The position numbers and the translations under genes are program-made. A stretch of 64,000 nucleotides of DNA from Planctomycetia bacterium (GTDB taxonomy: Bacteria > Planctomycetota > Planctomycetia > Gemmatales > HRBIN36), in assembly GCA_016795155.1 (NCBI GenBank), contig JAEUIE010000003.1, positions 62,001 through 126,000 on the forward strand, written 5' to 3'. Positions 1-64,000 of the stretch are shown piece by piece; within the stretch, counting starts at the first letter, position 1; each line of letters starts with the position of its first letter. The notes beneath the pieces are model-generated. The model was not told the DNA's origin, did not search any database, and was given only the letters and a program-made list of their open reading frames with translations.

Positions 1-8
1 CAAACTTG

Positions 9-38
9 CATTGTTACGCTGAGTACAGCGAAACAATG
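9..38 (+). repeat. GAGTAC-loop hairpin repeat, copy 1
   Basis: Imperfect palindrome with left arm CATTGTTACGCT, loop GAGTAC and right arm AGCGAAACAATG. Five relatives lie at 4121, 30679, 38000, 38083 and 55314. This copy sits about 75 bases upstream of the truncated IS110-type transposase, so it either flanks or belongs to the element's left end. No function is visible beyond the potential hairpin. Confidence 0.75.
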
Positions 39-113
39 AAGTTATAGGAAGCCGAGGCACCGGACGAGTAAAGCGAAGTTACCAAGCAACACCTCTCGTA
101 CGGAGTCCTCGGC

Positions 114-623
114 ATGGCTCATGCTTACATAGCTCTCGATACTCATTGTAGCACCACTGACATGGTAACTATCAATGCCTCTGGCAAAGTGATCAAGCAG
201 GATCGATTCTCCACCACGATACCTTCCTTGCTGCAGATGATCACGTCGGTTCCCCGGCCACGGTCGGTGACCTTTGAAGAAGGCCCGCTGGCAGGTTGGC
301 TGGCTCGTCATTTGCGTGGTGTGGTTGATGAACTGGTGGTCTGCGATCCGCGAAGCAATGCGTTGATTGCCAAAGACAGTGACAAGGACGATCCGCTGGA
401 CGCCATGAAACTGGCACAGCTCTTTCGTGGTGTTTACCTGAAGCCTGTTCATCAGGCGGCTACCGAGGAACGTGCTCTTTTGAAGCAACACGTAGCGCTC
501 TATCACGACCGGGTGCGTGACCGCGTTCGACAAGGGCATCAGATCATTGCTCAACTGTGTCGTCATGGCGTGATGGCATCCATCGAGGAGGTCATCGAGG
601 AATCTGCCCGTGGCACCCATTAA
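114..623 (+). pseudogene. IS110-family transposase, N-terminal remnant
   Basis: The 169-residue product matches only the N-terminal DEDD (RuvC-like) catalytic domain of IS110 transposases. The first Asp is in IALDTH near residue 9, a Glu is in VTFEEGP near residue 55, and the typical KDDPLDAMKLAQLF stretch follows near residue 85. Full-length family members are usually over 300 residues and have a C-terminal domain with a catalytic Ser; that half is absent. The frame ends 28 bases before the stop codon of the convergent prepilin peptidase gene, so the 3' part was lost by deletion or replacement. IS110 elements lack long terminal inverted repeats, and none is seen here. The product is probably inactive. 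It is listed as an element remnant, not an intact insertion sequence. Confidence 0.75.
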
Positions 624-650
624 GCATGCCAATGGAGTGTTGCAGGTGCC

Positions 651-1763
651 CTACTTAGCGGTCGCAATCGGGCGAAAGGCCACGCGGAGGAATCTGATTA
701 CCATGCAGGCATTGAAGCACATGAACAGGAAAAAGAACACAGCTCCTGCGACATAGAGTGAATTGAAGAAATAGGGCTTGGACAAATCGTGCAGACGGAC
801 AAAGTCGAAGAGTACCAGCACCGCGCCGCCAGCCAGAGGTGGCCCAAAGGGCAGTTCACTGGTGCCTTTGAACAAAAATGAAACGAGAACGTAAATCAAA
901 CCAAGAATAATGGCATAGCCCATGACCATGACCAGCGCCTGCCAGCCCAGGAATGCCCCAATGAGCATCAGCAAATCAGCGTCACCGAGTCCCAAGGCTT
1001 CCTTTTCGTAGGCCCAGGAAAAGAGGCTGCGTAACACACGGATCAACGCTGTGCCAGCCAGCGCACCAATCAGTGAAGTCAGGAAACCAACGTACCATGC
1101 ATAGGGCTCTGGTGTGCCAACGAATGGCAGCGTAATATCGGAAAGTGGTGCCCAGAATGGCCAATAATGTAACCCACCCATGAAAGTGGTCTGTACGGTT
1201 GGATTGTCAATGGCGAGCGGCCAGGGCCAGCCAACGAAACTGCCTCCGATAATTCCAATCGCGATACCCGGAACAGTAATACGGAGCGGAATTTCCCGAT
1301 GATCAAAATCGGTGAATGTTGCAACGATCAGGAAACAAAGAAACGTAATGTGATAAAGCCACATCAGGAACAGCTTCATGGCAGCTACGCCACGATAGGG
1401 AGAGTCAGGAACAGTGGTGTTGCGCAGATCCAGGTACCAATAGAATGTGACAGCAAACAGAATGGCAGTGAAGAGTTCAATCCAGAAGTATCGGCTGGAG
1501 AACTTCACGCCGCACGACCGGCATTTGCCGCCCAGAATCCAGAAACTGAGCAGGGGTAAATTATCCGATTTGCGAACAGGTTGAAAACACCGGCTGCAAC
1601 GAGAACCTGGCCACCACATGCTCTTTTCCAGAGGCATGCGGCAGATACAGACATTCAGCAGGCTCCCCACCATGGCTCCGAGGATAAAGATGAACGGCAC
1701 AAGTACGATGGGGTATTCAAATGGCTTGGAAAAGAACAGATTGAATGAACTGTAAAGATCCAT
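651..1763 (-). CDS. pilD: Prepilin peptidase, A24 family
   Basis: Integral membrane aspartic protease that cleaves, and usually N-methylates, type IV prepilins or type II pseudopilins. The sequence has two CxxC pairs (C56/C59 and C81/C84) forming the cytoplasmic zinc-binding loop. Likely catalytic aspartates are D152 in TDFDHREIP and D261 in the GLGD motif, surrounded by about eight hydrophobic segments. At 370 residues it is longer than the usual 250-290. Much of the excess is a loop at about residues 175-225 between the two aspartate regions. The ATG at 1763 has an AGGG 8-9 bases upstream. No pilin genes are in the window; the upstream neighbours on this strand are aroK and aroDE. Confidence in the family is high; the substrate is unknown. 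Confidence 0.93.
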   Translation of the reverse strand: MDLYSSFNLFFSKPFEYPIVLVPFIFILGAMVGSLLNVCICRMPLEKSMWWPGSRCSRCFQPVRKSDNLPLLSFWILGGKCRSCGVKFSSRYFWIELFTAILFAVTFYWYLDLRNTTVPDSPYRGVAAMKLFLMWLYHITFLCFLIVATFTDFDHREIPLRITVPGIAIGIIGGSFVGWPWPLAIDNPTVQTTFMGGLHYWPFWAPLSDITLPFVGTPEPYAWYVGFLTSLIGALAGTALIRVLRSLFSWAYEKEALGLGDADLLMLIGAFLGWQALVMVMGYAIILGLIYVLVSFLFKGTSELPFGPPLAGGAVLVLFDFVRLHDLSKPYFFNSLYVAGAVFFFLFMCFNACMVIRFLRVAFRPIATAK

Positions 1764-1821
1764 GCACTATGCCCTGTCAATTAATGTTGTGATTGCATTA
1801 CTACTATGAAAATAACAGCAA

Positions 1822-2385
1822 TTATGCACGGTGTATAGCGTTGTCGGTGGTTAAATAACTGATAACTTTTTCAGCCAGTTCATCCAGCGTGTGATGTTCA
1901 GTATCGAGCACCAGATGGGCTGTGGATTCATAATGTTTCTGCCGTTGTTTCAATAGAGTCGTAATTTCGTCAATCAAAGGCAATGATGTCAGGGCGGGGC
2001 GGAGTGTGGGATCCTGCTCAATGCGATGAACCAATGTCTGTGGACTTGCCTTGAGCCAGATGACAATCCCGGTGGATTGAAGCAATTGTCTGTTTGCTGG
2101 ATCAAGGACAATGCCGCCGCCGGTGGATACCACCAGCGAATGATGGCTTGCAATATCAGCCAGCACTGCAGATTCCATTTTGCGAAAGGCTGATTCGCCT
2201 TGAGATTTGAAAATATCAGAGACGGAAATCCCTTCCAGGCTTTCAATGAGGTAATCCAGATCAACCCATTCACGGCCCAGTCGTTTGGCGATGAGTGGAG
2301 CAAGAGTCGTTTTCCCTGCTCCGCGATAGCCGATCAAGTAGAGATTTCCGGTTCCTAATGGAGAGTGTTTTTCAGTATTAGTCAT
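1822..2385 (-). CDS. aroK: Shikimate kinase
   Basis: Phosphorylates shikimate at the 3-hydroxyl with ATP, the fifth step of the chorismate pathway, in the cytoplasm. Visible motifs are the Walker A GYRGAGKTT near the N-terminus, WVDLDYLIE with the shikimate-binding Asp, the STGGGIVL glycine motif, and the lid-region arginine in LRPAL. The ATG at 2385 gives 187 residues, normal for AroK, and overlaps the aroDE stop by 8 bases (ATGACTAA), so the two genes are probably translationally coupled. A TTG at 2409 behind GGAA would add eight residues and cannot be excluded. With aroDE upstream, this supplies three consecutive steps of the pathway from one transcript. Confidence 0.95.
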   Translation of the reverse strand: MTNTEKHSPLGTGNLYLIGYRGAGKTTLAPLIAKRLGREWVDLDYLIESLEGISVSDIFKSQGESAFRKMESAVLADIASHHSLVVSTGGGIVLDPANRQLLQSTGIVIWLKASPQTLVHRIEQDPTLRPALTSLPLIDEITTLLKQRQKHYESTAHLVLDTEHHTLDELAEKVISYLTTDNAIHRA

Positions 2386-3937
2386 CGAATTCAAGATAAT
2401 CTGATTCAATGGATTCCAGTTCAGGTTCCGGTGGTTTCATGGGCAGTGCAGGGTTGGGTGAAACAGGGGAGATCTGTTTGCGCACTGCATCCGTCATCAC
2501 TTCAATGGGGGCAGCCTGGCCAGTAAAGAGCTGGAACTGTTCAGCTGCCTGGCGGATGAACATTTCTACGCCGGAAACCACTCGACAGCCACGGTCGCGA
2601 GCTTCACGGATCATCATGGTTGTTTCTGGATGATAGACACAATCCATGACAACCAGGCCGGGGCGAAAGACGCTGGCATGCAACGGGCTTTCATCGACGT
2701 TGGGGTGTTGACCTATGGGAGTGCAGTTGATAATGATTTCACAATGCTGGGCATTGCGGGCGTTCCAATCAACCGCTCGGCAGCCGATTTCATCAGCCAG
2801 GCCCAGACCTTTTTCAAGCGTACGATTGGAGATGATGACCAGCGCGCCGGCCCGGTGCAACCCATGCGCCAGCGTTCGGGCAGTGCCTCCTGCTCCCAGA
2901 ATCAGCACTTGTCGGCCATGAACCGAATCGCCTGATTCCATGGTAGCCATGGCATTGCGTAATGCAGCAAGTGCTGCTGGAAAATCAGTGTTGTAGGCTC
3001 GGAAGCCTCCAGGAATGGGAATCAGTGTGTTGCCTGCCTTGCATGCGGTAACGATTTCATCCCGCTCGTTGCTGAAATCATGCACCGCTTCCTTGTGCGG
3101 CATGGTAACGCTGTAACCACTGACAGGAATTTTGGAAAGGGCCTGCAGCGTATCAAGAAAATCGTTGCGAGGCACTTTCATCGGAACATATACGGCATTG
3201 ATGCCCAGATGCTGAAAGGCGGCATTATGGGCCACCGGGCTCATGCTGTGCTCGATGGGATCACCCATCACGCCATATACTTTCGTCTCACGATTGATGT
3301 TGTCGTAGAAATAGACATCGCGCATTTCTTCAAACGAAAACATTCCAGGCGCAATCCCCCGTTCCTTGTTGAAGGCGGCGTAGGTAAATGGTGCACCATA
3401 CTTCGCACCCAGAATGCGGCTCGGTAAACCATAATCACCCATGGCAATGGCTACTGTTGGGATTTTGCCATGCTTCATCAGGCGAATGACGCGCCAGACA
3501 TCCTGGGGCTTATCGATCTTCACTGCGACTTTCAGAACATCTGCATCCTGGTGATGCATCTTCTCGAAAATCTCTTCCAGATTCTTGGGTATCTCGACGG
3601 GATTATGGTAGCTGACGATGCGTTTCACTTTGCCAAATCGTTTGACCTTGTCAGCAATGTCTGTTTCGATGTCGACCCAGTCAAAACCTCCGACGATGGC
3701 CAGGCGCATCAGCATCTGCCGTTCATCCTCTGTTTTCGACCATCGGCCACCATCTTCACGTCGCCGTATGGTAGCCACCATGGGACAGCGTTTTTCAGCC
3801 ATCAGTCGCTTGAGATCAATAGACCGAGCCAGAAAATCCATACGCAGTTCAATCATCTGGGCACCAGCTTCAGCGGCCAGTTGACATTCCAGCATCATCA
3901 TTTTGTGGCGAGTGCGTCCAATGCTGACGCAGATCAT
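2378..3937 (-). CDS. aroDE: Bifunctional 3-dehydroquinate dehydratase / shikimate dehydrogenase
   Basis: Fusion of a type I dehydroquinate dehydratase (about residues 1-215) with an NADP-dependent shikimate dehydrogenase (about 220-490). Together they convert 3-dehydroquinate to shikimate. The first half has the active-site His in IVSYHN and the Schiff-base Lys in DVLKVAVK. The second half has the shikimate-binding PIEHSMSP, the catalytic Lys in MPHKEA, YNTDFPAA, and the nucleotide-binding GAGGTART. The frame opens upstream at 4036, but the ATG at 3937 is preferred because GGAG lies 6 bases before it and the product then begins directly with the first strand of the barrel. The order dehydratase-dehydrogenase is also known in plants and some bacteria including planctomycetes. 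The tail after residue 490 is acidic and low in complexity. Confidence 0.95.
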   Translation of the reverse strand: MICVSIGRTRHKMMMLECQLAAEAGAQMIELRMDFLARSIDLKRLMAEKRCPMVATIRRREDGGRWSKTEDERQMLMRLAIVGGFDWVDIETDIADKVKRFGKVKRIVSYHNPVEIPKNLEEIFEKMHHQDADVLKVAVKIDKPQDVWRVIRLMKHGKIPTVAIAMGDYGLPSRILGAKYGAPFTYAAFNKERGIAPGMFSFEEMRDVYFYDNINRETKVYGVMGDPIEHSMSPVAHNAAFQHLGINAVYVPMKVPRNDFLDTLQALSKIPVSGYSVTMPHKEAVHDFSNERDEIVTACKAGNTLIPIPGGFRAYNTDFPAALAALRNAMATMESGDSVHGRQVLILGAGGTARTLAHGLHRAGALVIISNRTLEKGLGLADEIGCRAVDWNARNAQHCEIIINCTPIGQHPNVDESPLHASVFRPGLVVMDCVYHPETTMMIREARDRGCRVVSGVEMFIRQAAEQFQLFTGQAAPIEVMTDAVRKQISPVSPNPALPMKPPEPELESIESDYLEFDD

Positions 3938-4120
3938 AATCTGCTCCATGCTCCATGAGTGTGGCTGATTATCAGCATAACTTAAGATTATCGAGTATTC
4001 ATCAATGTTTTCACAATTGAAGCGTGAAAAAGCCAAGAGTAATGTCAGATAATTCCAACTATGACACTGTTTGTTGTGTGGAATGAATCATGCAGTGGAA
4101 TAATTGCATTCACGCTGGGG

Positions 4121-4159
4121 TTGGCAAGGTTAGCGTGAGTACACGCAAACCATGCACCC
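4121..4159 (+). repeat. GAGTAC-loop hairpin repeat, copy 2
   Basis: Core GGTTAGCGTG-AGTA-CACGCAAACC, flanked by TTGGCA on the left and TGCACCC on the right. It lies between the divergent aroDE and ABC ATPase genes, inside the 5' extension of the ABC frame. This is one reason to prefer the downstream start of that gene. Confidence 0.75.
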
Positions 4160-4245
4160 GACCTGTCGTGGAACCCAAAAGGCAATGGTTTTCAGACCCC
4201 TCTCCGCTATATCAACTGGATACTCACGTTTCAGGTCGGAAAGAT

Positions 4246-5229
4246 ATGTCATTTTTGCACGTGCATCAGTTGTCGAAAATTTACAAGGTTTATCAGAAGA
4301 AAACAGGTTTACTGGGTGCCATGAAAGGGCTTTTTCACCGCGAACACAAGGAAGTGAAAGCGGTGGCGGATGTCAGCTTCACCATAGAACCGGGTGAAAT
4401 GGTGGCTTTCCTTGGGCCAAACGGCGCTGGCAAAACGACGACACTCAAAATGCTGGCTGGATTGATCTATCCTACAACTGGCACGGCCCAGGTGATGGGG
4501 TTCACGCCGTGGGATCGAGTCGATGCTTTCCGCCGACAGTTTTCGCTGGTTATGGGGCAGAAAAACCAGTTGTGGTGGGATTTGCCCGCTGCAGACAGCT
4601 TTCAACTGCACCGTGAAATCTATTCGCTTGACAAGTCGGAATGCGACCAGACTATTGGTGAATTAACCGAACTGTTTGGAGTCAAGGAATTGACTCGCCA
4701 GCCTGTCAGAGAATTATCGCTTGGCGAGCGTATGAAAATGGAGTTGATAGCGGCACTGCTGCATAAACCCAAGCTGTTGTTGCTTGATGAGCCTACTATT
4801 GGCTTGGATGTGGTGGCCCAGGTCAAGATTCAGGATTGCCTGAAGGAGTACAATCGTACTCGTGGCGTGACCATGCTGCTGACCAGCCACTATATGCGCG
4901 ATGTGGAAGCACTGTGCAAGCGGGTGTTGGTGATCAATCACGGGCAACTGGTCTTCGATGGCCCGCTGGCAGGCATCGTCGAACGCTTTGGTCAGGAAAA
5001 AATCATCAAGTTGCAGTTTCATGAGCATGTGCCTGATTCACTCAGTACATTCGGTTCGCTCTTGTCAAGCAAAGGGCCTACTGCAGAAATCAAGGTTCAA
5101 CGAAGCAAAGTGGCTCAGGTTTTGAACAATGTGCTCGATCAGTTTGAAGTGGTTGATGTCAGCGTCACTGATCCACCTCTGGAACAGATGATCGCGCAGG
5201 TGTTTGCGGAAGGGGCTAAAGCCACGTGA
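4246..5229 (+). CDS. ABC-2 type transporter ATP-binding protein (COG4586-like)
   Basis: ATPase subunit of an ABC exporter, 327 residues. It has Walker A GPNGAGKTT, a signature close to LSLGERMKMEL, Walker B LLLLDEP, and the switch His in LLTSHYM, followed by a C-terminal domain of about 90 residues. The segment FSLVMGQKNQLWWDLPAADS is characteristic of the COG4586 group, whose members normally pair with two ABC-2 membrane proteins. The frame opens at 4090, but the first 52 residues have no domain and run through a palindromic repeat. The ATG at 4246 with GGAAAG upstream starts the family's normal N-terminus. No permease gene follows; the next gene is a DUF1501 protein. The substrate is unknown. 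Confidence 0.88.
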   Translation: MSFLHVHQLSKIYKVYQKKTGLLGAMKGLFHREHKEVKAVADVSFTIEPGEMVAFLGPNGAGKTTTLKMLAGLIYPTTGTAQVMGFTPWDRVDAFRRQFSLVMGQKNQLWWDLPAADSFQLHREIYSLDKSECDQTIGELTELFGVKELTRQPVRELSLGERMKMELIAALLHKPKLLLLDEPTIGLDVVAQVKIQDCLKEYNRTRGVTMLLTSHYMRDVEALCKRVLVINHGQLVFDGPLAGIVERFGQEKIIKLQFHEHVPDSLSTFGSLLSSKGPTAEIKVQRSKVAQVLNNVLDQFEVVDVSVTDPPLEQMIAQVFAEGAKAT

Positions 5230-5287
5230 TCATAGGAATACAACTGTCGGGCAGAGCCAAAATGGCCGATTCTATGTTAATAATGAA

Positions 5288-5315
5288 TTGACCCGTACCG
5301 GCCCAGCGTTATAGT
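5288..5315 (+). promoter_or_regulatory. Candidate sigma-70-type promoter upstream of the DUF1501 gene
   Basis: TTGACC at 5288-5293 and TATAGT at 5310-5315 with a 16-base spacer, about 70 bases before the ATG at 5385. Predicted from the two hexamers only; no transcript evidence. Confidence 0.45.
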
Positions 5316-5384
5316 AGATTATCCCTCCTGCTGCCGTTCGACTCGGTTGCAATTCCGCCAATTTACTTGATCGGTAAGTCAGTC

Positions 5385-6689
5385 ATGTTCACACTATTCA
5401 ATCAGCTGCGAAATCAAGCCTGTGATGGTTCGAGCCGTCGTGACTTCCTTAAGGTTGGCACCCTTGGGCTGAGTGGCATTGGTCTAGCTGATTTGCTCAA
5501 GAGCAAAGCCCATGCAGCGGAGTTGGGAAAATCTTCACCATCAAAATCAGTGATCTGGCTGTGGCTGGGCGGTGGCGCGAGCCATGTCGAAACGTTTGAT
5601 CCCAAGATAGATGCACCCATCGAGTATCGCAGCGTGACGGGTGAATCCAAAACCAGAATCCCAGGCGTTTCTATTGGTGGTACGTTACCTCGCATTGCCA
5701 GTGTTGCGGACAAAATGATTTTTGTCAGGTCATTTAACCATAATAATGCTGGCCATGCTGGTGGCACTCACTGGGTGATGACCGGTTTCAATCACGCACC
5801 TGCTGATAATGGTGCTGCTCCGATTAAGCCGTCATTGGGTTCTGTGGTATCGCGTATGCGCGGGCCTAATAATGACCGAGGCATACCTACCTATGTCAGG
5901 CTGAATGGAATCTACGCAGACGGCCCGGCTTGGCTGGGTCATGCCTATGCGCCATTCGATACCAGTGGTCGGGCACGGAGCAACATGAACCTGAAGATGT
6001 CTGCTAGTCGATTGGAAGACCGCCAGTTGTTATTGAATTCACTGGATCAGATGGATCGAGACCTGGACAGTACAGGTTTGCTGGAAGGACTGGATAGTTT
6101 TGAAAGCCAGGCATTTCAATTGATCAAGAGCGGGGCACGCGAAGTCTTTAATCTGGAAAAGGAAACGCCAAAACTCCGAGAGCGCTATGGCCGGAGCAAT
6201 CTGGGTACGCAACTCCTTTTGGCCCGTCGATTGTGTGAAGCAGGCTGTGGATTTGTTACCGTTCAGTATGGCGGTTGGGATATGCATACTGACATCAAGC
6301 GAGGCATGAACCGCACCAGCCCTGCACTCGATACCGCAGTATCAGCATTAATTGAAGATCTGACTGTTCGAGGCATGCTCGACAATGTCCTGCTGGTTAT
6401 TACTGGTGAGTTTGGTCGCACGCCCCGCATCAATGCATCGGGTGGCCGCGATCACTGGTCGCGATTGAGTACACTGGCCTTGGCTGGTGGCGGCTTGAAG
6501 CTGGGGCAGGCTTACGGTGAATCAACCACGAAGGCTGAAGCGCCCCGCAGTAAACCTGTTTCTCCCGAAGATCTGATGGCAACGATTTGCCATGTCATGG
6601 GAATTAATCATCGTGAGCAATTCAAAGATCCTACAGGCCGTCCGGCTTATCTGGTTGAAACGGGTAAGATCATTGAAGGTATTGTTTAA
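5385..6689 (+). CDS. DUF1501 domain-containing Tat-exported protein
   Basis: Belongs to the planctomycete-expanded DUF1501 family, which has an alkaline-phosphatase/sulfatase-like fold and no established activity. A twin-arginine signal is visible (SSRRDFLKVGTLGLSG, then an Ala-rich cleavage region), so export in folded form is expected. The rest matches the family throughout, for example WLWLGGGASHVETFDPK near the start, THWVMTGF, GWDMHTD, and GEFGRTPRIN-GRDHW toward the end. The ATG at 5385 is chosen over the TTG at 5367 because GGTAAG lies upstream. DUF1501 genes are usually next to DUF1549/DUF1553 genes; here the only such gene is 45 kb away. A terminator follows directly. Confidence 0.92.
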   Translation: MFTLFNQLRNQACDGSSRRDFLKVGTLGLSGIGLADLLKSKAHAAELGKSSPSKSVIWLWLGGGASHVETFDPKIDAPIEYRSVTGESKTRIPGVSIGGTLPRIASVADKMIFVRSFNHNNAGHAGGTHWVMTGFNHAPADNGAAPIKPSLGSVVSRMRGPNNDRGIPTYVRLNGIYADGPAWLGHAYAPFDTSGRARSNMNLKMSASRLEDRQLLLNSLDQMDRDLDSTGLLEGLDSFESQAFQLIKSGAREVFNLEKETPKLRERYGRSNLGTQLLLARRLCEAGCGFVTVQYGGWDMHTDIKRGMNRTSPALDTAVSALIEDLTVRGMLDNVLLVITGEFGRTPRINASGGRDHWSRLSTLALAGGGLKLGQAYGESTTKAEAPRSKPVSPEDLMATICHVMGINHREQFKDPTGRPAYLVETGKIIEGIV

Positions 6690-6714
6690 ACTGTAATCGA
6701 TGCGTTAGGTTATC

Positions 6715-6744
6715 AGCCTGCACTATCTGGTGCAGGCTTTTTTT
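6715..6744 (+). terminator. Rho-independent terminator of the DUF1501 gene
   Basis: Nine-base-pair stem AGCCTGCAC / GTGCAGGCT with a six-base loop, running into a seven-T tract, 25 bases after the stop codon. Confidence 0.9.
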
Positions 6745-6750
6745 GGATGG

Positions 6751-6954
6751 CTACGAGTTATCAGTCCCAGATTGACAGACAGTTGAAATGCACTGACGCA
6801 GGAATTGAGCTGAGGTCATGCCCCGTTTTTGTGCCTGTTGCGCCAACAATGCAATCTGTTGACGGGATAGTAACAGTGAAACTTCTACGATATCGCTACC
6901 AACAACCTCATTGGATGCAGATGCACGGGACAGGCTGGAATTGATTAGGTTCAT
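6751..6954 (-). CDS. Small hypothetical protein, possible ribbon-helix-helix-like
   Basis: 67 residues if started at the ATG at 6954, which has AGGG about 9 bases upstream; a TTG at 6999 would add 15. The C-terminal half, EVSLLLSRQQIALLAQQAQK followed by RGMTSAQFLRQ, reads like a beta strand followed by two helices, as in ribbon-helix-helix DNA-binding or antitoxin proteins. That is only a pattern impression and the family is not recognised. It converges on the DUF1501 gene and has no partner gene, so there is no toxin-antitoxin context. It could still be a chance frame. Confidence 0.4.
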   Translation of the reverse strand: MNLINSSLSRASASNEVVGSDIVEVSLLLSRQQIALLAQQAQKRGMTSAQFLRQCISTVCQSGTDNS

Positions 6955-7171
6955 GGGAACATCCCTGAATGTGGGCGTTGCTGCCAAATGAGAGTGCAAA
7001 ACAGATGCCGCAATGAATTGACATTGTGAAATCGTGCCAGGTTCATTGATATTTGGCTGTTTTTGCGTGCTTCTTGCCCGGCAATAGACTACAGTAACGA
7101 AAGAGAGTGCATATTTATAGGGCTATGCTCGCCTGCTTTGTAAGCGTTACCCACCTGGTTGGAATTCTTAC

Positions 7172-7639
7172 ATGACTCCTTTAACGCTGGTTTCATTAAA
7201 CGGGGGCAAGCAGCATTCGCTGGCTAAAGACCTGATATTGGTCGGCAGACAGGAAGGCAGCGACATCCACATCGAACATAAAAGTGTTTCCAAGCAGCAT
7301 TGTGTACTGCTCGTTCGTGATGAGAAACTCTGGCTGCGTGATCTTGGTAGTACCAATGGATGTCATGTCAACGGTAAGCGGGTGCGGCGCTCGCTGGTGA
7401 AACCGCACGACATTCTTGGTTTTGCTGGGTTTAATTTCCGCGTTACCAGTCCTGCGGATAAGAAGAAATCGAGAAAGCAGAGTGCTGGAACAGCCAAGCT
7501 CGATCAAGAAGAACTGAAACGTCTTGAGCAACGCATGAAAACCAGTGACCTGATTGCACCGAAGGAAGGAACGGTGGTGCAGGTCAATAAACTGCCAGAT
7601 GAATACACGCCTGTTGCAGAGGATGATGAAGAAGCATGA
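7172..7639 (+). CDS. FHA domain-containing protein
   Basis: A 155-residue cytoplasmic protein whose first 95 residues form a forkhead-associated domain, a phosphothreonine-binding module. Conserved positions visible are GR in LVGRQEGSD, the SxxH in KSVSKQHCVL, and the LRDLGSTNGCHVNGKRV turn. The C-terminal 55 residues are charged and probably disordered, ending with an acidic tail. Its stop codon overlaps the start of the next propeller gene by four bases (ATGA), so the two are co-translated. A Ser/Thr kinase gene lies 1.5 kb downstream on the same strand, which makes it a plausible reader of phosphorylated targets. Confidence 0.93.
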   Translation: MTPLTLVSLNGGKQHSLAKDLILVGRQEGSDIHIEHKSVSKQHCVLLVRDEKLWLRDLGSTNGCHVNGKRVRRSLVKPHDILGFAGFNFRVTSPADKKKSRKQSAGTAKLDQEELKRLEQRMKTSDLIAPKEGTVVQVNKLPDEYTPVAEDDEEA

Positions 7640-9015
7640 TGCGATTGATCTTGCTGCCTCTTATATTGATGCTGATGGGAACTGCTTCGGCAAGGATGCT
7701 GCCAAACCAATCTGCTGCTCAACGAGGCGTAGATTGGCCCCGATTTCTTGGGCCATCTGGGGATGGCAAGTCTACTGAAAAAGGTGTGAAGCCATGGCCG
7801 GCGGCAGGCCCGGAGCTGAAATGGACAATTCCGGTAGGAGAAGGATACTCAGCTCCTATTGTCGTTGAAGGCCGATGTTTGATTTTTGATCGCGCTGGTG
7901 GGCAGGTACGATGTCGATCACTTGACCGGGAAACGGGCAAGGAGCTATGGGCATTCCAATACTCTTCGAGTTATCAGGATAAGTACAATTACGACGGTGG
8001 GCCACGAGCATGCCCGGTTACCGATGGTGAATTGGTATACCTTTACGGCCCTGAAGGACTGCTTCATTGCATTACTCTGGCAGAGGGCAAGCTGGTTTGG
8101 AAACTAGATACCGTAGCTCAATTCGGTGTGGTACAGAACTTCTTTGGCGTGGGAAGTACGCCGATACTGTTCGGAAATAAACTGCTGGTTCATATCGGTG
8201 GCAGTCCGCCTGGCAGCGACAAGATTGAATTCGGAAGTCTTCCCAACAACGGCTCCTGCATGGCAGCATTTGACAAGAAGACCGGCAAACTGCTGTTTCA
8301 AACAGGAAATGACTTGGCCAGCTATGCTTCTCCTCAATTGGCAACGTTGAATAAGAAAGAGGTCTGTTTGATGGTTGCACGGGAAGGATTGCACGGTTTT
8401 GACCCTGAGCAGGGACAGGAACTGTTTCACCTTCCTTTCCGTGCGCGGATGCTCGAATCAGTGAACGTAAGTAATGCTGTAGTAGATGGTCAGGAACTGA
8501 TGCTGACGGAATCCTATGCTGTTGGCTCGAAGCTACTCCGTGTCAAAAATGACTGGTCACTGGAAGAATGCTGGAATGCTGTGCCGCGTCGCCGAGATCA
8601 GGGTATTGCGGCACACATGAATACACCGATCAAAGTTGGCCAACACGTGTACGGCTGTACTGGCAGACAACCTAACGATGCGGAGTTGCGGTGTATTGAA
8701 TGGGAAACGGGCAAGGTAACCTGGCGCGAGAAGCCTCAACTGGGTGACTATATCGCTGGCCGGGGTACTGCCACTTATGTGGATGGCTATCTACTCTATC
8801 TGGCTGAAGAAGGCGTGCTGTTTTTGATCAAAGCGAATCCTTTCAAATATGAACTGATATCAACCTGGGATGGCAGGCGAGGTATTAAAAATGGCCCGCC
8901 TTTACCCATGCTGCCTGAGCCTGCCTGGGCGGCGCCGGTGGTTTCATCAGGCTGCATTTATTTAAGAGGGCAAGGCAGGCTGGTTTGCCTATCCGCCTAT
9001 GTGCCCCATCAATAA
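7636..9015 (+). CDS. Secreted PQQ-type beta-propeller protein
   Basis: 459 residues with a short N-terminal signal (LILLPLILMLMGTASA) and repeated propeller blades of the PQQ/BamB type, e.g. DRETGKELWAF, LAEGKLVWKLD, DKKTGKLLFQTG and WETGKVTWREK. The opening VDWPRFLGPSGDGKSTEKG is the WPxFxGPxxDG start seen in many planctomycete secreted propellers. None of the residues that would identify a PQQ-dependent dehydrogenase is obvious, so a scaffold or binding role is more likely. It is coupled to the FHA gene by an ATGA overlap and followed by a kinase gene after 166 bases. Confidence 0.88.
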   Translation: MMRLILLPLILMLMGTASARMLPNQSAAQRGVDWPRFLGPSGDGKSTEKGVKPWPAAGPELKWTIPVGEGYSAPIVVEGRCLIFDRAGGQVRCRSLDRETGKELWAFQYSSSYQDKYNYDGGPRACPVTDGELVYLYGPEGLLHCITLAEGKLVWKLDTVAQFGVVQNFFGVGSTPILFGNKLLVHIGGSPPGSDKIEFGSLPNNGSCMAAFDKKTGKLLFQTGNDLASYASPQLATLNKKEVCLMVAREGLHGFDPEQGQELFHLPFRARMLESVNVSNAVVDGQELMLTESYAVGSKLLRVKNDWSLEECWNAVPRRRDQGIAAHMNTPIKVGQHVYGCTGRQPNDAELRCIEWETGKVTWREKPQLGDYIAGRGTATYVDGYLLYLAEEGVLFLIKANPFKYELISTWDGRRGIKNGPPLPMLPEPAWAAPVVSSGCIYLRGQGRLVCLSAYVPHQ

Positions 9016-9181
9016 CTTTCGCCTTGATACTTGCTGCATTCCTTTTAATGATCAATAAATAATGGCAAAATGCATGGGGAATACCCATTGATTACCCTAC
9101 TAATATGCTATTATTCATGTTTGCACGGATCATCCATTTTATTCAACAATAACTTATTCGTGCTTTGCCGGAGTCAAACAG

Positions 9182-10774
9182 ATGCCGCCATCACCTGACA
9201 AGGACGATCTTGATGCGATTGCAGAAGCAGCCAGTCAGGCTGACGATACGCACACAGGTGATAACCCACATACTGCCAATACTGAAACGGGAAAACATGC
9301 TCCGCAGAGTTCGCGGCCTTCTGGACCAGTCGATGCTTACACCCTTTTGAAAGAAGGTGCACAGCCGGTCACCCTGGGCGATTACCAGATGACCAAAAAG
9401 CTGGGGCAGGGTGGCATGGGAGCTGTGTTCAAAGCCAGGCAGATCAGTCTTGATAGAGATGTCGCTTTGAAAGTGCTGGCCAGGCACCTGGCAGATGATG
9501 AGAAGTTTGTCAGCCGATTTCAGCGTGAAGCGCGAGTGATGGCCAGGCTGGATCATCCCAACATCATTCGCTGTTACAGCGTCGGTATTGAAAATGGTCT
9601 GAATTACCTGGCGATGGAATTTGTGGATGGATGCAGCCTGCAGGATCTCATTGAAAAGCATGGCAAATTCTCCGTTGGAGACGCGCTTTTCGTCACACTG
9701 CGTGTTGCTGAGGCGCTGGAATATGCACATGGCTTGAACCTGGTGCATCGTGATATCAAGCCGGACAACGTGCTGGTGAACAAAAAAGGCGTCATCAAGC
9801 TGGCTGATCTTGGACTGGCCAAGCCCATGAATGATGACTTGTCCATGACAGCATCGGGAGTGGGTGCAGGCACGCCGCAGTACATGGCTCCGGAGCAGAT
9901 GCGATCGGCCAAGGATGTGGATGGCCGAGCCGATATTTATGCACTGGGTGGCATGCTCTATGTCATGCTGACGGGCAAAAAACCGCATGATGGTGAAACG
10001 CTTGTCAAATTGCTGGAGCAGAAAGAAAAGGGACGCATTGAACCGGCACGCAAGTTGAACCCGAACGTGCCGGACAGGCTCGATCTGATGATCGATAAGA
10101 TGCTGACCAAGAGCCTGACGGCCCGTTATCAGACCTGTTCCGAAGTTATTCGCGATCTGGCAGGCTTGGGAATTGCCAACGATTATCTGAGCGTGATGCA
10201 CCCCGATGGGCCGCCCGTTGGCCTGGCTTCGAAGTCCAATATTCCTCCGATGAAAAGCCAGAAGCCTGCCAGCACACCTACTGCAGAAGTACCGGTGACG
10301 CCGCGTGTTCTTCCACAGCGGCGCGAATCGGATGTCCCCACAGGGGATGTTTGGTATCTTGCTGCTGGAGTAACGCGCGATGGGAAAAAGAAAGTTCGCA
10401 AGCTGACCTATGCCCAGATGAAAGAACTGATCAAGAGCAAGCAACTGGATTCCACTATGGAAGCCAGCAAACAACCTGGTACGGGCTATCGTGCACTGGC
10501 TACTTTCAAGGAATTCGAACTGCTCTTCCGTTCACAGGTTGCACAAAAGAAGCTGGAGCGCAAACAGGAAAAGCTGCAGGACAAGTTTGCTGAGATAGCA
10601 GCTGAGGTGGAAAGCTACGAGCGAAAGAAATGGTGGAGCCGGTTTTTTAACAGCGTTGGCGGCTGGGTAGCCCTGGTAATAGGTCTTGCGGCACTAGGCG
10701 GGTTAATCTTCCTTATTGTTAAGTTCGCTCCTGTTATCATGGACTTCTTCGCCAAGAAAGTTGGAGCCACTTAA
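9182..10774 (+). CDS. Ser/Thr protein kinase with GYF_2-like module and C-terminal membrane anchor
   Basis: 530 residues. Residues 1-62 form a polar, probably disordered N-terminus. Residues 66-335 are a Hanks-type kinase: glycine loop LGQGGMGAVF, catalytic Lys97 in VALKVL, HRDIKPDN with Asp191, and DLG at 209-211. After a Pro-rich linker, residues about 386-450 (starting VWYLAAG, with LTYAQMKELIKSKQLD) resemble a GYF_2 adaptor domain. A basic coiled stretch follows, then one transmembrane segment near 495-520. All catalytic motifs are intact. The start has GGAG 8 bases upstream. The neighbouring FHA protein is a likely partner; the kinase's own targets are unknown. Confidence 0.93.
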   Translation: MPPSPDKDDLDAIAEAASQADDTHTGDNPHTANTETGKHAPQSSRPSGPVDAYTLLKEGAQPVTLGDYQMTKKLGQGGMGAVFKARQISLDRDVALKVLARHLADDEKFVSRFQREARVMARLDHPNIIRCYSVGIENGLNYLAMEFVDGCSLQDLIEKHGKFSVGDALFVTLRVAEALEYAHGLNLVHRDIKPDNVLVNKKGVIKLADLGLAKPMNDDLSMTASGVGAGTPQYMAPEQMRSAKDVDGRADIYALGGMLYVMLTGKKPHDGETLVKLLEQKEKGRIEPARKLNPNVPDRLDLMIDKMLTKSLTARYQTCSEVIRDLAGLGIANDYLSVMHPDGPPVGLASKSNIPPMKSQKPASTPTAEVPVTPRVLPQRRESDVPTGDVWYLAAGVTRDGKKKVRKLTYAQMKELIKSKQLDSTMEASKQPGTGYRALATFKEFELLFRSQVAQKKLERKQEKLQDKFAEIAAEVESYERKKWWSRFFNSVGGWVALVIGLAALGGLIFLIVKFAPVIMDFFAKKVGAT

Positions 10775-10792
10775 CTTGGTAATTAAACACCA

Positions 10793-10832
10793 ACAGCCGC
10801 GTGATGAGTCATCACGCGGCTTTCTTGTTGGT
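10793..10832. terminator. Bidirectional rho-independent terminator
   Basis: Near-perfect palindrome GCCGCGTGATGA / TCATCACGCGGC followed by a T-rich run on the plus strand, with an A-rich approach that serves the other strand. It sits between the convergent kinase and PEP-CTERM-like genes. Confidence 0.85.
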
Positions 10833-10847
10833 GAATTGAAATGCAGA

Positions 10848-11447
10848 CTAAGCTACCTGTGCCTTTCGAGCTAAAACTCGTCGGCGCAGATGCATGCCTG
10901 CTAGCCCCAAGGCGCCCATACCAGCCATGATAAAACCGGCGGGTACGGGAACGCAGACTGCTACGTCATCAATAAAGAAAAAATGAGGATCATTGCCAAA
11001 ATTGAAACGGAGTTCTTGCGGAGAACCATCTCCGATTACCGTGAACACAAAATGTTCCCAATTCGGACCATCATCTGGTCGATCCGTTTCGGAATAAAGT
11101 AAAACTCCATCAAAATACACTTCAAAAAAATTGGATTCGGGATTGTCATCCCAGCAATTTAAGTAAAACGAAAGCTCATACTGAATACCAGCTTGGGTAT
11201 TGATCATCTGCCAAAGTGAACCTGGGCCATCAGGAAGTCCTGTGGTTGAACCTAATGCCGCACTATAGGTACCAGTGTGCGGAAAAAAATCTGAGACACT
11301 GTTAAAAGGTCCAGAGACGTTCCAACCGGTAAAATCTCCCGTTTCAAAACCACCATTAGCAACGAGGTTGATTTCTCCAGCAGTTGCCTTGCCCGTCGCA
11401 AACAGGCATAGCACTGTGGCAAGTGAAGCTAACATCAGACTTCGCAT
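10848..11447 (-). CDS. PEP-CTERM-type secreted protein
   Basis: 199 residues: an N-terminal signal peptide (LASLATVLCLFATGKATA), then a jelly-roll-like domain opening NLVANGGFETGDFTGWNVSG. The C-terminal sorting region is VPVPAGFIMAGMGALGLAGM followed by arginines. That is a variant of PEP-CTERM, in which the motif is V-P-x-P-A, then a hydrophobic stretch and a basic cluster, recognised by exosortase. The PEP itself reads PVP here, so recognition is inferred. The start has AGGAG at good spacing. Similar proteins are tied to extracellular matrix in other bacteria; no exosortase gene is in the window. Confidence 0.8.
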   Translation of the reverse strand: MRSLMLASLATVLCLFATGKATAGEINLVANGGFETGDFTGWNVSGPFNSVSDFFPHTGTYSAALGSTTGLPDGPGSLWQMINTQAGIQYELSFYLNCWDDNPESNFFEVYFDGVLLYSETDRPDDGPNWEHFVFTVIGDGSPQELRFNFGNDPHFFFIDDVAVCVPVPAGFIMAGMGALGLAGMHLRRRVLARKAQVA

Positions 11448-11591
11448 AGCAAGCTCCTAACGAAAGAAGAACAACAGGATGCATCAGGGCGATGAATGCG
11501 GTTGTAAGTTTTGATAGATACCACCCTGGCTAGTAGCCAGGGTAATATTGGGGTTAATTCAGCACGAGGCAACTGAGCCCTATTGGCTTGT

Positions 11592-14500
11592 CTATGCCAG
11601 CGTGCGTGTGATCTTCAGCATGGCCTGGTCAGCCAGGCTCACGGCCAAGGCAGCATCACTGACGGAAGGCTTGTTCTTCTGCACGAAGAAGTGAGCCAGC
11701 GCTTTCTGGTCAAGACCGCCTGTCTTGCGGGCAGCAGTCGCCAGCAGGGCATCAGTCATCGCTTTGGATTGAGCAGTCTTCTTGCTGAGGGTAGAAGAAC
11801 TTGTCAACAAGGCTGATGATGACTTGCCGCTGGAAGAAGTCAGCAGGCTTGGCACCAGTTGGCCACCGCTGGTGGATGGGCTAGTGGAGATTGCCGAGAC
11901 GCTGGTTACTCGACCCGCATTGGCGATATTCACACCCATGAAGTAAACACCAGTGCTTCCACCCTCAGCCCTGACACGAGCACGGTAGGTGCCCGCGAGC
12001 GTAGTTTTAAGGATTTTTACAATTTCATTACGACCGTCAGCCAGATTAGCTCCAGCAACCAAGTTTCCATTGGGATCATAAACTTCCAAATCTGGATTGA
12101 GAAGAACCTGAGGCTCGCCGGGGCCATCGCCAGGTGTACTGGTATCGACTCGCAGATACTTGTTGGCATCCACGTAGAAGGAATACCAGTCTTCCGCAGG
12201 AGGCAGCGTCAGGCTGGTACTCTTGCCAGTACCCACAAAGGTGTTGCCACCGGGTACATTAAAGCCCAGCAGAACCCGGTTGGGTCCCTGGGTTCCTGCA
12301 GCCTTGATGCCCACCGTGGCGCTGCCACCGTTGTTGCCTGCTGCAGAGCCGGAGACCAGATCCTGGTAGTTAAACCTGACCGTGCCGTCAGCTGCGTACA
12401 GAACAGCCTGGAAAGTCAGGGTGTCGCCAGTTGTTCCACCCGAGAAGAAGGAAACCTGGTTCCACTGAACGACGAGTCGCTGAGTTGAGCCGGATCCCAA
12501 TACCTGGAAGAACACATTGGAATTGGCTCCACCGCTGACAATCAGATCATCCCAGAACGGAGCAATGCCTGCCAGTGAAGGCGAAGTCGTAAGATCAGCA
12601 TTAGTGAAGGAGGAATCACCACCACCAAATGTCATCAGACCATTGCTGCTGACAAATACGGTGTTTTGTGTGGTGTTGTAGAAAGAGAAATTGAACCCGA
12701 TGGAAATTGAAGCTGATGCATCATCCTGACCGCTCAGTGCCGAGATCACGGTACCAGTGGAACTGATATCTTCAAATCCAAAGGTCAGTACGTTGGGTGT
12801 ATACACCGTACTGCCGCTGGCAAAGATAGCACCCAAAGCACCTTTATTACCTGCAATGGGTTGTGCTGTTGCCAGCGTATCGTTGGCTTCACCATCGAAT
12901 GCAGTATTGTTGCCAACTACTACACTATAAGGCACATTGCTGGCACCACCTACTCGCACATAGTAAGTACCAGTAGTGGTGATCTGATAGTTGCTGATCA
13001 TACTGGTGACATTGGTGAAACCACCTGCACCAGTTGCCAGCACTGCATCAGCAGCATCACGCAATTCCACAGTGACATTGCTGGCTGTCAGGGCGGTAGC
13101 AGCAATGTTGGCGAACTGACCAGCCGTGAAATTCACAGCATAGTAATCGCCCGTGGGATTGGGAGGACTGATCAGCGTGCTCTGACCAGTTCCTACAAAT
13201 GCATTCGGGCCGTTGTTGAAGGCCAGAAGCAGTCGGTTTGGTCCCTGCGTGCCTGCTGCCTTGATGCCTACCGAGGCGCTGGCGCCGTTGTTACCGGCAG
13301 CTCCGCCAGATGCCAGGTCGAGGTAGTTAAACCTTATTCTGCCATCCACGTAGATCTGGGCCTGGAAAGTTAGCGTATCGCCGGCAGTTCCACCCGAGAA
13401 GAAGCGGATGTTATTCCACTGCACCGTCAGGTGCTGATCGTTGCCAACGCCAGTTACCTGGAAAAATACATTGGAACCTGCCACGCCGCCCGCAGTATGC
13501 AGATCATCCCAGAATGGCATGATGGCAGCCTGCGTTGGTGCTGTGGTGAGATCAGTATTGGTGAATGAAGTATTGGCGGAACCAAATACCAGCGAACCAT
13601 TGCTGCCAACAAACACGTTCGTATTGTTGGTGCCATAGAACGGGAAGCTGAATCCGATGGGGATGGATACGCTCGCGTCATCCACGCCGGTCAGCCCTGC
13701 AATGACAGTTCCAGTTCCACTGATGTTTTCAAAACCAAATGCCACTGCGGAAGCAGTGTAATTGGCATTGTCGGTAGTACCCAGTACAGCACCACGGGAT
13801 GCGGTGGCAATGGTCGAGGTCAGATTAATGACGCTGCCGTTGATATCCTGTGCCGTGGCAACGGTATTGTTAAGCGCACCCACGACATTACCTTCGAGTT
13901 CAAAGGCAGCATTTAGGATCACTTCTACCGTGTAATTCCCAGTAGTTCCACCAACGCTGCTGACCTGGATGCGGTAGGTACCCCCTGCACTAATGGTCGT
14001 AGTCTGGAATCCAGTGATCTGACCAGGAGCAGGAGCTGAAGCAAACCCCATCGAGAAGTTAGCTGGATCAAACAGATCGACACGAGGTTGAAGTCCAGCA
14101 CTGGTAGGTCTGACAATAATGGTCAGCTTCTGATTAGGATCAATATTGATCAGGAAGCTGTCGGTATCAGCAGCAAAGTTCACTGTTCCGCTGGCAATCG
14201 GATCATAAATGAGTGAGCCAAGCGGATTCTTGGGTGCCAATGGCGTTGGGTAGGGAACAACACCAATATCAACACCGTAGTTAGCAGAGAAATTGCTGCC
14301 AGGGTTATCGAACGAATCGGTAATGGCATTGGCAGCAATGCTAGCGGTCAACGTTCCTTCCTGGGTGATGCCACCGATGGTGAATCGCACCGTGGTATTG
14401 CCTGGAAGAACTACAGCACCTGTTACAACTGCACCTGGAATGCCGGCCAGGACCAGATCAGTGGTCTGTACTGATGCAGGATTGATCGGTTCGCTGAAAG

Positions 14501-16649
14501 TCACATCGTAGGTAAATGGTCCAGGGAGCGTGAAGATGCCGTTGGGGAACGGTGGATTGGTAGAAACCACGCTCATCAGGTTGGCATCGTACAGGAATGT
14601 GCCGTTGAATTCAAAGACGGGGTTGCCATCGGGGTCACGCAGAAATGCTCCTGCGTCAATGTGCATAGTCTGTACGCCTTGAGCAGTAACTGGCGAACTG
14701 TTGAAGGTAAAGATCAACTGCGTAGATGTATTCACTAATACACTGTCTGCAGGAATGCCATTCACTTCAAAGTCACTGGCATCTACCGTGCCGGCTTGCA
14801 CAGGATCACTGGTGTTTACAGTAAACACTGTTGTCTGCGTGTTCTGAATACTTCCAACAGCGGGCACTGTTGTGGAAACTGCCAGACCTAGTGCAATCTT
14901 CTCGTAGTAAACATTGGGATCTTTGCGAGGTGCTCCACCGGGAAGGTCATTGCGATTATCTGACCAGATGACATGGAATGCACCTGGTGTAGCGACGGCA
15001 GTATCGTAATCACCCATGTAAACAGAATTGACTACTGCATCACGACCGAATTCCGGCAACGATGCGACATCACTGATGGCAAAACTCGGGGCAAAGTTTA
15101 AGGTGCCACCGGAGATGGTTGCAACACGGCCATAGTACTTGTACAAATTGTTAGCGGTGTCTTCCTGCCGACTGTAGTAGAAGATACCCAGTTTGCCACC
15201 GTCTGGTGTCACAGCCAGTGTTGGCTGCCATTGATCAGTAGTAGTGGCATCGTCATTGACTCTGGTAGGAGCGCTCCAGGTTGTGCCGCCATCAGTTGAA
15301 ACAGTGACAAAAACGTCAGCCTTGTCGACACCAGCTGGATTGTTGGCAAAGGTTACATAGATGTGTCCACTGACTGGATTGACTACAGCGTGTGGGAATT
15401 CATTGCTGCGGAAACCGGAGAAGGTACCAGTACCTTGTCGTAGACCAGTCAACCCCAGATCGCCATTGGTTCCACCAACTAATCCGCTGGCCACTGTGAT
15501 TGGAGAGCTGAAGGTGTTGCCAAAGTCTGTGGACCTCCTCATCTGGATAGTCGTGCCAGCATACCAATAGACCTGTATGGAGTGATCAGGAGCCACGGTA
15601 ACAAATGCGCCTTGATTGCCAGTGACAATCAATGTTCCGCCGTTCGGTCCGAATGTAGCTCCACCATCAGTTGATTTGAAGAAGTAAATGCCAGGACCTG
15701 CTCCGAATCGACGTGAAACCATATAAACGTTGCCATTGCCTGCGCCAGCATAGTTGTCGACCGTGTGCCATTGCTTATCTTCCGAACTACCGCCTGGTGT
15801 TGCATTGGTCGGTGCCATCCAGGTAGCACCACCATCATCCGAACGGAACATCTGAATGGTGCCAGCACCACTGAAACCAAGTGTGGAGAAATAGATTCTA
15901 CCTGTCGTATTGTCGCGAGCCAAGACAGGGTCGCCTGCATCACCTATTGCGCTGGTTGGAAGTGTTCCACCATCAGTAAATGTAGCACCGCCATCGGTGG
16001 ATCGCGCCCATCCAGTGAACTTATTTGTTCCACCTGAGTTCGATCCAGAATCATTGAAACCAATTACAACATTGTTCCCCCAGGCGACCAGACTGGTTTC
16101 ACTCTGGGTGAAGTTAGCTGTTCCAGTTGAACCTGTGTTATTATTACCGAGGGAATCGTACGGATCACCGTCAACCGTACCGCCATTGTCACCCCCATTA
16201 TTTTTCAACTGACTCAGGTAGGTATCGTAGTCAAATGGGCCGTATAGATTTTGTGATCGTGCAGCGGCTGGTTGAATCTTGCGTAGAGTTGCAGGATCCT
16301 GAGCAATGTAATCTTCAACATGAGTAAAACCGGGTACTGTTTGAAGAGTATTGACAACTTGCGTTTGATTAAGACTGGGGTCAACTTTCACAAGATACGC
16401 GCCAGATAAATCCATCGCACTGTGGACTTCAACAGTGCTGTTGGAAACTCCACCCATCTGGAGCAGGCTTTGCCCTAGAATTCGTTGTTGCTCAACATTG
16501 CTGGCACCGGTCATGCCGCCGAAGTATGCCACCCACAGCCCATTGGCCATCAGGTTTCTATCCTCTAAGAGCTCCAGTAAAGGTCTGTACTTGCGTAAAG
16601 GTAGAGCGGATGAGTCTCGATCATGTCTGGCAAACCTTGCACGTAACAT
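11592..16649 (-). CDS. Giant secreted multidomain protein (LEPR-XLL-like N-terminus, BNR and PPC domains)
   Basis: 1685 residues. The N-terminus has LLELLEDRNLMA (24-35), the LEPR-XLL-type motif of planctomycete giant surface proteins. Residues about 50-125 resemble a subtilase propeptide (AYLVKVDPSLNQTQVVNTL then VPGFTHVEDYIA), but no protease follows. About 190-640 is a sialidase-like BNR propeller with many STDGGATF / SDDGGATW Asp-boxes. About 640-810 has Ig-like strands with NPASVQTTDLVL. About 825-930 is a prepeptidase C-terminal (PPC) domain. Then come two closely similar units about 320 residues apart, each with IGFxFxFY, VFVSSNG, APFWDDL and KAAGTQGPNR. A third PPC-like stretch and a Ser-rich tail complete it. 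AAGGAG precedes the ATG. Expected to be extracellular; substrate unknown. Confidence 0.88.
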   Translation of the reverse strand: MLRARFARHDRDSSALPLRKYRPLLELLEDRNLMANGLWVAYFGGMTGASNVEQQRILGQSLLQMGGVSNSTVEVHSAMDLSGAYLVKVDPSLNQTQVVNTLQTVPGFTHVEDYIAQDPATLRKIQPAAARSQNLYGPFDYDTYLSQLKNNGGDNGGTVDGDPYDSLGNNNTGSTGTANFTQSETSLVAWGNNVVIGFNDSGSNSGGTNKFTGWARSTDGGATFTDGGTLPTSAIGDAGDPVLARDNTTGRIYFSTLGFSGAGTIQMFRSDDGGATWMAPTNATPGGSSEDKQWHTVDNYAGAGNGNVYMVSRRFGAGPGIYFFKSTDGGATFGPNGGTLIVTGNQGAFVTVAPDHSIQVYWYAGTTIQMRRSTDFGNTFSSPITVASGLVGGTNGDLGLTGLRQGTGTFSGFRSNEFPHAVVNPVSGHIYVTFANNPAGVDKADVFVTVSTDGGTTWSAPTRVNDDATTTDQWQPTLAVTPDGGKLGIFYYSRQEDTANNLYKYYGRVATISGGTLNFAPSFAISDVASLPEFGRDAVVNSVYMGDYDTAVATPGAFHVIWSDNRNDLPGGAPRKDPNVYYEKIALGLAVSTTVPAVGSIQNTQTTVFTVNTSDPVQAGTVDASDFEVNGIPADSVLVNTSTQLIFTFNSSPVTAQGVQTMHIDAGAFLRDPDGNPVFEFNGTFLYDANLMSVVSTNPPFPNGIFTLPGPFTYDVTFSEPINPASVQTTDLVLAGIPGAVVTGAVVLPGNTTVRFTIGGITQEGTLTASIAANAITDSFDNPGSNFSANYGVDIGVVPYPTPLAPKNPLGSLIYDPIASGTVNFAADTDSFLINIDPNQKLTIIVRPTSAGLQPRVDLFDPANFSMGFASAPAPGQITGFQTTTISAGGTYRIQVSSVGGTTGNYTVEVILNAAFELEGNVVGALNNTVATAQDINGSVINLTSTIATASRGAVLGTTDNANYTASAVAFGFENISGTGTVIAGLTGVDDASVSIPIGFSFPFYGTNNTNVFVGSNGSLVFGSANTSFTNTDLTTAPTQAAIMPFWDDLHTAGGVAGSNVFFQVTGVGNDQHLTVQWNNIRFFSGGTAGDTLTFQAQIYVDGRIRFNYLDLASGGAAGNNGASASVGIKAAGTQGPNRLLLAFNNGPNAFVGTGQSTLISPPNPTGDYYAVNFTAGQFANIAATALTASNVTVELRDAADAVLATGAGGFTNVTSMISNYQITTTGTYYVRVGGASNVPYSVVVGNNTAFDGEANDTLATAQPIAGNKGALGAIFASGSTVYTPNVLTFGFEDISSTGTVISALSGQDDASASISIGFNFSFYNTTQNTVFVSSNGLMTFGGGDSSFTNADLTTSPSLAGIAPFWDDLIVSGGANSNVFFQVLGSGSTQRLVVQWNQVSFFSGGTTGDTLTFQAVLYAADGTVRFNYQDLVSGSAAGNNGGSATVGIKAAGTQGPNRVLLGFNVPGGNTFVGTGKSTSLTLPPAEDWYSFYVDANKYLRVDTSTPGDGPGEPQVLLNPDLEVYDPNGNLVAGANLADGRNEIVKILKTTLAGTYRARVRAEGGSTGVYFMGVNIANAGRVTSVSAISTSPSTSGGQLVPSLLTSSSGKSSSALLTSSSTLSKKTAQSKAMTDALLATAARKTGGLDQKALAHFFVQKNKPSVSDAALAVSLADQAMLKITRTLA

Positions 16650-16855
16650 TGAAACACTCCTTCAGGTTCCCACTTTTAGAATGCATTGACGAAGAACATC
16701 GCCGTACTCGGGCTTGTAAGGCGTGCTCAATTTCTGCTTGACCTGTGGTCTTTCAGTGCCAGATAAAAGAAGGGCGATGAATCCGGCTTATGCTGAAATT
16801 CTCAGGTTGCGAGTCAATGTTGAATGAGAGTGCGGGCAACCCTCATTTAGGGCGG

Positions 16856-16884
16856 AGTGTAGTTCAAGAAAATTACGATTGCAA
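16856..16884 (-). promoter_or_regulatory. Candidate promoter for the giant secreted protein gene
   Basis: Read on the minus strand: TTGCAA (16884-16879), 17-base spacer, TACACT (16861-16856). It would give a leader of about 200 bases. Hexamer-based inference only. Confidence 0.35.
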
Positions 16885-17011
16885 CAAAAAACTGAAAATA
16901 ATTTTCATTTTTGCGTTAACTTAGGATAAATATTCTGAAAATACGGCGTTTTTGAGAGAGATAATTATGTGAATTCTGGTTGTCTCAAAACAACTCAAAA
17001 AACTCCACAAA

Positions 17012-17038
17012 CAAAAAAGGCCGTCTTCTGATGACCTT
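17012..17038 (-). terminator. Rho-independent terminator of the ATP synthase operon
   Basis: On the minus strand AAGGTCATC, loop AGAA, GACGGCCTT, then TTTTTTGTTT. One mismatch and one G-U pair in the nine-base stem. About 30 bases after the atpC stop codon. Confidence 0.8.
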
Positions 17039-17066
17039 GGAAAATTCTTGAAACAGTTTAATTTGA

Positions 17067-17453
17067 TCAGTGTGTGGCAGGTGCTTTTCCTGCTACATGC
17101 AATTGTGCTTTGGCTTTGGCTAGTGCACTTCCAGCAAGACCGCTGAGTTGAGATTCCAGTGCAGCAACCTTGATGTCACCAACAGCCACTGCTTTCGGCG
17201 TCAGAATACTGACAACATTGGATCGCACCTGAACGAATCCACCTTCGATGTAATAACGACTGGTTTTGCCGGAGTGCGTTGTACGGAGTTCACCAAAACC
17301 CAGGCGGCCTGTCATGGGGGCACGATCAGCCAGAATACCAAGTTCGCCATCGAACATGGGGACAGCAACAAACTCCACCGTCTCATCCAGCACTACACGT
17401 TCCGGAGTGACGATCATGCATTTCAGGCTTTTGGCGTTCGAATCCATAATCAC
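17067..17453 (-). CDS. atpC: ATP synthase F1 epsilon subunit
   Basis: 128 residues, the usual length for a bacterial epsilon subunit. It matches the N-terminal beta-sandwich (KCMIVTPERVVLDETVEFVAVP then FDGELGILADRAPM) and has a short C-terminal helical hairpin (ALESQLSGLAGSALAKAKAQL). The subunit sits on the central stalk and can inhibit ATP hydrolysis. The helical C-terminus is short, so the inhibitory role may be weak; that is inference. It is the last gene of the operon, 6 bases after atpD and 30 bases before the terminator. Two ATGs are possible, at 17453 and 17447. Confidence 0.96.
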   Translation of the reverse strand: MIMDSNAKSLKCMIVTPERVVLDETVEFVAVPMFDGELGILADRAPMTGRLGFGELRTTHSGKTSRYYIEGGFVQVRSNVVSILTPKAVAVGDIKVAALESQLSGLAGSALAKAKAQLHVAGKAPATH

Positions 17454-17459
17454 CTCAGA

Positions 17460-19890
<2,431 letters not shown>

Positions 19891-19945
19891 GTGTTATCGA
19901 GTTCCTCCGGCAGCAGTTGCCGCCGGCTCGTTTTAAGGGTTTTGA

Positions 19946-21658
19946 TTAAACGTTGGTTGGTGTCTTGAATTGGGGGACGAACGTTTCGATCGCCCGGGTC
20001 AATTCCTTCTCCACTTCATCCGTCAGTTTCTTTTCCTTGATCACGAGGTTGCGGACTTCAGGAGTCTGTTCCTTGAAGAAGGTCAGGAACTGCTGTTCCC
20101 AGGCGTTGACGTACTTGCGATCCACCTTGTCGAGGTAGCCCTTGGCTCCAGCGAAGATGATCGCTACCTGATCGGCAACGTGCATGGGTTTGAACTGTCC
20201 CTGTTTCAGGATTTCCACCATGCGATAACCACGATCCAACTGCTGTTGAGTCGCTTTATCCAGTTCAGTACCGAGCTGTGCGAAAGCTTCCAATTCGCGG
20301 AAGGCAGCAAGATCGAGCTTCAGACTGCCTGCAATTTTCTTCATAGCAGCAGTCTGGGCATTGCCACCCACGCGGGAGACTGACACACCCACGTCAACCG
20401 CGGGACGTATGCCTGAGAAGAACAAGTTAGGCTGCAGATAGATCTGACCATCCGTGATGGAGATCACATTGGTCGGAATATAAGCCGAGACTTCGCCTTC
20501 GAGGGTTTCGATGATGGGCAGAGCGGTGAGTGATCCGCCTGTTCCAACCACCTTGGCCACTTTGGTGCCAGGAAATTTCTTGACGGTTTCTTCGGCTTCA
20601 TGCTTATCGAGCGGGCCGACATAAACTTTGCAAGCTTCCTTGCCTTCCCGTTTCTTGTTGGGATCAGCAGCTGAATTGACACCCCAGTCTGCAGTGACTT
20701 TGGTAACGTCTGCAGTATCAGGAACGATGACCCACTTTTCAGCAAGCTTGGCGGAACGTTCCAGTAAGCGGCTGTGACAGTAGAACACGTCTCCAGGATA
20801 AGCTTCGCGGCCTGGAGGACGACGCATCAGCAGCGACAACTGGCGATACGCAGCAGCCTGCTTGCTTAAATCGTCATAAACACACAGTGTGTCGCGGCCT
20901 TTGTACATGAAGTACTCGGCCATGGCAGTGCCAGCGTAAGGGGCGATATATTGGAGAGGAGCAGAAGCAGCTGCGGAAGCTACAACAACAATGGTATAGT
21001 CCATCGCTCCGCTTTGGCGAAGTCGCTCAATGACAGTAGCAACCGTCGATTCCTTCTGACCCACAGCGACGTAGACGCAGATCACGTCTTCTTCACGCTG
21101 ATTCAGAATGGTATCGATGGCGATGATGGTTTTACCCGTTTTGCGGTCACCGATGATGAGTTCACGCTGTCCGCGACCGACTGGGGTCATCGAATCGATG
21201 GCCTTGATACCAGTCTGGAGGGGCTGACGCACCGGTTGGCGTTCTGCCACGCCGGGAGCATTCGATTCAACCAGGCGGTATTCCGAAGCCAGGATCGGGC
21301 CTTTGCCATCGAGCGGGTTACCAAGTGGATCAACCACGCGGCCAATCATGGCATCGCCTACAGGCACGCTCAAGAGTTGACCTGTGCATTTGACTTCATC
21401 GCCTTCGCGGATGCCGAGGTAATCACCCAGGATGATGACACCAACGGAATTCTCTTCGAGATTGAAAGCCATGCCACGTACGCCAGCGCGGGTAAACTCG
21501 AGGAGTTCACCTGCCATGACGCTGGCCAGGCCGTAGACGCGGGCGATACCGTCGCCCACTTCGAGCACACGGCCTACTTCGCTGGCGGCCAACTGGCCCC
21601 GGTACTGGCTGATCTCGTTAGACAGTACAGAAACGATCTCGTCTGCCTTGAATTTCAT
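19946..21658 (-). CDS. atpA: ATP synthase F1 alpha subunit
   Basis: 570 residues from the ATG at 21658; family members are usually 500-550. Non-catalytic nucleotide-binding subunit with Walker A GDRKTGKT, the conserved arginine region in [16 protein letters not shown]-like sequence near 380, and the N-terminal crown ([20 protein letters not shown]). The frame extends upstream to 21781, but the start at 21658 gives the typical [13 protein letters not shown]-terminus. It overlaps the 3' end of atpH by 41 bases. Extra residues are in an insertion around [20 protein letters not shown] (about residues 345-375) in the nucleotide domain. That insertion is uncommon and may be lineage-specific. Confidence 0.97.
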
Positions 21659-22247
21659 GACTGCTTCTTTCCAGGAGCTGGTTCTTAAGCTGGTTGAGGC
21701 GGGCCTGAACGGTACCGTCGAATTGCCAATCGCGATAACGGACCAGGAACCCGCCAAGCAATTCCGGATCGACCTGTTCATCGAGCATCGGCTCGATATC
21801 GAACATGGCTTTCAATTGTTTCTTCAAGCTCGTGCGCTGGTTGTCTTCCAGAGGTACTGCCGACTTGACCACCACGCTCGCACGCTTGTTCTTTTCATCC
21901 ACCAACTGCTGATAACCAGCAGCGATGGCGAACAGCAGATCGAGTCTGCCGTGATTGTTGATGACCTGCAGAAAATTGACCAGGGTTTCGCTACCTTTGC
22001 CACGAAAGTTCTTGTCGATAAACTCGGCTTTGACTTTCTTGTTGATGGTTCCTGAGGCAAAAAACTGAGCAAGAGACGGTTCCTTGCGGTATGCCAGCTC
22101 AACCAGTTCCCTGAGTTCTTCGTTCAGGGAATCGGCTTCACCCTTGGGAGCAGCATCAAAAAGCGCCTCAGCGTAAACGCGGGCAATACGTTCTGCGCTG
22201 ACGTCGACTTTCTTGTGCAGCTTGGCATCCGCCAGTGGATTGCTCAT
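21618..22247 (-). CDS. atpH: ATP synthase F1 delta subunit
   Basis: 209 residues, slightly longer than the usual 175-185. It connects the peripheral stalk to the top of F1. Diagnostic stretches are [12 protein letters not shown] near the start, [17 protein letters not shown] in the middle, and [20 protein letters not shown] near the end. The extra C-terminal 25 residues are encoded in the region overlapping atpA, so the overlap may simply reflect read-through of an ancestral stop. The ATG at 22247 is 2 bases before the atpF stop codon. Confidence 0.96.
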
Positions 22248-22249
22248 GA

Positions 22250-23005
22250 TCAGGCATTCCCCAGTTTGGCAGCTTTCATTTCCTGAAGCGTCTCATCGAA
22301 GAGCTTCTTGTGATCTTCCGGTCGCACTTCCCGTTTGATAGCCTTGCTGGAGAGCATGGCTGCCATCTGAGTTGATTGATTCCAGAGATCTAGCAATGCC
22401 TGGTCACGTGCGGTTTCGATTTCCCGTCGCATCCGGTCACGTTCTGTGCCGATTTCCTTCTTGGCTGCGCTGAGCATGTCTTCCTTAGCGCTCGTTGCGT
22501 CGCGGCGTGCTTCATCCATCATGGCGCGAATGTTGTCATTGGCCTTGGCCATTTCAGCAGCGAGTTCCTTCTGAATCCGTTCGGATTCGTTCTTGGCGTT
22601 CTCGGCAGCAGAGATGGCGTCAGCAATGTTCTGCTCGCGTTTCTTCAAACCATTCAACATGGCAGGCCATGCGGTCTTATTGAGTATGAACAGCAACAAA
22701 CCGAATACAACAATGGTCCACAAGCCCAGATCCCAGCGAAGGGAAGCCATCTGTGTGACTGTCGGGATATGCTCCAGCTTTGCCTTTTGCACTTTCCCTG
22801 CAGCCATCAGCTTGTCGAAAGCCGCAACGTCTTCCTGCTTGGTAAAGTCGAAAACCTTGCTGGCCTCATGGCCATCTTCGTTGACGTACTCCACTTCATA
22901 TTTGACGCCATGGCTGCCGCCATCTCTGGCCAGCGTATGACCAGGCAGGGCGCACAGCATCAGGAGAGCCAGACAGCTCATCCCCCAAGCCCAACCACGA
23001 GACAT
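22250..23005 (-). CDS. atpF: ATP synthase F0 b subunit with N-terminal extension
   Basis: 251 residues from the ATG at 23005, which has GGAGA 7 bases upstream; the frame itself opens at 23059. A signal-peptide-like segment (GMSCLALLMLCALPGHTLA) comes first, then about 65 polar residues. The true b-subunit transmembrane segment follows (WTIVVFGLLLFILNKTAWP), and then the long charged coiled coil of the peripheral stalk (KKREQNIADAISAAENAKNE onward). Ordinary b subunits begin directly with the membrane segment and have about 160 residues. The extension puts a small domain outside the membrane; its role is unknown. Confidence 0.95.
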   Translation of the reverse strand: MSRGWAWGMSCLALLMLCALPGHTLARDGGSHGVKYEVEYVNEDGHEASKVFDFTKQEDVAAFDKLMAAGKVQKAKLEHIPTVTQMASLRWDLGLWTIVVFGLLLFILNKTAWPAMLNGLKKREQNIADAISAAENAKNESERIQKELAAEMAKANDNIRAMMDEARRDATSAKEDMLSAAKKEIGTERDRMRREIETARDQALLDLWNQSTQMAAMLSSKAIKREVRPEDHKKLFDETLQEMKAAKLGNA

Positions 23006-23051
23006 GGTAAATCTCCTCGAAGGATACAACCCGTACCAGGGCACAGGATGC

Positions 23052-23375
23052 TTAACCAATGAAGAGACCGAGCAGACAGAAGATCAAAGCGATAATGCCG
23101 GCACCTTCGAGCAACGCGGCAATGGTGATCATGTTCTGAGCCACCTTGTCGGAGACTTCAGGCTGACGCGCCATGCTTTCCAGGGCAGAGCCGCCAATGC
23201 GACCGAGACCCAGACCCAGGCCGAGAACGACCAGGCCGCAACCCAGGCCCACGCCAACTGCCTTGGGTACTTCGGCAAACAAGGCAGCGCCACTGGTGCC
23301 ATCGGCTGCCGAAGCAGGCGCAGCGGTGAATGCCAAGGCAGCAAGAGCGATCCAGCAGAGATTCAGCACTTTCAT
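23052..23375 (-). CDS. atpE: ATP synthase F0 c subunit with signal-like N-terminus
   Basis: 107 residues from the ATG at 23375. A cleavable-signal-like segment (LCWIALAALAFTAAPASA) precedes the usual hairpin. Helix 1 is glycine-rich (GLGCGLVVLGLGLGLGRIGG), the polar loop is ARQPE, and helix 2 has the ion-binding Glu in ALLEGAGIIAL. The residue after the Glu is Gly, not the Ser or Thr used for sodium binding, and helix 1 lacks the Gln ligand, so proton coupling is expected. Typical c subunits have 70-90 residues and no signal. Confidence 0.96.
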   Translation of the reverse strand: MKVLNLCWIALAALAFTAAPASAADGTSGAALFAEVPKAVGVGLGCGLVVLGLGLGLGRIGGSALESMARQPEVSDKVAQNMITIAALLEGAGIIALIFCLLGLFIG

Positions 23376-23511
23376 GTTAAACACTTCTCCAGTTACGATG
23401 CCCGGCACAGGTGTCAGTCAGGAGCCAGCAGAGGCGGACCGGGCCGGGTGGGCCGCTTGCCAGGCAATGTCATTTATGTGTCAATCGCACGCACATCATC
23501 AGATTTATGGA

Positions 23512-24339
23512 TCAATGATGTGGATGCAAAGCACTTCCCAGAAACAAACTGGTTAAAAACGTAAAGACATAGGCTTGCAGGAATCCGACAAAGATTTCCA
23601 GCAGACTTACGCCAATAACAATCAGAATGCTTCCTACAGTGATCGGTGCAAACAGGTACCAGCCCAGGAATTTGGACATGGCAATGAAGCCCAGAATACT
23701 GGACAACACCAGGTGACCTGCAAACATGTTTCCAAAAAGTCGAATAGCCAGTACCGCGCCTTTAATGAGTGCACTCAATACCTCAATCGCAGAGACCAGT
23801 ACGGTTACCGGAATCGTTAAGCCAAATGGTAGATGACCCAGATGGGGCACATAACTGCGGCAATATCCTGCGAAACCAAGCTTGGCGATGGCACTGCCAT
23901 GAATCAGCAGGAACGCGAACAGAGCCAGTACGCCAGTGACAGCGAGACTGCCGGTGGGCGAACCCAAACCAGGAATCATGCCTAACAAATTGCAGAACAG
24001 AACGAACAGGAAAATAGTCCAGAGAAATGACACATACTTATCAGCATCGTGTTCGCCAATCGTTGGCTTGGCGATTTTTTCACGTACGAAGGTAAGCAGT
24101 ACTTCAAAGGTGTTCCACATGAACCCTTTGGGGGCGCCGCCATTTTTGGCTGATCTGGCAATAGGCAGATAAATGAGAAGAATCAGCAGGGCGGCAATCA
24201 CTTCGAGCAGCATGTACTTGCTGAGCCAGGGTGGCAGATGAATTCCGAGAAATTCAAAATTCTCCAGCCAGCTAATGTGGTACCCATCCACCACATGGTG
24301 AAAGAGGTCGGCTGCAAAGAGTGGAGTCGCAAAACTCAT
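23512..24339 (-). CDS. atpB: ATP synthase F0 a subunit
   Basis: 275 residues with about six membrane segments. The essential arginine is in AIRLFGNMFAGHLVL, preceded by SALIKGAV, and the C-terminal helix is rich in aromatics (FVGFLQAYVFTFLTSLFLG). An N-terminal loop of about 30 residues carries histidines. It forms the two half-channels with the c ring. Its ATG overlaps the stop of the preceding membrane gene (ATGA), so translation is coupled. Confidence 0.97.
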   Translation of the reverse strand: MSFATPLFAADLFHHVVDGYHISWLENFEFLGIHLPPWLSKYMLLEVIAALLILLIYLPIARSAKNGGAPKGFMWNTFEVLLTFVREKIAKPTIGEHDADKYVSFLWTIFLFVLFCNLLGMIPGLGSPTGSLAVTGVLALFAFLLIHGSAIAKLGFAGYCRSYVPHLGHLPFGLTIPVTVLVSAIEVLSALIKGAVLAIRLFGNMFAGHLVLSSILGFIAMSKFLGWYLFAPITVGSILIVIGVSLLEIFVGFLQAYVFTFLTSLFLGSALHPHH

Positions 24340-24716
24340 ACGTTTAATTCAGTTTTATGTGAATGAGACCTGATTTCCCGCACATGAAGCAGCAGGCCAG
24401 CCTGATAACAGGCTGCCAGGCTGAGCCAGAATGCTACTCCCCAATCTGGATAAGTCAGGCGAAACGCGAGAGCTGCCAGTACCAGGGTTAAGAGCATCCG
24501 CCACGCCATCAGGCGAAGCTGTTGCGATAACCAAGCAGTGCACATCTTAGAGACGCTGTGACCACTGGCAACTTTGAAAAATCGAGTTATCTGAAAAGTA
24601 ATCAACACAATAAGGCCAGCCGCCAGACTGCTGAGGGCATCATTGACACTACCTAGGCAACCACTAAGAGTTACGCCGACTCCAATCGTGAAGAGCCAGA
24701 CGAGAAAAGGAATCAT
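24336..24716 (-). CDS. AtpI-like membrane protein of the ATP synthase operon
   Basis: 126 residues with four hydrophobic segments (residues 5-25, 30-47, 72-90 and 95-112). The sequence is not close enough to name a family, but length, topology and position between atpZ and atpB match the AtpI/AtpR proteins that assist c-ring assembly or Mg2+ supply in other bacteria. Both ends overlap neighbours by four bases (ATGA), so it is tightly coupled to the operon. The function is inferred from position. Confidence 0.7.
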   Translation of the reverse strand: MIPFLVWLFTIGVGVTLSGCLGSVNDALSSLAAGLIVLITFQITRFFKVASGHSVSKMCTAWLSQQLRLMAWRMLLTLVLAALAFRLTYPDWGVAFWLSLAACYQAGLLLHVREIRSHSHKTELNV

Positions 24717-24943
24717 TTTTTGGAAGAATTGGAATCAGCGGGTGGGTTCAGCAGAGACATCAAGTGAATAAATCCGAGAGTGGGGCCTAGCAATGCACCA
24801 ATAATGGTGCACCAGGGCATGGTTCCCAGCCAGTAATCCAAGCCAACACCAACACCGACCGGGACAGCCATTTCCATCCCAATCTGGCTGAGTTGATAGT
24901 ATCGAGTCAGTCTGCTGATCTCTTCCTTGCTAGGCTGGGTCAT
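24713..24943 (-). CDS. atpZ: AtpZ/AtpI family protein
   Basis: 76 residues, two membrane segments. GMEMAVPVGVGVGLDYWLGT and the second helix GALLGPTLGFIHLMSLL match the small AtpZ (F0F1-ATPase_gene1-like) family that precedes atpI in many operons. The ATG at 24943 is chosen; a GTG at 24970 would add nine residues. It is the first gene of the atp operon. Confidence 0.8.
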   Translation of the reverse strand: MTQPSKEEISRLTRYYQLSQIGMEMAVPVGVGVGLDYWLGTMPWCTIIGALLGPTLGFIHLMSLLNPPADSNSSKK

Positions 24944-25036
24944 CTGTTTACAGTACGGTTTCCGTTGCACAAGTGGAGATGTGAGTCACATAAGCAAGCC
25001 TTACCATACTACTTGAATTCTTGGCACTCCTTGGCC

Positions 25037-25073
25037 TCTTGGCGGTTTATTTTTTTAACCGCCATGACGCCAA
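25037..25073. repeat. Hairpin repeat between the PaaK-like gene and the atp operon
   Basis: TCTTGGCGGTT, an AT-rich loop of about nine bases, AACCGCCA, then GACGCCAAGA, so a second set of complementary bases extends the stem. Related sequences built from CTTGGCGTCTTGGCGG are frequent in intergenic DNA of many bacteria. It may act as a terminator for the minus-strand gene ending at 25138. Confidence 0.6.
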
Positions 25074-25137
25074 GAAGACGCCAAGAGATATTCGTCAATG
25101 TGTGTCAAATCGCTGTTTCAAGCGTGCCCTACCATAA

Positions 25138-26616
25138 CTATGGAGCAGTAACCAGTTCTCGTTCTTCTCGCCTAACTGAGTGTGTTATGCGCGGTTGATC
25201 GAGATCGTCGGGAATGCCCACCTGGCTGATGACACGACGAAGTTTGCCGGTACGTGGATCCGGGCCGATGTGGTCAACGATTTCGATATCGACATGGATG
25301 ATGTCAGTCAGTTCTTCGTATGCCAGCTCTCGATCTGCAACGGCTTCGACTTCTTCCATGTGGATATTCATATCGGGCCGGGGTTCCACTTTGAGAACAA
25401 AACGGTTGCGTTCGGGTTGATGCACCTGGAATTCTGCCACTGCAGGAGAGCCTGCTGCAATTTTCTTGAAGAAGAACATGGCAATTTCCTGGTAGCTGTT
25501 GCCTCGGCGATACCAGAGACGGTCGTTGCTGCGGCCTGCAATGTCTGCGACGAGTGGCAGTTGGCTGCCACAGGGGCAGGGAGTGCTGCTCATGGTGATG
25601 ACATCATCCACTTCATAACGAATGAGTGGCTGAGTGAAGTTGAGCAGATTCGTCACCAGGACTTTATCGCCCGGTTTGCCTGGAGGTACGGGGCGGTATT
25701 GACGGTCTACCACTTCGAGAATTGCCAGATCAGGATTGAGATGTGCACCATGGCCTTCGGGGCAACCTAAGGTCAGACCCAGACACTCACCCATGGCATA
25801 GTGGTTGGCAATCGGCACGTTCCACGCACGGGTGATGTACTCACGTGCCATGTCGTTCATCGGCTCACTGATGCTGGTGACATGCTGCAGGCAGCCTGCT
25901 TGCCTGAGTTTGAGCTTACCCTGCAACTCGGCACGTGCCAGGTTTTCCAGCACATGGGCGTATGCCGTAATAATGTTGGGTTTGAATTCATTCAGCTGTG
26001 CCAGGTTTTCTTCGAACGGATCGTTGATGTTCAGTCGTTGGATGTTGGAGAGTTTCCGCAGCGCGTCCGGTACATTTTCAAAGGCTGCACCACTCGGAAA
26101 AAAGCTCTTTCGAAAAAGAACTACTGACATTCGCAGCTTGGATCCCGTCAGTTTCTTCCACAGGGTGGCCCAGCTTTTGGGCATTGAATGGCCTCTTGCG
26201 GCCTGCATCGCAAATGTCTTTTCGACGTCACTCATCGATTGAACCAGCAGAGCCGATTCACCCTGGCTGCCAGAGGTATGGCAGACGACATATTTCCCCA
26301 GATATTTTTTGCCAAGGTTACCGGGGTCCTGCATGAATTCATGCACTTCATCCCGTTTGATGTTCTTGTCGGTAACGATGGAATCGAAATGAGCGATGAA
26401 TTCCCTCTTGGGCAATACGGGCAAGTCGCCGACGCAACATCGATCCAGGTTGAGATGTGCAAACTTCTCGCGATAGAACGGCGAATGTTCCGCGGCATGC
26501 TTAATCAATTTTCGAAAGCGGTGCTCCTGGACGGCATCCCGTTTGGCAGGAGAAGATAAACGAGCCAGCACATCCGATCGCCGGATGTGATAGATAAAGC
26601 GCAGGGTATCCAACAT
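25138..26616 (-). CDS. PaaK/CapK-like adenylate-forming enzyme
   Basis: 492 residues. Belongs to the phenylacetate-CoA ligase (PaaK)/CapK group of AMP-forming enzymes. The N-terminal HAAEHSPFYREKF is typical, the ATP-binding loop is HTSGSQGESALLVQS, and the conserved glutamate motif is ANHYAMGECLGLTLGCPEG. A C-terminal lid domain begins around residue 395 (NDRLWYRRGNSYQEIAMFFF). The substrate cannot be told from sequence; no phenylacetate genes are near, and many such proteins act in cell-surface polymer synthesis. It stands alone, upstream of the atp operon on the same strand. Confidence 0.85.
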   Translation of the reverse strand: MLDTLRFIYHIRRSDVLARLSSPAKRDAVQEHRFRKLIKHAAEHSPFYREKFAHLNLDRCCVGDLPVLPKREFIAHFDSIVTDKNIKRDEVHEFMQDPGNLGKKYLGKYVVCHTSGSQGESALLVQSMSDVEKTFAMQAARGHSMPKSWATLWKKLTGSKLRMSVVLFRKSFFPSGAAFENVPDALRKLSNIQRLNINDPFEENLAQLNEFKPNIITAYAHVLENLARAELQGKLKLRQAGCLQHVTSISEPMNDMAREYITRAWNVPIANHYAMGECLGLTLGCPEGHGAHLNPDLAILEVVDRQYRPVPPGKPGDKVLVTNLLNFTQPLIRYEVDDVITMSSTPCPCGSQLPLVADIAGRSNDRLWYRRGNSYQEIAMFFFKKIAAGSPAVAEFQVHQPERNRFVLKVEPRPDMNIHMEEVEAVADRELAYEELTDIIHVDIEIVDHIGPDPRTGKLRRVISQVGIPDDLDQPRITHSVRREERELVTAP

Positions 26617-26799
26617 GAAAAAGCCCCAGGAGAAGGACTATTTTGAAAAGGCGAAGATAAAATCTACCATTCTACCTGGATTACTTAAACGTTATAGACT
26701 TCCTATTTATCCAGATTGACTTCGTAATAAACGGTATAAACGGACTAGTTTAACAGATTAAGGTGTTGAATGAATGACGTCTGAGTTGCAAGAGCCGAT

Positions 26800-27909
26800 T
26801 TACCGAACTGATTTTTCGGCCCAGGCTCGCGATAACAGATCAATCCAGTTGCAATGAAAGATGCCTTCAATGGCTGATTCGGAGTACCCACGTCGTGTCA
26901 GAATTGGATGTAACTTCTGGAGATCGGCGATGGTATCCAGGTCGGATGGAGATTGCTCGGTACCGAAGCCACCATCAAGGTCTGATCCGATGCCACAATG
27001 TTTAGCTGAACCTGCAAGCTGGCAGATGTGATCAATGTGATTGGCGACATCTTCCAGCGTGGCAACCCTCCTGATATTGCCCGGCCCCTGGCCACAACCT
27101 GCATCGAGCATCCAGCAATCGCACACAACGCCGATGACGCCGTCACGCTTCACAATTTTCTGGATGTCGCTGTCACGCAGTTGCCTTTGTCGATCCACCA
27201 GCGCCCGGCAGTTGTGATGGCTTGCCAGCAGTGTTCCGCCAAACATGTCGAACACCTGATCCATAGCCTCATCGGCCAGATGGGTGACATCCAGGATCAT
27301 GCCTTGTTGCTGCATAGCTTCGAGCAGCTTCGGTCCTGGTTCATTGAGCGGGCCGGGCGAACCGGTGCCATGGCTGTAGAGGCTGTTGCCGTAGTGTGAC
27401 AGACTCACGATGCGCAAACCTGCATCCCACCAAGCGGGAACATCTTCTGGAGTCAGAATCGGATCGGCTCCTTCCATGCTGATAAGAAAGCCGAGTGGCG
27501 GAGCAGGTTGTTGAGTGTCTTTCAGATAACTTTGCCATTCGGTGACGTGTTGGTTGAGAGCCTGAGCATCTTTCAAAATGCGAATATGCCCATGCCGTTC
27601 GAGGGCGCGGTAATAGTTCAGTTGCCCCATCGCTGCTGCATAGGATGCTTCGGCAGAATCGTAACCAGACTTGGGAATGAAAGAGAGTTGCACGCCATCC
27701 TTGTCGTAACGGGCGAGCAAGGTGGCGGAGACGATGGCCAGTTGTCCTTTCCGCAGTGCAGGCAGGCTGACGGTGTTGCAGCCTCGGCCTGGACCTTGAT
27801 ATCCAGCTTGTCGTTCACGTTGACGGATTTCCTGCACCGGGAGTGTCAAGTTGCGGTTCCACTCCAATGCGTTCCATGCCAGGTCAAGGTGCATGTCTAC
27901 CATCATCAT
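26800..27909 (-). CDS. Membrane dipeptidase, peptidase M19 family
   Basis: 369 residues, a zinc-dependent dipeptidase of the renal dipeptidase type, with amidohydrolase fold. Zinc ligands appear as HLD in VDMHLDLAWN, the bridging Glu in LISMEGADPI, and His residues in LDVTHLADEAMD and ASHHNCRAL. The late Asp is in GIGSDLDGGFG. No signal peptide is visible, so it is probably cytoplasmic. M19 enzymes cleave dipeptides, often with a D-residue or dehydro-residue at the C-terminus. Its ATG overlaps the stop of the MFS transporter gene (ATGA), pointing to uptake followed by cleavage. Confidence 0.93.
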   Translation of the reverse strand: MMMVDMHLDLAWNALEWNRNLTLPVQEIRQRERQAGYQGPGRGCNTVSLPALRKGQLAIVSATLLARYDKDGVQLSFIPKSGYDSAEASYAAAMGQLNYYRALERHGHIRILKDAQALNQHVTEWQSYLKDTQQPAPPLGFLISMEGADPILTPEDVPAWWDAGLRIVSLSHYGNSLYSHGTGSPGPLNEPGPKLLEAMQQQGMILDVTHLADEAMDQVFDMFGGTLLASHHNCRALVDRQRQLRDSDIQKIVKRDGVIGVVCDCWMLDAGCGQGPGNIRRVATLEDVANHIDHICQLAGSAKHCGIGSDLDGGFGTEQSPSDLDTIADLQKLHPILTRRGYSESAIEGIFHCNWIDLLSRAWAEKSVR

Positions 27910-29255
27910 GATTTGGCTTTCTCTCCACGTCGATGAAATGTCTGTGATGGATCAATCAAAAACCACATGGAGGCAGCGGCCAGGAACGCGCAGGCATAGA
28001 CGACGAACAGTGGATTCCAGCCAAACGTTCCGAAAATCCATGCGCCGATGCGAGGCTGAATGGCATTCCCCATGTTGCCAAACATATTGATGAACCCTGC
28101 AGCGGTGCCTGCGTACAAACCGCCGATATCGACTATGCTGGCCCAAGTCGCCCCTTGTCCGAAATCGAATGCAGCCCCTGCTACACACATCAGAATGACA
28201 GCATCTTCCGGGTTGTCAACGTAAGGCACACAGAAGATGGCGATAGCTGCTGTCGTCAATCCACAAAGTGGAAAGATCGCCCGGCCAAGCCACTTGCGAC
28301 CCGTGCGTCGAACCAGCCAATCGCTCAGCGTTCCACCCAGCAGGCAACTGATGCCGCCGTACAACAGGGGTTGTTTCCAAACACTCTCAGACAAATCAAA
28401 GGGGAATTGATGCACGTCTTTCAGATAGCGTGGCATCCAACTGACAAAGAATGACCAGCCAAAACTGCCAAACAGATAAAAGCCGATGATGGCGAGCAGG
28501 CTGCGATTGGCGAGCAGATCACGCCAGAGTTCTCGAAAGGGGACGTGGTGTGCAACATCTTTTTCCCGCCCAGTACGAATGAGTTGTAACTCTGCAGCAT
28601 TCACCGATGATTTCTGTTCAGGAGTATCGCGGAACCAGAAGTAAAACCAGATGCACCAGATGAAGCCGATCAGCCCGGCGACACCGAAGCCGATCCGCCA
28701 ACTGGATACGCCTTGCAGACCGGGAACGGCATCGAGCCAGGAGCGAACCGCAGCAGTATCAATCCAGCGGATGATGGCTGCAAACAGGAACGGACTGAAC
28801 GCACCGCCCCAGCGTGCTGCCAGCCAGAGCCAGCCACCAGCCCGGCCACGCGCTTCTTTCGGCAGCCAGTTTGACTGCACCCGTGCCATGTTCGGAAATG
28901 CACCAGCTTCGCCAACACCAAACAGAAAGCGAATGACCAGAAGCGAAATGAAGCCAGTAGCAAAGCCGGTGAGTACGGTGAAAAGCGACCAGAAAAAAAC
29001 AACGCGAGTGAGAGTCAGCCTGGCTCCAAAGCGGTCACCGAGCCAGCCTGCCGGTATTTCAAAGACTGAGTAAGCCAGCCAGAAAGCACCGAGAATATAC
29101 CCCATCTGTTCATCAGTGACGAAAAGTTCGCGTTGAATCTCGCCTTGAACGCGGACGATGCAGACACGATCAAAATAAGTGAGAAATGACACAGCCAGCA
29201 GAAACGCCATCACCTGGTATCGGACATGCGTGGGAGATTGAGCGGGTGATCTCAT
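27906..29255 (-). CDS. MFS transporter, anion:cation symporter-like
   Basis: 449 residues with 12 predicted membrane helices. FLTYFDRVCIVRVQGEIQRE, then GYILGAFWLAYSVFEIPAGW, then LGDRFGARLTL match the ACS (glucarate/sugar-acid and anion symporter) branch of the major facilitator superfamily. The second half opens with SLLAIIGFYLFGSFGWSFF. Sitting between a dipeptidase and a Tat-exported protein with four-base overlaps on both sides, it probably imports the dipeptidase's substrate, perhaps a dipeptide or N-acyl amino acid. That link is inference. Confidence 0.9.
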   Translation of the reverse strand: MRSPAQSPTHVRYQVMAFLLAVSFLTYFDRVCIVRVQGEIQRELFVTDEQMGYILGAFWLAYSVFEIPAGWLGDRFGARLTLTRVVFFWSLFTVLTGFATGFISLLVIRFLFGVGEAGAFPNMARVQSNWLPKEARGRAGGWLWLAARWGGAFSPFLFAAIIRWIDTAAVRSWLDAVPGLQGVSSWRIGFGVAGLIGFIWCIWFYFWFRDTPEQKSSVNAAELQLIRTGREKDVAHHVPFRELWRDLLANRSLLAIIGFYLFGSFGWSFFVSWMPRYLKDVHQFPFDLSESVWKQPLLYGGISCLLGGTLSDWLVRRTGRKWLGRAIFPLCGLTTAAIAIFCVPYVDNPEDAVILMCVAGAAFDFGQGATWASIVDIGGLYAGTAAGFINMFGNMGNAIQPRIGAWIFGTFGWNPLFVVYACAFLAAASMWFLIDPSQTFHRRGEKAKS

Positions 29256-30586
29256 CGCGCCTCCTTGCCCAGTCGATCCATACCCTTTGGCTCAACGGTC
29301 TGCTCGTTGACAAGTTTCCACGATGCTCCCATCTCGCGAAACGCCCGAAAGTCGATTGGCTGATACCGGATATTCAGATGCTCTGTTGGATAGGTGGTGT
29401 CTCCTGCGTGATGCGATTCAACCCCAGCAGCCACCATGCCGGTCGTGAGCAGTGTCCGTTCCACGGGGTATGGAGCTTTGCCTTGGCGAAAGAAAGCCTG
29501 AATGGCATGTGAGAGCGCTTTGAACAGGCAACGGTTGTTCCACGGGCCAACATAAAAACTGGTTGCCAGCGGCTTGGGATCATCAGCTTTCCGACAAGCG
29601 AAATGCCAGCGGGTTCCGTTTTGCCTGGTCCTGGCAACCATTGCTTTCAGGCCATCGCGATATTGAATATACAGTCCCCAATCGACAACGGTTTTCAACT
29701 TCTCGATGTCGATATTGCCTTCCGTCCGATCAGGCTCGGCATTCAGGGCAGCGATCAGAAGATCAGGTGACCATACACCCCGCTCAGCGGTTTGCCAGAG
29801 TACATCCTTGGCCATGTATTTGACGCTGGTTACACCTGTTTCGCCACCGGCTCGGTTTTCCACCATCGATTGCAACACTTCCAGACCGTGGAAATCGTAT
29901 GAATCCAGTCCGCCACCATGCGTTGCCACTGCTTCCCTGAGTTCTGTTCCAGCAGGTAAATCCATAGGCGGTATTCGCTGTGCGAGTGGAACGGAACTGC
30001 CAGCCATGAAAGGAATCTTCAATTCCTGGGCGGTGTCATACATCTCCTTCGCCCAGTCCCAGCGGTAGGAAAGGTGTTTGTCGTTAAACACGGGTGCAAC
30101 TTTGCCTGTCTGCCGAAAGACTTTGACTGTTTCATCAAAGAAACGTTTGCGGGGGTATTCACGCTGCCCTTTGGGGTTGAGTGGGTAGTTGCCGTGTTCG
30201 CCGATGCAGAGCACAGCGTCAACGGCAAGGGTGTTGCTGCCCATCGTGAGTGCTTCGTGAATCGTTGGACAAAGTTTAATGCCATAGTCTTTTGCGACTT
30301 GTCGAGCCATGTCACGCTTGTCAGGAAATTGGTCACAATACATGCTGACAACTTTGCAGTCTGAATGCGTCACCTGTCCGTTGAAGTAGTACGGCTCCAG
30401 AAAGTTTTCGAGAATGACATGAGCATGACTGCGATAGGTCATCTCGGTGATGATGGCTGCAACTTTGACTTGTCGTGGACCTTGAGCAAGGCCGCTCGAA
30501 AGATGGCATCCACCTGCCACCAGAGTTGCAGCAGTCTGCAGAAACTGTCGGCGATGGGGTTTGGAATGCGGATGGTGAAATTTCAT
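29252..30586 (-). CDS. Tat-exported hypothetical protein
   Basis: 444 residues with a twin-arginine signal (PHRRQFLQTAATLVAGGC). The Cys may also be a lipobox-like site. The rest is soluble with no family I can name with confidence. It has an alpha/beta N-terminal part (VKVAAIITEMTYRSHAHVI) that resembles nucleotide-binding folds and several conserved-looking His/Asp stretches. It is the first gene of a tightly coupled trio with an MFS transporter and an M19 dipeptidase; overlaps of four bases (ATGA) join the three. A role in the same substrate pathway is likely. Confidence 0.8.
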   Translation of the reverse strand: MKFHHPHSKPHRRQFLQTAATLVAGGCHLSSGLAQGPRQVKVAAIITEMTYRSHAHVILENFLEPYYFNGQVTHSDCKVVSMYCDQFPDKRDMARQVAKDYGIKLCPTIHEALTMGSNTLAVDAVLCIGEHGNYPLNPKGQREYPRKRFFDETVKVFRQTGKVAPVFNDKHLSYRWDWAKEMYDTAQELKIPFMAGSSVPLAQRIPPMDLPAGTELREAVATHGGGLDSYDFHGLEVLQSMVENRAGGETGVTSVKYMAKDVLWQTAERGVWSPDLLIAALNAEPDRTEGNIDIEKLKTVVDWGLYIQYRDGLKAMVARTRQNGTRWHFACRKADDPKPLATSFYVGPWNNRCLFKALSHAIQAFFRQGKAPYPVERTLLTTGMVAAGVESHHAGDTTYPTEHLNIRYQPIDFRAFREMGASWKLVNEQTVEPKGMDRLGKEAR

Positions 30587-30678
30587 GTGAACGCAACTGG
30601 CAGGGGATAAAGGCAGGATGTGCCTAGGTTACACGAAACGATTTGAGAAATGAATCAAATTCTGACAAGCATATCGCT

Positions 30679-30717
30679 GAGGTGCCACGGAAATGTCGTA
30701 CTCGACTTTTCCGTGGA
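30679..30717 (-). repeat. GAGTAC-loop hairpin repeat, copy 3
   Basis: Reverse orientation. The minus-strand arms are CACGGAAAAGTCG and CGACATTTCCGTG around GAGTA, and the GGCACC tail is kept. Stem bases differ from the other copies on both arms. Lies in the 189-base gap upstream of the Tat-protein gene. Confidence 0.75.
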
Positions 30718-30775
30718 GGGTGGAGAGTAGCTGTACGTCGAACAGGGAGGTCATCAATCTTCCTAGCACGGCATA

Positions 30776-31282
30776 CTAATAAATGATAAAGTTCCCATCG
30801 GCCAACTTCTTGCTGGTCCAGCCGCACGGGAAACGCCCCGATAGTATTAACTTAAATGCGGTTACAAAGAATGGACAATTGTATAAGTTTGAGAATTGCA
30901 CATTCAGCAATGTATGCATGATGTACCATTGTATTTCTTCAGTCACATGTTGAGGAAAGTCCATTCCTGACTTTTCAATTACTTCCTCCCTTAGTTTTTC
31001 TGCCAATGGTAAGATTGTACGAGAGCATTTTAAAAAACTACCTTTGTAATCGGTAGTATTTACTTCCGGTTTGACTTTCTGCAATTCCTTCCACACATGC
31101 ACTCTGACCTCATCTGTCAATTTCAGATAAGATCTCTTCTTAAAGTTTTTGAATGCATCTTCCCAAGAGTCAACAAGCTCAAAACACTCCTCTGTCTTGC
31201 GTAAAGGTTTTCCTGCTCTGGAAAACCAATTTGCATCGCGGAGTCGTTGCAAAGCATCCTTCGTCCTTTCAGCAAGAATCAT
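30776..31282 (-). CDS. Hypothetical protein
   Basis: 168 residues, mostly helical, rich in Lys and Glu, no signal peptide or membrane segment. Not recognised. GGAGC precedes the ATG by 7 bases. Codon use is noticeably more AT-rich than in neighbouring genes (many AAA, TTT and AAT codons), and the sequence C-terminal to FPQHVTEEIQWYIMHTLLN has aromatic clusters. Together with the unusual gp5-OB gene next to it, this suggests a recently acquired segment, but that is inference. Confidence 0.65.
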   Translation of the reverse strand: MILAERTKDALQRLRDANWFSRAGKPLRKTEECFELVDSWEDAFKNFKKRSYLKLTDEVRVHVWKELQKVKPEVNTTDYKGSFLKCSRTILPLAEKLREEVIEKSGMDFPQHVTEEIQWYIMHTLLNVQFSNLYNCPFFVTAFKLILSGRFPCGWTSKKLADGNFIIY

Positions 31283-31505
31283 TACTAAGCTCCTAATCCA
31301 CGAGGGGGGAAGTCCTTCATTGCTGGAATACCATATGCCATTCTTTGCACTTGTTCCATTGTTTGGTGGTAGGTACGGCTAACTATGCTGGCTTGGCGAA
31401 ACACTCTCGTCAACTTTCATCGCGTTTTTCTCCGTTATCAGAACAACGAAGTGTATTGCCTGATGATTCAGTCAGGAACTGTTCATGCAAACTTGTCTCG
31501 AAGGT

Positions 31506-31530
31506 TGGCCACTTACTTTGTGCGTGGCTC
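31506..31530. repeat. Dispersed 25-base palindromic repeat, copy 1
   Basis: GGCCACTTACTTTGTGCGTGGC plus TCT, a GCCAC...GTGGC hairpin. The second copy (one base different) is at 32313. Both are just downstream of minus-strand stop codons, so they may end transcription. Confidence 0.75.
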
Positions 31531-31580
31531 TAAAGCACTCCTGTTTCGCGACGCAAGCAGTGCCACCCACCGTTCGTATT

Positions 31581-32048
31581 TCACGGTTCCACTCCGAGCC
31601 AGAGTGGGTATTGCGGGTCGCCTTCTTCGAAGACGATCCAGACCGTGTCGCCGACGGAGGGCAGCGATCTTGGTCCGGGAACGCTCACTGCCCATGCAGT
31701 CTTGTCACCCGCAACGGTTGGCACTTTAACCTGAATCCGTGATTTCCCTGCAGGGTCCTGCGTACTCATGCAGATTCCAGCATAGACACCGATGTAATTC
31801 ACGGTTGCTGCCGCGCGTTGTTCGAACCGCATCCAGACCGGGTAGTCGGCGTTTCCCCCTTCGAACATGACCCAGAGCCTATCTCCTACGGAGGGCATTA
31901 CCACACTTCCCGTCGGCCAGACACAGGCTCTCGCCCACGAAGTCATTTCGCCCAACACTGCTGGCACCTTGACCTGTAACCGTGATCTGCCTGAGGAGTC
32001 TTTGTTGTTCTCGCAAATTCCAAGATAGCTGCCGTGGTATCGCGCCAT
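31581..32048 (-). CDS. Tandem gp5/VgrG-type OB-fold protein
   Basis: 155 residues made of two similar units. Unit 1 is about residues 6-75 (YLGICENNKDSSGRSRLQVK, then VPAVLG, PSVGDRLWVMFEGGNADYPV) and unit 2 about 86-155 (YAGICMSTQDPAGKSRIQVK, then VPTVAGDKTAW, PSVGDTVWIVFEEGDPQYPL). The pattern of KVP, a Pro-Ser-Val-Gly-Asp turn and FEEGDP-x-x-P matches the gp5/VgrG-type OB fold of phage baseplates and type VI spikes. There is no VgrG beta-helix, no lysozyme and no other phage or secretion gene nearby. The ATG at 32048 is chosen; a GTG at 32057 would add three residues. Its role is unknown. Confidence 0.8.
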   Translation of the reverse strand: MARYHGSYLGICENNKDSSGRSRLQVKVPAVLGEMTSWARACVWPTGSVVMPSVGDRLWVMFEGGNADYPVWMRFEQRAAATVNYIGVYAGICMSTQDPAGKSRIQVKVPTVAGDKTAWAVSVPGPRSLPSVGDTVWIVFEEGDPQYPLWLGVEP

Positions 32049-32095
32049 GGATGACACTCACTTTCTTTTCTTCGCATTGCACACTGGAAGAAAGA

Positions 32096-32242
32096 GTATG
32101 GTGGGTCGAGCGATAAAGCATCGAAGCAATGGTGATCTCGTTGTATCAAGCTCGCCCCACCATACGATTGCAGCCGCTGGTGGGGCGAGCTTGGTTTTGC
32201 AAGCGACACATCGCTGGTTACTTAGCGCTCGACCCACCTTAC
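32096..32242. repeat. Nested inverted repeat (paired REP-like units)
   Basis: Inner arms at 32147-32162 and 32178-32193 are a perfect 16-base palindrome (CAAGCTCGCCCCACCA and its complement) with a 15-base loop. Outer arms at 32096-32112 and 32226-32242 pair over 17 bases with one mismatch. The block is thus two roughly 62-base units in opposite orientation, each starting GTGGGTCGAGCG and ending in GCTCGCCCCAC. It separates the OB-fold gene from the aldolase gene. Confidence 0.85.
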
Positions 32243-32312
32243 TTTCACTTGGCCGGGCGAAGCACCCATTCTAACTTCTATCGCCCGCTTTTTCAGCATT
32301 ATTCATTACGCA

Positions 32313-32337
32313 GGCCACTTACTTCGTGCGTGGCTCT
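32313..32337. repeat. Dispersed 25-base palindromic repeat, copy 2
   Basis: Same sequence as at 31506 except for one T to C change. Ends 4 bases before the stop codon region of the DapA-family gene (32342). Confidence 0.75.
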
Positions 32338-32341
32338 TTCG

Positions 32342-33253
32342 TTAAAACTCACTTTCCTGCCTGAGTTCAGCGAGAGCATGTCGCAACTGTTCCCGTTGTT
32401 CGTTGTTCATGGGATGAAGTGGTTCCGCGAAATGTTCTTCGCACAAGCCCTGCAGTGCCAAGGCTGCTTTCAGCCCGACGAGCCAGCCGTTGGTGCGAGG
32501 CACCAAGCGCAGCACATGTTGATGGAACCAGTGCATCTTTTCCTGCAACTGGTTTTGTCGATTGATATCGTTGCTGCGAACCGCATGGTAAAGTTGCACC
32601 AGTAGCCTGGGATAGAGATTGGCTCCGCCGAGCACGCCGCCATGGCCGCCCCAGGTAAGGGCATCGACAAATAATTCTTCGGGCCCTACCATCACCGACC
32701 AGTCTTTGCGCTGCTCGCCCAGTTTCAAAAGCAGGCGAAGGTAAGAGCGATCTCCCGAGCTGTCTTTGATGCCCAGGATGCCTGGTTCCTGAATGGCTCG
32801 CTGCATCAGTTCCATGCCCAGGCTCACTTTCACATGGCTGGGCATGTTGTAAAGGTAAACAGGCAAGGGGAGTTGTTTCAGCAGGTTTTTCAGGTAGAGC
32901 CAGAGGTCTTCCTGATCGAGCGGAAAGTAATAGGGAGCGGTAACAACGAGTGCCGTGGCGCCTGCCTGTGCTGCCTTCTGAGCCAGCGTTACTGATTCCG
33001 TGATCGAAGTGTCACTGATATTCACCAGAACGGGAACGCGTCGATTGACGAAATGGCAGGAACGTTCGACCAGTTCCTGTTTGAGTGCATGACTGAGGCT
33101 TGGCCCTTCACCAGTGGTTCCCAACAGAAAGAATCCATGCACGCCTCCGTCAAGCTGATACTCAATCAACTTCTCGAGGTGAGCTGCGTCCAGCTTGCCC
33201 GGTTCCTGCAGCGGTGATATGAGTGGTGGAACGACGCCTGACAGCGGTGCCAT
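32342..33253 (-). CDS. DapA-family aldolase / dihydrodipicolinate synthase-like
   Basis: 303 residues, a (beta/alpha)8 class I aldolase of the DHDPS/N-acetylneuraminate lyase family. The frame opens at 33472, but the ATG at 33253, with AGGA upstream, starts the family's normal MAPLSGVVPPLISP. The Schiff-base Lys is in GILGIKDSSGD, the Tyr in PVYLYNMPS, and LGTTGEGPSLS forms the carboxylate-binding loop. DapA proper and other aldolases of this family cannot be told apart by motif; lysine-pathway neighbours are absent, so a catabolic aldolase is equally possible. It begins 10 bases after a Ser/Thr kinase gene on the same strand. Confidence 0.9.
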   Translation of the reverse strand: MAPLSGVVPPLISPLQEPGKLDAAHLEKLIEYQLDGGVHGFFLLGTTGEGPSLSHALKQELVERSCHFVNRRVPVLVNISDTSITESVTLAQKAAQAGATALVVTAPYYFPLDQEDLWLYLKNLLKQLPLPVYLYNMPSHVKVSLGMELMQRAIQEPGILGIKDSSGDRSYLRLLLKLGEQRKDWSVMVGPEELFVDALTWGGHGGVLGGANLYPRLLVQLYHAVRSNDINRQNQLQEKMHWFHQHVLRLVPRTNGWLVGLKAALALQGLCEEHFAEPLHPMNNEQREQLRHALAELRQESEF

Positions 33254-33263
33254 GTGTGGGTTC

Positions 33264-34379
33264 CTAGCTTTTTTCACGCCAGAATGAAAACATGCGTTTC
33301 CACGGAGATGAAGGTGGATCCTGCTGTTCTTCAGTGGCGGATGTACTGACGGTTGATTCTGTTGGAAGTTCCGAGCCTGATTGGATTGCTTTAAGGCATG
33401 CAACGACATCATCCATGCTCTGGTATCTGTCAGCCTGTTCCTTGGCAACCATGCGCTGGTAGAGTTGTTCAATCGAAGCAGGCAGATCGGGAAGCGTGGT
33501 AAGCAGGCTGGGTGCAGGCTTTTTCTGATGTGCCAGCAACTGGTGCATGATCGTCTTTTCTGTGAACATCGCCTTGCCGGTCAGTGTGAAGTAGAGCGAA
33601 CTGCCCAGGCTGTAAATATCTGAACGATGATCCGCATGGCGAATGCTTATGGCCTGCTCCGGCGACATGTAGGCTGCTGTGCCTCGCACGGTACCATCCA
33701 GGCTGCTCGCCATGTTGGAGATGCCTTTGAGAAACTTGACCAGCCCGAGGTCAAGGACTTTCACTTTGCCAGTTCGGCTGACCATAATGTTGCCTGGCTT
33801 CACATCTCGATGCACCATGCCGAGGCTATGGGCATGTGCTAGCCCCTTGGCAGCTTCCAGGTAGGTATGCAAAGCCTGCTCAACCGGGATTGGTCCTTCG
33901 CGTTCAACAATTTCCTGTACGTTCTTTCCGTCGATTAATTCCATGGACAGGAAGTAAGAACCGTGATGCTCACCAGCCTCGTAAGCCTTGATGATATTGG
34001 GATGATCAAGCTGGGCGGTGGCCTGGATTTCCCGGAGGAAGCGGGCATGGTTCTCGCTGCCATCGGCTTCGGGAACAAAGACTTTGAGAGCCGCCATTCT
34101 ACCCATGATACGATGGCGCACCTTGTAGACCATGCCCATGCTGCCATGCCCGAGTTCATCGAGCACAACGTTTTGTCCGACCAGTAGAGCATCGCCACGA
34201 CCGGCACTGAAATGTCCAGCCTGATAGGGTGTCAGCCAGCCTTGCTCTTCAAGTCGATTAGCGACTATCTCGACATTTTTTCGATGTTCAGCTGGCAGGG
34301 TGGAAAGCAATTCCTGCACCGCACCGGCATTTTGTCCGGTCAATGCAACAAGTAATTCGGGAGAGACGGATGCACTCAT
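33264..34379 (-). CDS. Ser/Thr protein kinase
   Basis: 371 residues, no membrane segment. An N-terminal helical region (1-65, with LTPYQAGHFSAGR near its end) is a planctomycete-type extension. The kinase domain spans 72-330: LGHGSMGMVY, Lys99 in AALKVF, HRDVKPGN with Asp192, DLG at 210-212. The C-terminal 35 residues are low in complexity. All catalytic residues are present. The downstream aldolase gene begins 10 bases after the stop, so both should be cotranscribed; whether the aldolase is a substrate is unknown. Confidence 0.93.
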   Translation of the reverse strand: MSASVSPELLVALTGQNAGAVQELLSTLPAEHRKNVEIVANRLEEQGWLTPYQAGHFSAGRGDALLVGQNVVLDELGHGSMGMVYKVRHRIMGRMAALKVFVPEADGSENHARFLREIQATAQLDHPNIIKAYEAGEHHGSYFLSMELIDGKNVQEIVEREGPIPVEQALHTYLEAAKGLAHAHSLGMVHRDVKPGNIMVSRTGKVKVLDLGLVKFLKGISNMASSLDGTVRGTAAYMSPEQAISIRHADHRSDIYSLGSSLYFTLTGKAMFTEKTIMHQLLAHQKKPAPSLLTTLPDLPASIEQLYQRMVAKEQADRYQSMDDVVACLKAIQSGSELPTESTVSTSATEEQQDPPSSPWKRMFSFWREKS

Positions 34380-34514
34380 GGCAGAAATTGACCAGGTTCC
34401 ATGATTTCCACTCCTCTAACATATTACAAAGTGGAACGAGTAACTTCTCTTCTTGCTCTTTCGCTTTTCCCCTGTTTAATGGGAGTATCACTTCCTGCTT
34501 GAGGATTCTCCCCG

Positions 34515-36656
34515 ATGCGTATCCTCGTATCACTTGCACTGGCACTTATGTCTACTACGCTGGCTATCGCTGATGACAAACGCCCTATGACGATCGATGA
34601 TCTATTCGCCTTCAAGCGAATCAGCGATCCGCAGATCAGCCCAGATGGAAAATGGGTTGCCTACGTTGTCACTACCGTTGATCTGCCTGGTAACAAGACC
34701 AGTTCAAACCTCTGGCTGGCAGCGGCTGATGCCAGTTCACCCTCCAGGCAATTGACCACAACGACCAAAAAGGATCGTCACCCACGCTGGAGTCCTGATG
34801 GCAAACGCATCCTGTTTGAATCGAGCCGTAGTGGTTCCAATCAACTCTGGATTATTGACCTGTCTGGTGGTGAAGCTCAGCAGATTACTACGATCAGCAC
34901 CAGTGCCTCCAATGCCATTTGGTCGCCTGATGGTAAAAAAATCGCTTTTGTTTCTTCCGTGTTTCCTGAATTCAGCTCGTTGCCTTTTGCAGAGAGTGAC
35001 AAAAAGAACCAGGAGAAACTGGATCAGATTGAAAAGAACCCCGTGAAGGCACGCGTTTTTAAGAAGCTCTTTTACCGTCACTGGGATGAATACGTTGAAG
35101 ACAAGAGGCAGCATTTGTTTGTCTGCAATGCCGATGGCACTGATTGCAAAGATGTAACGCCAGGCGACCGCGATGCCAATCCAACTTCATCGACGTTCAG
35201 CGTGGGGGATGATTTTACCTTCAGCCCTGATGGCAGCCACCTGCTGTTCAGTGCGGTGCCAGCGAAAAATGAGGCCTGGAGCACCAATTACGATATCTGT
35301 AGGGTAAGCATCACGAACACCAGTACAGAATGGGAAACGCTGACACGCAACCCAGCTGCTGATGTCTATCCCCGGTTCAGCACAAATGGCAAGAAGTTAG
35401 CCTGGCGGGCACAAAAGCGGGCTGGATATGAGGCAGACAAGTGGGATATTCAGGTGGTGGACTGCAATCCGGATGGCAGCTTTGACCGTACTCCCAAAAA
35501 CCTCACTGAAGGTAAAGATATTTCGGCAGGCGAATTCAACTGGACACCAGGTGAAGACATTGTTTTCGTTGCCGAAGAGAATGCTTCCAGTTCGTTCTAC
35601 ACCGTGAATCAACAAGGAAAGATCACCACGGGTTTGAAAATGGGGACTGGTGACAACTATGCATACCCCAAAGGAAGTGTTGGCCAGATTGGATCACTCA
35701 GCAGTGATACCAGCGGGCAGAACTGGGCTCATACTCTTGCACATCTTACCAGCCCGTCTGAAGTTCGCGGTGTCCGATTCATGAAAGGAACCGATGGCCC
35801 CACTGCGATTTTCTACTCCAGACTCAGCCTTTTCAATGAGGCACTGCTTTCCAAGCTGGATCGTCCACAGCCTGAATCGGTTCAGGTTGATGTGGAAGGC
35901 GGCAAGATGCAGATGTGGATATTGAAGCCGCCTGGGTTTGATCCCAGCAAGAAGTGGCCGGTGGCATATCTGGTGCATGGTGGTCCACAGGGTGCGTGGG
36001 AAGACAGTTGGTCCAATCGCTGGAACCCGATGTTATGGGCAGCACAAGGTTATGTCGTTGCACTGCCTAATCCGCGAGGCTCCACAGGTTTCGGGCAGAA
36101 ATTTACCGATGAAATTTCAGGCGACTGGGGTGGCAGGTGTTTTCGTGATTTGATGGCTGGTGTCGATTTCGTCGAGAAGTTGCCCTACGTCGATAAGAAT
36201 CGCATGGGCGCTGCAGGGGCCAGCTTCGGTGGCTACATGATGAACTGGTTTGCTGTCAGCACCGGAAGATTCAAGACGTTGATCACTCACTGCTCAGTCT
36301 GGAACTTCGAAAGCATGTGGGGAACCACGGAAGAACTCTGGTTTGATGAGTGGGAACATGGCGGTTTGCCTTGGGAGGTTCCAGGCAAGTACCGTGAATT
36401 TTCGCCTCACACCAAGGCTGCCAACATCGGCAAATTCAAAACGCCTATGCTGATTATTCACAACGATTATGATTTCCGTTGTCCTATCGGTCAGGGGCAT
36501 GAACTCTTCAGCACACTGCAGCGTCAGGGAGTGCCTAGCCGGTTTGTCAACTTCCCCGATGAGGGGCACTGGGTGTTAAAACCTGCCAACAGCAAGTTCT
36601 GGCATGAAGAAGTATTCGGCTGGTTGAAACAGCATGTTCCACCAGGCGCGAAGTAA
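34515..36656 (+). CDS. Secreted S9-family prolyl oligopeptidase / acylaminoacyl peptidase
   Basis: 713 residues with a signal peptide (ILVSLALALMSTTLAIA). Residues about 30-430 are a TolB-like propeller (ISPDGKWVAYVV, RWSPDGKRILFES, IWSPDGKKIAFVS). The alpha/beta-hydrolase domain holds the catalytic Ser570 in GASFGGYM, probably Asp653 in NDYDFRCP, and His685 in DEGHWV. It removes peptides or acyl-amino acids from short substrates, probably in the periplasm. GAGGA lies 8 bases before the ATG. A C-rich hairpin follows. Confidence 0.95.
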   Translation: MRILVSLALALMSTTLAIADDKRPMTIDDLFAFKRISDPQISPDGKWVAYVVTTVDLPGNKTSSNLWLAAADASSPSRQLTTTTKKDRHPRWSPDGKRILFESSRSGSNQLWIIDLSGGEAQQITTISTSASNAIWSPDGKKIAFVSSVFPEFSSLPFAESDKKNQEKLDQIEKNPVKARVFKKLFYRHWDEYVEDKRQHLFVCNADGTDCKDVTPGDRDANPTSSTFSVGDDFTFSPDGSHLLFSAVPAKNEAWSTNYDICRVSITNTSTEWETLTRNPAADVYPRFSTNGKKLAWRAQKRAGYEADKWDIQVVDCNPDGSFDRTPKNLTEGKDISAGEFNWTPGEDIVFVAEENASSSFYTVNQQGKITTGLKMGTGDNYAYPKGSVGQIGSLSSDTSGQNWAHTLAHLTSPSEVRGVRFMKGTDGPTAIFYSRLSLFNEALLSKLDRPQPESVQVDVEGGKMQMWILKPPGFDPSKKWPVAYLVHGGPQGAWEDSWSNRWNPMLWAAQGYVVALPNPRGSTGFGQKFTDEISGDWGGRCFRDLMAGVDFVEKLPYVDKNRMGAAGASFGGYMMNWFAVSTGRFKTLITHCSVWNFESMWGTTEELWFDEWEHGGLPWEVPGKYREFSPHTKAANIGKFKTPMLIIHNDYDFRCPIGQGHELFSTLQRQGVPSRFVNFPDEGHWVLKPANSKFWHEEVFGWLKQHVPPGAK

Positions 36657-36706
36657 CCCCCCTCACCCCCAACCCCTCTCCTTCCAGGGGAGAGGGGAGA
36701 AAGCAT
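36657..36706. repeat. C-rich hairpin repeat between convergent genes
   Basis: CCCCTCTCC, short loop, GGAGAGGGG, after CCCTCACCCCCAA. A shorter relative is at 53522, also between convergent genes. It probably acts as a bidirectional terminator; such sequences are widespread in intergenic DNA. Confidence 0.65.
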
Positions 36707-36730
36707 GGGAGTGGGGAGTAAGAATAATAG

Positions 36731-37936
36731 TTATTTCCCAGCACGTTTCAGATAGACTTCTTTCGCACGATCGTAGGCAGCCTGGATGACTTCGATCCTG
36801 CCTCCATGTAGTGGTGCGGAATAGTTGTCCAGTTCGGGGTTCTCGTAAGGCATGCCTTCATGTGCCGCTGCCAGGTAGCATCGCCTGGTGAGATGATCAT
36901 CAGGCAGATTCTCGACAACCCAGCACCAGTGGTAATAAGCACTAGGCTTGTCTTCGAGAAAGTAGTACCCCACTCCAGCAAGGAAGTGCATTTCGCTCAT
37001 CCGTTGCGATTGCGGGCAGGCCTTGATGGCATCCTCCAGAGATTTGCATAACTGGTCGTACTGTTTTCGGGCTTTCAGAATGTGTGCCTTCTCCGTGACC
37101 ACGTCGGCATTGATCTGCAGTTGTGCAAAATTAGGCCTGGCAGCCAGCGATACACACAAGGCATCCAGTGCATCCCATTTCTTCTGATACTTCAGCATGC
37201 GAAGCAAACCACGCGATGCATCTGCGACAGCAGGAGTTGCCTTTTCTGCAGCAAGTATCCGTTCGTAGTATGGCCTGGCTTTGGCATACTGTCCGAGTTC
37301 TTCGTACAGTTTGCCTGCCTGCAACTGGGCTTGAGCATTGGCTGGCTGTTCCCTGGCTGATGCCAGAATCTTTTCTTCATCCGAAGTGAACCGGTTGAAT
37401 TCAGGATTCTGCTCTAACAGGGCACACAGAAAATCGAAAACATTATCCTTGGATGAATAGACATCAGTCACACCCAACGGTTCTCCACGTGCCGAGAAGG
37501 CCGCGTAGAAGGCATATTTGTTTTTGACTTTGCCTTTGACAAATTCCTTGGCCAGCGGGTCTTTGCCCTGGTACTCTGGTTGAGGCGGTCCGGAATCGGT
37601 GTTGTAATAGAAGTTGATGAATCGGCGATTCAGAAGCTGAATCACGCGGGGCTCAGCGAAGCAACCTGCTCGCATGGGTTCAGCGCCCGGTCACCAGTAG
37701 CCCTTGGTGGCATTTTTGGCGCCGACATGATCAATGCCGAACGCAATGCCTTTGATCATGATCAAGCGTTGTTTCTGTTCTGCGAACTTGAGAGCCTGGT
37801 CAAACTCGCCGGGCAACACCCACTCAATGGCCAGTGTGTTTTGGCAGGTTTTCAAAGGTCCCTTTTCATCTGCGTCAAGCCGGCTTGCTGCAACAGTAGT
37901 CAGTGCAATGCAAGCCAGTAACAACATCGGTTTCAT
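36731..37936 (-). CDS. Secreted thioredoxin-fold/TPR protein with in-frame UGA (candidate selenoprotein)
   Basis: One 401-codon frame with UGA as codon 82. Signal peptide 1-20 (MLLLACIALTTVAAS). Residues about 34-140 are thioredoxin-like: EWVLPGEFDQALKFAEQK, then GYW-UGA-PGAEPM, CFAEPRVIQLLNRRF. In the thioredoxin_7-type pattern W-C-x-x-C-x-x-M, the UGA falls on the first Cys, Ala on the second, and Met is kept. Residues after 160 form TPR-like helices (ASAREQPANAQAQLQAGKLY and YAKARPYYERILAA). Both halves are in the same frame, so this is not a frameshift. AAGGAG precedes the ATG at 37936. A stem-loop follows the UGA at the right distance (see below). Alternatives: a plain nonsense mutation, or a sequencing error. 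Selenocysteine genes are not in the window. Confidence 0.7.
37656..37693 (-). promoter_or_regulatory. Candidate bacterial SECIS element just downstream of the UGA
   Basis: UGA at 37691-37693. On the mRNA, GCGAGC (37673-37668) pairs with GCUUCGC (37662-37656), giving six base pairs with one bulged U and the apical loop AGGUU, which starts 23 bases after the UGA. The loop context GC-AGGU-UGC is close to the E. coli fdhF element GC-AGGUC-UGC, and the distance lies in the range reported for bacterial SECIS elements. The bulge is on the 3' arm here, not the 5' arm. Confidence 0.45.
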
Positions 37937-37999
37937 GTATTGCTCCTTCTTTGTGATTGCTGTGTGTGGAAAGGACTATTGTGGAGTAGCACTCAAGTT

Positions 38000-38036
38000 G
38001 GGTGCCACGGTTTCGTCGTACTCGACTTAACCGTGC
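38000..38036 (-). repeat. GAGTAC-loop hairpin repeat, copy 4
   Basis: Reverse orientation: CACGGTTAAGTCG, loop with GAGTA, CGACGAAACCGTG, then GGCACCC on the minus strand. With copy 5 it forms a divergent pair in the 211-base gap before the Sec-candidate gene. Confidence 0.75.
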
Positions 38037-38082
38037 TGGGTTACCATGGTGTGGAAGAAAGTTCGCATTATCAACAGCAAAC

Positions 38083-38123
38083 TTGGCATTGTTACGCAGA
38101 GTACAGCGAAACAATGGCACCCA
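38083..38123 (+). repeat. GAGTAC-loop hairpin repeat, copy 5
   Basis: TTGGCATTGTTACGC, AGAGTAC, AGCGAAACAATGGCACCC. Almost the same as copy 1 (position 9), including the preceding CAAACTT. Confidence 0.8.
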
Positions 38124-38147
38124 TCACGGTTCAAGGCCAGGAAACAC

Positions 38148-39038
38148 TTATCGAATGAGTGCCGGTGGCGGACCCCAGTAATCCATGTACTGTTTACGCT
38201 GGGATTTGGTCAAAATGCGATCCAGGCCGGCTCGCCACTTGTCATTCAGACTGGCGCCTTCTTCAATGTGTCCTTCGGTTTTCGCCTTCATCTTGGCGGT
38301 TGCGTCCTTCATCCATTTCTGCAGTTTGTCGAGATGTTCCTTCTGCTTGTCGCTCATTCCAAGCTGACTGAAAATGGCTTCATCTGTCTTCTTGGCTTTA
38401 GGATTGGGCTTGGTGACTTTGGGAGCTGGCCCGAGTTCTTCTTCAGTAGGAGTGGCGCCATAGAGCTTGAAGTATTGGGTGTATTGATCGCGTGTAAAAA
38501 TCGCACGAAGGGATTTGCGCATCCACTGGTTCAGTTCCGTCCCCTTTTTGATCAGTTCCGGGGTAGGTGGTGTGTCCTGAAACTCCTTGGATTTTTCTTT
38601 CATCTCCTTCATCACAGCCTGGGCCAGTTCTTTCTGAAGTGGCGAAAGCAGAAGCTTGTCAAAGGCTTCTTCATCCGTTATCTGATCATCACGCGATAGA
38701 ACAGTGGCTTTCTTGACCTGCATACTCGGCTTGGGAGTGGTTTGCGTGGAAGTCAGTTTCAAATGCCCTTTTTCATCCATCCATTTCCACGTAGTTTCGT
38801 AGGCTTTTTCATACTCAGTTTTGGTGCCTCGATAGAGCAAGGTATCGGGCGATCCATTTTCCGGGACATAAACACCATGGAAACCATGTTCTTTCAACTT
38901 GGCCATGAGGGCATCACGCTGCTCTGCTTTAACCTGAAACAAACCGATAAAGACTCGTTCATCGGCGATTAGAGGAGAGAAACATAATAGCCAGGCGAGT
39001 CCTGTGGTCAGGCTGAGTAGAAACCATCGACGTAGCAT
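38148..39038 (-). CDS. Secreted Spy-like repeat protein paired with the sigma factor
   Basis: 296 residues with a signal peptide (WFLLSLTTGLAWLLCFSPLIA). Two helical repeats of about 75 residues are visible. One ends LNQWMRKSLRAIFTRDQYTQ then YF; the other ends LNDKWRAGLDRILTKSQRKQ then YMDYW. This resembles the LTxxQ-type helices of CpxP/Spy periplasmic proteins, with a Lys/Pro-rich linker between. The same motif closes the adjacent sigma factor (see 39084). AAGGAG lies 8 bases before the ATG. A secreted partner or sensor for the sigma factor is the simplest inference; no family is known for certain. Confidence 0.85.
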   Translation of the reverse strand: MLRRWFLLSLTTGLAWLLCFSPLIADERVFIGLFQVKAEQRDALMAKLKEHGFHGVYVPENGSPDTLLYRGTKTEYEKAYETTWKWMDEKGHLKLTSTQTTPKPSMQVKKATVLSRDDQITDEEAFDKLLLSPLQKELAQAVMKEMKEKSKEFQDTPPTPELIKKGTELNQWMRKSLRAIFTRDQYTQYFKLYGATPTEEELGPAPKVTKPNPKAKKTDEAIFSQLGMSDKQKEHLDKLQKWMKDATAKMKAKTEGHIEEGASLNDKWRAGLDRILTKSQRKQYMDYWGPPPALIR

Positions 39039-39083
39039 CTGCGCACTCCTTAAGAGGGTGTAAAGTGAAATGGGTTTGTTGGG

Positions 39084-40313
39084 TTAGCGCTTCATCGCGT
39101 AGTACGTGGGTTCGTGAGTAGCCCAGTAGGCACGGTACTGCTGATACTGTTCATCGGTGAAGATGCCTCGCAGTTCCTGGTTCCAGCAGGAGTTGAGCAT
39201 TTGGCCACGTTCGACGAATCCTGTTTTCATCTGGTACATTTCCTCGCAGGCAGCTTTCATCATCGACTGTGCCCGCTGAAATGCTTCGAGTTGTTCGGTT
39301 GTCAGATTCAGCTGCGAGACGATTTCTTCTTCTGTGCCTGGGTTAACAGGTACTCTCATTCTCATTGGCGAAACTGCCCGACGTATTTTAGCATGAACAA
39401 CTGCTTGTGCTTCTGTATTTTTGACAGGCCTTTCAGCAGAACTGATGAACACAGGTTTACTGTGGATATCAACAGATGGTGTAATCCAGTCATCAGAAGC
39501 GGCACCGGTGCCAAGAATACCTGCAAGGAGTGCGATCACTGCCAGTTTGCTGAGCGATGATTTCAAAGCATATTGCATCAGAAGTGCAACTTTGGTGGTG
39601 ACCCCCGCTGTGATACCCGAAGCAACCTGACCTGCTGAAGAAGCTGTTTGACTGAGCGTTTCTAGAGGTATTGCATGGGCGAGAGCCTGTTGTGCCATGA
39701 CAGTTGTCAAGATTGCAGTAGGCGCCTCGTACCCGCGCATTTTCAACCGACGTGCCAGTATGGCCCTTGCCCGCGACAATCCGCTGGCAACGGTGCCCGC
39801 GGGAATACCCATCAGCCTGGCGGTTTCCTGTCGCGTACGCTGCTGCAGATCACACAACACCACCATGCGACGATAACGTGCTGGCAGCTTTCTGATCTCT
39901 TCATCGAGCACGGACAGCCATTCGCTGTTCATCTCGTCCATAACAGCTTCGGAGCGGGCAACCTTCTCTTCTTTGCGACGTCGATGCGCTTTCATGGCTC
40001 GAGCTTTCAATGCCGTGTGATAGGCAACTCCGTGCAACCAATCGCCCACAATGGGACGGTGGCATAATTTTTCGGTTTTCTGTACCAGAACTAGGAAAGT
40101 TGCCTGGAATACATCATCCATATCCTGCGGGCAATGGAGGAGCCTGCGGCAGATTCCATAAACCATGCAACCATGTCGTTGCAAAAGTGTCGAAAAGGCG
40201 GATTGATCTCTTTCCTGTGAGAACCGGCGCAGGAGTTCGCCATCACCCAGTGTGTGCAGCCTGTGTTCCTGATGCTGATTCAGCAACATTCCGATCTTGC
40301 CTGACGTTGTCAT
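39084..40313 (-). CDS. ECF-type sigma factor with transmembrane and extracytoplasmic C-terminus
   Basis: 409 residues from the ATG at 40313; GTG at 40331 is an alternative. Sigma region 2 is about 25-110 (DDVFQATFLVLVQK, WLHGVAYHTALKARA). Region 4 is about 140-190 (LPARYRRMVVLCDLQQRTRQ then ETARLMGIPAGTVASGLSRA). A membrane segment is at 251-272 (KSSLSKLAVIALLAGILGTG). The remaining 135 residues carry a C-terminal block with LNSCWNQELRGIFTDEQYQQ then YRAYW, which also occurs twice in the following secreted gene. The domain order places the sigma part inside the cell and the motif outside. It probably combines sigma and sensing functions in one chain. Confidence 0.9.
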   Translation of the reverse strand: MTTSGKIGMLLNQHQEHRLHTLGDGELLRRFSQERDQSAFSTLLQRHGCMVYGICRRLLHCPQDMDDVFQATFLVLVQKTEKLCHRPIVGDWLHGVAYHTALKARAMKAHRRRKEEKVARSEAVMDEMNSEWLSVLDEEIRKLPARYRRMVVLCDLQQRTRQETARLMGIPAGTVASGLSRARAILARRLKMRGYEAPTAILTTVMAQQALAHAIPLETLSQTASSAGQVASGITAGVTTKVALLMQYALKSSLSKLAVIALLAGILGTGAASDDWITPSVDIHSKPVFISSAERPVKNTEAQAVVHAKIRRAVSPMRMRVPVNPGTEEEIVSQLNLTTEQLEAFQRAQSMMKAACEEMYQMKTGFVERGQMLNSCWNQELRGIFTDEQYQQYRAYWATHEPTYYAMKR

Positions 40314-40515
40314 GATTCCCATCCAGCACACTAGGTGCTTCTAAGTACATAGTTCCACGACGAGGCTGCTTTGGTTCCAGATGTTTGAAAAATAAAATAA
40401 AAATGTCGCAGACGAGAGTAGTGAAAATGGTCTGATTTCTTTCCAGTTGACTCGCACGGGGATTCTGTCACGATGTTTCATCAGGATTAAATTATTTCAA
40501 GGTAGTGAATCAGCT

Positions 40516-42033
40516 ATGAGCGATATTAAACAGCAATACGAAACATTTCCCTACGATTCATATCCCTTCGCGCAGACCCATCCGGTGCATCTGGCAACGC
40601 GGGCACGACTGCATGGATTGACACCAGCGGATCCGCGCAAGTGCCGTTACCTCGAAATTGGCTGTTCGAATGCGCGAAATCTGATCGATATCGCCTGCGG
40701 TTTTCCCGAGAGTGAATTTGTGGGCATTGACCTGGCCGAAAACGCCATTGCTGAAGGTCAGAAAGTAGTAGACAGGCTTGGACTCAAGAATGTACAACTG
40801 ATCGCTGGGGACTTAACGCATTATCCGCTGGATGACGCTCCTTTTGACTACATGGTTTCACACGGATTGTATTCGTGGATACCCACGCCGGTTCGGGAGT
40901 ATCTCTGGCTGATGCACCAGAAACTGCTTGCCCCGCAGGGAATTATGTACCTGAGTTACAATGTGTACCCAGGCTGCTATCTTCGACGCATGTTGCGGGA
41001 GATGATGCTGTTCCATGTTCATCAATATGAATCGCCAAGGGAAAAAGTGGGTCAAGCAAATGCATTCTTGAGATTCCTGAACGACGCACTGGCGAGTCAG
41101 AAGGATGTTGGCCTTGATGCCCGCAAGGAAATTGACGAACTACTTCATCATCGTCGCGACAGTTCCATCTATCACGATGATTTGTCGCCGAACAATGAAC
41201 CGATGTACTTTCATCAGGTAGTCGCCAAAGCGAATCAGTTCCAACTTCAGTTTTTATCAGAGGCAACATTTCTGGATTCCACCAGTATTTATTTCCCTGA
41301 GCCCATTCAGCAGCATTTACAGAATATTGAAACCACCAGTTATCTCATGAAGGAACAGTATCTCGATTTTCTCAAACTCCGGAGATTTCGGTCTAGCCTG
41401 TTCTGCCGTCATGGAAACAAGATTGATCACCATATTGCAATTGATCGACTGGTAACCATGTTCTTTTCTTCCAATGCCCAACATGAGGGCGAGTTAAAAT
41501 GGGATAAAGAAACGGCACTCAGGATTGTTTCGCCCAACAGTGCAACTATCTCACTGAATCATCCTCTGAGCAAAGCAGCCATGTATTCGATGATGCAGAC
41601 ATTCCCGCGATACTGGTCGGTTGCGGAATTACGGACGCACGCTGAGGAGTTATTGAAGACTCAGGGTGTATTGGCAGAAGATGAACAGGAACTTCATCGA
41701 ACGTTGAAAACCTGCTATGAAGTTGGGCTACTGGACGCTAAATGCATCAAGCCCAATGTTGCCAGCCAACTACCTTCTCGACCAAAGATATCAGCAAACA
41801 TGCGAGATCAATTGTCGCGAGGTGAAACGGTTCTCACCAATCAACTGCATATACCGGTTGAATTTGATAAGTATATGATCGATTTTCTACTATTATGCGA
41901 TGGTACACGAACCAGACGGGAATTGATTGATGCACCAATCACTTTACCCGATTTGGAGAATTTCTCCCATGAAGAAAAATTAGAACGCATGTTAAGTAAA
42001 TTGATAACACTTGCTATCTTCGAGGCTGAATAG
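40516..42033 (+). CDS. SAM-dependent methyltransferase with MethyTransf_Reg-like domain
   Basis: 505 residues from the ATG at 40516; the frame opens at 40447 but the first 23 codons have no support. The N-terminal class I methyltransferase domain (30-180) has the SAM loop EIGCSNARNLI, Asp in FVGIDLAENAI, and a late motif FDYMVSHGLYSWIP. About residues 210-300 match the regulatory domain often found after such methyltransferases (PF10119). The last third has winged-helix-like features (SKAAMYSMMQTFPRYWSVAEL). Substrate unknown. It stands alone. Confidence 0.85.
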   Translation: MSDIKQQYETFPYDSYPFAQTHPVHLATRARLHGLTPADPRKCRYLEIGCSNARNLIDIACGFPESEFVGIDLAENAIAEGQKVVDRLGLKNVQLIAGDLTHYPLDDAPFDYMVSHGLYSWIPTPVREYLWLMHQKLLAPQGIMYLSYNVYPGCYLRRMLREMMLFHVHQYESPREKVGQANAFLRFLNDALASQKDVGLDARKEIDELLHHRRDSSIYHDDLSPNNEPMYFHQVVAKANQFQLQFLSEATFLDSTSIYFPEPIQQHLQNIETTSYLMKEQYLDFLKLRRFRSSLFCRHGNKIDHHIAIDRLVTMFFSSNAQHEGELKWDKETALRIVSPNSATISLNHPLSKAAMYSMMQTFPRYWSVAELRTHAEELLKTQGVLAEDEQELHRTLKTCYEVGLLDAKCIKPNVASQLPSRPKISANMRDQLSRGETVLTNQLHIPVEFDKYMIDFLLLCDGTRTRRELIDAPITLPDLENFSHEEKLERMLSKLITLAIFEAE

Positions 42034-42048
42034 TTTCCCGGTCGCTGT

Positions 42049-42753
42049 CTATTTCTGCTGCTGTTCAAGATTCAGCAGCCATTCCTTGCGCCACATTCCA
42101 CCGCCATAGCCGCCTAGTTGCCCATCCTTATTGATGACACGATGGCAGGGGATGATGATGGAAATGGGGTTAGCGCCATTCGCCAGGCCTACAGCACGGC
42201 TGGCAGTTGGCTGACCTATCCGAGTTGCAAGTTGTTCATAGCTCCAAGTAGAGCCAAATGGGATTTCCCGGAGAGCCTGCCAGACCTTTTCCTGAAAAGG
42301 AGTGCCGATGGCTTTCAGGGACACCGTGAATTCCTGTCTGTTGCCTGCAAAATAATCGCTGAGTTCTTCTTCGGCTTGTTCAAGCAGGCGATGAGGTGCA
42401 GCGCGAAGTGGCTTCTTCAACTGTTGCTGCAGGCGTAACAATTGCTCCATCAATCTTTCTGGCTGACCGAAATAAACGAATCGCAGCGATTGTTCCTGCA
42501 CCCCCAGAAGCAGTGGTCCTACTGGGCTGGGCATACAGCTGATTTTAATTGTACCAGGCTGGTGATTATCGCTGCTGAGATTTTCGATCTCTTCCATAGT
42601 GCTGAGAAAGAGGTCAGAAATCGAAAGTTCAGTAGCAGCATAAGTGTCCGAAGCACTAAACAAACGGGGCTGAAGTACGGTGGACATGTTACGTCTCGCT
42701 CGTTGCTCATCTAGATGCGAGGTCATTGTCACAAATTGACTGTTGAAGTCCAA
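42049..42753 (-). CDS. ogt: Methylated-DNA--protein-cysteine methyltransferase
   Basis: 234 residues. Removes alkyl groups from O6-alkylguanine by transfer to its own Cys. The active site is IPCHRVI (in ISIIIPCHRVINKDG). GTPFQEKVWQALREIPFGST is the DNA-binding helix-turn-helix region, and the GLANGANP loop follows. The N-terminal 75 residues match the Ogt/AdaC arm more weakly. The annotated start is TTG at 42753, supported by GGAG 9 bases upstream; the ATG at 42726 has no ribosome-binding site. The palindrome at 42769 may be an operator. Confidence 0.93.
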   Translation of the reverse strand: MDFNSQFVTMTSHLDEQRARRNMSTVLQPRLFSASDTYAATELSISDLFLSTMEEIENLSSDNHQPGTIKISCMPSPVGPLLLGVQEQSLRFVYFGQPERLMEQLLRLQQQLKKPLRAAPHRLLEQAEEELSDYFAGNRQEFTVSLKAIGTPFQEKVWQALREIPFGSTWSYEQLATRIGQPTASRAVGLANGANPISIIIPCHRVINKDGQLGGYGGGMWRKEWLLNLEQQQK

Positions 42754-42768
42754 GGCTTTTCTCCTGAA

Positions 42769-42784
42769 CTGTCAAGAATGACAG
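42769..42784. promoter_or_regulatory. Small palindrome upstream of ogt
   Basis: CTGTCAAGAATGACAG: six-base arms, four-base spacer, 16 bases before the ogt start. It could be a regulator site or a chance palindrome. Confidence 0.3.
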
Positions 42785-43029
42785 TCAATGATATTGCGAA
42801 AGGTAATGAAGGGTTGAAATATTCAGTTTACTCGTAAACTTCGGCCTGCCTTTCATTTTGAAATGACTGAATATTCATCTCAGAACGTGATTCCTTCTGG
42901 CAACTGAATCGTTTCTTGCTACACTTTCATGACAACGAGAAGCAGAGAATCAACAGCAGTGTGCTGTCCGAAGATTTCCTGTAAACAATGTGGTTGTTAT
43001 ACTCGTCGAGATGACATGACAGAGCGCAC

Positions 43030-44553
43030 ATGGGTCAACTGCGTTTTCAGATTCCTGCAACGTTAACACCTGAGATTCAGGCTGGCCTTTCCCAGGGTTA
43101 CATCGCTGCTTTGCCTGATTTCATGCCTTGGCCAACACAGTGCCAGATTGAACAGGGTATGTACCAGGTGGAAAAGGAACCCGCTGAAAGTGGGTCGCTT
43201 TATGTACCCTGGCCCATCACTTTACCGAACCAATCCATTCCATGGCTCGGAGATCAGCAACATACTCTTGTCTGCGGAACAGCAACTCTTGGTGAACGTG
43301 CCCAGCCATACCATCTTTTGACCGAGCTGGCTCGAGGCAAGGTCAACCAGGTGCGTAACCAGGCAGCAGACTGGCAAAGTCTCGGTCTTTTGCTATCAGA
43401 TGAAATGCTTCAATCGCTCAAGGCATCGAGCCTGGCTTTTGCTCATACCGTTTGTCAGCCTAATTCACAGGAAGATGCTGATCGTCTTGGTCTCCATGCC
43501 TTGACGACAGGTATCCAGACTGGTGAAGCGCTGATCGATACCTACCTGGAGCAAGTGCTGCAGACCCGCAAAGGCAACCAGGGCACCATTCCTTTTTACC
43601 TGAGTTGTGCACTGGATGCGCCTCTTTCCGGGCAGGCTGAAGAACTCTTCCTCTCTACTTTCAATTCAGTCCGCATTCCGTTTAACTGGAAGCTGATCGA
43701 ACCGCGGGAATCATCTTACCAATGGGATCGGTACGATGCTCTCGTTTCCTGGGCGAGGCAGCACAGGTTGCAGATTGAAGGTGGTCCAGTGGTTGATCTG
43801 TCTCCATCGCGAATGCCTGGCTGGCTGGATCAGAACAAGGGGGATTCGCAAAGCCTGGCGAATCTCCTGCTTGATTATCTGGAAGCAACGCTGTTGCGAT
43901 ACAAAAGTGATATCGCTTTCTGGACCATTACCGCCAACGCTCACGATACCAGCCAGTTAGCCATTGATGATGAAGACCAGATATGGCTCAATGCACAGTT
44001 GCTATCTGCAGCTAAGCAGGTTCACCCTGATGGCCGTTTCTGTGTTTCACTCTCTCAGCCTTGGGCTGAACATCTGGCACGGGGCGACCGGATGTATTCG
44101 GCGTTCGTATTCTCTGATGCCTTGCTGAGAAGTCGCGTCGAGTTGACGGCACTCAACCTGGAATGTGTCATGGGCTGGAAAAAACGTGGCAGTTGGCTGC
44201 GTGATTTTATCGAAACCTCGCGTATGCTTGACCTGTATGCCCTGTTTGGCGTGCCGATCACCATCTATGCAGGTATACCATCGGGGCCTGCATCGCAGCA
44301 GACTTCAGATTTTGAATATGATGTAATGGATGATGGCAACCCCTGGTCGCCTGATTTCCAGGCTGCGTGGGCAACGCGGTTGCTGGCGCTTATGGTCTGC
44401 AAGCCCTACACGTTGAGCTATTCCTGGCTGCAATGGTCAGATACGTCCGATTCACTCTTTCCATTGAGTGGTATGATTGATGCCAATGGACAAGCTAAGC
44501 CAATACTGACAGCGTTACGGAAGTTTCGGAAAGAGCATTTGCGTACACCTTAG
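43030..44553 (+). CDS. GH10-like TIM-barrel protein, catalytic acid/base apparently lost
   Basis: 507 residues, no signal peptide. Residues about 210-500 resemble a glycoside hydrolase family 10 barrel: FNSVRIPFNWKLIEPRESSY, then WDRYDALVSWA, and the C-terminal WLQWSDTSDSLFPLSG. GH10 enzymes have the acid/base Glu in a WD-x-x-NE motif. Here the strand reads WTITANAHD (from W298), with Ala where Glu should be. A Glu remains in LNLECVMGW at about the nucleophile strand. The N-terminal 200 residues look like a separate beta-sandwich-like module. The protein is probably carbohydrate-related, but catalysis is doubtful. Confidence 0.7.
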   Translation: MGQLRFQIPATLTPEIQAGLSQGYIAALPDFMPWPTQCQIEQGMYQVEKEPAESGSLYVPWPITLPNQSIPWLGDQQHTLVCGTATLGERAQPYHLLTELARGKVNQVRNQAADWQSLGLLLSDEMLQSLKASSLAFAHTVCQPNSQEDADRLGLHALTTGIQTGEALIDTYLEQVLQTRKGNQGTIPFYLSCALDAPLSGQAEELFLSTFNSVRIPFNWKLIEPRESSYQWDRYDALVSWARQHRLQIEGGPVVDLSPSRMPGWLDQNKGDSQSLANLLLDYLEATLLRYKSDIAFWTITANAHDTSQLAIDDEDQIWLNAQLLSAAKQVHPDGRFCVSLSQPWAEHLARGDRMYSAFVFSDALLRSRVELTALNLECVMGWKKRGSWLRDFIETSRMLDLYALFGVPITIYAGIPSGPASQQTSDFEYDVMDDGNPWSPDFQAAWATRLLALMVCKPYTLSYSWLQWSDTSDSLFPLSGMIDANGQAKPILTALRKFRKEHLRTP

Positions 44554-45234
44554 CTACTTTTCGAGTTGACCACGACGAACCTGTCCCTTCTGGTTGGCTT
44601 GAACATATTCATAGCTTCCCAATTCCAGAGCAGTCAGCCAGCCGGTGCCATACACCCAGGTATCAATGCAGATACTGTGTCCAACTGTAACGGGGATTCC
44701 ACCCGGCTGATGTGTATGTCCGCAGATGACGATGTTGCCTGAACAGTGAGGCTGTGGATCATCCCATCGCTGCCAGCGCAGTTCGTTCCAATCCTGGTCT
44801 TCGAGTGGTTTCTCTGGATCAATGCCTCCGTGAATCATGATGTGGTTCTGTTCCAATACTGCATCTACCAGTCCGTCACGAAGAAATTGCCAGTGTTCAA
44901 CCGGCACTGCCTGCGTCCAGCCAGGCTCAACACCATGTTTCCAGCCATACGATGCCAGAGTTTCCTTTCCACCGTATTGCTGCCAGGCTTTGGCGTAGCC
45001 CGGCAAGTCGCGGGAAATCAGCATCATCTCTTCATGATTGCCTTGCACGACATGAACCACACGAACCGCGCGCAATTCCAGAATACGATCAACGACACCG
45101 TGGCTGTCTGGTCCACGATCCACCAGGTCACCAAGAAAAATCAACTGGTCATCGGTTACCAGTTGCAGTGCATCAACCAGGGTATTCAGTGCTTTCAGGC
45201 AGCCATGTACATCGCCTATAACCCAGGTACGCAT
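44554..45234 (-). CDS. Metallophosphatase, serine/threonine-phosphatase-like
   Basis: 226 residues with the calcineurin-like phosphoesterase motifs: GDVHGC at the start, GDLVDRGPDS, GNHEEM, and later a metal-ligand His in MIHGGIDP and HTH in CGHTHQPGG. They resemble the PrpA/ApaH-type bacterial phosphatases that act on phosphoproteins or diadenosine tetraphosphate. No regulator domain. It lies 25 bases after the HEAT-like gene on the same strand, so the two are probably cotranscribed. In a genome with many Ser/Thr kinases, dephosphorylation is a reasonable role. Confidence 0.9.
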   Translation of the reverse strand: MRTWVIGDVHGCLKALNTLVDALQLVTDDQLIFLGDLVDRGPDSHGVVDRILELRAVRVVHVVQGNHEEMMLISRDLPGYAKAWQQYGGKETLASYGWKHGVEPGWTQAVPVEHWQFLRDGLVDAVLEQNHIMIHGGIDPEKPLEDQDWNELRWQRWDDPQPHCSGNIVICGHTHQPGGIPVTVGHSICIDTWVYGTGWLTALELGSYEYVQANQKGQVRRGQLEK

Positions 45235-45258
45235 AAACCCGTTCTGTAGTTTACATGT

Positions 45259-46557
45259 TTAAAGATGGGCGAAACCAGCCTGATGCTGGGCGAGCAACTG
45301 TCGGCCAGCACGAATGTCTCGCACCTGGGGTGCGCGTGCATCGCCTCGAAATTCAAGCTCCCAACAACAGTGTAGTGCATAAATATCTTCGGGGGGCATC
45401 TTCGGGGAAGTTTCTCCCAGGAGCGAGAACGTGATGGAGCCTACCATGCCAACGCCTTGTTCGTATGGGTTGGCATGTAATTCCTCAGCCTCAGCGTCCA
45501 CTGCATAACGATAAGCAAAAAGCCAGACCCGTCGGCGATCATTAGTTGGTGGCCAGTAGAGTTCACGCATATCAAATAAACGAATTTCATCAGGCGGATG
45601 GCCAAATTCCTCCGGGTGAGCCAGCCAGGCGACCAGTTCAGCCTGTGCAGCAAAGGCAGGATCAAGCACATCGTTCGGAATGGCTTCGGGCAAGTCCAGT
45701 TCACGTAGATATTGGCAAGCTTTCTTGCTGTATGCAGGATCTCGACACAGACGGGCGAGGATATTGACACCCGCAGCACTACCCAGCTTCGCTGAAGCCC
45801 AGGCACCTTCCATCTGCACATCCGTGCTGGCATGGTCTAGTGCCAACGCCAACAGCTCCTGCCGTGAAGCATCATGAAGGAAGGGCAGACTGGCCGCTGC
45901 ACTTTGGGCATAGCTGTATCGCTGCGGGTCGGAATCTGTCAGATACTGCTTCAGAAGTTGTCGGCCGGAATCGGTATCAAAAGGATGAGCATCCAGCCTT
46001 TCAGCAAGACAGAAAGCATTGATCCAGTCGAGATATGCAACTGCTATAAATCCACCAGGTATTGGGTTACTTAATTCGTTCAGAATCAGTTCGCCGTATG
46101 GATGCTCCAGTTCCAATTGACGAAACACGATCGACCAGAATCTGCTGTCAGCATGCAGTCCATCGCGGGCGCCTTGGATAATCCTTTCACTGCCCTGCCT
46201 GTTCTGGTACAGGGCAAACAATTTGAGCAGATAGAGCAAATCCAGTTTGGTGGAACGCTCATCAAACAGACGGATGAGTTGCGGCAAGCCGTACAGTTGA
46301 AGCACATCAAACGCTTCGCGTGTTTCCACCTGCTGAAAGAGTGCAGCGAGCCAATCGAGAGCGGTGCGGGATGGAACAGGCAGTTCAGGCATTTCCGGTG
46401 GCAGTTCAATGAGCCGCGCTAATGCCAGGCAGATGGCATGGGCACTTGTTGCTGTACGAACTTTGTAATCACTGAGCTGGGCCAGTTCATGGATCAGGTC
46501 GCCATTGGGCGCTAGTCCACGAGCCAGTGCGGATTCCAGCTTGCCTGCTTCTGCCAT
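45259..46557 (-). CDS. HEAT-repeat-like hypothetical protein
   Basis: 432 residues, no signal peptide, nearly all helical. Repeated helix pairs such as SYAQSAAASLPFLHDASRQE, then LLALALDHASTDVQMEGAWA and SAKLGSAAGVNILARL are HEAT/ARM-like. The C-terminal part (about 320-432) reads more like a mixed fold: IRLFDMRELYWPPTNDRRRV. I do not recognise the family. It is directly upstream of the metallophosphatase gene (24-base gap), so the two probably act together. Confidence 0.75.
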   Translation of the reverse strand: MAEAGKLESALARGLAPNGDLIHELAQLSDYKVRTATSAHAICLALARLIELPPEMPELPVPSRTALDWLAALFQQVETREAFDVLQLYGLPQLIRLFDERSTKLDLLYLLKLFALYQNRQGSERIIQGARDGLHADSRFWSIVFRQLELEHPYGELILNELSNPIPGGFIAVAYLDWINAFCLAERLDAHPFDTDSGRQLLKQYLTDSDPQRYSYAQSAAASLPFLHDASRQELLALALDHASTDVQMEGAWASAKLGSAAGVNILARLCRDPAYSKKACQYLRELDLPEAIPNDVLDPAFAAQAELVAWLAHPEEFGHPPDEIRLFDMRELYWPPTNDRRRVWLFAYRYAVDAEAEELHANPYEQGVGMVGSITFSLLGETSPKMPPEDIYALHCCWELEFRGDARAPQVRDIRAGRQLLAQHQAGFAHL

Positions 46558-46673
46558 CTTCTGGATAAACCTTGTGCCGGTAAATGAACTTTGCTTTGTT
46601 GTAGTTGTTCGATTTATAATTGGTTAGCCCAACTGATAATTAACTGTCGGGTAGTTCACTGGGAGATGAACCC

Positions 46674-47027
46674 ATGATCCGCGGCATGCACGGCATGTTT
46701 TACACTTCAGAACCTGAAGCGCTGCGTGAATTTTTTCGAGACAAACTGGGCTTCACTGGTTTTGATGTTGGCGATGGCTGGCTGATCTTCAATATGACAG
46801 AAGCAGACCTGGGTTGTCATCCTGCTGAAGATAATACCGGCTGCCCTTCAGGTACACCCAGCATTTCCTTTTACTGTGACGATATTGAACAAACCGTCAA
46901 TGAACTGAAGGGCAGAGGAGTTGAATTCATGGATGAAATTGCCAATCACGGATACGGGTTGGTGACTCACATGAAGGTGCCAGGCAACTTCAGCATCCAG
47001 CTTTATCAGCCGCTATATCAGAAGTAG
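46674..47027 (+). CDS. VOC-family (glyoxalase/dioxygenase-like) protein
   Basis: 117 residues forming a single vicinal-oxygen-chelate unit: two beta-alpha-beta-beta-beta motifs (MFYTSEPEALREFFRDKLGF and SISFYCDDIEQTVNELKGRG). It should dimerise to build the active sites. Possible metal ligands are not certain from sequence (His in GMHGMF, Glu near the end of the second motif). GGGAG precedes the ATG. Function unknown; related proteins act on lactoylglutathione, antibiotics or catechols. Confidence 0.88.
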   Translation: MIRGMHGMFYTSEPEALREFFRDKLGFTGFDVGDGWLIFNMTEADLGCHPAEDNTGCPSGTPSISFYCDDIEQTVNELKGRGVEFMDEIANHGYGLVTHMKVPGNFSIQLYQPLYQK

Positions 47028-47040
47028 TGACATGTTTCTG

Positions 47041-48285
47041 TCAACGTAACAGGCGTTGTATATCGATAGGCGTTGGTCGGTCTGACCCGGTCTGTTCACT
47101 CCACAGCCTGCTTTCGGCAGTCTTCTTCAGCGATTCCTGCAGATAATCTTCCAGGGCCTTGGGAACGTCCAGTGTGTCATTCATGAGGAGCTTTATTCCA
47201 GTCAGACTGGTCTTGAAAGTCTTTACGCCGGAATTCTTGTAGCGATATTTATCATTAGCCGGCTTCACCCAACTGCTGGCCTTGTTCCAGAAAGCAACGG
47301 ATTCCTTATCATTGGCTCCGTACATCGCCATGGTAGCTACTTGCCGTTCACGCAAGAATGTGATCCATCGCTCCATGACAGCCAGGCTGATCGGCTCACT
47401 CAATCGGTTGGATGTGGAAATAGGGACGATGCAGACAATATCCTCACCTTCAAAGCGGGGGATGTTGCCTCCAGGGTTATTACCTTGATTGCCAAGGCCT
47501 TGATTCCCAAACCCCTGGTTTCCAAAACCGGTATTTCCGAAGTTGGGATTGTTGAATCCTCCGCCGGTGTTCAACATGGTGCGGTTGCGGCTGCGATAGT
47601 TGTCGGTATGTTCGTTGGCTGCCCAGGCCATAGCGATCAGCCCGGCTTGTTCCAAGCCAATGATACCTACGACATGTGAATTGCATTCCTTGGCATTGTT
47701 CTTGGTGTTGAGCCAGATTTTGAGTGCGGTCAGATCATACATCAACTCGAACAATTCGAGTGAGGTTGCATAATCTTTGGCTTCAATGACATCAAGAACC
47801 CTGGTTTTGGGTCGATGTGTATTCCAGAATTTAGATTCAACCGTTTTGCTTTTGCCGTAACCACGGAAATCGATGACTGCAACGGCATAGCCTTGTTGCT
47901 GCAGTTTGGCAGGCAACTTGTCAAAGTCGGCTCTGCTGGCATTAAAGTGTTTCGGCCCGACAGGATGGAGAAGGATCAGGCAAGGCGTGGTCTTTTCCTT
48001 GCCTTCTGGAGCAGGGTAGTAATCTCCTTCAATGCGTACGCCATCGAACGTGTACGTGACAATCGTTTCCGAAGTGCTGGCTGCTGGTTGAGTTTTGCGA
48101 CTGGTCTCTGTTTTGGCAGGAGCGTTCTTTTCTGGTGCGGTGGCGGTCTTGCCTGGTGGCTGCGCAGTCTTATTGTTGGCAGGTGGTTGTGCAGCTTTTT
48201 TTGCAGGCGGTTGCTGGGAAATCAGTGAGCCAGCTGAAAAACATAACACAGCCATGAGTGTGCCGAGGCCGAGCGTGATCTTCAT
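47041..48285 (-). CDS. Secreted alpha/beta-hydrolase-like protein without obvious catalytic Ser
   Basis: 414 residues: signal peptide (LGLGTLMAVLCFSAGSLIS), then a Pro/Lys/Thr-rich linker to about residue 75. A hydrolase-like domain follows (LILLHPVGPKHFNASRADFD, AVIDFRGYGKSK). At the nucleophile elbow it reads IIGLEQAGLIAM, with Glu where Ser is expected. Later it has an Asn/Gly-rich insertion of short repeats (GNTGFGNQGFGNQGLGNQGN, from about residue 240) that may be disordered or adhesive. MYGANDKES is the likely acid region. Probably a non-catalytic or altered enzyme. Confidence 0.75.
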   Translation of the reverse strand: MKITLGLGTLMAVLCFSAGSLISQQPPAKKAAQPPANNKTAQPPGKTATAPEKNAPAKTETSRKTQPAASTSETIVTYTFDGVRIEGDYYPAPEGKEKTTPCLILLHPVGPKHFNASRADFDKLPAKLQQQGYAVAVIDFRGYGKSKTVESKFWNTHRPKTRVLDVIEAKDYATSLELFELMYDLTALKIWLNTKNNAKECNSHVVGIIGLEQAGLIAMAWAANEHTDNYRSRNRTMLNTGGGFNNPNFGNTGFGNQGFGNQGLGNQGNNPGGNIPRFEGEDIVCIVPISTSNRLSEPISLAVMERWITFLRERQVATMAMYGANDKESVAFWNKASSWVKPANDKYRYKNSGVKTFKTSLTGIKLLMNDTLDVPKALEDYLQESLKKTAESRLWSEQTGSDRPTPIDIQRLLR

Positions 48286-48482
48286 GCGATCACCTCCAAA
48301 AGGAATACCATTGCATCATAGTCGATAAGTTGCATTTCTAGCAAGCGACATCTGAAAACCCTGCGTTTCTCCAGTTTTTGTTGCATAGGTATGGGCTGAG
48401 CGTTATGATTGTCGAACGTCATGAAGTTGCCCAGCTATTTTTGAAATAAACTTGAATAATTGCCCTGCAGGAAGGTATGTCC

Positions 48483-49331
48483 ATGCGTTCAATATTGGCA
48501 AGGTTAGCATTGATCATTACTGCATGTTTAACCGTATCTGCCTTGGCAGATGACAAAACTGCGTCCACCACCGAGGTTGCGAATAAACAATTTCAGGAGA
48601 TGCTGGAATCCGAAAAAGGTAAAGTCCAAGCGGCGTTCGATCAATTGATTGCCTTGGCAGAGAAGGCGAAGAATGTAAATGCTGCAGATCGTGCCACGAT
48701 CATCCTTGATTTGAAAGATGCAAAAAGTGCCTTCCAATCCAATGGCAAACTGACACCCATCATGGCAATGCAATCCTCCTATGGACAGTTCATAGTCAAT
48801 GTCCGCAAGGCATTCTTTGGTAAAACGTTGCCGACATACGAAAAAGCAATCAAAGCACTTTCTGCAAATGATACGCAGCGAACGGCGTTGCAGAAAGAAC
48901 TGAAAAACATGCTGGAAGAAATCAACAGTCTGGATGCACTTCAGGTTGGTAAAGTCTGGGAAGGTTACCGCAGTGATCTGAAACCACCTGCACAATTGAA
49001 ATTTGATCCATTTGCCTGCAGGCGGTTTCGTATTCAGGTGGTGCAGCCTGCCGCTGCTACTGCTGAGTGTACTTTCATGGTAACCAAGCGCCAGGGTACC
49101 GCGATAGTGGGAGAGATATCACAAAATAAAGGGGCAGCTATCTGGGAGGTTGCTGGTACTTTTGACGGAATCAATCTTAAACTTAATACTCGCAAAATGA
49201 TCAAGAACGTTGAACGCCATTTTCAATATCAGGGGCAGGTTATCGGTAATCTGGGATTTCTGAGAATGTGGGGATACAAGGCGGATAAAAACTACACCGA
49301 AGGGAATATTTTACTGGAAATCAAGGACTGA
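48483..49331 (+). CDS. Secreted hypothetical protein
   Basis: 282 residues with a signal peptide (LARLALIITACLTVSALA). The next 130 residues are helical (KQFQEMLESEKGKVQAAFDQ, then LIALAEKAKN), and the C-terminal part is probably a beta-sandwich (TAECTFMVTKRQGTAIVGEI). AGGAAGG lies 7 bases before the ATG at 48483; the ATG at 48477 is too close to it. No family recognised. It stands alone upstream of the phosphate transporter gene. Confidence 0.75.
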   Translation: MRSILARLALIITACLTVSALADDKTASTTEVANKQFQEMLESEKGKVQAAFDQLIALAEKAKNVNAADRATIILDLKDAKSAFQSNGKLTPIMAMQSSYGQFIVNVRKAFFGKTLPTYEKAIKALSANDTQRTALQKELKNMLEEINSLDALQVGKVWEGYRSDLKPPAQLKFDPFACRRFRIQVVQPAAATAECTFMVTKRQGTAIVGEISQNKGAAIWEVAGTFDGINLKLNTRKMIKNVERHFQYQGQVIGNLGFLRMWGYKADKNYTEGNILLEIKD

Positions 49332-49459
49332 TTGGTTTAGTTTTCCGTGACTTACTATACATCAGCTGTCTATTTTGTCAGGTTGGTGACCAGACAGTTC
49401 GACCATATATTAAGAATCGTTGAAGACGCTCTCTCCCCGTTCACGAGGCAGTTGCAGTA

Positions 49460-50836
49460 ATGGCTTTCTGGGATGCGGTTAGTAGCCTGGCCACACCTCA
49501 GATGTGCTTCTTCTGTATTGCCATCATCATTGCGTTTGGCTTTGAATTCATCAACGGTTTCCACGATACCGCTAATGCAGTTACCACGGTCATCTACACG
49601 CGGAGCATGAGGCCGACGGCTTCGGTCGTCTATTCGGGTTTCATGAACTTTTTTGGCGTGCTGTTCGGTGGCACTGCGGTTGCATTCAGCATTGTGAACC
49701 TTTTGCCGGTCGATCTGCTGGTGGATGCCAAGTCAGCAGCTGCGCTCGAAATGGTGCTTTCGATTCTGCTTGCGGGAGTAATCTGGAACCTTGGCACCTG
49801 GTATTTCGGGCTACCTGTTTCCAGTTCCCATACCCTCATTGGTTCCATCCTCGGTGTAGGCCTTGCCAACAGTCTCTGGCAGGGCAATGGCATCATGGGC
49901 ATCAACTGGGTGAAGGCTGGCGAAGTCGGGTTGGCTTTGCTCTTTTCGCCTCTCATTGGTTTCATTGCAGCAGGGTTGTTACTCCTGCTTATGAAATGGT
50001 TGATCCCGAACCGGAAACTGTATGAACCCCCGGTGGGAGAAGACAAACCGCCTACCTGGATTCGGGCAGTTCTGGTAACTACCTGTGGTGGTGTCAGCTT
50101 TGCACATGGCTCTAACGATGGCCAGAAAGGAATGGGTTTGCTGTTGCTGGTGCTGATCGGGTTTCTGCCGATGTACCATGCTCTCAATACCCGCAATCCT
50201 GAAAAGGCTCGTGATGTTCATGATGCAGCGGTGCAGATACGCAAAATCATTGGCGGAAACGATCAACGGCACAGCAAGCTGATCCACGATCTGGACTTTC
50301 TTGACGAACGACTGGAGAAGCTGTCTTCACTCGATGAAGTTGAGAAAGAGGACCGTTGGGAAGTCAGGCAAGCCATTTTCCGTGTAACACAATACCTGCA
50401 TAAAACGCCTGAACTGAAAGAACTCGAAAACCAATGGAAGAAACCGCGTCAGCAGTTGTTGAGCGCGATTGAATATGTGCCTCTCTGGGTGGTGATTGGC
50501 ACGGCATTGGCGTTGGGCATCGGTACCACGGTTGGCTACAAGCGCATTGTCGTAACGGTGGCAGAGAAAATTGGAAAGTCTCACCTGACCTACGCTCAGG
50601 GTGCTGCTGCGGAGTTGGTGGCAGCGCTTACCATCTTGCTGGCAACCTACACAAAGGCTCCTGTCAGCACGACACAAGTCCTCAGCAGTGGAGTGGCGGG
50701 CACCATGGTTGCCAACGGATCAGGCATTCAACCCGGCACCACCCGCCGCATTCTTCTTGCCTGGCTCATGACTCTGCCTGCCACCATGATGCTGGGCGGC
50801 TGCTTTTTCGTGTTAGGGAGGTATTTCGTGAAGTAA
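49460..50836 (+). CDS. Inorganic phosphate transporter, PiT family
   Basis: 458 residues, about 10-11 membrane helices. The PiT signature is duplicated: FHDTANAVTTVI in the first half, and AHGSNDGQKGMG in the second. The central cytoplasmic loop, about residues 245-345, is long and charged (KIIGGNDQRHSKLIHDLDFL), as in other bacterial PiT proteins. It imports metal-phosphate complexes with protons. No phosphate regulon gene or PhoU-like partner is nearby, so regulation is not visible. Confidence 0.95.
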   Translation: MAFWDAVSSLATPQMCFFCIAIIIAFGFEFINGFHDTANAVTTVIYTRSMRPTASVVYSGFMNFFGVLFGGTAVAFSIVNLLPVDLLVDAKSAAALEMVLSILLAGVIWNLGTWYFGLPVSSSHTLIGSILGVGLANSLWQGNGIMGINWVKAGEVGLALLFSPLIGFIAAGLLLLLMKWLIPNRKLYEPPVGEDKPPTWIRAVLVTTCGGVSFAHGSNDGQKGMGLLLLVLIGFLPMYHALNTRNPEKARDVHDAAVQIRKIIGGNDQRHSKLIHDLDFLDERLEKLSSLDEVEKEDRWEVRQAIFRVTQYLHKTPELKELENQWKKPRQQLLSAIEYVPLWVVIGTALALGIGTTVGYKRIVVTVAEKIGKSHLTYAQGAAAELVAALTILLATYTKAPVSTTQVLSSGVAGTMVANGSGIQPGTTRRILLAWLMTLPATMMLGGCFFVLGRYFVK

Positions 50837-51008
50837 GTTTTCATTTTATCGTGCATCCAATCATTCCTTTCCGCTTGCATTTGGCTGTTGATCGAGTAAA
50901 CTTTCCTTTGGTACAGGAAATGTCGCTGGCGACCTCTAGCCTACCTTGTCGCTGGCTTTTCCGAACACCAACTTAGTTCCCACCCGCTACCCGCCTAGGT
51001 ACGCTGTA

Positions 51009-53495
51009 ATGAAGTGGATGATTCCCCTTGCTGCATTAGCAGTCTTCACTGCATGTGTTCTGCCTGCACCCCAAACGCAGGCGAATGAAAAAACTGCCAA
51101 CACGCTCGCTGTTTTTCCGCAGCGTATCTCCCTGACCGGCAGTGATGATTCCAGGCAACTCGTCATCACAGATCAGCAGCCCAACCTCGCATTGGATGTC
51201 ACCAATAAGGTCAAGTACACCATTGGAAATCAGACCTTGGCCAAGGTGTTGCCCGATGGCCGTGTAATTCCCCTGGCCAATGGCAAAACTGAACTCATCG
51301 TGGAACTTGCAGGCCAGCAGCAGAACATACCTGTTGAAATTCAACATGTTGGCGACAACCTGCCAATCAATTTTCCAAATCAGATCGTTCCCATCTTCAC
51401 CAAACTTGGATGTAACGCTGGTGGATGCCACGGCAAGGCGAGCGGGCAGAACGGCTTCCGTCTGTCATTGCTCGGCTTCGAACCTGACCTCGATTTTCAA
51501 ACTCTAGTGAAGGAAGGACGCGGTCGCCGACTGTTTCCCGCTGCGCCCGATGAAAGTCTGTTGCTGAAAAAAGGCGCTGGCTTGATGCCACACGGCGGCG
51601 GCAAGAAACTGGAGAAGGATAGCGATGAATATAAAATGCTTCGTCGCTGGATTGCTGCCGGCATGCCGTATGGTGAAGAGAAAGATCCGACGGTCACGAA
51701 AATCTCTGTTCATCCAGAACAACGAGTAGTCAATCGCCAGGGTAGGCAGCAAATTGCTGTCATGGCCCATTATTCCAATGGAGCGGTGGAAGATGTCACT
51801 CGAAGGGCTCAGTTTGAAAGCAACGAAACCGAAATCGCCACGATTGATGCCAATGGCCTGGTGAATGTTGGCAATGCCAGCGGTGAAGCTGGCATCATGA
51901 TTCGATACCAGGGCTTGGTCACGGTGTTTCGTGCCACAGTTCCACTGGGAGTCAAGATTCCTGATTATCAATTCCCCATCAACAACTTCATCGACACTCA
52001 TGTGCTCAGGAAGTTCAAGCAACTGGGGTTGGTGCCTTCTGATCTGGCAAGCGATGCAGTATTCATTCGCAGGGTCAGTATTGATGTCACAGGCACGCTA
52101 CCAACGCCTGCTGAAGTAGAACGGTTCGTGAATGACAAAGACCCGCAGAAACGGACCAAGCTGGTCGATCAGTTGCTGGAACGCCCGGAATATGCCTACA
52201 CTTTTGCCAACAAGTGGGCTGATATTCTGAAAGTTAAACGCAACGGCGTACCAACCCGTGCCCCAGGCACACATGCTTTCCATGCCTGGATTATGCAGGC
52301 GATGGCCAGCGATATGCCTTACGACCAGTTTGTTCGATCAGTTATTTCCGCAACGGGCGATGAAACGACGCATCCGCCGGTGGTCTGGTACAAGGAAGAG
52401 CGAGACCTGGCTAATCTGGTGGATGACACATCGCAGGTGTTTCTGGGTCAGCGACTGGCCTGTGCCAACTGTCACCACCATCCCTTTGAAAAGTGGAGCC
52501 AGGATGATTACTGGGGCATGGCTTCCTTCTATGGTCGGGTAGCCCGCAAGAACATTCCCATTCCCGGTGCTCCCAATAACCGAGGCGACCAACTACTTCG
52601 CCTGTGGGTGAAGCAGGATGGTGCTGCGACCAACAAACGTACTAATAAGCCTGCTGCCATCAAGGCTCTCGATGCACCGGTTGCCAAGGTGGAGACTGGT
52701 GATGATCCCCGCAATCACCTAGTTGACTGGATGATCGATCCGAAGAACCCGTTTGTAGCCAAGGCTATTGTCAACCGTTACTGGGCACATTTCTTCGGCA
52801 GAGGAATTGTTGATCCTCTTGATGATATGCGTGTGACCAATCCGCCTACCAATCCTGAATTGCTCGATGCACTGGCTGAAGATTTCAAAGCCAACGGCAT
52901 GAGCCTCAAGCGACTGGTTCGTACCCTGGTAACCAGCCGGGCATATCAGTTGAGCGCCATTCCGAATGAGTTTAACAAATCTGACAAACAGAACTTTACC
53001 CGGTTTTATCCACGTCGCCTGGGTGCAGAAGTATTGCTCGATGCTCTCAGCCAGGTTACCGACAGCCCCAGTACTTTTGCCGGCATGCCAACTGATACGC
53101 ACGGGCCGCGGCGGGCACTCATGCTGCCTGATGAAAACCACGGCAGCTACTTCCTGGAAGTGTTCGGCAAGCCGGCCCGTACTTCGTCTTGTGAATGTGA
53201 GCGTACCAACGATGCCAATCTGGCCCAGGCACTGCATCTCTTGAACAGCGATGAGGTTCAGCAAAAGCTGGCTCGCGCCGGTGCCCGTGCTGACAAACTC
53301 GCTTCGGACAAGGCACGTGACGATGCTGCCAAGGTGAAAGAACTGTTCCTCTGGTGTTACGGCAGGCAGCCTACCGAACAACAGTTGAAAACGTCACTGG
53401 ATCATATCAAGAAGATCGATACCAACCGCAAGCAGGCCTATGAAAACCTGTTGTGGGCACTGGTGAATACCAAAGAGTTTCTGTTTGTGCAGTGA
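51009..53495 (+). CDS. DUF1549/DUF1553 domain-containing protein
   Basis: 828 residues with a signal peptide (LAALAVFTACVLPAPQTQA). About 40-130 is Ig-like with VKYTIGNQTLAKVLPDG. A heme-like CNAGGCHG motif and MPHGGGKKL follow at about 155-200, then another Ig-like module. DUF1549 is about 345-560 (AYTFANKWADILKVKRNGV, CANCHHHPFEKW), and DUF1553 about 590-810 (FVAKAIVNRYWAHFFGRGIV, DDMRVTNPPTNPELLDALA). The family is expanded in planctomycetes and of unknown function; a c-type cytochrome role has been proposed. The frame opens at 50946, but the ATG at 51009 begins the signal peptide. DUF1501 partner not adjacent. Confidence 0.93.
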   Translation: MKWMIPLAALAVFTACVLPAPQTQANEKTANTLAVFPQRISLTGSDDSRQLVITDQQPNLALDVTNKVKYTIGNQTLAKVLPDGRVIPLANGKTELIVELAGQQQNIPVEIQHVGDNLPINFPNQIVPIFTKLGCNAGGCHGKASGQNGFRLSLLGFEPDLDFQTLVKEGRGRRLFPAAPDESLLLKKGAGLMPHGGGKKLEKDSDEYKMLRRWIAAGMPYGEEKDPTVTKISVHPEQRVVNRQGRQQIAVMAHYSNGAVEDVTRRAQFESNETEIATIDANGLVNVGNASGEAGIMIRYQGLVTVFRATVPLGVKIPDYQFPINNFIDTHVLRKFKQLGLVPSDLASDAVFIRRVSIDVTGTLPTPAEVERFVNDKDPQKRTKLVDQLLERPEYAYTFANKWADILKVKRNGVPTRAPGTHAFHAWIMQAMASDMPYDQFVRSVISATGDETTHPPVVWYKEERDLANLVDDTSQVFLGQRLACANCHHHPFEKWSQDDYWGMASFYGRVARKNIPIPGAPNNRGDQLLRLWVKQDGAATNKRTNKPAAIKALDAPVAKVETGDDPRNHLVDWMIDPKNPFVAKAIVNRYWAHFFGRGIVDPLDDMRVTNPPTNPELLDALAEDFKANGMSLKRLVRTLVTSRAYQLSAIPNEFNKSDKQNFTRFYPRRLGAEVLLDALSQVTDSPSTFAGMPTDTHGPRRALMLPDENHGSYFLEVFGKPARTSSCECERTNDANLAQALHLLNSDEVQQKLARAGARADKLASDKARDDAAKVKELFLWCYGRQPTEQQLKTSLDHIKKIDTNRKQAYENLLWALVNTKEFLFVQ

Positions 53496-53521
53496 TCGAA
53501 TAATTGCGTTTAACACCAGAA

Positions 53522-53561
53522 TCCCTCACCTCCAGCCCCTCTCCCTTCAAGGGAGAATCGG
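53522..53561. repeat. C-rich hairpin repeat, second copy
   Basis: CCCTCACCTCCAGCCCCTCTCCCT... ends in a small CTCCCTTCAAGGGAG hairpin. Between the convergent DUF1549/DUF1553 gene and the kinase-nicotinamidase gene. Confidence 0.6.
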
Positions 53562-53568
53562 TGTTTAT

Positions 53569-55134
53569 TTACGCACGAATCACGCCAGCTTCTTCCATCT
53601 GAATCCAGGCGGCGGCTAGTGATCCTTCAACGTCAATACCTCTGCAGCCTGCTTCGATGACGGTGACTTCAAATCCGAGACGTCTGGCATCCAGGGCTGA
53701 ATAGGCCACGCAGAAATCGGTGGCCAGTCCAACCAAAAACAGTCTGGTCAGTCCTCGCTCACGCAGATACCCGGCGAGGCCGGTTGGTGTCTGCCTGTCG
53801 TTTTCGAAGAATGCCGAGTAGGAATCGATCTCGCGATGGTATCCCTTACGAATCACCAGTTCGCAATGGGCGACATCGAGCTTCGGATGAAATGCTGCAC
53901 CATCAGTGCTTTCGACGCAATGGTCAGGCCAGAGAATCTGGTCGCCATAGGGCAGTGTCACACGTTGCAGAGGTTTTTTGCCCGGATGGGATGATGCAAA
54001 GGAGAGATGATCTTCGCAGTGCCAGTCCTGCGTCATGATAACGTGAGCAAATCGCCGTGACAGTTTGTTAATCACCGGTACCACTTCGTCGCCGCCTGGT
54101 ACTGCCAGTGCACCTTGCGGGCAGAAATCATTCTGAACATCTACCACCAGCAGAACACGGTTCTCAGTAGGTACCGCTGGGCGGATGTCCTGCCCTTTCG
54201 CTTTGATCCTGGGAATGATGGAGGTCTGTGAGATTCCACTGGTTGCGGTGGTTGATGCTGCCACATCGTGACGCACTGATTCTTCTGTTACTCCGAGAGA
54301 TCGCTGACAACTTTGCAGGGCATCAATGAGTTGCGAATAGTTCTGGTATCTGTCGTCTGCGCGTTTGGACATCAGCTTTTCAATCACTGCCTGTACATCG
54401 CGAGGTGTGTGGTCGGGCAGGGGATCAGGATTGCCCTCTTCTACTGCCTTGAGCAGCTTCAACATGGTATCCCCCTCGAAAGGAGGTTTTCCTACCAGCA
54501 TCTGGTAAAGCGTGGCGCCGAGTGAAAACATATCGGCGCGATGATCGACCTGACTGGCATCGGCAAACTGCTCGGGTGACATGTACTGCGGCGTGCCCAT
54601 GGCGGTGCCCGCTGCTGTCTGTGCTGTGGTGGACTGATGATCGACCAGCTTGGCCAGCCCCAGGTCTGCCAGCTTGATGTGTCCGCTGCGGGTGATGAGG
54701 ATGTTCGCAGGCTTGATGTCGCGATGAATCATGCCGATCTGATCTAGCGCTTCTTTCAAGGCACGGGCCACTTCTTCAGTAATCTGAAGCGCCCGGCTCA
54801 CTGGCACTGTGGATCGCTCCTTCAAATGATCTTCCAGCGATTGGCCATCCACGTATTCCATCACGATGTAACACTGGTTTTCTTCGGTACCACAGTCGAA
54901 TACCCGTACCATACCGGTTGACTGGAGCTTGGCTGCCAGGCGGGCTTCACGGATGAATCGTTCTGAAACCAGCGGTTTTTGAGCCAGATGATGATGAAGA
55001 AATTTGACAGCAACATCCAGATCGAGTTCCCGATGTCGGCCTCGATAGACAACGCCCATGCCACCTTCGCCGAGCCGGCCAGTCAATTCACATCGCCCGA
55101 TGTTTTTCAGTTTCAGGTACGGATCATCTGCCAT
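53569..55134 (-). CDS. Ser/Thr protein kinase fused to nicotinamidase
   Basis: 521 residues. The N-terminal Hanks-type kinase (about 14-290) has GEGGMGVVY, Lys44 in VAVKFL, HRDIKPAN with Asp139, DLG at 157-159, and a Ser/Thr-rich linker to about 320. The C-terminal domain (326-521) is a nicotinamidase: catalytic Asp332 (VVDVQNDF), Lys430 (IRKGYH), Cys475 (GLATDFCVAY), and metal ligands D370, H372, H376 (QDWHCEDH) and H405 (LWPDHCVES). Nicotinamidase makes nicotinate for NAD salvage. The fusion is a single uninterrupted frame. All residues needed for both activities are visible. Kinase control of NAD salvage in the same chain is inference. Confidence 0.93.
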   Translation of the reverse strand: MADDPYLKLKNIGRCELTGRLGEGGMGVVYRGRHRELDLDVAVKFLHHHLAQKPLVSERFIREARLAAKLQSTGMVRVFDCGTEENQCYIVMEYVDGQSLEDHLKERSTVPVSRALQITEEVARALKEALDQIGMIHRDIKPANILITRSGHIKLADLGLAKLVDHQSTTAQTAAGTAMGTPQYMSPEQFADASQVDHRADMFSLGATLYQMLVGKPPFEGDTMLKLLKAVEEGNPDPLPDHTPRDVQAVIEKLMSKRADDRYQNYSQLIDALQSCQRSLGVTEESVRHDVAASTTATSGISQTSIIPRIKAKGQDIRPAVPTENRVLLVVDVQNDFCPQGALAVPGGDEVVPVINKLSRRFAHVIMTQDWHCEDHLSFASSHPGKKPLQRVTLPYGDQILWPDHCVESTDGAAFHPKLDVAHCELVIRKGYHREIDSYSAFFENDRQTPTGLAGYLRERGLTRLFLVGLATDFCVAYSALDARRLGFEVTVIEAGCRGIDVEGSLAAAWIQMEEAGVIRA

Positions 55135-55234
55135 GGGAAGCCTGTTATCATCTGGTGCATGCTATTCCATTAAGTTTACCAAGCAGAACTTGGTGTGACA
55201 TCACAACGCAAAAACTGAAACAGGCAAAAAGAAA

Positions 55235-55259
55235 CAACCGGTGATGTTTTCACCGGTTG
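55235..55259 (-). terminator. Terminator of the BBP7-family gene
   Basis: Minus strand: CAACCGGTGA, five-base loop, TCACCGGTTG, then TTTCTTTTTG. Perfect 10-base-pair stem. It is 157 bases after the stop codon at 55416; hairpin copy 6 lies in between. Confidence 0.85.
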
Positions 55260-55313
55260 GCTGCTATCAGATTTGGAGCCTAAGTATGCCTGAACTGGTA
55301 ACTATGCGGTGAA

Positions 55314-55353
55314 TTGGCACGGTTAGCGTGCGTACACGCAAACCGTGGCACCC
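55314..55353 (+). repeat. GAGTAC-loop hairpin repeat, copy 6
   Basis: TTGGCACGGTTAGCGTG, CGTA, CACGCAAACCGTGGCACCC. Nearly perfect stem; the GGCACCC tail matches copies 4 and 5. Loop is GCGTAC in place of GAGTAC. Confidence 0.8.
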
Positions 55354-55415
55354 GGCTCGTATGATTCTGCAGGTCAAGTCCTCTCTCGGAGAGAGAGGAC
55401 TACAATCATTCACAT

Positions 55416-56789
55416 TTAGTAGCGTATTTCCAAACCCAGCGACAGAGTGTTCAAATAGAAGGTGCTTGTTTTGTTCAACGGTTCTGGCAGATTGGGGCCG
55501 CCGGTCTGGCCGTTGAAGATGTTGGGGTTGATGCGGTTATCAATCTGATCTCCCGGGCGCACCACGTTGGTCATAGCCATGAAGTTGTATCCCATGGTAA
55601 ACCGCCAGTGATCCCAAAAATAATAGCCTAAGGCAATTTCAATTTCGGGAACTACGCCGAAGCGTATATCCGTAGTACGGCCTACATTACTAGCCTGAGC
55701 ATACAAACCACCTCGTTCTGTATTAATGATGAACTGTGGAGGTACTGCAGTTTGCGTGTAGCCATCAATCGTGATCGTTCCACGCATAGCGCCCAAGCCC
55801 AGTTTGCCTGTGATGTCCAGCGACCAGGTGCTGCCAAAATACCACTGAGACCGTAGGCCCAGGTTCAAGCCGTAGAAATTGTTGGCGGTGCCGAAGTCAT
55901 CCCAGACATGAGATTGTGCACCATTGACCTGTTGCTGGCGATAATCGGTGAATACGGTTTCATCTAGTTCGATCCAGCGGAAACCCCAGGTCCAGTCAAG
56001 CCGTGATCCCACTCTGCGTCGGATGTTGTGAATATTATTGAACTCAGCACCCTGAATTCTGCTATGGGTGCCAAAGTCGACAATGCCAATCAACTGGTCA
56101 AGTGATCCATCCTCCAGTTCCTCATTGGCAATGGGAATGGCACTCTGCTGGCCGGTGAGTGCATCAATATAAGGCGAAGCTAGCAACACGCCACCCTGCG
56201 AAAAGCGATGGTAATAAGTACTGCGGTTGGAAAAGAAGAAATAACTGCCTTCAAATCCCCAGGATTGCGTTGGATCCAGCCAGAACCCACCCGTGACTCT
56301 TGGTCCTAGATGTGTCTGCAGATCGATGTCACCACCAAAAAGAACACGAGTACCTGGCTGGCCAATGATGCCTCGCGATGTCTGTGGTGAACTAGTAGTG
56401 ATAAGTGCAGGAGTACTGGCTTTCTTGAACCAGCCCCACATCAGATCAGCACGGAACCAGTAGGGATCTTCCAGATCGCTGGTCATCAGGTCGCCGTCAG
56501 AGTTGACGTAACCATCGAACCAGGAAAATGTCAGCGGTTTGAAGAGTGCTTCACGAAAACCAGCCATGCGTTCACCAAAGCTGGGAGTGTATTCGCCTTC
56601 CATGACAACGGCGCCGTCAACAGCGCCCATGTCAGCAGTTGCAGGCGGCAAGCCTGGTTCCACCTGCTTGGCCGGGACCAGTCGGCCCGTATCGGGAACC
56701 GAAGGAACTATGCGTGATTCCTGGGCGAGGAGTGTTGCAAAAGGCAATATCGCCAAAAGCAGCGCCAAGACCATACGACGACGATTCAT
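55416..56789 (-). CDS. BBP7-family outer-membrane beta-barrel protein
   Basis: 457 residues with an N-terminal signal (RMVLALLLAILPFATLLAQE). Residues from about 105 alternate like a beta barrel and match the planctomycete BBP7 family: WFRADLMWGWFKKASTPALI, LFGGDIDLQTHLGPRVTGGF, LDWTWGFRWIELDE. The last residues NTLSLGLEIRY end in an aromatic residue, as outer-membrane barrels usually do. The ATG at 56789 with AAGGGTG upstream is preferred over the GTG at 56792. Presumably a surface porin or adhesin; substrate unknown. Confidence 0.88.
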   Translation of the reverse strand: MNRRRMVLALLLAILPFATLLAQESRIVPSVPDTGRLVPAKQVEPGLPPATADMGAVDGAVVMEGEYTPSFGERMAGFREALFKPLTFSWFDGYVNSDGDLMTSDLEDPYWFRADLMWGWFKKASTPALITTSSPQTSRGIIGQPGTRVLFGGDIDLQTHLGPRVTGGFWLDPTQSWGFEGSYFFFSNRSTYYHRFSQGGVLLASPYIDALTGQQSAIPIANEELEDGSLDQLIGIVDFGTHSRIQGAEFNNIHNIRRRVGSRLDWTWGFRWIELDETVFTDYRQQQVNGAQSHVWDDFGTANNFYGLNLGLRSQWYFGSTWSLDITGKLGLGAMRGTITIDGYTQTAVPPQFIINTERGGLYAQASNVGRTTDIRFGVVPEIEIALGYYFWDHWRFTMGYNFMAMTNVVRPGDQIDNRINPNIFNGQTGGPNLPEPLNKTSTFYLNTLSLGLEIRY

Positions 56790-57050
56790 CACCCTTCCCC
56801 CACTATGGAACGGGAGCGCACTCAGCCGACCCCGCCTCTTCTGTTAAATCGGCTAAACTGTGCAGGAACTTGCCGGATTTTCGGAACGTTCCGATTCTTC
56901 CAAGGTAAACTGGTCAAACTGGGTGAAACACCCACTTTCTCATCGTTTGAATTCAAGAAAACTCTCTTGACCAGACTTACACTTTCTGGCATGGCGACAT
57001 GGTTCGTCGAATGGGGATATTATCGACGGCACAGGGGCAACGGGGGAAGC

Positions 57051-59423
57051 ATGTTGCCGGGGCATCACAGCGGAGAACGTCCGTCACGCACCCGACAGCC
57101 TCGCTGGCGCGAGGTCTGGCAGATACCCTTGTTTCTATTGGGCCTCTTTTGTTGCATATCTGCCTGGTGGTGGTCACCAGTTTTCTGGCCTGATCATCAG
57201 GCGGCACGTGCCCGCTACCAACAGGTTCTTGATGCGATTGATCAGCACAATCTGGAAGCTGCAAAGCAGTTGATCACAGAGTTGAAACAGGGCAGTTATC
57301 CATTTCAGGAGTATGAATTTGCTTATCTAGAAGGCAATCTCTTTCTGGCCGAAGCACAACAGCTTGCCCCCATTGCGTCTGCTTCACCTCTCTCACGTGA
57401 TGCTTACCTCAAAGCACAAACAGCATTTGATAAAGTTCTGAAGGTACAATTGAAAGACCCACCAGCCAGACTGCATTATCAGATGACACTGGCACGACTG
57501 GGCACGCAACCGCTGGATATTTCGTTGCTGACTGCCTTGGAACAAACGCTTGAGAATAATCGTCAGGATCGAATGGCTGGTTATTTGTTGCTCACGCAAC
57601 TGCGCCTGAAATTGCAGCCACCCGATGATCCAGGTGCGCTGCGAACACTCGATCTTTACATCAATATGACAGAAAAGGCTCAGCAATATCCACAGCGTTT
57701 GCTGAAGGCTGAGATTCTCGCACGGCTTGAACGATGGGCGGAGATTCCCAAATCGCTTGCCCCTATTCCCCCGGAAGCGACCGAATACTGGCAGGCTGTG
57801 CATTGGCAGGCGCTGGCTGTGTATCACCTTAAACAATGGGGCGAAGCAGCAAGGCTTTGGGGCATGCTCCCACCCCGTAATCTGACTCCACAGGCCTTGC
57901 TGGCGTATGGAGACTGTCAACAACAACTCAAGAACCTGCCTGAAGCGCAACGGTTATGGGAGCGTGTCTGGAGAGAATATCTGCCAACGCCGGAAGCTTT
58001 GGTGGCTCAGAGCAGACTTGCTGAATTGGCTCTGGAACAGCAGCGCTGGCATGACGCTGTTCGCAGCCTGGTCACCTTACTCTCAGCAAAAAAAGCATTG
58101 ATTGCTTCCGACTCCCAATTTACCCCAGCGCGTCTCGAAGAACAGGTCACACAGTTGGCTGGCAAGCTGATTCAATTGCGCCGCTGGGACGATTTACGCA
58201 TGCTGGGTGAGGCGGCTGCAGCCTGGTCATTCAAGGGGAAATCAGATGACTGGCTCAGCCAGGCCTGGCATGCCCTGGCACAATCACAACCTCAGGATGG
58301 CCCGTTGCCCATTCCCAGCGCCAAGGCTTATTCACTGGCTGCTGAGTTTGCCTGGAAGGCGGCTCAACAATCGCCCAAATCAGACAAGGCACGATTGCTC
58401 TGGCAATCCGGTCAGGATGCCTTGCAGGCAAAATCCTGGCAACTGGCCCAACGTGCCCTGGGTGAATTGCTCAGTCTGAACCCGGCGGAGCCTGCCAGGC
58501 CTTTGATTCTACTCGGCCTGGCTGATGCGCTGCAACAACAGAGGCAACTGGTGTTTGCTGCAGATCGATTACGGGAGGCATTGCAGTCGCCCGGCCATCA
58601 CGAGGCAGCGATCAGGTTCAGGCTGGCACAGTTGCTATTTCTGGATGATCGACACAGTGAAGAAGCAGGCAAGCAACTGGAACTGGCTGCTGGTCTGGTA
58701 TCACGTCCAGACAGTGGGCCGGAAGCCCGGACAGCGTGTCATCAATTTGCTACTTATCTTTATAATGCTGTGATTATTCTGCGTAATATTCCAGCACTCC
58801 GAGCCATTCAGGCCTGCGAACGTGCATTACAGGTGGCTGTGCCTCATTCTGAAGCGGCACAAACGCGGTATATGCTGGCGGAATTACTACTGGCCGAAGG
58901 ACGACCCTCTGCCGATCTGCAAATGAACCTGCAGGAACCATTGTTGCGCAGACAAGCCGACCAACTCTGGCAGGCCTGTAAGAACTTCCAGATTGCTGCT
59001 GAAGAACTTGGCAAGAAGGAGGTTCAATTCACGTCCATGTCTCAGCGTGAAAACTTCATTCGTTATGCCCGATTTGGGGAGGCGGAATGCTGGATGAATC
59101 TGGGTGTTCTCAAACCCTTGGCGCCTGCTGAAGTGCCTGCTTCGGAAATCTGCTGGCAGAAGGCGGCCGAATTGTACGAAGCGTTAATTGGTCATTCAAC
59201 TCATCGTGTTGAAACACTGCATGCCTATCTGCTCCTGAGTAAAAGTTATGGTAAGCGAGGGCAGTTCCGTGAAATGCGGGAGACTCTCGAAGATGCGAGA
59301 GAGCAACTGAAGAAGTTGAGTGATGAAGAACTGGCATTGCCTTCGCGATTCACACCACTGAAGCGAAGCGAGTGGGAATCACTGTTGATTGGAACCAGCC
59401 TGACCGACCGGGGGCAGCCATGA
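57051..59423 (+). CDS. Membrane-anchored TPR protein
   Basis: 790 residues from the ATG at 57051, preceded by GGGGGAAG; the frame opens at 56805 and an ATG at 56991 is weaker. One membrane segment near the N-terminus (IPLFLLGLFCCISAWWWSPV) is followed by many tetratricopeptide-like repeats to the end (YQQVLDAIDQHNLEAAKQLI, AYGDCQQQLKNLPEAQRLWE, LAEFAWKAAQQSPKSDKARL-like). The repeats probably face the periplasm. Partners unknown. The stop overlaps scpB by four bases, which couples it to a chromosome segregation gene. Confidence 0.85.
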   Translation: MLPGHHSGERPSRTRQPRWREVWQIPLFLLGLFCCISAWWWSPVFWPDHQAARARYQQVLDAIDQHNLEAAKQLITELKQGSYPFQEYEFAYLEGNLFLAEAQQLAPIASASPLSRDAYLKAQTAFDKVLKVQLKDPPARLHYQMTLARLGTQPLDISLLTALEQTLENNRQDRMAGYLLLTQLRLKLQPPDDPGALRTLDLYINMTEKAQQYPQRLLKAEILARLERWAEIPKSLAPIPPEATEYWQAVHWQALAVYHLKQWGEAARLWGMLPPRNLTPQALLAYGDCQQQLKNLPEAQRLWERVWREYLPTPEALVAQSRLAELALEQQRWHDAVRSLVTLLSAKKALIASDSQFTPARLEEQVTQLAGKLIQLRRWDDLRMLGEAAAAWSFKGKSDDWLSQAWHALAQSQPQDGPLPIPSAKAYSLAAEFAWKAAQQSPKSDKARLLWQSGQDALQAKSWQLAQRALGELLSLNPAEPARPLILLGLADALQQQRQLVFAADRLREALQSPGHHEAAIRFRLAQLLFLDDRHSEEAGKQLELAAGLVSRPDSGPEARTACHQFATYLYNAVIILRNIPALRAIQACERALQVAVPHSEAAQTRYMLAELLLAEGRPSADLQMNLQEPLLRRQADQLWQACKNFQIAAEELGKKEVQFTSMSQRENFIRYARFGEAECWMNLGVLKPLAPAEVPASEICWQKAAELYEALIGHSTHRVETLHAYLLLSKSYGKRGQFREMRETLEDAREQLKKLSDEELALPSRFTPLKRSEWESLLIGTSLTDRGQP

Positions 59424-60094
59424 ACCATATGGATGAGGTTCAGGTAGCTCATGAGACGGTAATTCCTGAAAGCTGGCACCTGGACGTGGAACCTGAGTTG
59501 GAAACAGTCTCTACGACTGGTGAGCAGATCGAAACTGCAACTAATGCGGAACGGGTCAGTTTGCGGCCTGAAGCTGAAGCTCCACCCTCACTGGAGAGTA
59601 TTCTTGAAGCTGTTTTCTTTGCAGCACGTGAGCCTTTGAGTGTGGAATTTATTTGCTCGCTGATACGCCGGATTGATTCCCATGCGGTGCTTGCATCGAT
59701 TCGCAATCTCAACCATCGCTACCAAAGCCAGAATCGGCCTTATGCAATTATCCGTGAAAAGGAAACGTATCGACTGACACTCCACCAACGGCATCGGCAC
59801 ATTCTTGAATGGCTTTATGGTGGTGTGAAGGAAGCTCGATTATCTCAACAGGCTATCGAAACACTTTCGATTATTGCGTATCGTCAGCCTCTCACTCATT
59901 TTGAAATTGAAGGCATACTTGGCCAACCGTGTCTGACACCACTCAGACAACTGATCCGCCGTGGCATGGTATCGGTGCAAGGGTATAACGATGAAAAAGA
60001 GTCACTCTACGTAACCACTCAGCGGTTTCTTGAATTCTTTCATCTTTCCAAAATTGATGATTTACCCCGGGCCGACGATCTGGAACGCTTGTAA
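59420..60094 (+). CDS. scpB: Segregation and condensation protein B
   Basis: 224 residues from the ATG at 59420, which overlaps the previous stop (ATGA). ScpB is a dimeric winged-helix subunit of the SMC-ScpAB condensin. Visible motifs: SLESILEAVFFAAREPLSVE in the first wing, then LSQQAIETLSIIAYRQPLTH, then FEIEGI, and RGMVSVQGYNDEKESLYVTT, then QRFLEFF. The N-terminal 45 residues, before SLESILEAVFF, are low in complexity. No scpA or smc gene is nearby. Confidence 0.93.
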   Translation: MNHMDEVQVAHETVIPESWHLDVEPELETVSTTGEQIETATNAERVSLRPEAEAPPSLESILEAVFFAAREPLSVEFICSLIRRIDSHAVLASIRNLNHRYQSQNRPYAIIREKETYRLTLHQRHRHILEWLYGGVKEARLSQQAIETLSIIAYRQPLTHFEIEGILGQPCLTPLRQLIRRGMVSVQGYNDEKESLYVTTQRFLEFFHLSKIDDLPRADDLERL

Positions 60095-60233
60095 ACCCGG
60101 CATAATCTCACCGACCGGACGATATCCATTCAGTCTGAGTTCTTTATCGGTTTGATTGACCCTGAATGCAGTTCTTAATCGTAGTACTGTAGTTGAGCCC
60201 GTAAATGCATGCACTTCGTTTGGGTGTAATTTC

Positions 60234-61109
60234 ATGCTTCGCTCTGTTAGCAGCCTTCCGCGATTGCCTGTCAGACCTAAAGATGGTCATAAGGGAACTT
60301 TTGGAAAAGTATTAATCGTTGCGGGCAGCGTGGGGATGAGCGGAGCAGCGGTCCTTGCGGGAATGGGTGCATTGCGAAGTGGCGCCGGACTGGTGCAGGT
60401 GGCTTGTCCACAGTCTGTTCAGCTGGTAGTTGCTGCAGGCAATCCATGCTATCTTACTGCGAGCTTACCTTGTGCAGAGGATGGTTCACTGGCGGAAGGT
60501 GCCGGGCAGAATTTATCAACGCTGGCAGCTTCGGCATCCGTGGTAGCTTTTGGCCCTGGGCTGGGTACCACTCCGGCCATAGCTATCGTGCTGCAAGCTC
60601 TGTTAGCCAGCTACGAAGGACCTATCATCATTGATGCTGATGGCCTGATTGCCATGACAGAACTGCGACTGCAGGGCAAACTGCCTGACAGGCACATACC
60701 CCTGATCTGCACACCGCATCCAGGGGAATTGGCCCGGATGATGGGAACCACAGCACAGGTTGTTCAGACTGATCGCAAGCAGCACGCCATTCGATACCTG
60801 GGTGATCACAAGTGCATCCTTGTTCTCAAAGGTAAAGGCACCATTGTAACTGATGGTCAGCGAGTCTACGTCAATACCACCGGCAACGCTGGCATGGCCA
60901 AGGGAGGCAGTGGAGATGTGCTTACCGGCATGATCGCATCACTCATAGCCCAGGGCATGAACACCTTCGATGCAGCCCAGGTTGGAGTTCATCTGCATGG
61001 CCTGGCCGGCGACCTGGCTGCTTCCACGCTGGGTGAACAAGCCATGCTGCCTACTGATTTAGTAGATGCACTCACCGTGGCATTCAAGAAATATGTGCCA
61101 ACGATTTGA
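60234..61109 (+). CDS. nnrD: ADP-dependent NAD(P)H-hydrate dehydratase
   Basis: 291 residues, ribokinase-like fold. It repairs hydrated NADH and NADPH using ADP. The signature is GNAGMAKGGSGDVLTGMIAS near the C-terminus, and GSVGMSGAAVLAGMGALRSG near the N-terminus. The epimerase half (NnrE) normally fused to it is absent. The ATG at 60234 has GGGTG upstream; the frame opens at 60156 without support. In the same region as the kinase-nicotinamidase, both touch NAD metabolism, but 5 kb separates them. Confidence 0.93.
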   Translation: MLRSVSSLPRLPVRPKDGHKGTFGKVLIVAGSVGMSGAAVLAGMGALRSGAGLVQVACPQSVQLVVAAGNPCYLTASLPCAEDGSLAEGAGQNLSTLAASASVVAFGPGLGTTPAIAIVLQALLASYEGPIIIDADGLIAMTELRLQGKLPDRHIPLICTPHPGELARMMGTTAQVVQTDRKQHAIRYLGDHKCILVLKGKGTIVTDGQRVYVNTTGNAGMAKGGSGDVLTGMIASLIAQGMNTFDAAQVGVHLHGLAGDLAASTLGEQAMLPTDLVDALTVAFKKYVPTI

Positions 61110-61157
61110 AAAAGCCTGGGAGTATTACTCGCAGGCTGATTGAATGAAAAGGATACT

Positions 61158-62759
61158 CTACTGCTTGATGCAATAAACGTAATCCACACTTCGCAAGAAC
61201 ACGGCGCCATCAGCTACAGCAGGTGATGCCCAAAACATTTCATCCAGGGCATTCTTGCTGACCACTTTGAAATCAGGTCCGGCTTGCAGTACATGTGTGG
61301 TGCCGCCATCATCGAGGCAGTAGATTTTTCCGCTGCCCGCCCAGGGCGATGCCCAGAAACTCTTGGCTCCGGGGATACGTTCACGGTAAACCTGCTTGCC
61401 CGTCTTGGCATCCAGGCATGTGACGACTCCACCATTACGGCCCAGCACATACAAGTGGCCTTCGTAAACCAGTGGCGATGCCATTTCCACACCGCCACGT
61501 GCTACCGACCAGATCACGCCACTGCTGGTGGTCTCGCCAGCTTTCGGGCTGATATCTCCACTGGCTCCAGCTTTGATGGCAAACAGGGTGCCTGCAGAGC
61601 CACTTCCTCCGATGCTGCCTCGACCCTGACCTGGTAGACGGCCTTCTTCTCCTTCTTTGTTTTCTTCCTTATTACCGCCTCCACCACCCCCACCTGGGCC
61701 GCCACGCATGCCACCCCCGCCTCCACCCATATTGGGTGATGAGCCGACGTACAACACATCATGAGTGCCCACTGGTGTTGCGCAGCATCGACTGCCACCG
61801 TTATTGAGCTCCCAAAGCAGTTTACCATCGTCTGGGTTGTACGAGCGGATTTTCTTGCCACCCAGCGTGATCAGTTCGGTTCGCTGGCTGTTCTTCCAGA
61901 CCATGGGTGTGCCCCAATTGGTCTTCTCGTCGCGCTCCACGCGCCACAGTTCTTTACCCGTCTTGCGATCCAGTGCCACGAGGAAAGACTTCTGTTCATT
62001 ATCAATCTGAAGGAAGAGCTTCTCGCCTTCCAGCACCGGTGAACTGGCTGTGCCCCAGCCAGCCATCATCGGAAATGAACCGAGGTCTTTTTGCCACAGA
62101 AGTTTCCCATCCAGATCGTAGCAGAACACACCCATCATGCCGAAGTAGACATAGAGTCGTTCACCATCGCAGACCGGCGTTTCGGTAGCAAACGTGTTGG
62201 AACCATGCGTGGGAATACGAGGCTTGGCTTCGAGCGCCTGCTGTTTCCAGATTTCCTTGCCGGTTTTCTTATCGAGGCAAATCACTTGCCATTGATACAG
62301 AGCATTGGGTGGCTGAGGATTTCGGCCATAGCCACCCGGTCCGCCTTGCCCACCGCCGCCACCACGTTGGAAGCCACCCTTGTTCGGTGGCCCATTGCCT
62401 TGCTTGCCAGCTTCGCCTTGTTTGGTTGGCGGTCCACCAGAACCACCACGTCCACCACCGGGTCTGCCTCCTCCACCACCGCCCATGCCGCCACCCGATG
62501 GCTTGCGCTGATTCTCGGTGATGGCTGTGGTGATAAATACCTTATCGCCCCACACTATGGGCGATGACCAGGCTACGCCGGTGACCTTGGCTTTCCAAAG
62601 GATGTTCTTATCCTTGCCCCACTCCATCGGCACACTGACGCCAGTGGCCAGGCCTGAACTGTTTGGTCCGCGGAACTGAGGCCAATCTTCGGCTTGGGCC
62701 AATGAAAACAAACCAGTGCCCACCAATCCCAGTACTCCGACTTTGGTTAAGCATTGCAT
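61158..62759 (-). CDS. Secreted PQQ-type propeller protein with Gly-rich insertions
   Basis: 533 residues with a signal peptide (GVLGLVGTGLFSLAQA) and the start DWPQFRGPNSSGLATG. Propeller blades are clear (LDKKTGKEIWKQQALE, LDRKTGKELWRVERDE, LDAKTGKQVYRERIPG). Two Gly-rich, proline-containing insertions break the fold, one at about residues 86-148 (GGGMGGGGGGRPGGG then GGQGGPGGYG) and one at 340-390 (NMGGGGGGMRGGPGGGGGGG). These look like loops added between blades. The start has AGGAG at good spacing. Confidence 0.88.
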   Translation of the reverse strand: MQCLTKVGVLGLVGTGLFSLAQAEDWPQFRGPNSSGLATGVSVPMEWGKDKNILWKAKVTGVAWSSPIVWGDKVFITTAITENQRKPSGGGMGGGGGGRPGGGRGGSGGPPTKQGEAGKQGNGPPNKGGFQRGGGGGQGGPGGYGRNPQPPNALYQWQVICLDKKTGKEIWKQQALEAKPRIPTHGSNTFATETPVCDGERLYVYFGMMGVFCYDLDGKLLWQKDLGSFPMMAGWGTASSPVLEGEKLFLQIDNEQKSFLVALDRKTGKELWRVERDEKTNWGTPMVWKNSQRTELITLGGKKIRSYNPDDGKLLWELNNGGSRCCATPVGTHDVLYVGSSPNMGGGGGGMRGGPGGGGGGGNKEENKEGEEGRLPGQGRGSIGGSGSAGTLFAIKAGASGDISPKAGETTSSGVIWSVARGGVEMASPLVYEGHLYVLGRNGGVVTCLDAKTGKQVYRERIPGAKSFWASPWAGSGKIYCLDDGGTTHVLQAGPDFKVVSKNALDEMFWASPAVADGAVFLRSVDYVYCIKQ

Positions 62760-62972
62760 GAAAGTTTCTCCTGATAAATCGCATGACGCTAATCACAGTA
62801 CCCGATCAACCATGAAGAAGGCATGAGAGTACGGCATAATCAAGGGCTCCAATATCGAACCCCGTAGTGCTGCATTTGTTTTCCTTAAGGGTTGTGGCAA
62901 TACCCACTATTGGAAAAAGCATTGACTGATTAACTTCTTGCATACGGTATTGAATTTGCTAAGTTCATTGGT

Positions 62973-63587
62973 ATGGCTGAAAGGATCATCTCATTGCCGA
63001 GATTGACACGACAGAGCATTGCTTTGGTCTGTCTTTTGTTGATGATGTTCATGGTCATCGGCTTGCCTGTCCCACCTTCCAATGGAAAAGACCTTAGTAC
63101 GCCTTTTATCTGTATGGAATCCCGTTGCGGATGCATGACTGCAGAGCAATGTTGGAAATATTGTTGTTGTCATACGAACGAAGAAAAACTGGCTTGGGCC
63201 AGGCAACACAACCAGCCCGTCCCCGACTTTGTTGCCCAGGCAGACGTTCAGCTATCTGGTAAATGTGAATCCTGTGAACAGGAATCCAGGCACGAGAATT
63301 GTTGCGAAACAAAGAATGAATCGTGCAACTCGTCCTGTTGTGAGCATCAAAATACTTCTCAAACCTCCAGGCCATCAAAAAGTTTGAAATGGATTGTCAT
63401 GATTCATGCCCACCAATGTCAGGGGCATGATGGCTGGAGCCTGCTTGCAAACACCATTGTTGTGCTTAAATGCGAATGCGCACTCGATCTGCTGGCCTGC
63501 TTGAATTCTGAAAATGTCGTTATCGCCCCATGCGAACTATGTTCACATCGTACCGCACCTGAATCGCCGCCTCCCAAGCATCTCTAG
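62973..63587 (+). CDS. Cys-rich membrane-anchored hypothetical protein
   Basis: 204 residues. An N-terminal membrane segment (SIALVCLLLMMFMVIGLP) is followed by about 20 cysteines, many in pairs (CMESRCGCMTAEQCWKYCCC, GKCESCEQE, NCCETKNESCNSSCC, KCECALDLLAC, APCELC). No known family; a metal-binding or redox role is suggested by composition only. The next gene is a DUF4198 protein, a family linked to Ni/Co uptake in some bacteria. The start has a weak ribosome-binding site, and a longer frame is not available. Confidence 0.65.
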   Translation: MAERIISLPRLTRQSIALVCLLLMMFMVIGLPVPPSNGKDLSTPFICMESRCGCMTAEQCWKYCCCHTNEEKLAWARQHNQPVPDFVAQADVQLSGKCESCEQESRHENCCETKNESCNSSCCEHQNTSQTSRPSKSLKWIVMIHAHQCQGHDGWSLLANTIVVLKCECALDLLACLNSENVVIAPCELCSHRTAPESPPPKHL

Positions 63588-63746
63588 ATCGTAAAAGTTG
63601 AAACAAGCACACGGGGACCAGGCACCTGCCCGGACTTACGTGCACATTATCTTCATTCATGGTGCAAGCACAGCATCGTTTAGCGTTGCGTGAGTGGTTA
63701 TTGCACATTTCGTGATCAACAAGAATCAACACCTACGAGGGATGTG

Positions 63747-64000
63747 ATGGCTCGTCTTTTTTGCGCCACGATTCTCGGCGTATTCGTGATATCTACTTTA
63801 TCAGCCCACGATGTGTGGCTGCAAACCAATACCGCCATCGTTCGTACCGGCGAAGGCATCCATATCGACCTCATGCTCGGCAATCATGGCAATGATCACC
63901 GGGATTTCAAGCTGGCTTCCAAGATTGGTGTGGATAAGGTTCAGCACCTTCAAGTTATCTCGCCCCATGGAAGAAAAACTGATCTGAAACCACTGCTGAC
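63747..64000 (+). CDS. DUF4198-family protein, 5' part only
   Basis: The first 84 codons are inside the window. A signal peptide (ATILGVFVISTLSA) is followed directly by HDVWLQTNTAIVRTGEGIHI and DLMLGNHGNDHRDFK, the beginning of the DUF4198 domain, related to NikM-type nickel/cobalt uptake proteins. GAGG lies 6 bases before the ATG at 63747. The rest of the gene lies past the window edge. It follows the Cys-rich gene by 159 bases on the same strand. Confidence 0.8.
   Translation, partial: MARLFCATILGVFVISTLSAHDVWLQTNTAIVRTGEGIHIDLMLGNHGNDHRDFKLASKIGVDKVQHLQVISPHGRKTDLKPLL

What the first reader, a model, noticed from the sequence alone, without database searches (positions are those of the whole stretch)
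36731..37936. In-frame UGA at the active-site position of a thioredoxin-fold protein: candidate undescribed selenoprotein
Seen: codon 82 is UGA (37691-37693, minus) and the frame runs on without shift for 319 more codons. The context GYW-UGA-PGAEPM aligns to W-C-x-x-C-x-x-M of thioredoxin_7-type domains with UGA on the first Cys, W before it and M after it; downstream CFAEPRVIQLLNRRF fits the usual helix. A hairpin with loop AGGUU and a bulged U begins its loop 23 bases past the UGA. A nonsense mutation hitting exactly the redox Cys, with an intact signal peptide, ribosome-binding site and downstream frame, is less likely than recoding. Inference: Sec at residue 82 of a 401-residue secreted Trx/TPR protein.
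Basis: partly seen in the sequence, partly recalled or inferred. Interest (0 to 1): 0.92.

Follow-up and report, generated by a model that had tools for sequence, protein, structure and literature searches.

The report
New planctomycete selenocysteine protein family
A gene that seems to carry a premature stop codon is in fact almost certainly read through with selenocysteine at the active site of an exported thioredoxin-like protein, and it belongs to a family found so far only in planctomycete bacteria that is missing from the catalogues of selenium proteins checked here and always uses selenium rather than sulphur at that position.

Summary
In detail: codon 82 (37691-37693, minus) of a 401-codon frame is UGA, in a W-UGA-P context. 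The interpretation also holds. The genome carries tRNA-Sec, selB-selA and a selD whose own active-site codon is UGA. All 23 aligned relatives (24-55% identical to the window protein, many planctomycete families) have UGA at exactly this codon; none has Cys. Distant relatives without UGA have lost the W-U-P segment. A hairpin with a GGU-type loop sits at a fixed distance after the UGA. Against synonymous recodings it is far more stable than expected only at that position (mean z -2.66; near 0 at 37 others), and Cys relatives lack the signal. Sec82 aligns with the first Cys of Thioredoxin_7 CxxC proteins, but the second Cys is Ala/Gly. The AlphaFold2 model is confident (pLDDT 90.7): Trx-like domain plus TPR, closest in the PDB to the chaperedoxin CnoX/YbbN. 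No NCBIfam release 20 model reaches its cut-off, and a 2026 catalogue of 119 prokaryotic selenoprotein families does not list it. Verdict: a real, apparently undescribed selenoprotein family. Sec insertion is near-certain (about 0.93); the redox chemistry is inferred (about 0.4).

The parts
36731..37936 (-). Selenoprotein coding sequence, 401 residues plus TAA when UGA is read as Sec
   Evidence: frame conserved on both sides of the UGA in 23 aligned sequences
37691..37693 (-). In-frame UGA, codon 82, read as selenocysteine
   Evidence: UGA at this codon in every relative with an intact site
37656..37673 (-). bSECIS hairpin: stem GCGA/UCGC plus GC/GC, bulged U37660, apical loop AGGUU at 37663-37667
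   Evidence: fits the published bSECIS rules (rules); more stable than synonymous recodings; compensatory pairs in relatives
37943..37948 (-). Ribosome-binding site AAGGAG
   Evidence: sequence; SD-like sites also in relatives
37868..37936 (-). Signal-peptide-like N-terminus (about residues 1-23), inferred by eye
   Evidence: sequence; low pLDDT at residues 10-29
37403..37831 (-). Thioredoxin-like domain, about residues 36-178, Sec82 just before the first helix
   Evidence: AlphaFold2 model, Foldseek, profile-profile match to U-x-x-C Trx proteins
36857..37384 (-). TPR-type helical domain, about residues 185-360
   Evidence: Pfam TPR_14 above cut-off, model

Best explanation
It is a selenoprotein gene. 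Shown computationally: the UGA is conserved at one codon in every relative with an intact site, a SECIS-type hairpin lies at a fixed distance downstream, and the genome has the full Sec machinery. Inferred from established bacterial Sec biology: SelB brings Sec-tRNA(Sec) to the UGA guided by that hairpin, giving a 401-residue exported protein with Sec at the position of the nucleophilic Cys of thioredoxin. Inferred mechanism: because the partner Cys three residues on is Ala or Gly throughout the aligned family, Sec82 acts without a CxxC partner. It forms mixed selenylsulfides with substrate or partner cysteines, or reduces peroxides or sulfenic acids, and is regenerated by an outside thiol, while the TPR domain holds the substrate or partner. 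It would be an exported, selenium-based analogue of the chaperedoxin CnoX (Trx + TPR). Sec insertion about 0.93; this specific single-selenol, TPR-docked chemistry about 0.4.
For: Machinery: tRNA-Sec, selA, selB, selD with its own UGA. Conservation: UGA in all relatives with an intact site, with G79, W81, P83 and R89 invariant around it. SECIS: 29 of 34 meet the published model; mean z -2.66 only at loop +25..+27; separate Trx_7-type set: UGA genes -1.92, Cys genes -0.34, p = 0.0013; compensatory pairs. Co-occurrence: 23 of 24 genomes with UGA relatives have full-strength SelA. Fold: model pLDDT 90.7, Foldseek to CnoX/YbbN, Sec82 on the first Cys of CxxC (67), and relatives with W-U-G-x-C-K above Thioredoxin_7 cut-off.
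Against: No Se, read-through or protein measurement exists here. Pfam gives no Trx match to the window protein itself. The window hairpin alone is only moderately significant (p = 0.023) and its energy, -7.3 to -8.0 kcal/mol, is close to the model limit of -7.5. A few UGA relatives lack a convincing hairpin at this spot (L012, L061, L063, L064). No Cys homologue exists within the family, so the usual Cys/Sec pair test can only be made against distant Trx proteins. The function beyond the fold is inference.
Confidence: 0.9

Rival explanations
1. Nonsense mutation, pseudogene or sequencing error in an ordinary Trx/TPR gene.
For: A UGA inside a frame is most often a stop.
Against: The same codon is UGA in dozens of homologues down to 24% identity and in many families of the phylum, with the frame and protein conserved on both sides.
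Confidence: 0.01
2. The UGA is recoded but not as Sec: regulated read-through with Trp or another residue, or a conserved stop that sets the ratio of a short and a long product.
For: Conserved stop codons can be regulatory, and no Se measurement exists. Sec insertion itself is never complete, so some short product is expected either way.
Against: The site matches the redox Cys of Trx, the hairpin is of SECIS type at a constant distance, and SelA co-occurs in 23 of 24 genomes. UGA alone is used, never UAG or UAA.
Confidence: 0.05
3. Two genes: an 81-residue exported peptide and a separately started 314-residue TPR protein (ATG at 37675).
For: An ATG lies 6 codons after the UGA in the window.
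Against: That Met is not conserved in the family (V, L, I or F in other clades); a start there would cut the Trx fold in two; G79-W81-P83 are conserved across the junction.
Confidence: 0.01
4. It is a divergent member of a selenoprotein family already described (for example Trx7/PDZ NF041199, VPGUxxT NF041382/NF041383, WAxxUGC NF041054, GOS_C NF045500).
For: Same fold class. One of 23 members touches NF041054 at E = 0.0013, and distant C-U-x-x relatives touch NF041382 at E = 0.00015 and 0.0017 with 21.2 and 17.7 bits against a cut-off of 350.
Against: None of these models is listed for the window protein with the limit set at E = 10. The architecture (Trx + TPR) and motif (W-U-P-[GA]-[AG]-[ED]) match no entry of the 2026 table (PMC13188914).
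Confidence: 0.06

Closest known systems
CnoX / YbbN chaperedoxin (E. coli 3QOU, Salmonella 3QDN)
   Same: N-terminal Trx-like domain fused to TPR; the best PDB matches by fold. E. coli CnoX lacks a full CxxC and works through one reactive Cys (PMC8129009).
   Different: Sequence about 10% identical in the fold alignment; the reactive residue here is Sec at the first CxxC position rather than Cys63; apparently exported rather than cytoplasmic; poor full-length superposition (TM 0.21).
Thioredoxin_7 / Thioredoxin_2 (PF13899, PF13098) W-U-x-x-C selenoproteins of planctomycetes such as L040, L070, L073, L061
   Same: Trx domain plus TPR, Sec at the first Cys position, profile match 99.6%.
   Different: They keep the second Cys (U-x-x-C); the window family has Ala or Gly there and an insertion before W81.
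Trx7/PDZ (seleno)protein, NF041199
   Same: Trx_7-type domain with Sec in the active-site motif; weak match to the distant relative L073 (31.6 bits, cut-off 300).
   Different: Motif listed as CxxU and a PDZ domain; no match to the window protein.
VPGUxxT family Trx-like selenoproteins, NF041382/NF041383
   Same: Trx-like Sec proteins without a resolving Cys in the named motif; weakly similar to the C-U-x-x relatives L065 and L066.
   Different: Different motif, far below cut-off, no match to the window protein.

Membership tests
Bacterial selenoprotein | In-frame UGA at a functional position with conserved flanks | tested here: met
Bacterial selenoprotein | bSECIS: 3-9 nt loop with G in the first two places, 4-16 bp stem, 16-37 nt spacing, MFE at most -7.5 | tested here: met
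   window passes (-8.0, loop GGU, spacing 24); 29 of 34 pass; rules quoted from PMC13188914
Bacterial selenoprotein | selA, selB, selC and selD in the genome | tested here: met
Bacterial selenoprotein | Homologues with Cys in place of Sec | tested here: not met
   None within the family; only distant Trx proteins have Cys there. This is a customary support for prediction, not a requirement of the mechanism.
Bacterial selenoprotein | Selenium incorporated at the UGA position | not testable with these tools
   needs 75Se labelling or mass spectrometry
Thioredoxin_7 (PF13899) | Score above the Pfam gathering cut-off | tested here: not met
   only TPR models for the window protein; U-x-x-C relatives are above cut-off
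Thioredoxin_7 (PF13899) | CxxC (or UxxC) active site | tested here: not met
   U-P-G-A; second position Ala or Gly in all 23
Thioredoxin-like fold | Fold and register of the active site | tested here: met
   by prediction
CnoX chaperedoxin | Trx domain fused to C-terminal TPR domain | tested here: met
CnoX chaperedoxin | Cytoplasmic holdase that works with the folding machinery | not testable with these tools
   The N-terminus looks like an export signal, which speaks against it.
Described NCBIfam selenoprotein families (release 20) | Score above the curated cut-off | tested here: not met
   for the window protein only TPR-type models, all below cut-off

The most novel reading that the evidence does not exclude
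A selenoprotein family that is selenium-only: members have Sec at the active site or have lost the site, with no Cys form, so pipelines that require Cys homologues or a known Sec homologue (as deep-Sep's homology module does by its own description) miss it. It lies at the edge of a large thioredoxin-type selenoprotein radiation in Planctomycetota, with about 20 Trx_7-type UGA paralogues in one genome bin, which would make some of these bacteria among the more selenocysteine-rich known.
Probability: 0.6. Interest if true: 0.85.

Novelty: new variant of a known kind. Interest (0 to 1): 0.76.

Why it matters
A standard gene caller stops at the UGA, so the family is likely to be truncated or missing in databases. 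[quoted passage not shown] this family looks like a counterexample within the genomes searched. A Trx-fold site with Sec and no resolving Cys, fused to TPR and apparently exported, makes a specific chemistry testable. The wider Trx-type Sec radiation noted here suggests that Planctomycetota, which the 2026 review does not mention by that name stem, are heavy users of selenocysteine.

Tried and rejected
Plain MFE of the 36 bases was a poor statistic because other folds compete; fixing the loop position and comparing with synonymous recodings was informative. Gene neighbours gave no function: an ECF sigma factor lies near the gene in the window and in G053 (41% identical), but such sigma factors are common in planctomycetes and other relatives have different neighbours. 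NCBIfam, Pfam and PDB sequence searches gave TPR matches apart from weak Trx hits (2kuc, E = 0.07; DUF255/DsbH, E = 0.12 in one member). Viral contigs gave nothing. A relative in G272 without UGA (L032) has lost the active-site segment by deletion or frameshift. The Fisher combination (2e-25) is not used as a probability, since the sequences are related and the loop position had been noticed beforehand; the sliding control and the Cys control carry the argument. The second phylum search drew the same genomes as and is not independent. The Pfam hits to TPR-only proteins at low score are unrelated repeat proteins.

Full report
What was checked. The minus-strand frame 37936-36731 starts with ATG after AAGGAG, reaches UGA at codon 82 (37693-37691) and continues for 319 codons to TAA. 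One correction: the active-site motif is W-U-P-G-A-E, so the second Cys of a thioredoxin CxxC is absent.

Does the organism use selenocysteine? Yes, by gene content. The window's own genome (5.28 Mb, 97% complete) has a tRNA-Sec at G000:C5:90415-90508 with 70.7 bits against a gathering score of 47 and anticodon TCA. It has selA (471 bits) directly downstream of a full-length selB (636 aa), and selD (365 bits). That selD carries a UGA in SCAG-U-AGK, the U-x-x-K form of SelD listed in the 2026 catalogue, which serves as an internal positive control for Sec decoding. A DsbD-like protein of the same genome also has U-x-x-C (G000:C44).

Is the UGA conserved? In 61 near genomes the relatives that cover the site, five including a second copy in G053 and the window itself, all had one in-frame TGA at exactly the aligned codon. 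A profile search of 392 genomes across the phylum found more in many families, again with UGA. Alignment A2 holds 23 sequences at 24-55% identity to the window; G79, W81, Sec82, P83 and R89 are invariant. In the order, 4 of 102 genomes have the family, all with UGA. Nothing with Cys at an intact W-x-P site was found, including the scan of 84,980 species genomes, for which one of the two search patterns was WCP[GA][AG][ED][PIA][MFT]R; as back-translated it should find Cys codons. Distant relatives without UGA have neither Cys nor the W-U-P segment. Full-strength SelA is present in 23 of 24 genomes that carry UGA-bearing relatives; the exception, G340, is an 87%-complete bin with a weak match. 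The background in the phylum sample is 272 of 392 with any match. Many of these genomes are metagenome bins, so copy numbers per genome are provisional.

Is there a SECIS? I asked whether a hairpin whose loop lies at +25 to +27 after the UGA is more stable than in random synonymous recodings drawn from each gene's own codon usage. Across 31 sequences the mean z is -2.66 there and between -0.71 and +0.57 at 37 other loop positions from +13 to +126. In a set of Thioredoxin_7-like genes, most of them not in the first set, the UGA genes give -1.92 (n = 35) and the Cys genes -0.34 (n = 21), p = 0.0013, with no clear signal for the Cys genes at any position. By the published bSECIS rules 29 of 34 pass, the window included. 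In 11 sequences that share one helix register, pair 18-35 occurs as GC, CG, AU and GU, and pair 19-34 as CG or AU, always paired; the 19-34 change includes a synonymous arginine switch (CGA/AGA) matched on the other arm.

What is the protein? Pfam sees only TPR repeats, but the AlphaFold2 model from A2 is confident (mean pLDDT 90.7, pTM 0.88), with an alpha/beta domain at about 36-178 and helices to 398. Foldseek's first PDB matches are Salmonella and E. coli YbbN, that is CnoX, followed by TPR proteins and an exported Trx domain, 3f9u. Full-length superposition on CnoX is poor (TM 0.21), so this is a match of architecture rather than of domain arrangement. Profile-profile comparison with the U-x-x-C relatives, three of which were shown to be above cut-off for Thioredoxin_7 and Thioredoxin_2, gives 99.6% probability and puts W81-Sec82 on the W-C of W-C-G-P-C-K, without a gap through the following helix. 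So Sec takes the nucleophile position of a thioredoxin fold and the resolving Cys is Ala or Gly. The N-terminus looks like an export signal; this is inferred by eye.

How it most likely works. Shown by computation: conserved UGA, SECIS, machinery, fold. Inferred: SelB-dependent Sec insertion; export; a single-selenol active site that forms selenylsulfides or reduces oxidised species with help from an external thiol; TPR-mediated docking. E. coli CnoX is a precedent for a Trx-TPR protein that works through a single reactive Cys (Cys63) rather than a CxxC (PMC8129009). This protein differs in likely location and in the reactive residue, so it is compared with CnoX and not filed under it.

Known or new? 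No NCBIfam release 20 model reaches its cut-off for the window protein. The 119-family table of PMC13188914 has no entry with this motif or architecture, and the review contains neither 'Planctomycet' nor 'TPR'. PMC4807772 describes selenoproteins in two planctomycetes, but its candidate table is a supplement that could not be read here. The Haft-group papers cited in the review as references 63 and 64 were not read, though NCBIfam models tabulated for them were in the release scanned. Novelty therefore rests on the curated library and the reviews that could be read, and annotated selenoproteins in NCBI protein records could not be queried.

Limits. There are no expression data. Relatedness among sequences inflates any combined p-value, so the positional and Cys controls are the evidence relied on. 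The selenium-only claim holds for the genomes searched and may fall to a wider search.

Noticed in passing
G175, G102, G073 (loci L107-L156): Large radiation of Thioredoxin_7-type proteins with an in-frame TGA: 20 of 27 Trx_7 matches in G175, 9 of 20 in G102, 9 of 16 in G073. In the 35 distinct sequences examined the UGA is at the first Cys (U-x-x-C) and a SECIS-type hairpin signal is present.
   Followed up: partly
G000:C12:77743-78672 (L074): The window genome's SelD is itself a selenoprotein: SCAG-UGA-AGK.
   Followed up: yes
G000:C44:81758-81940 (L126): A DsbD-like frame of the window genome has TGA in GVT-U-TNC, that is U-x-x-C: another likely selenoprotein.
   Followed up: partly
L062, L065, L066 (G340, G102, G260): A further group with Sec after Cys or in a C-U-x-x context (GCUAAGD, NCUPGAV, RCUGGAY), with good hairpins in the same place and only weak similarity to VPGUxxT selenoproteins.
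   Followed up: partly
L061, L063, L064 (G208, G341, G403): W-UGA-G-W-C-K Trx genes whose SECIS is not at +25: only a 4-bp hairpin of -4.4 kcal/mol was found there. The SECIS may lie elsewhere.
   Followed up: no
L032 (G272:C684): A close relative that has lost the Sec segment by deletion or frameshift, in a 77%-complete genome for which no SelA match was listed: perhaps decay after loss of Sec use, or an assembly fault.
   Followed up: partly
window 38148-40331 (-): Upstream neighbours: an uncharacterised 296-aa protein with no Pfam match and an ECF-type sigma factor with a long C-terminal extension; a sigma factor also lies just upstream of the G053 relative.
   Followed up: partly
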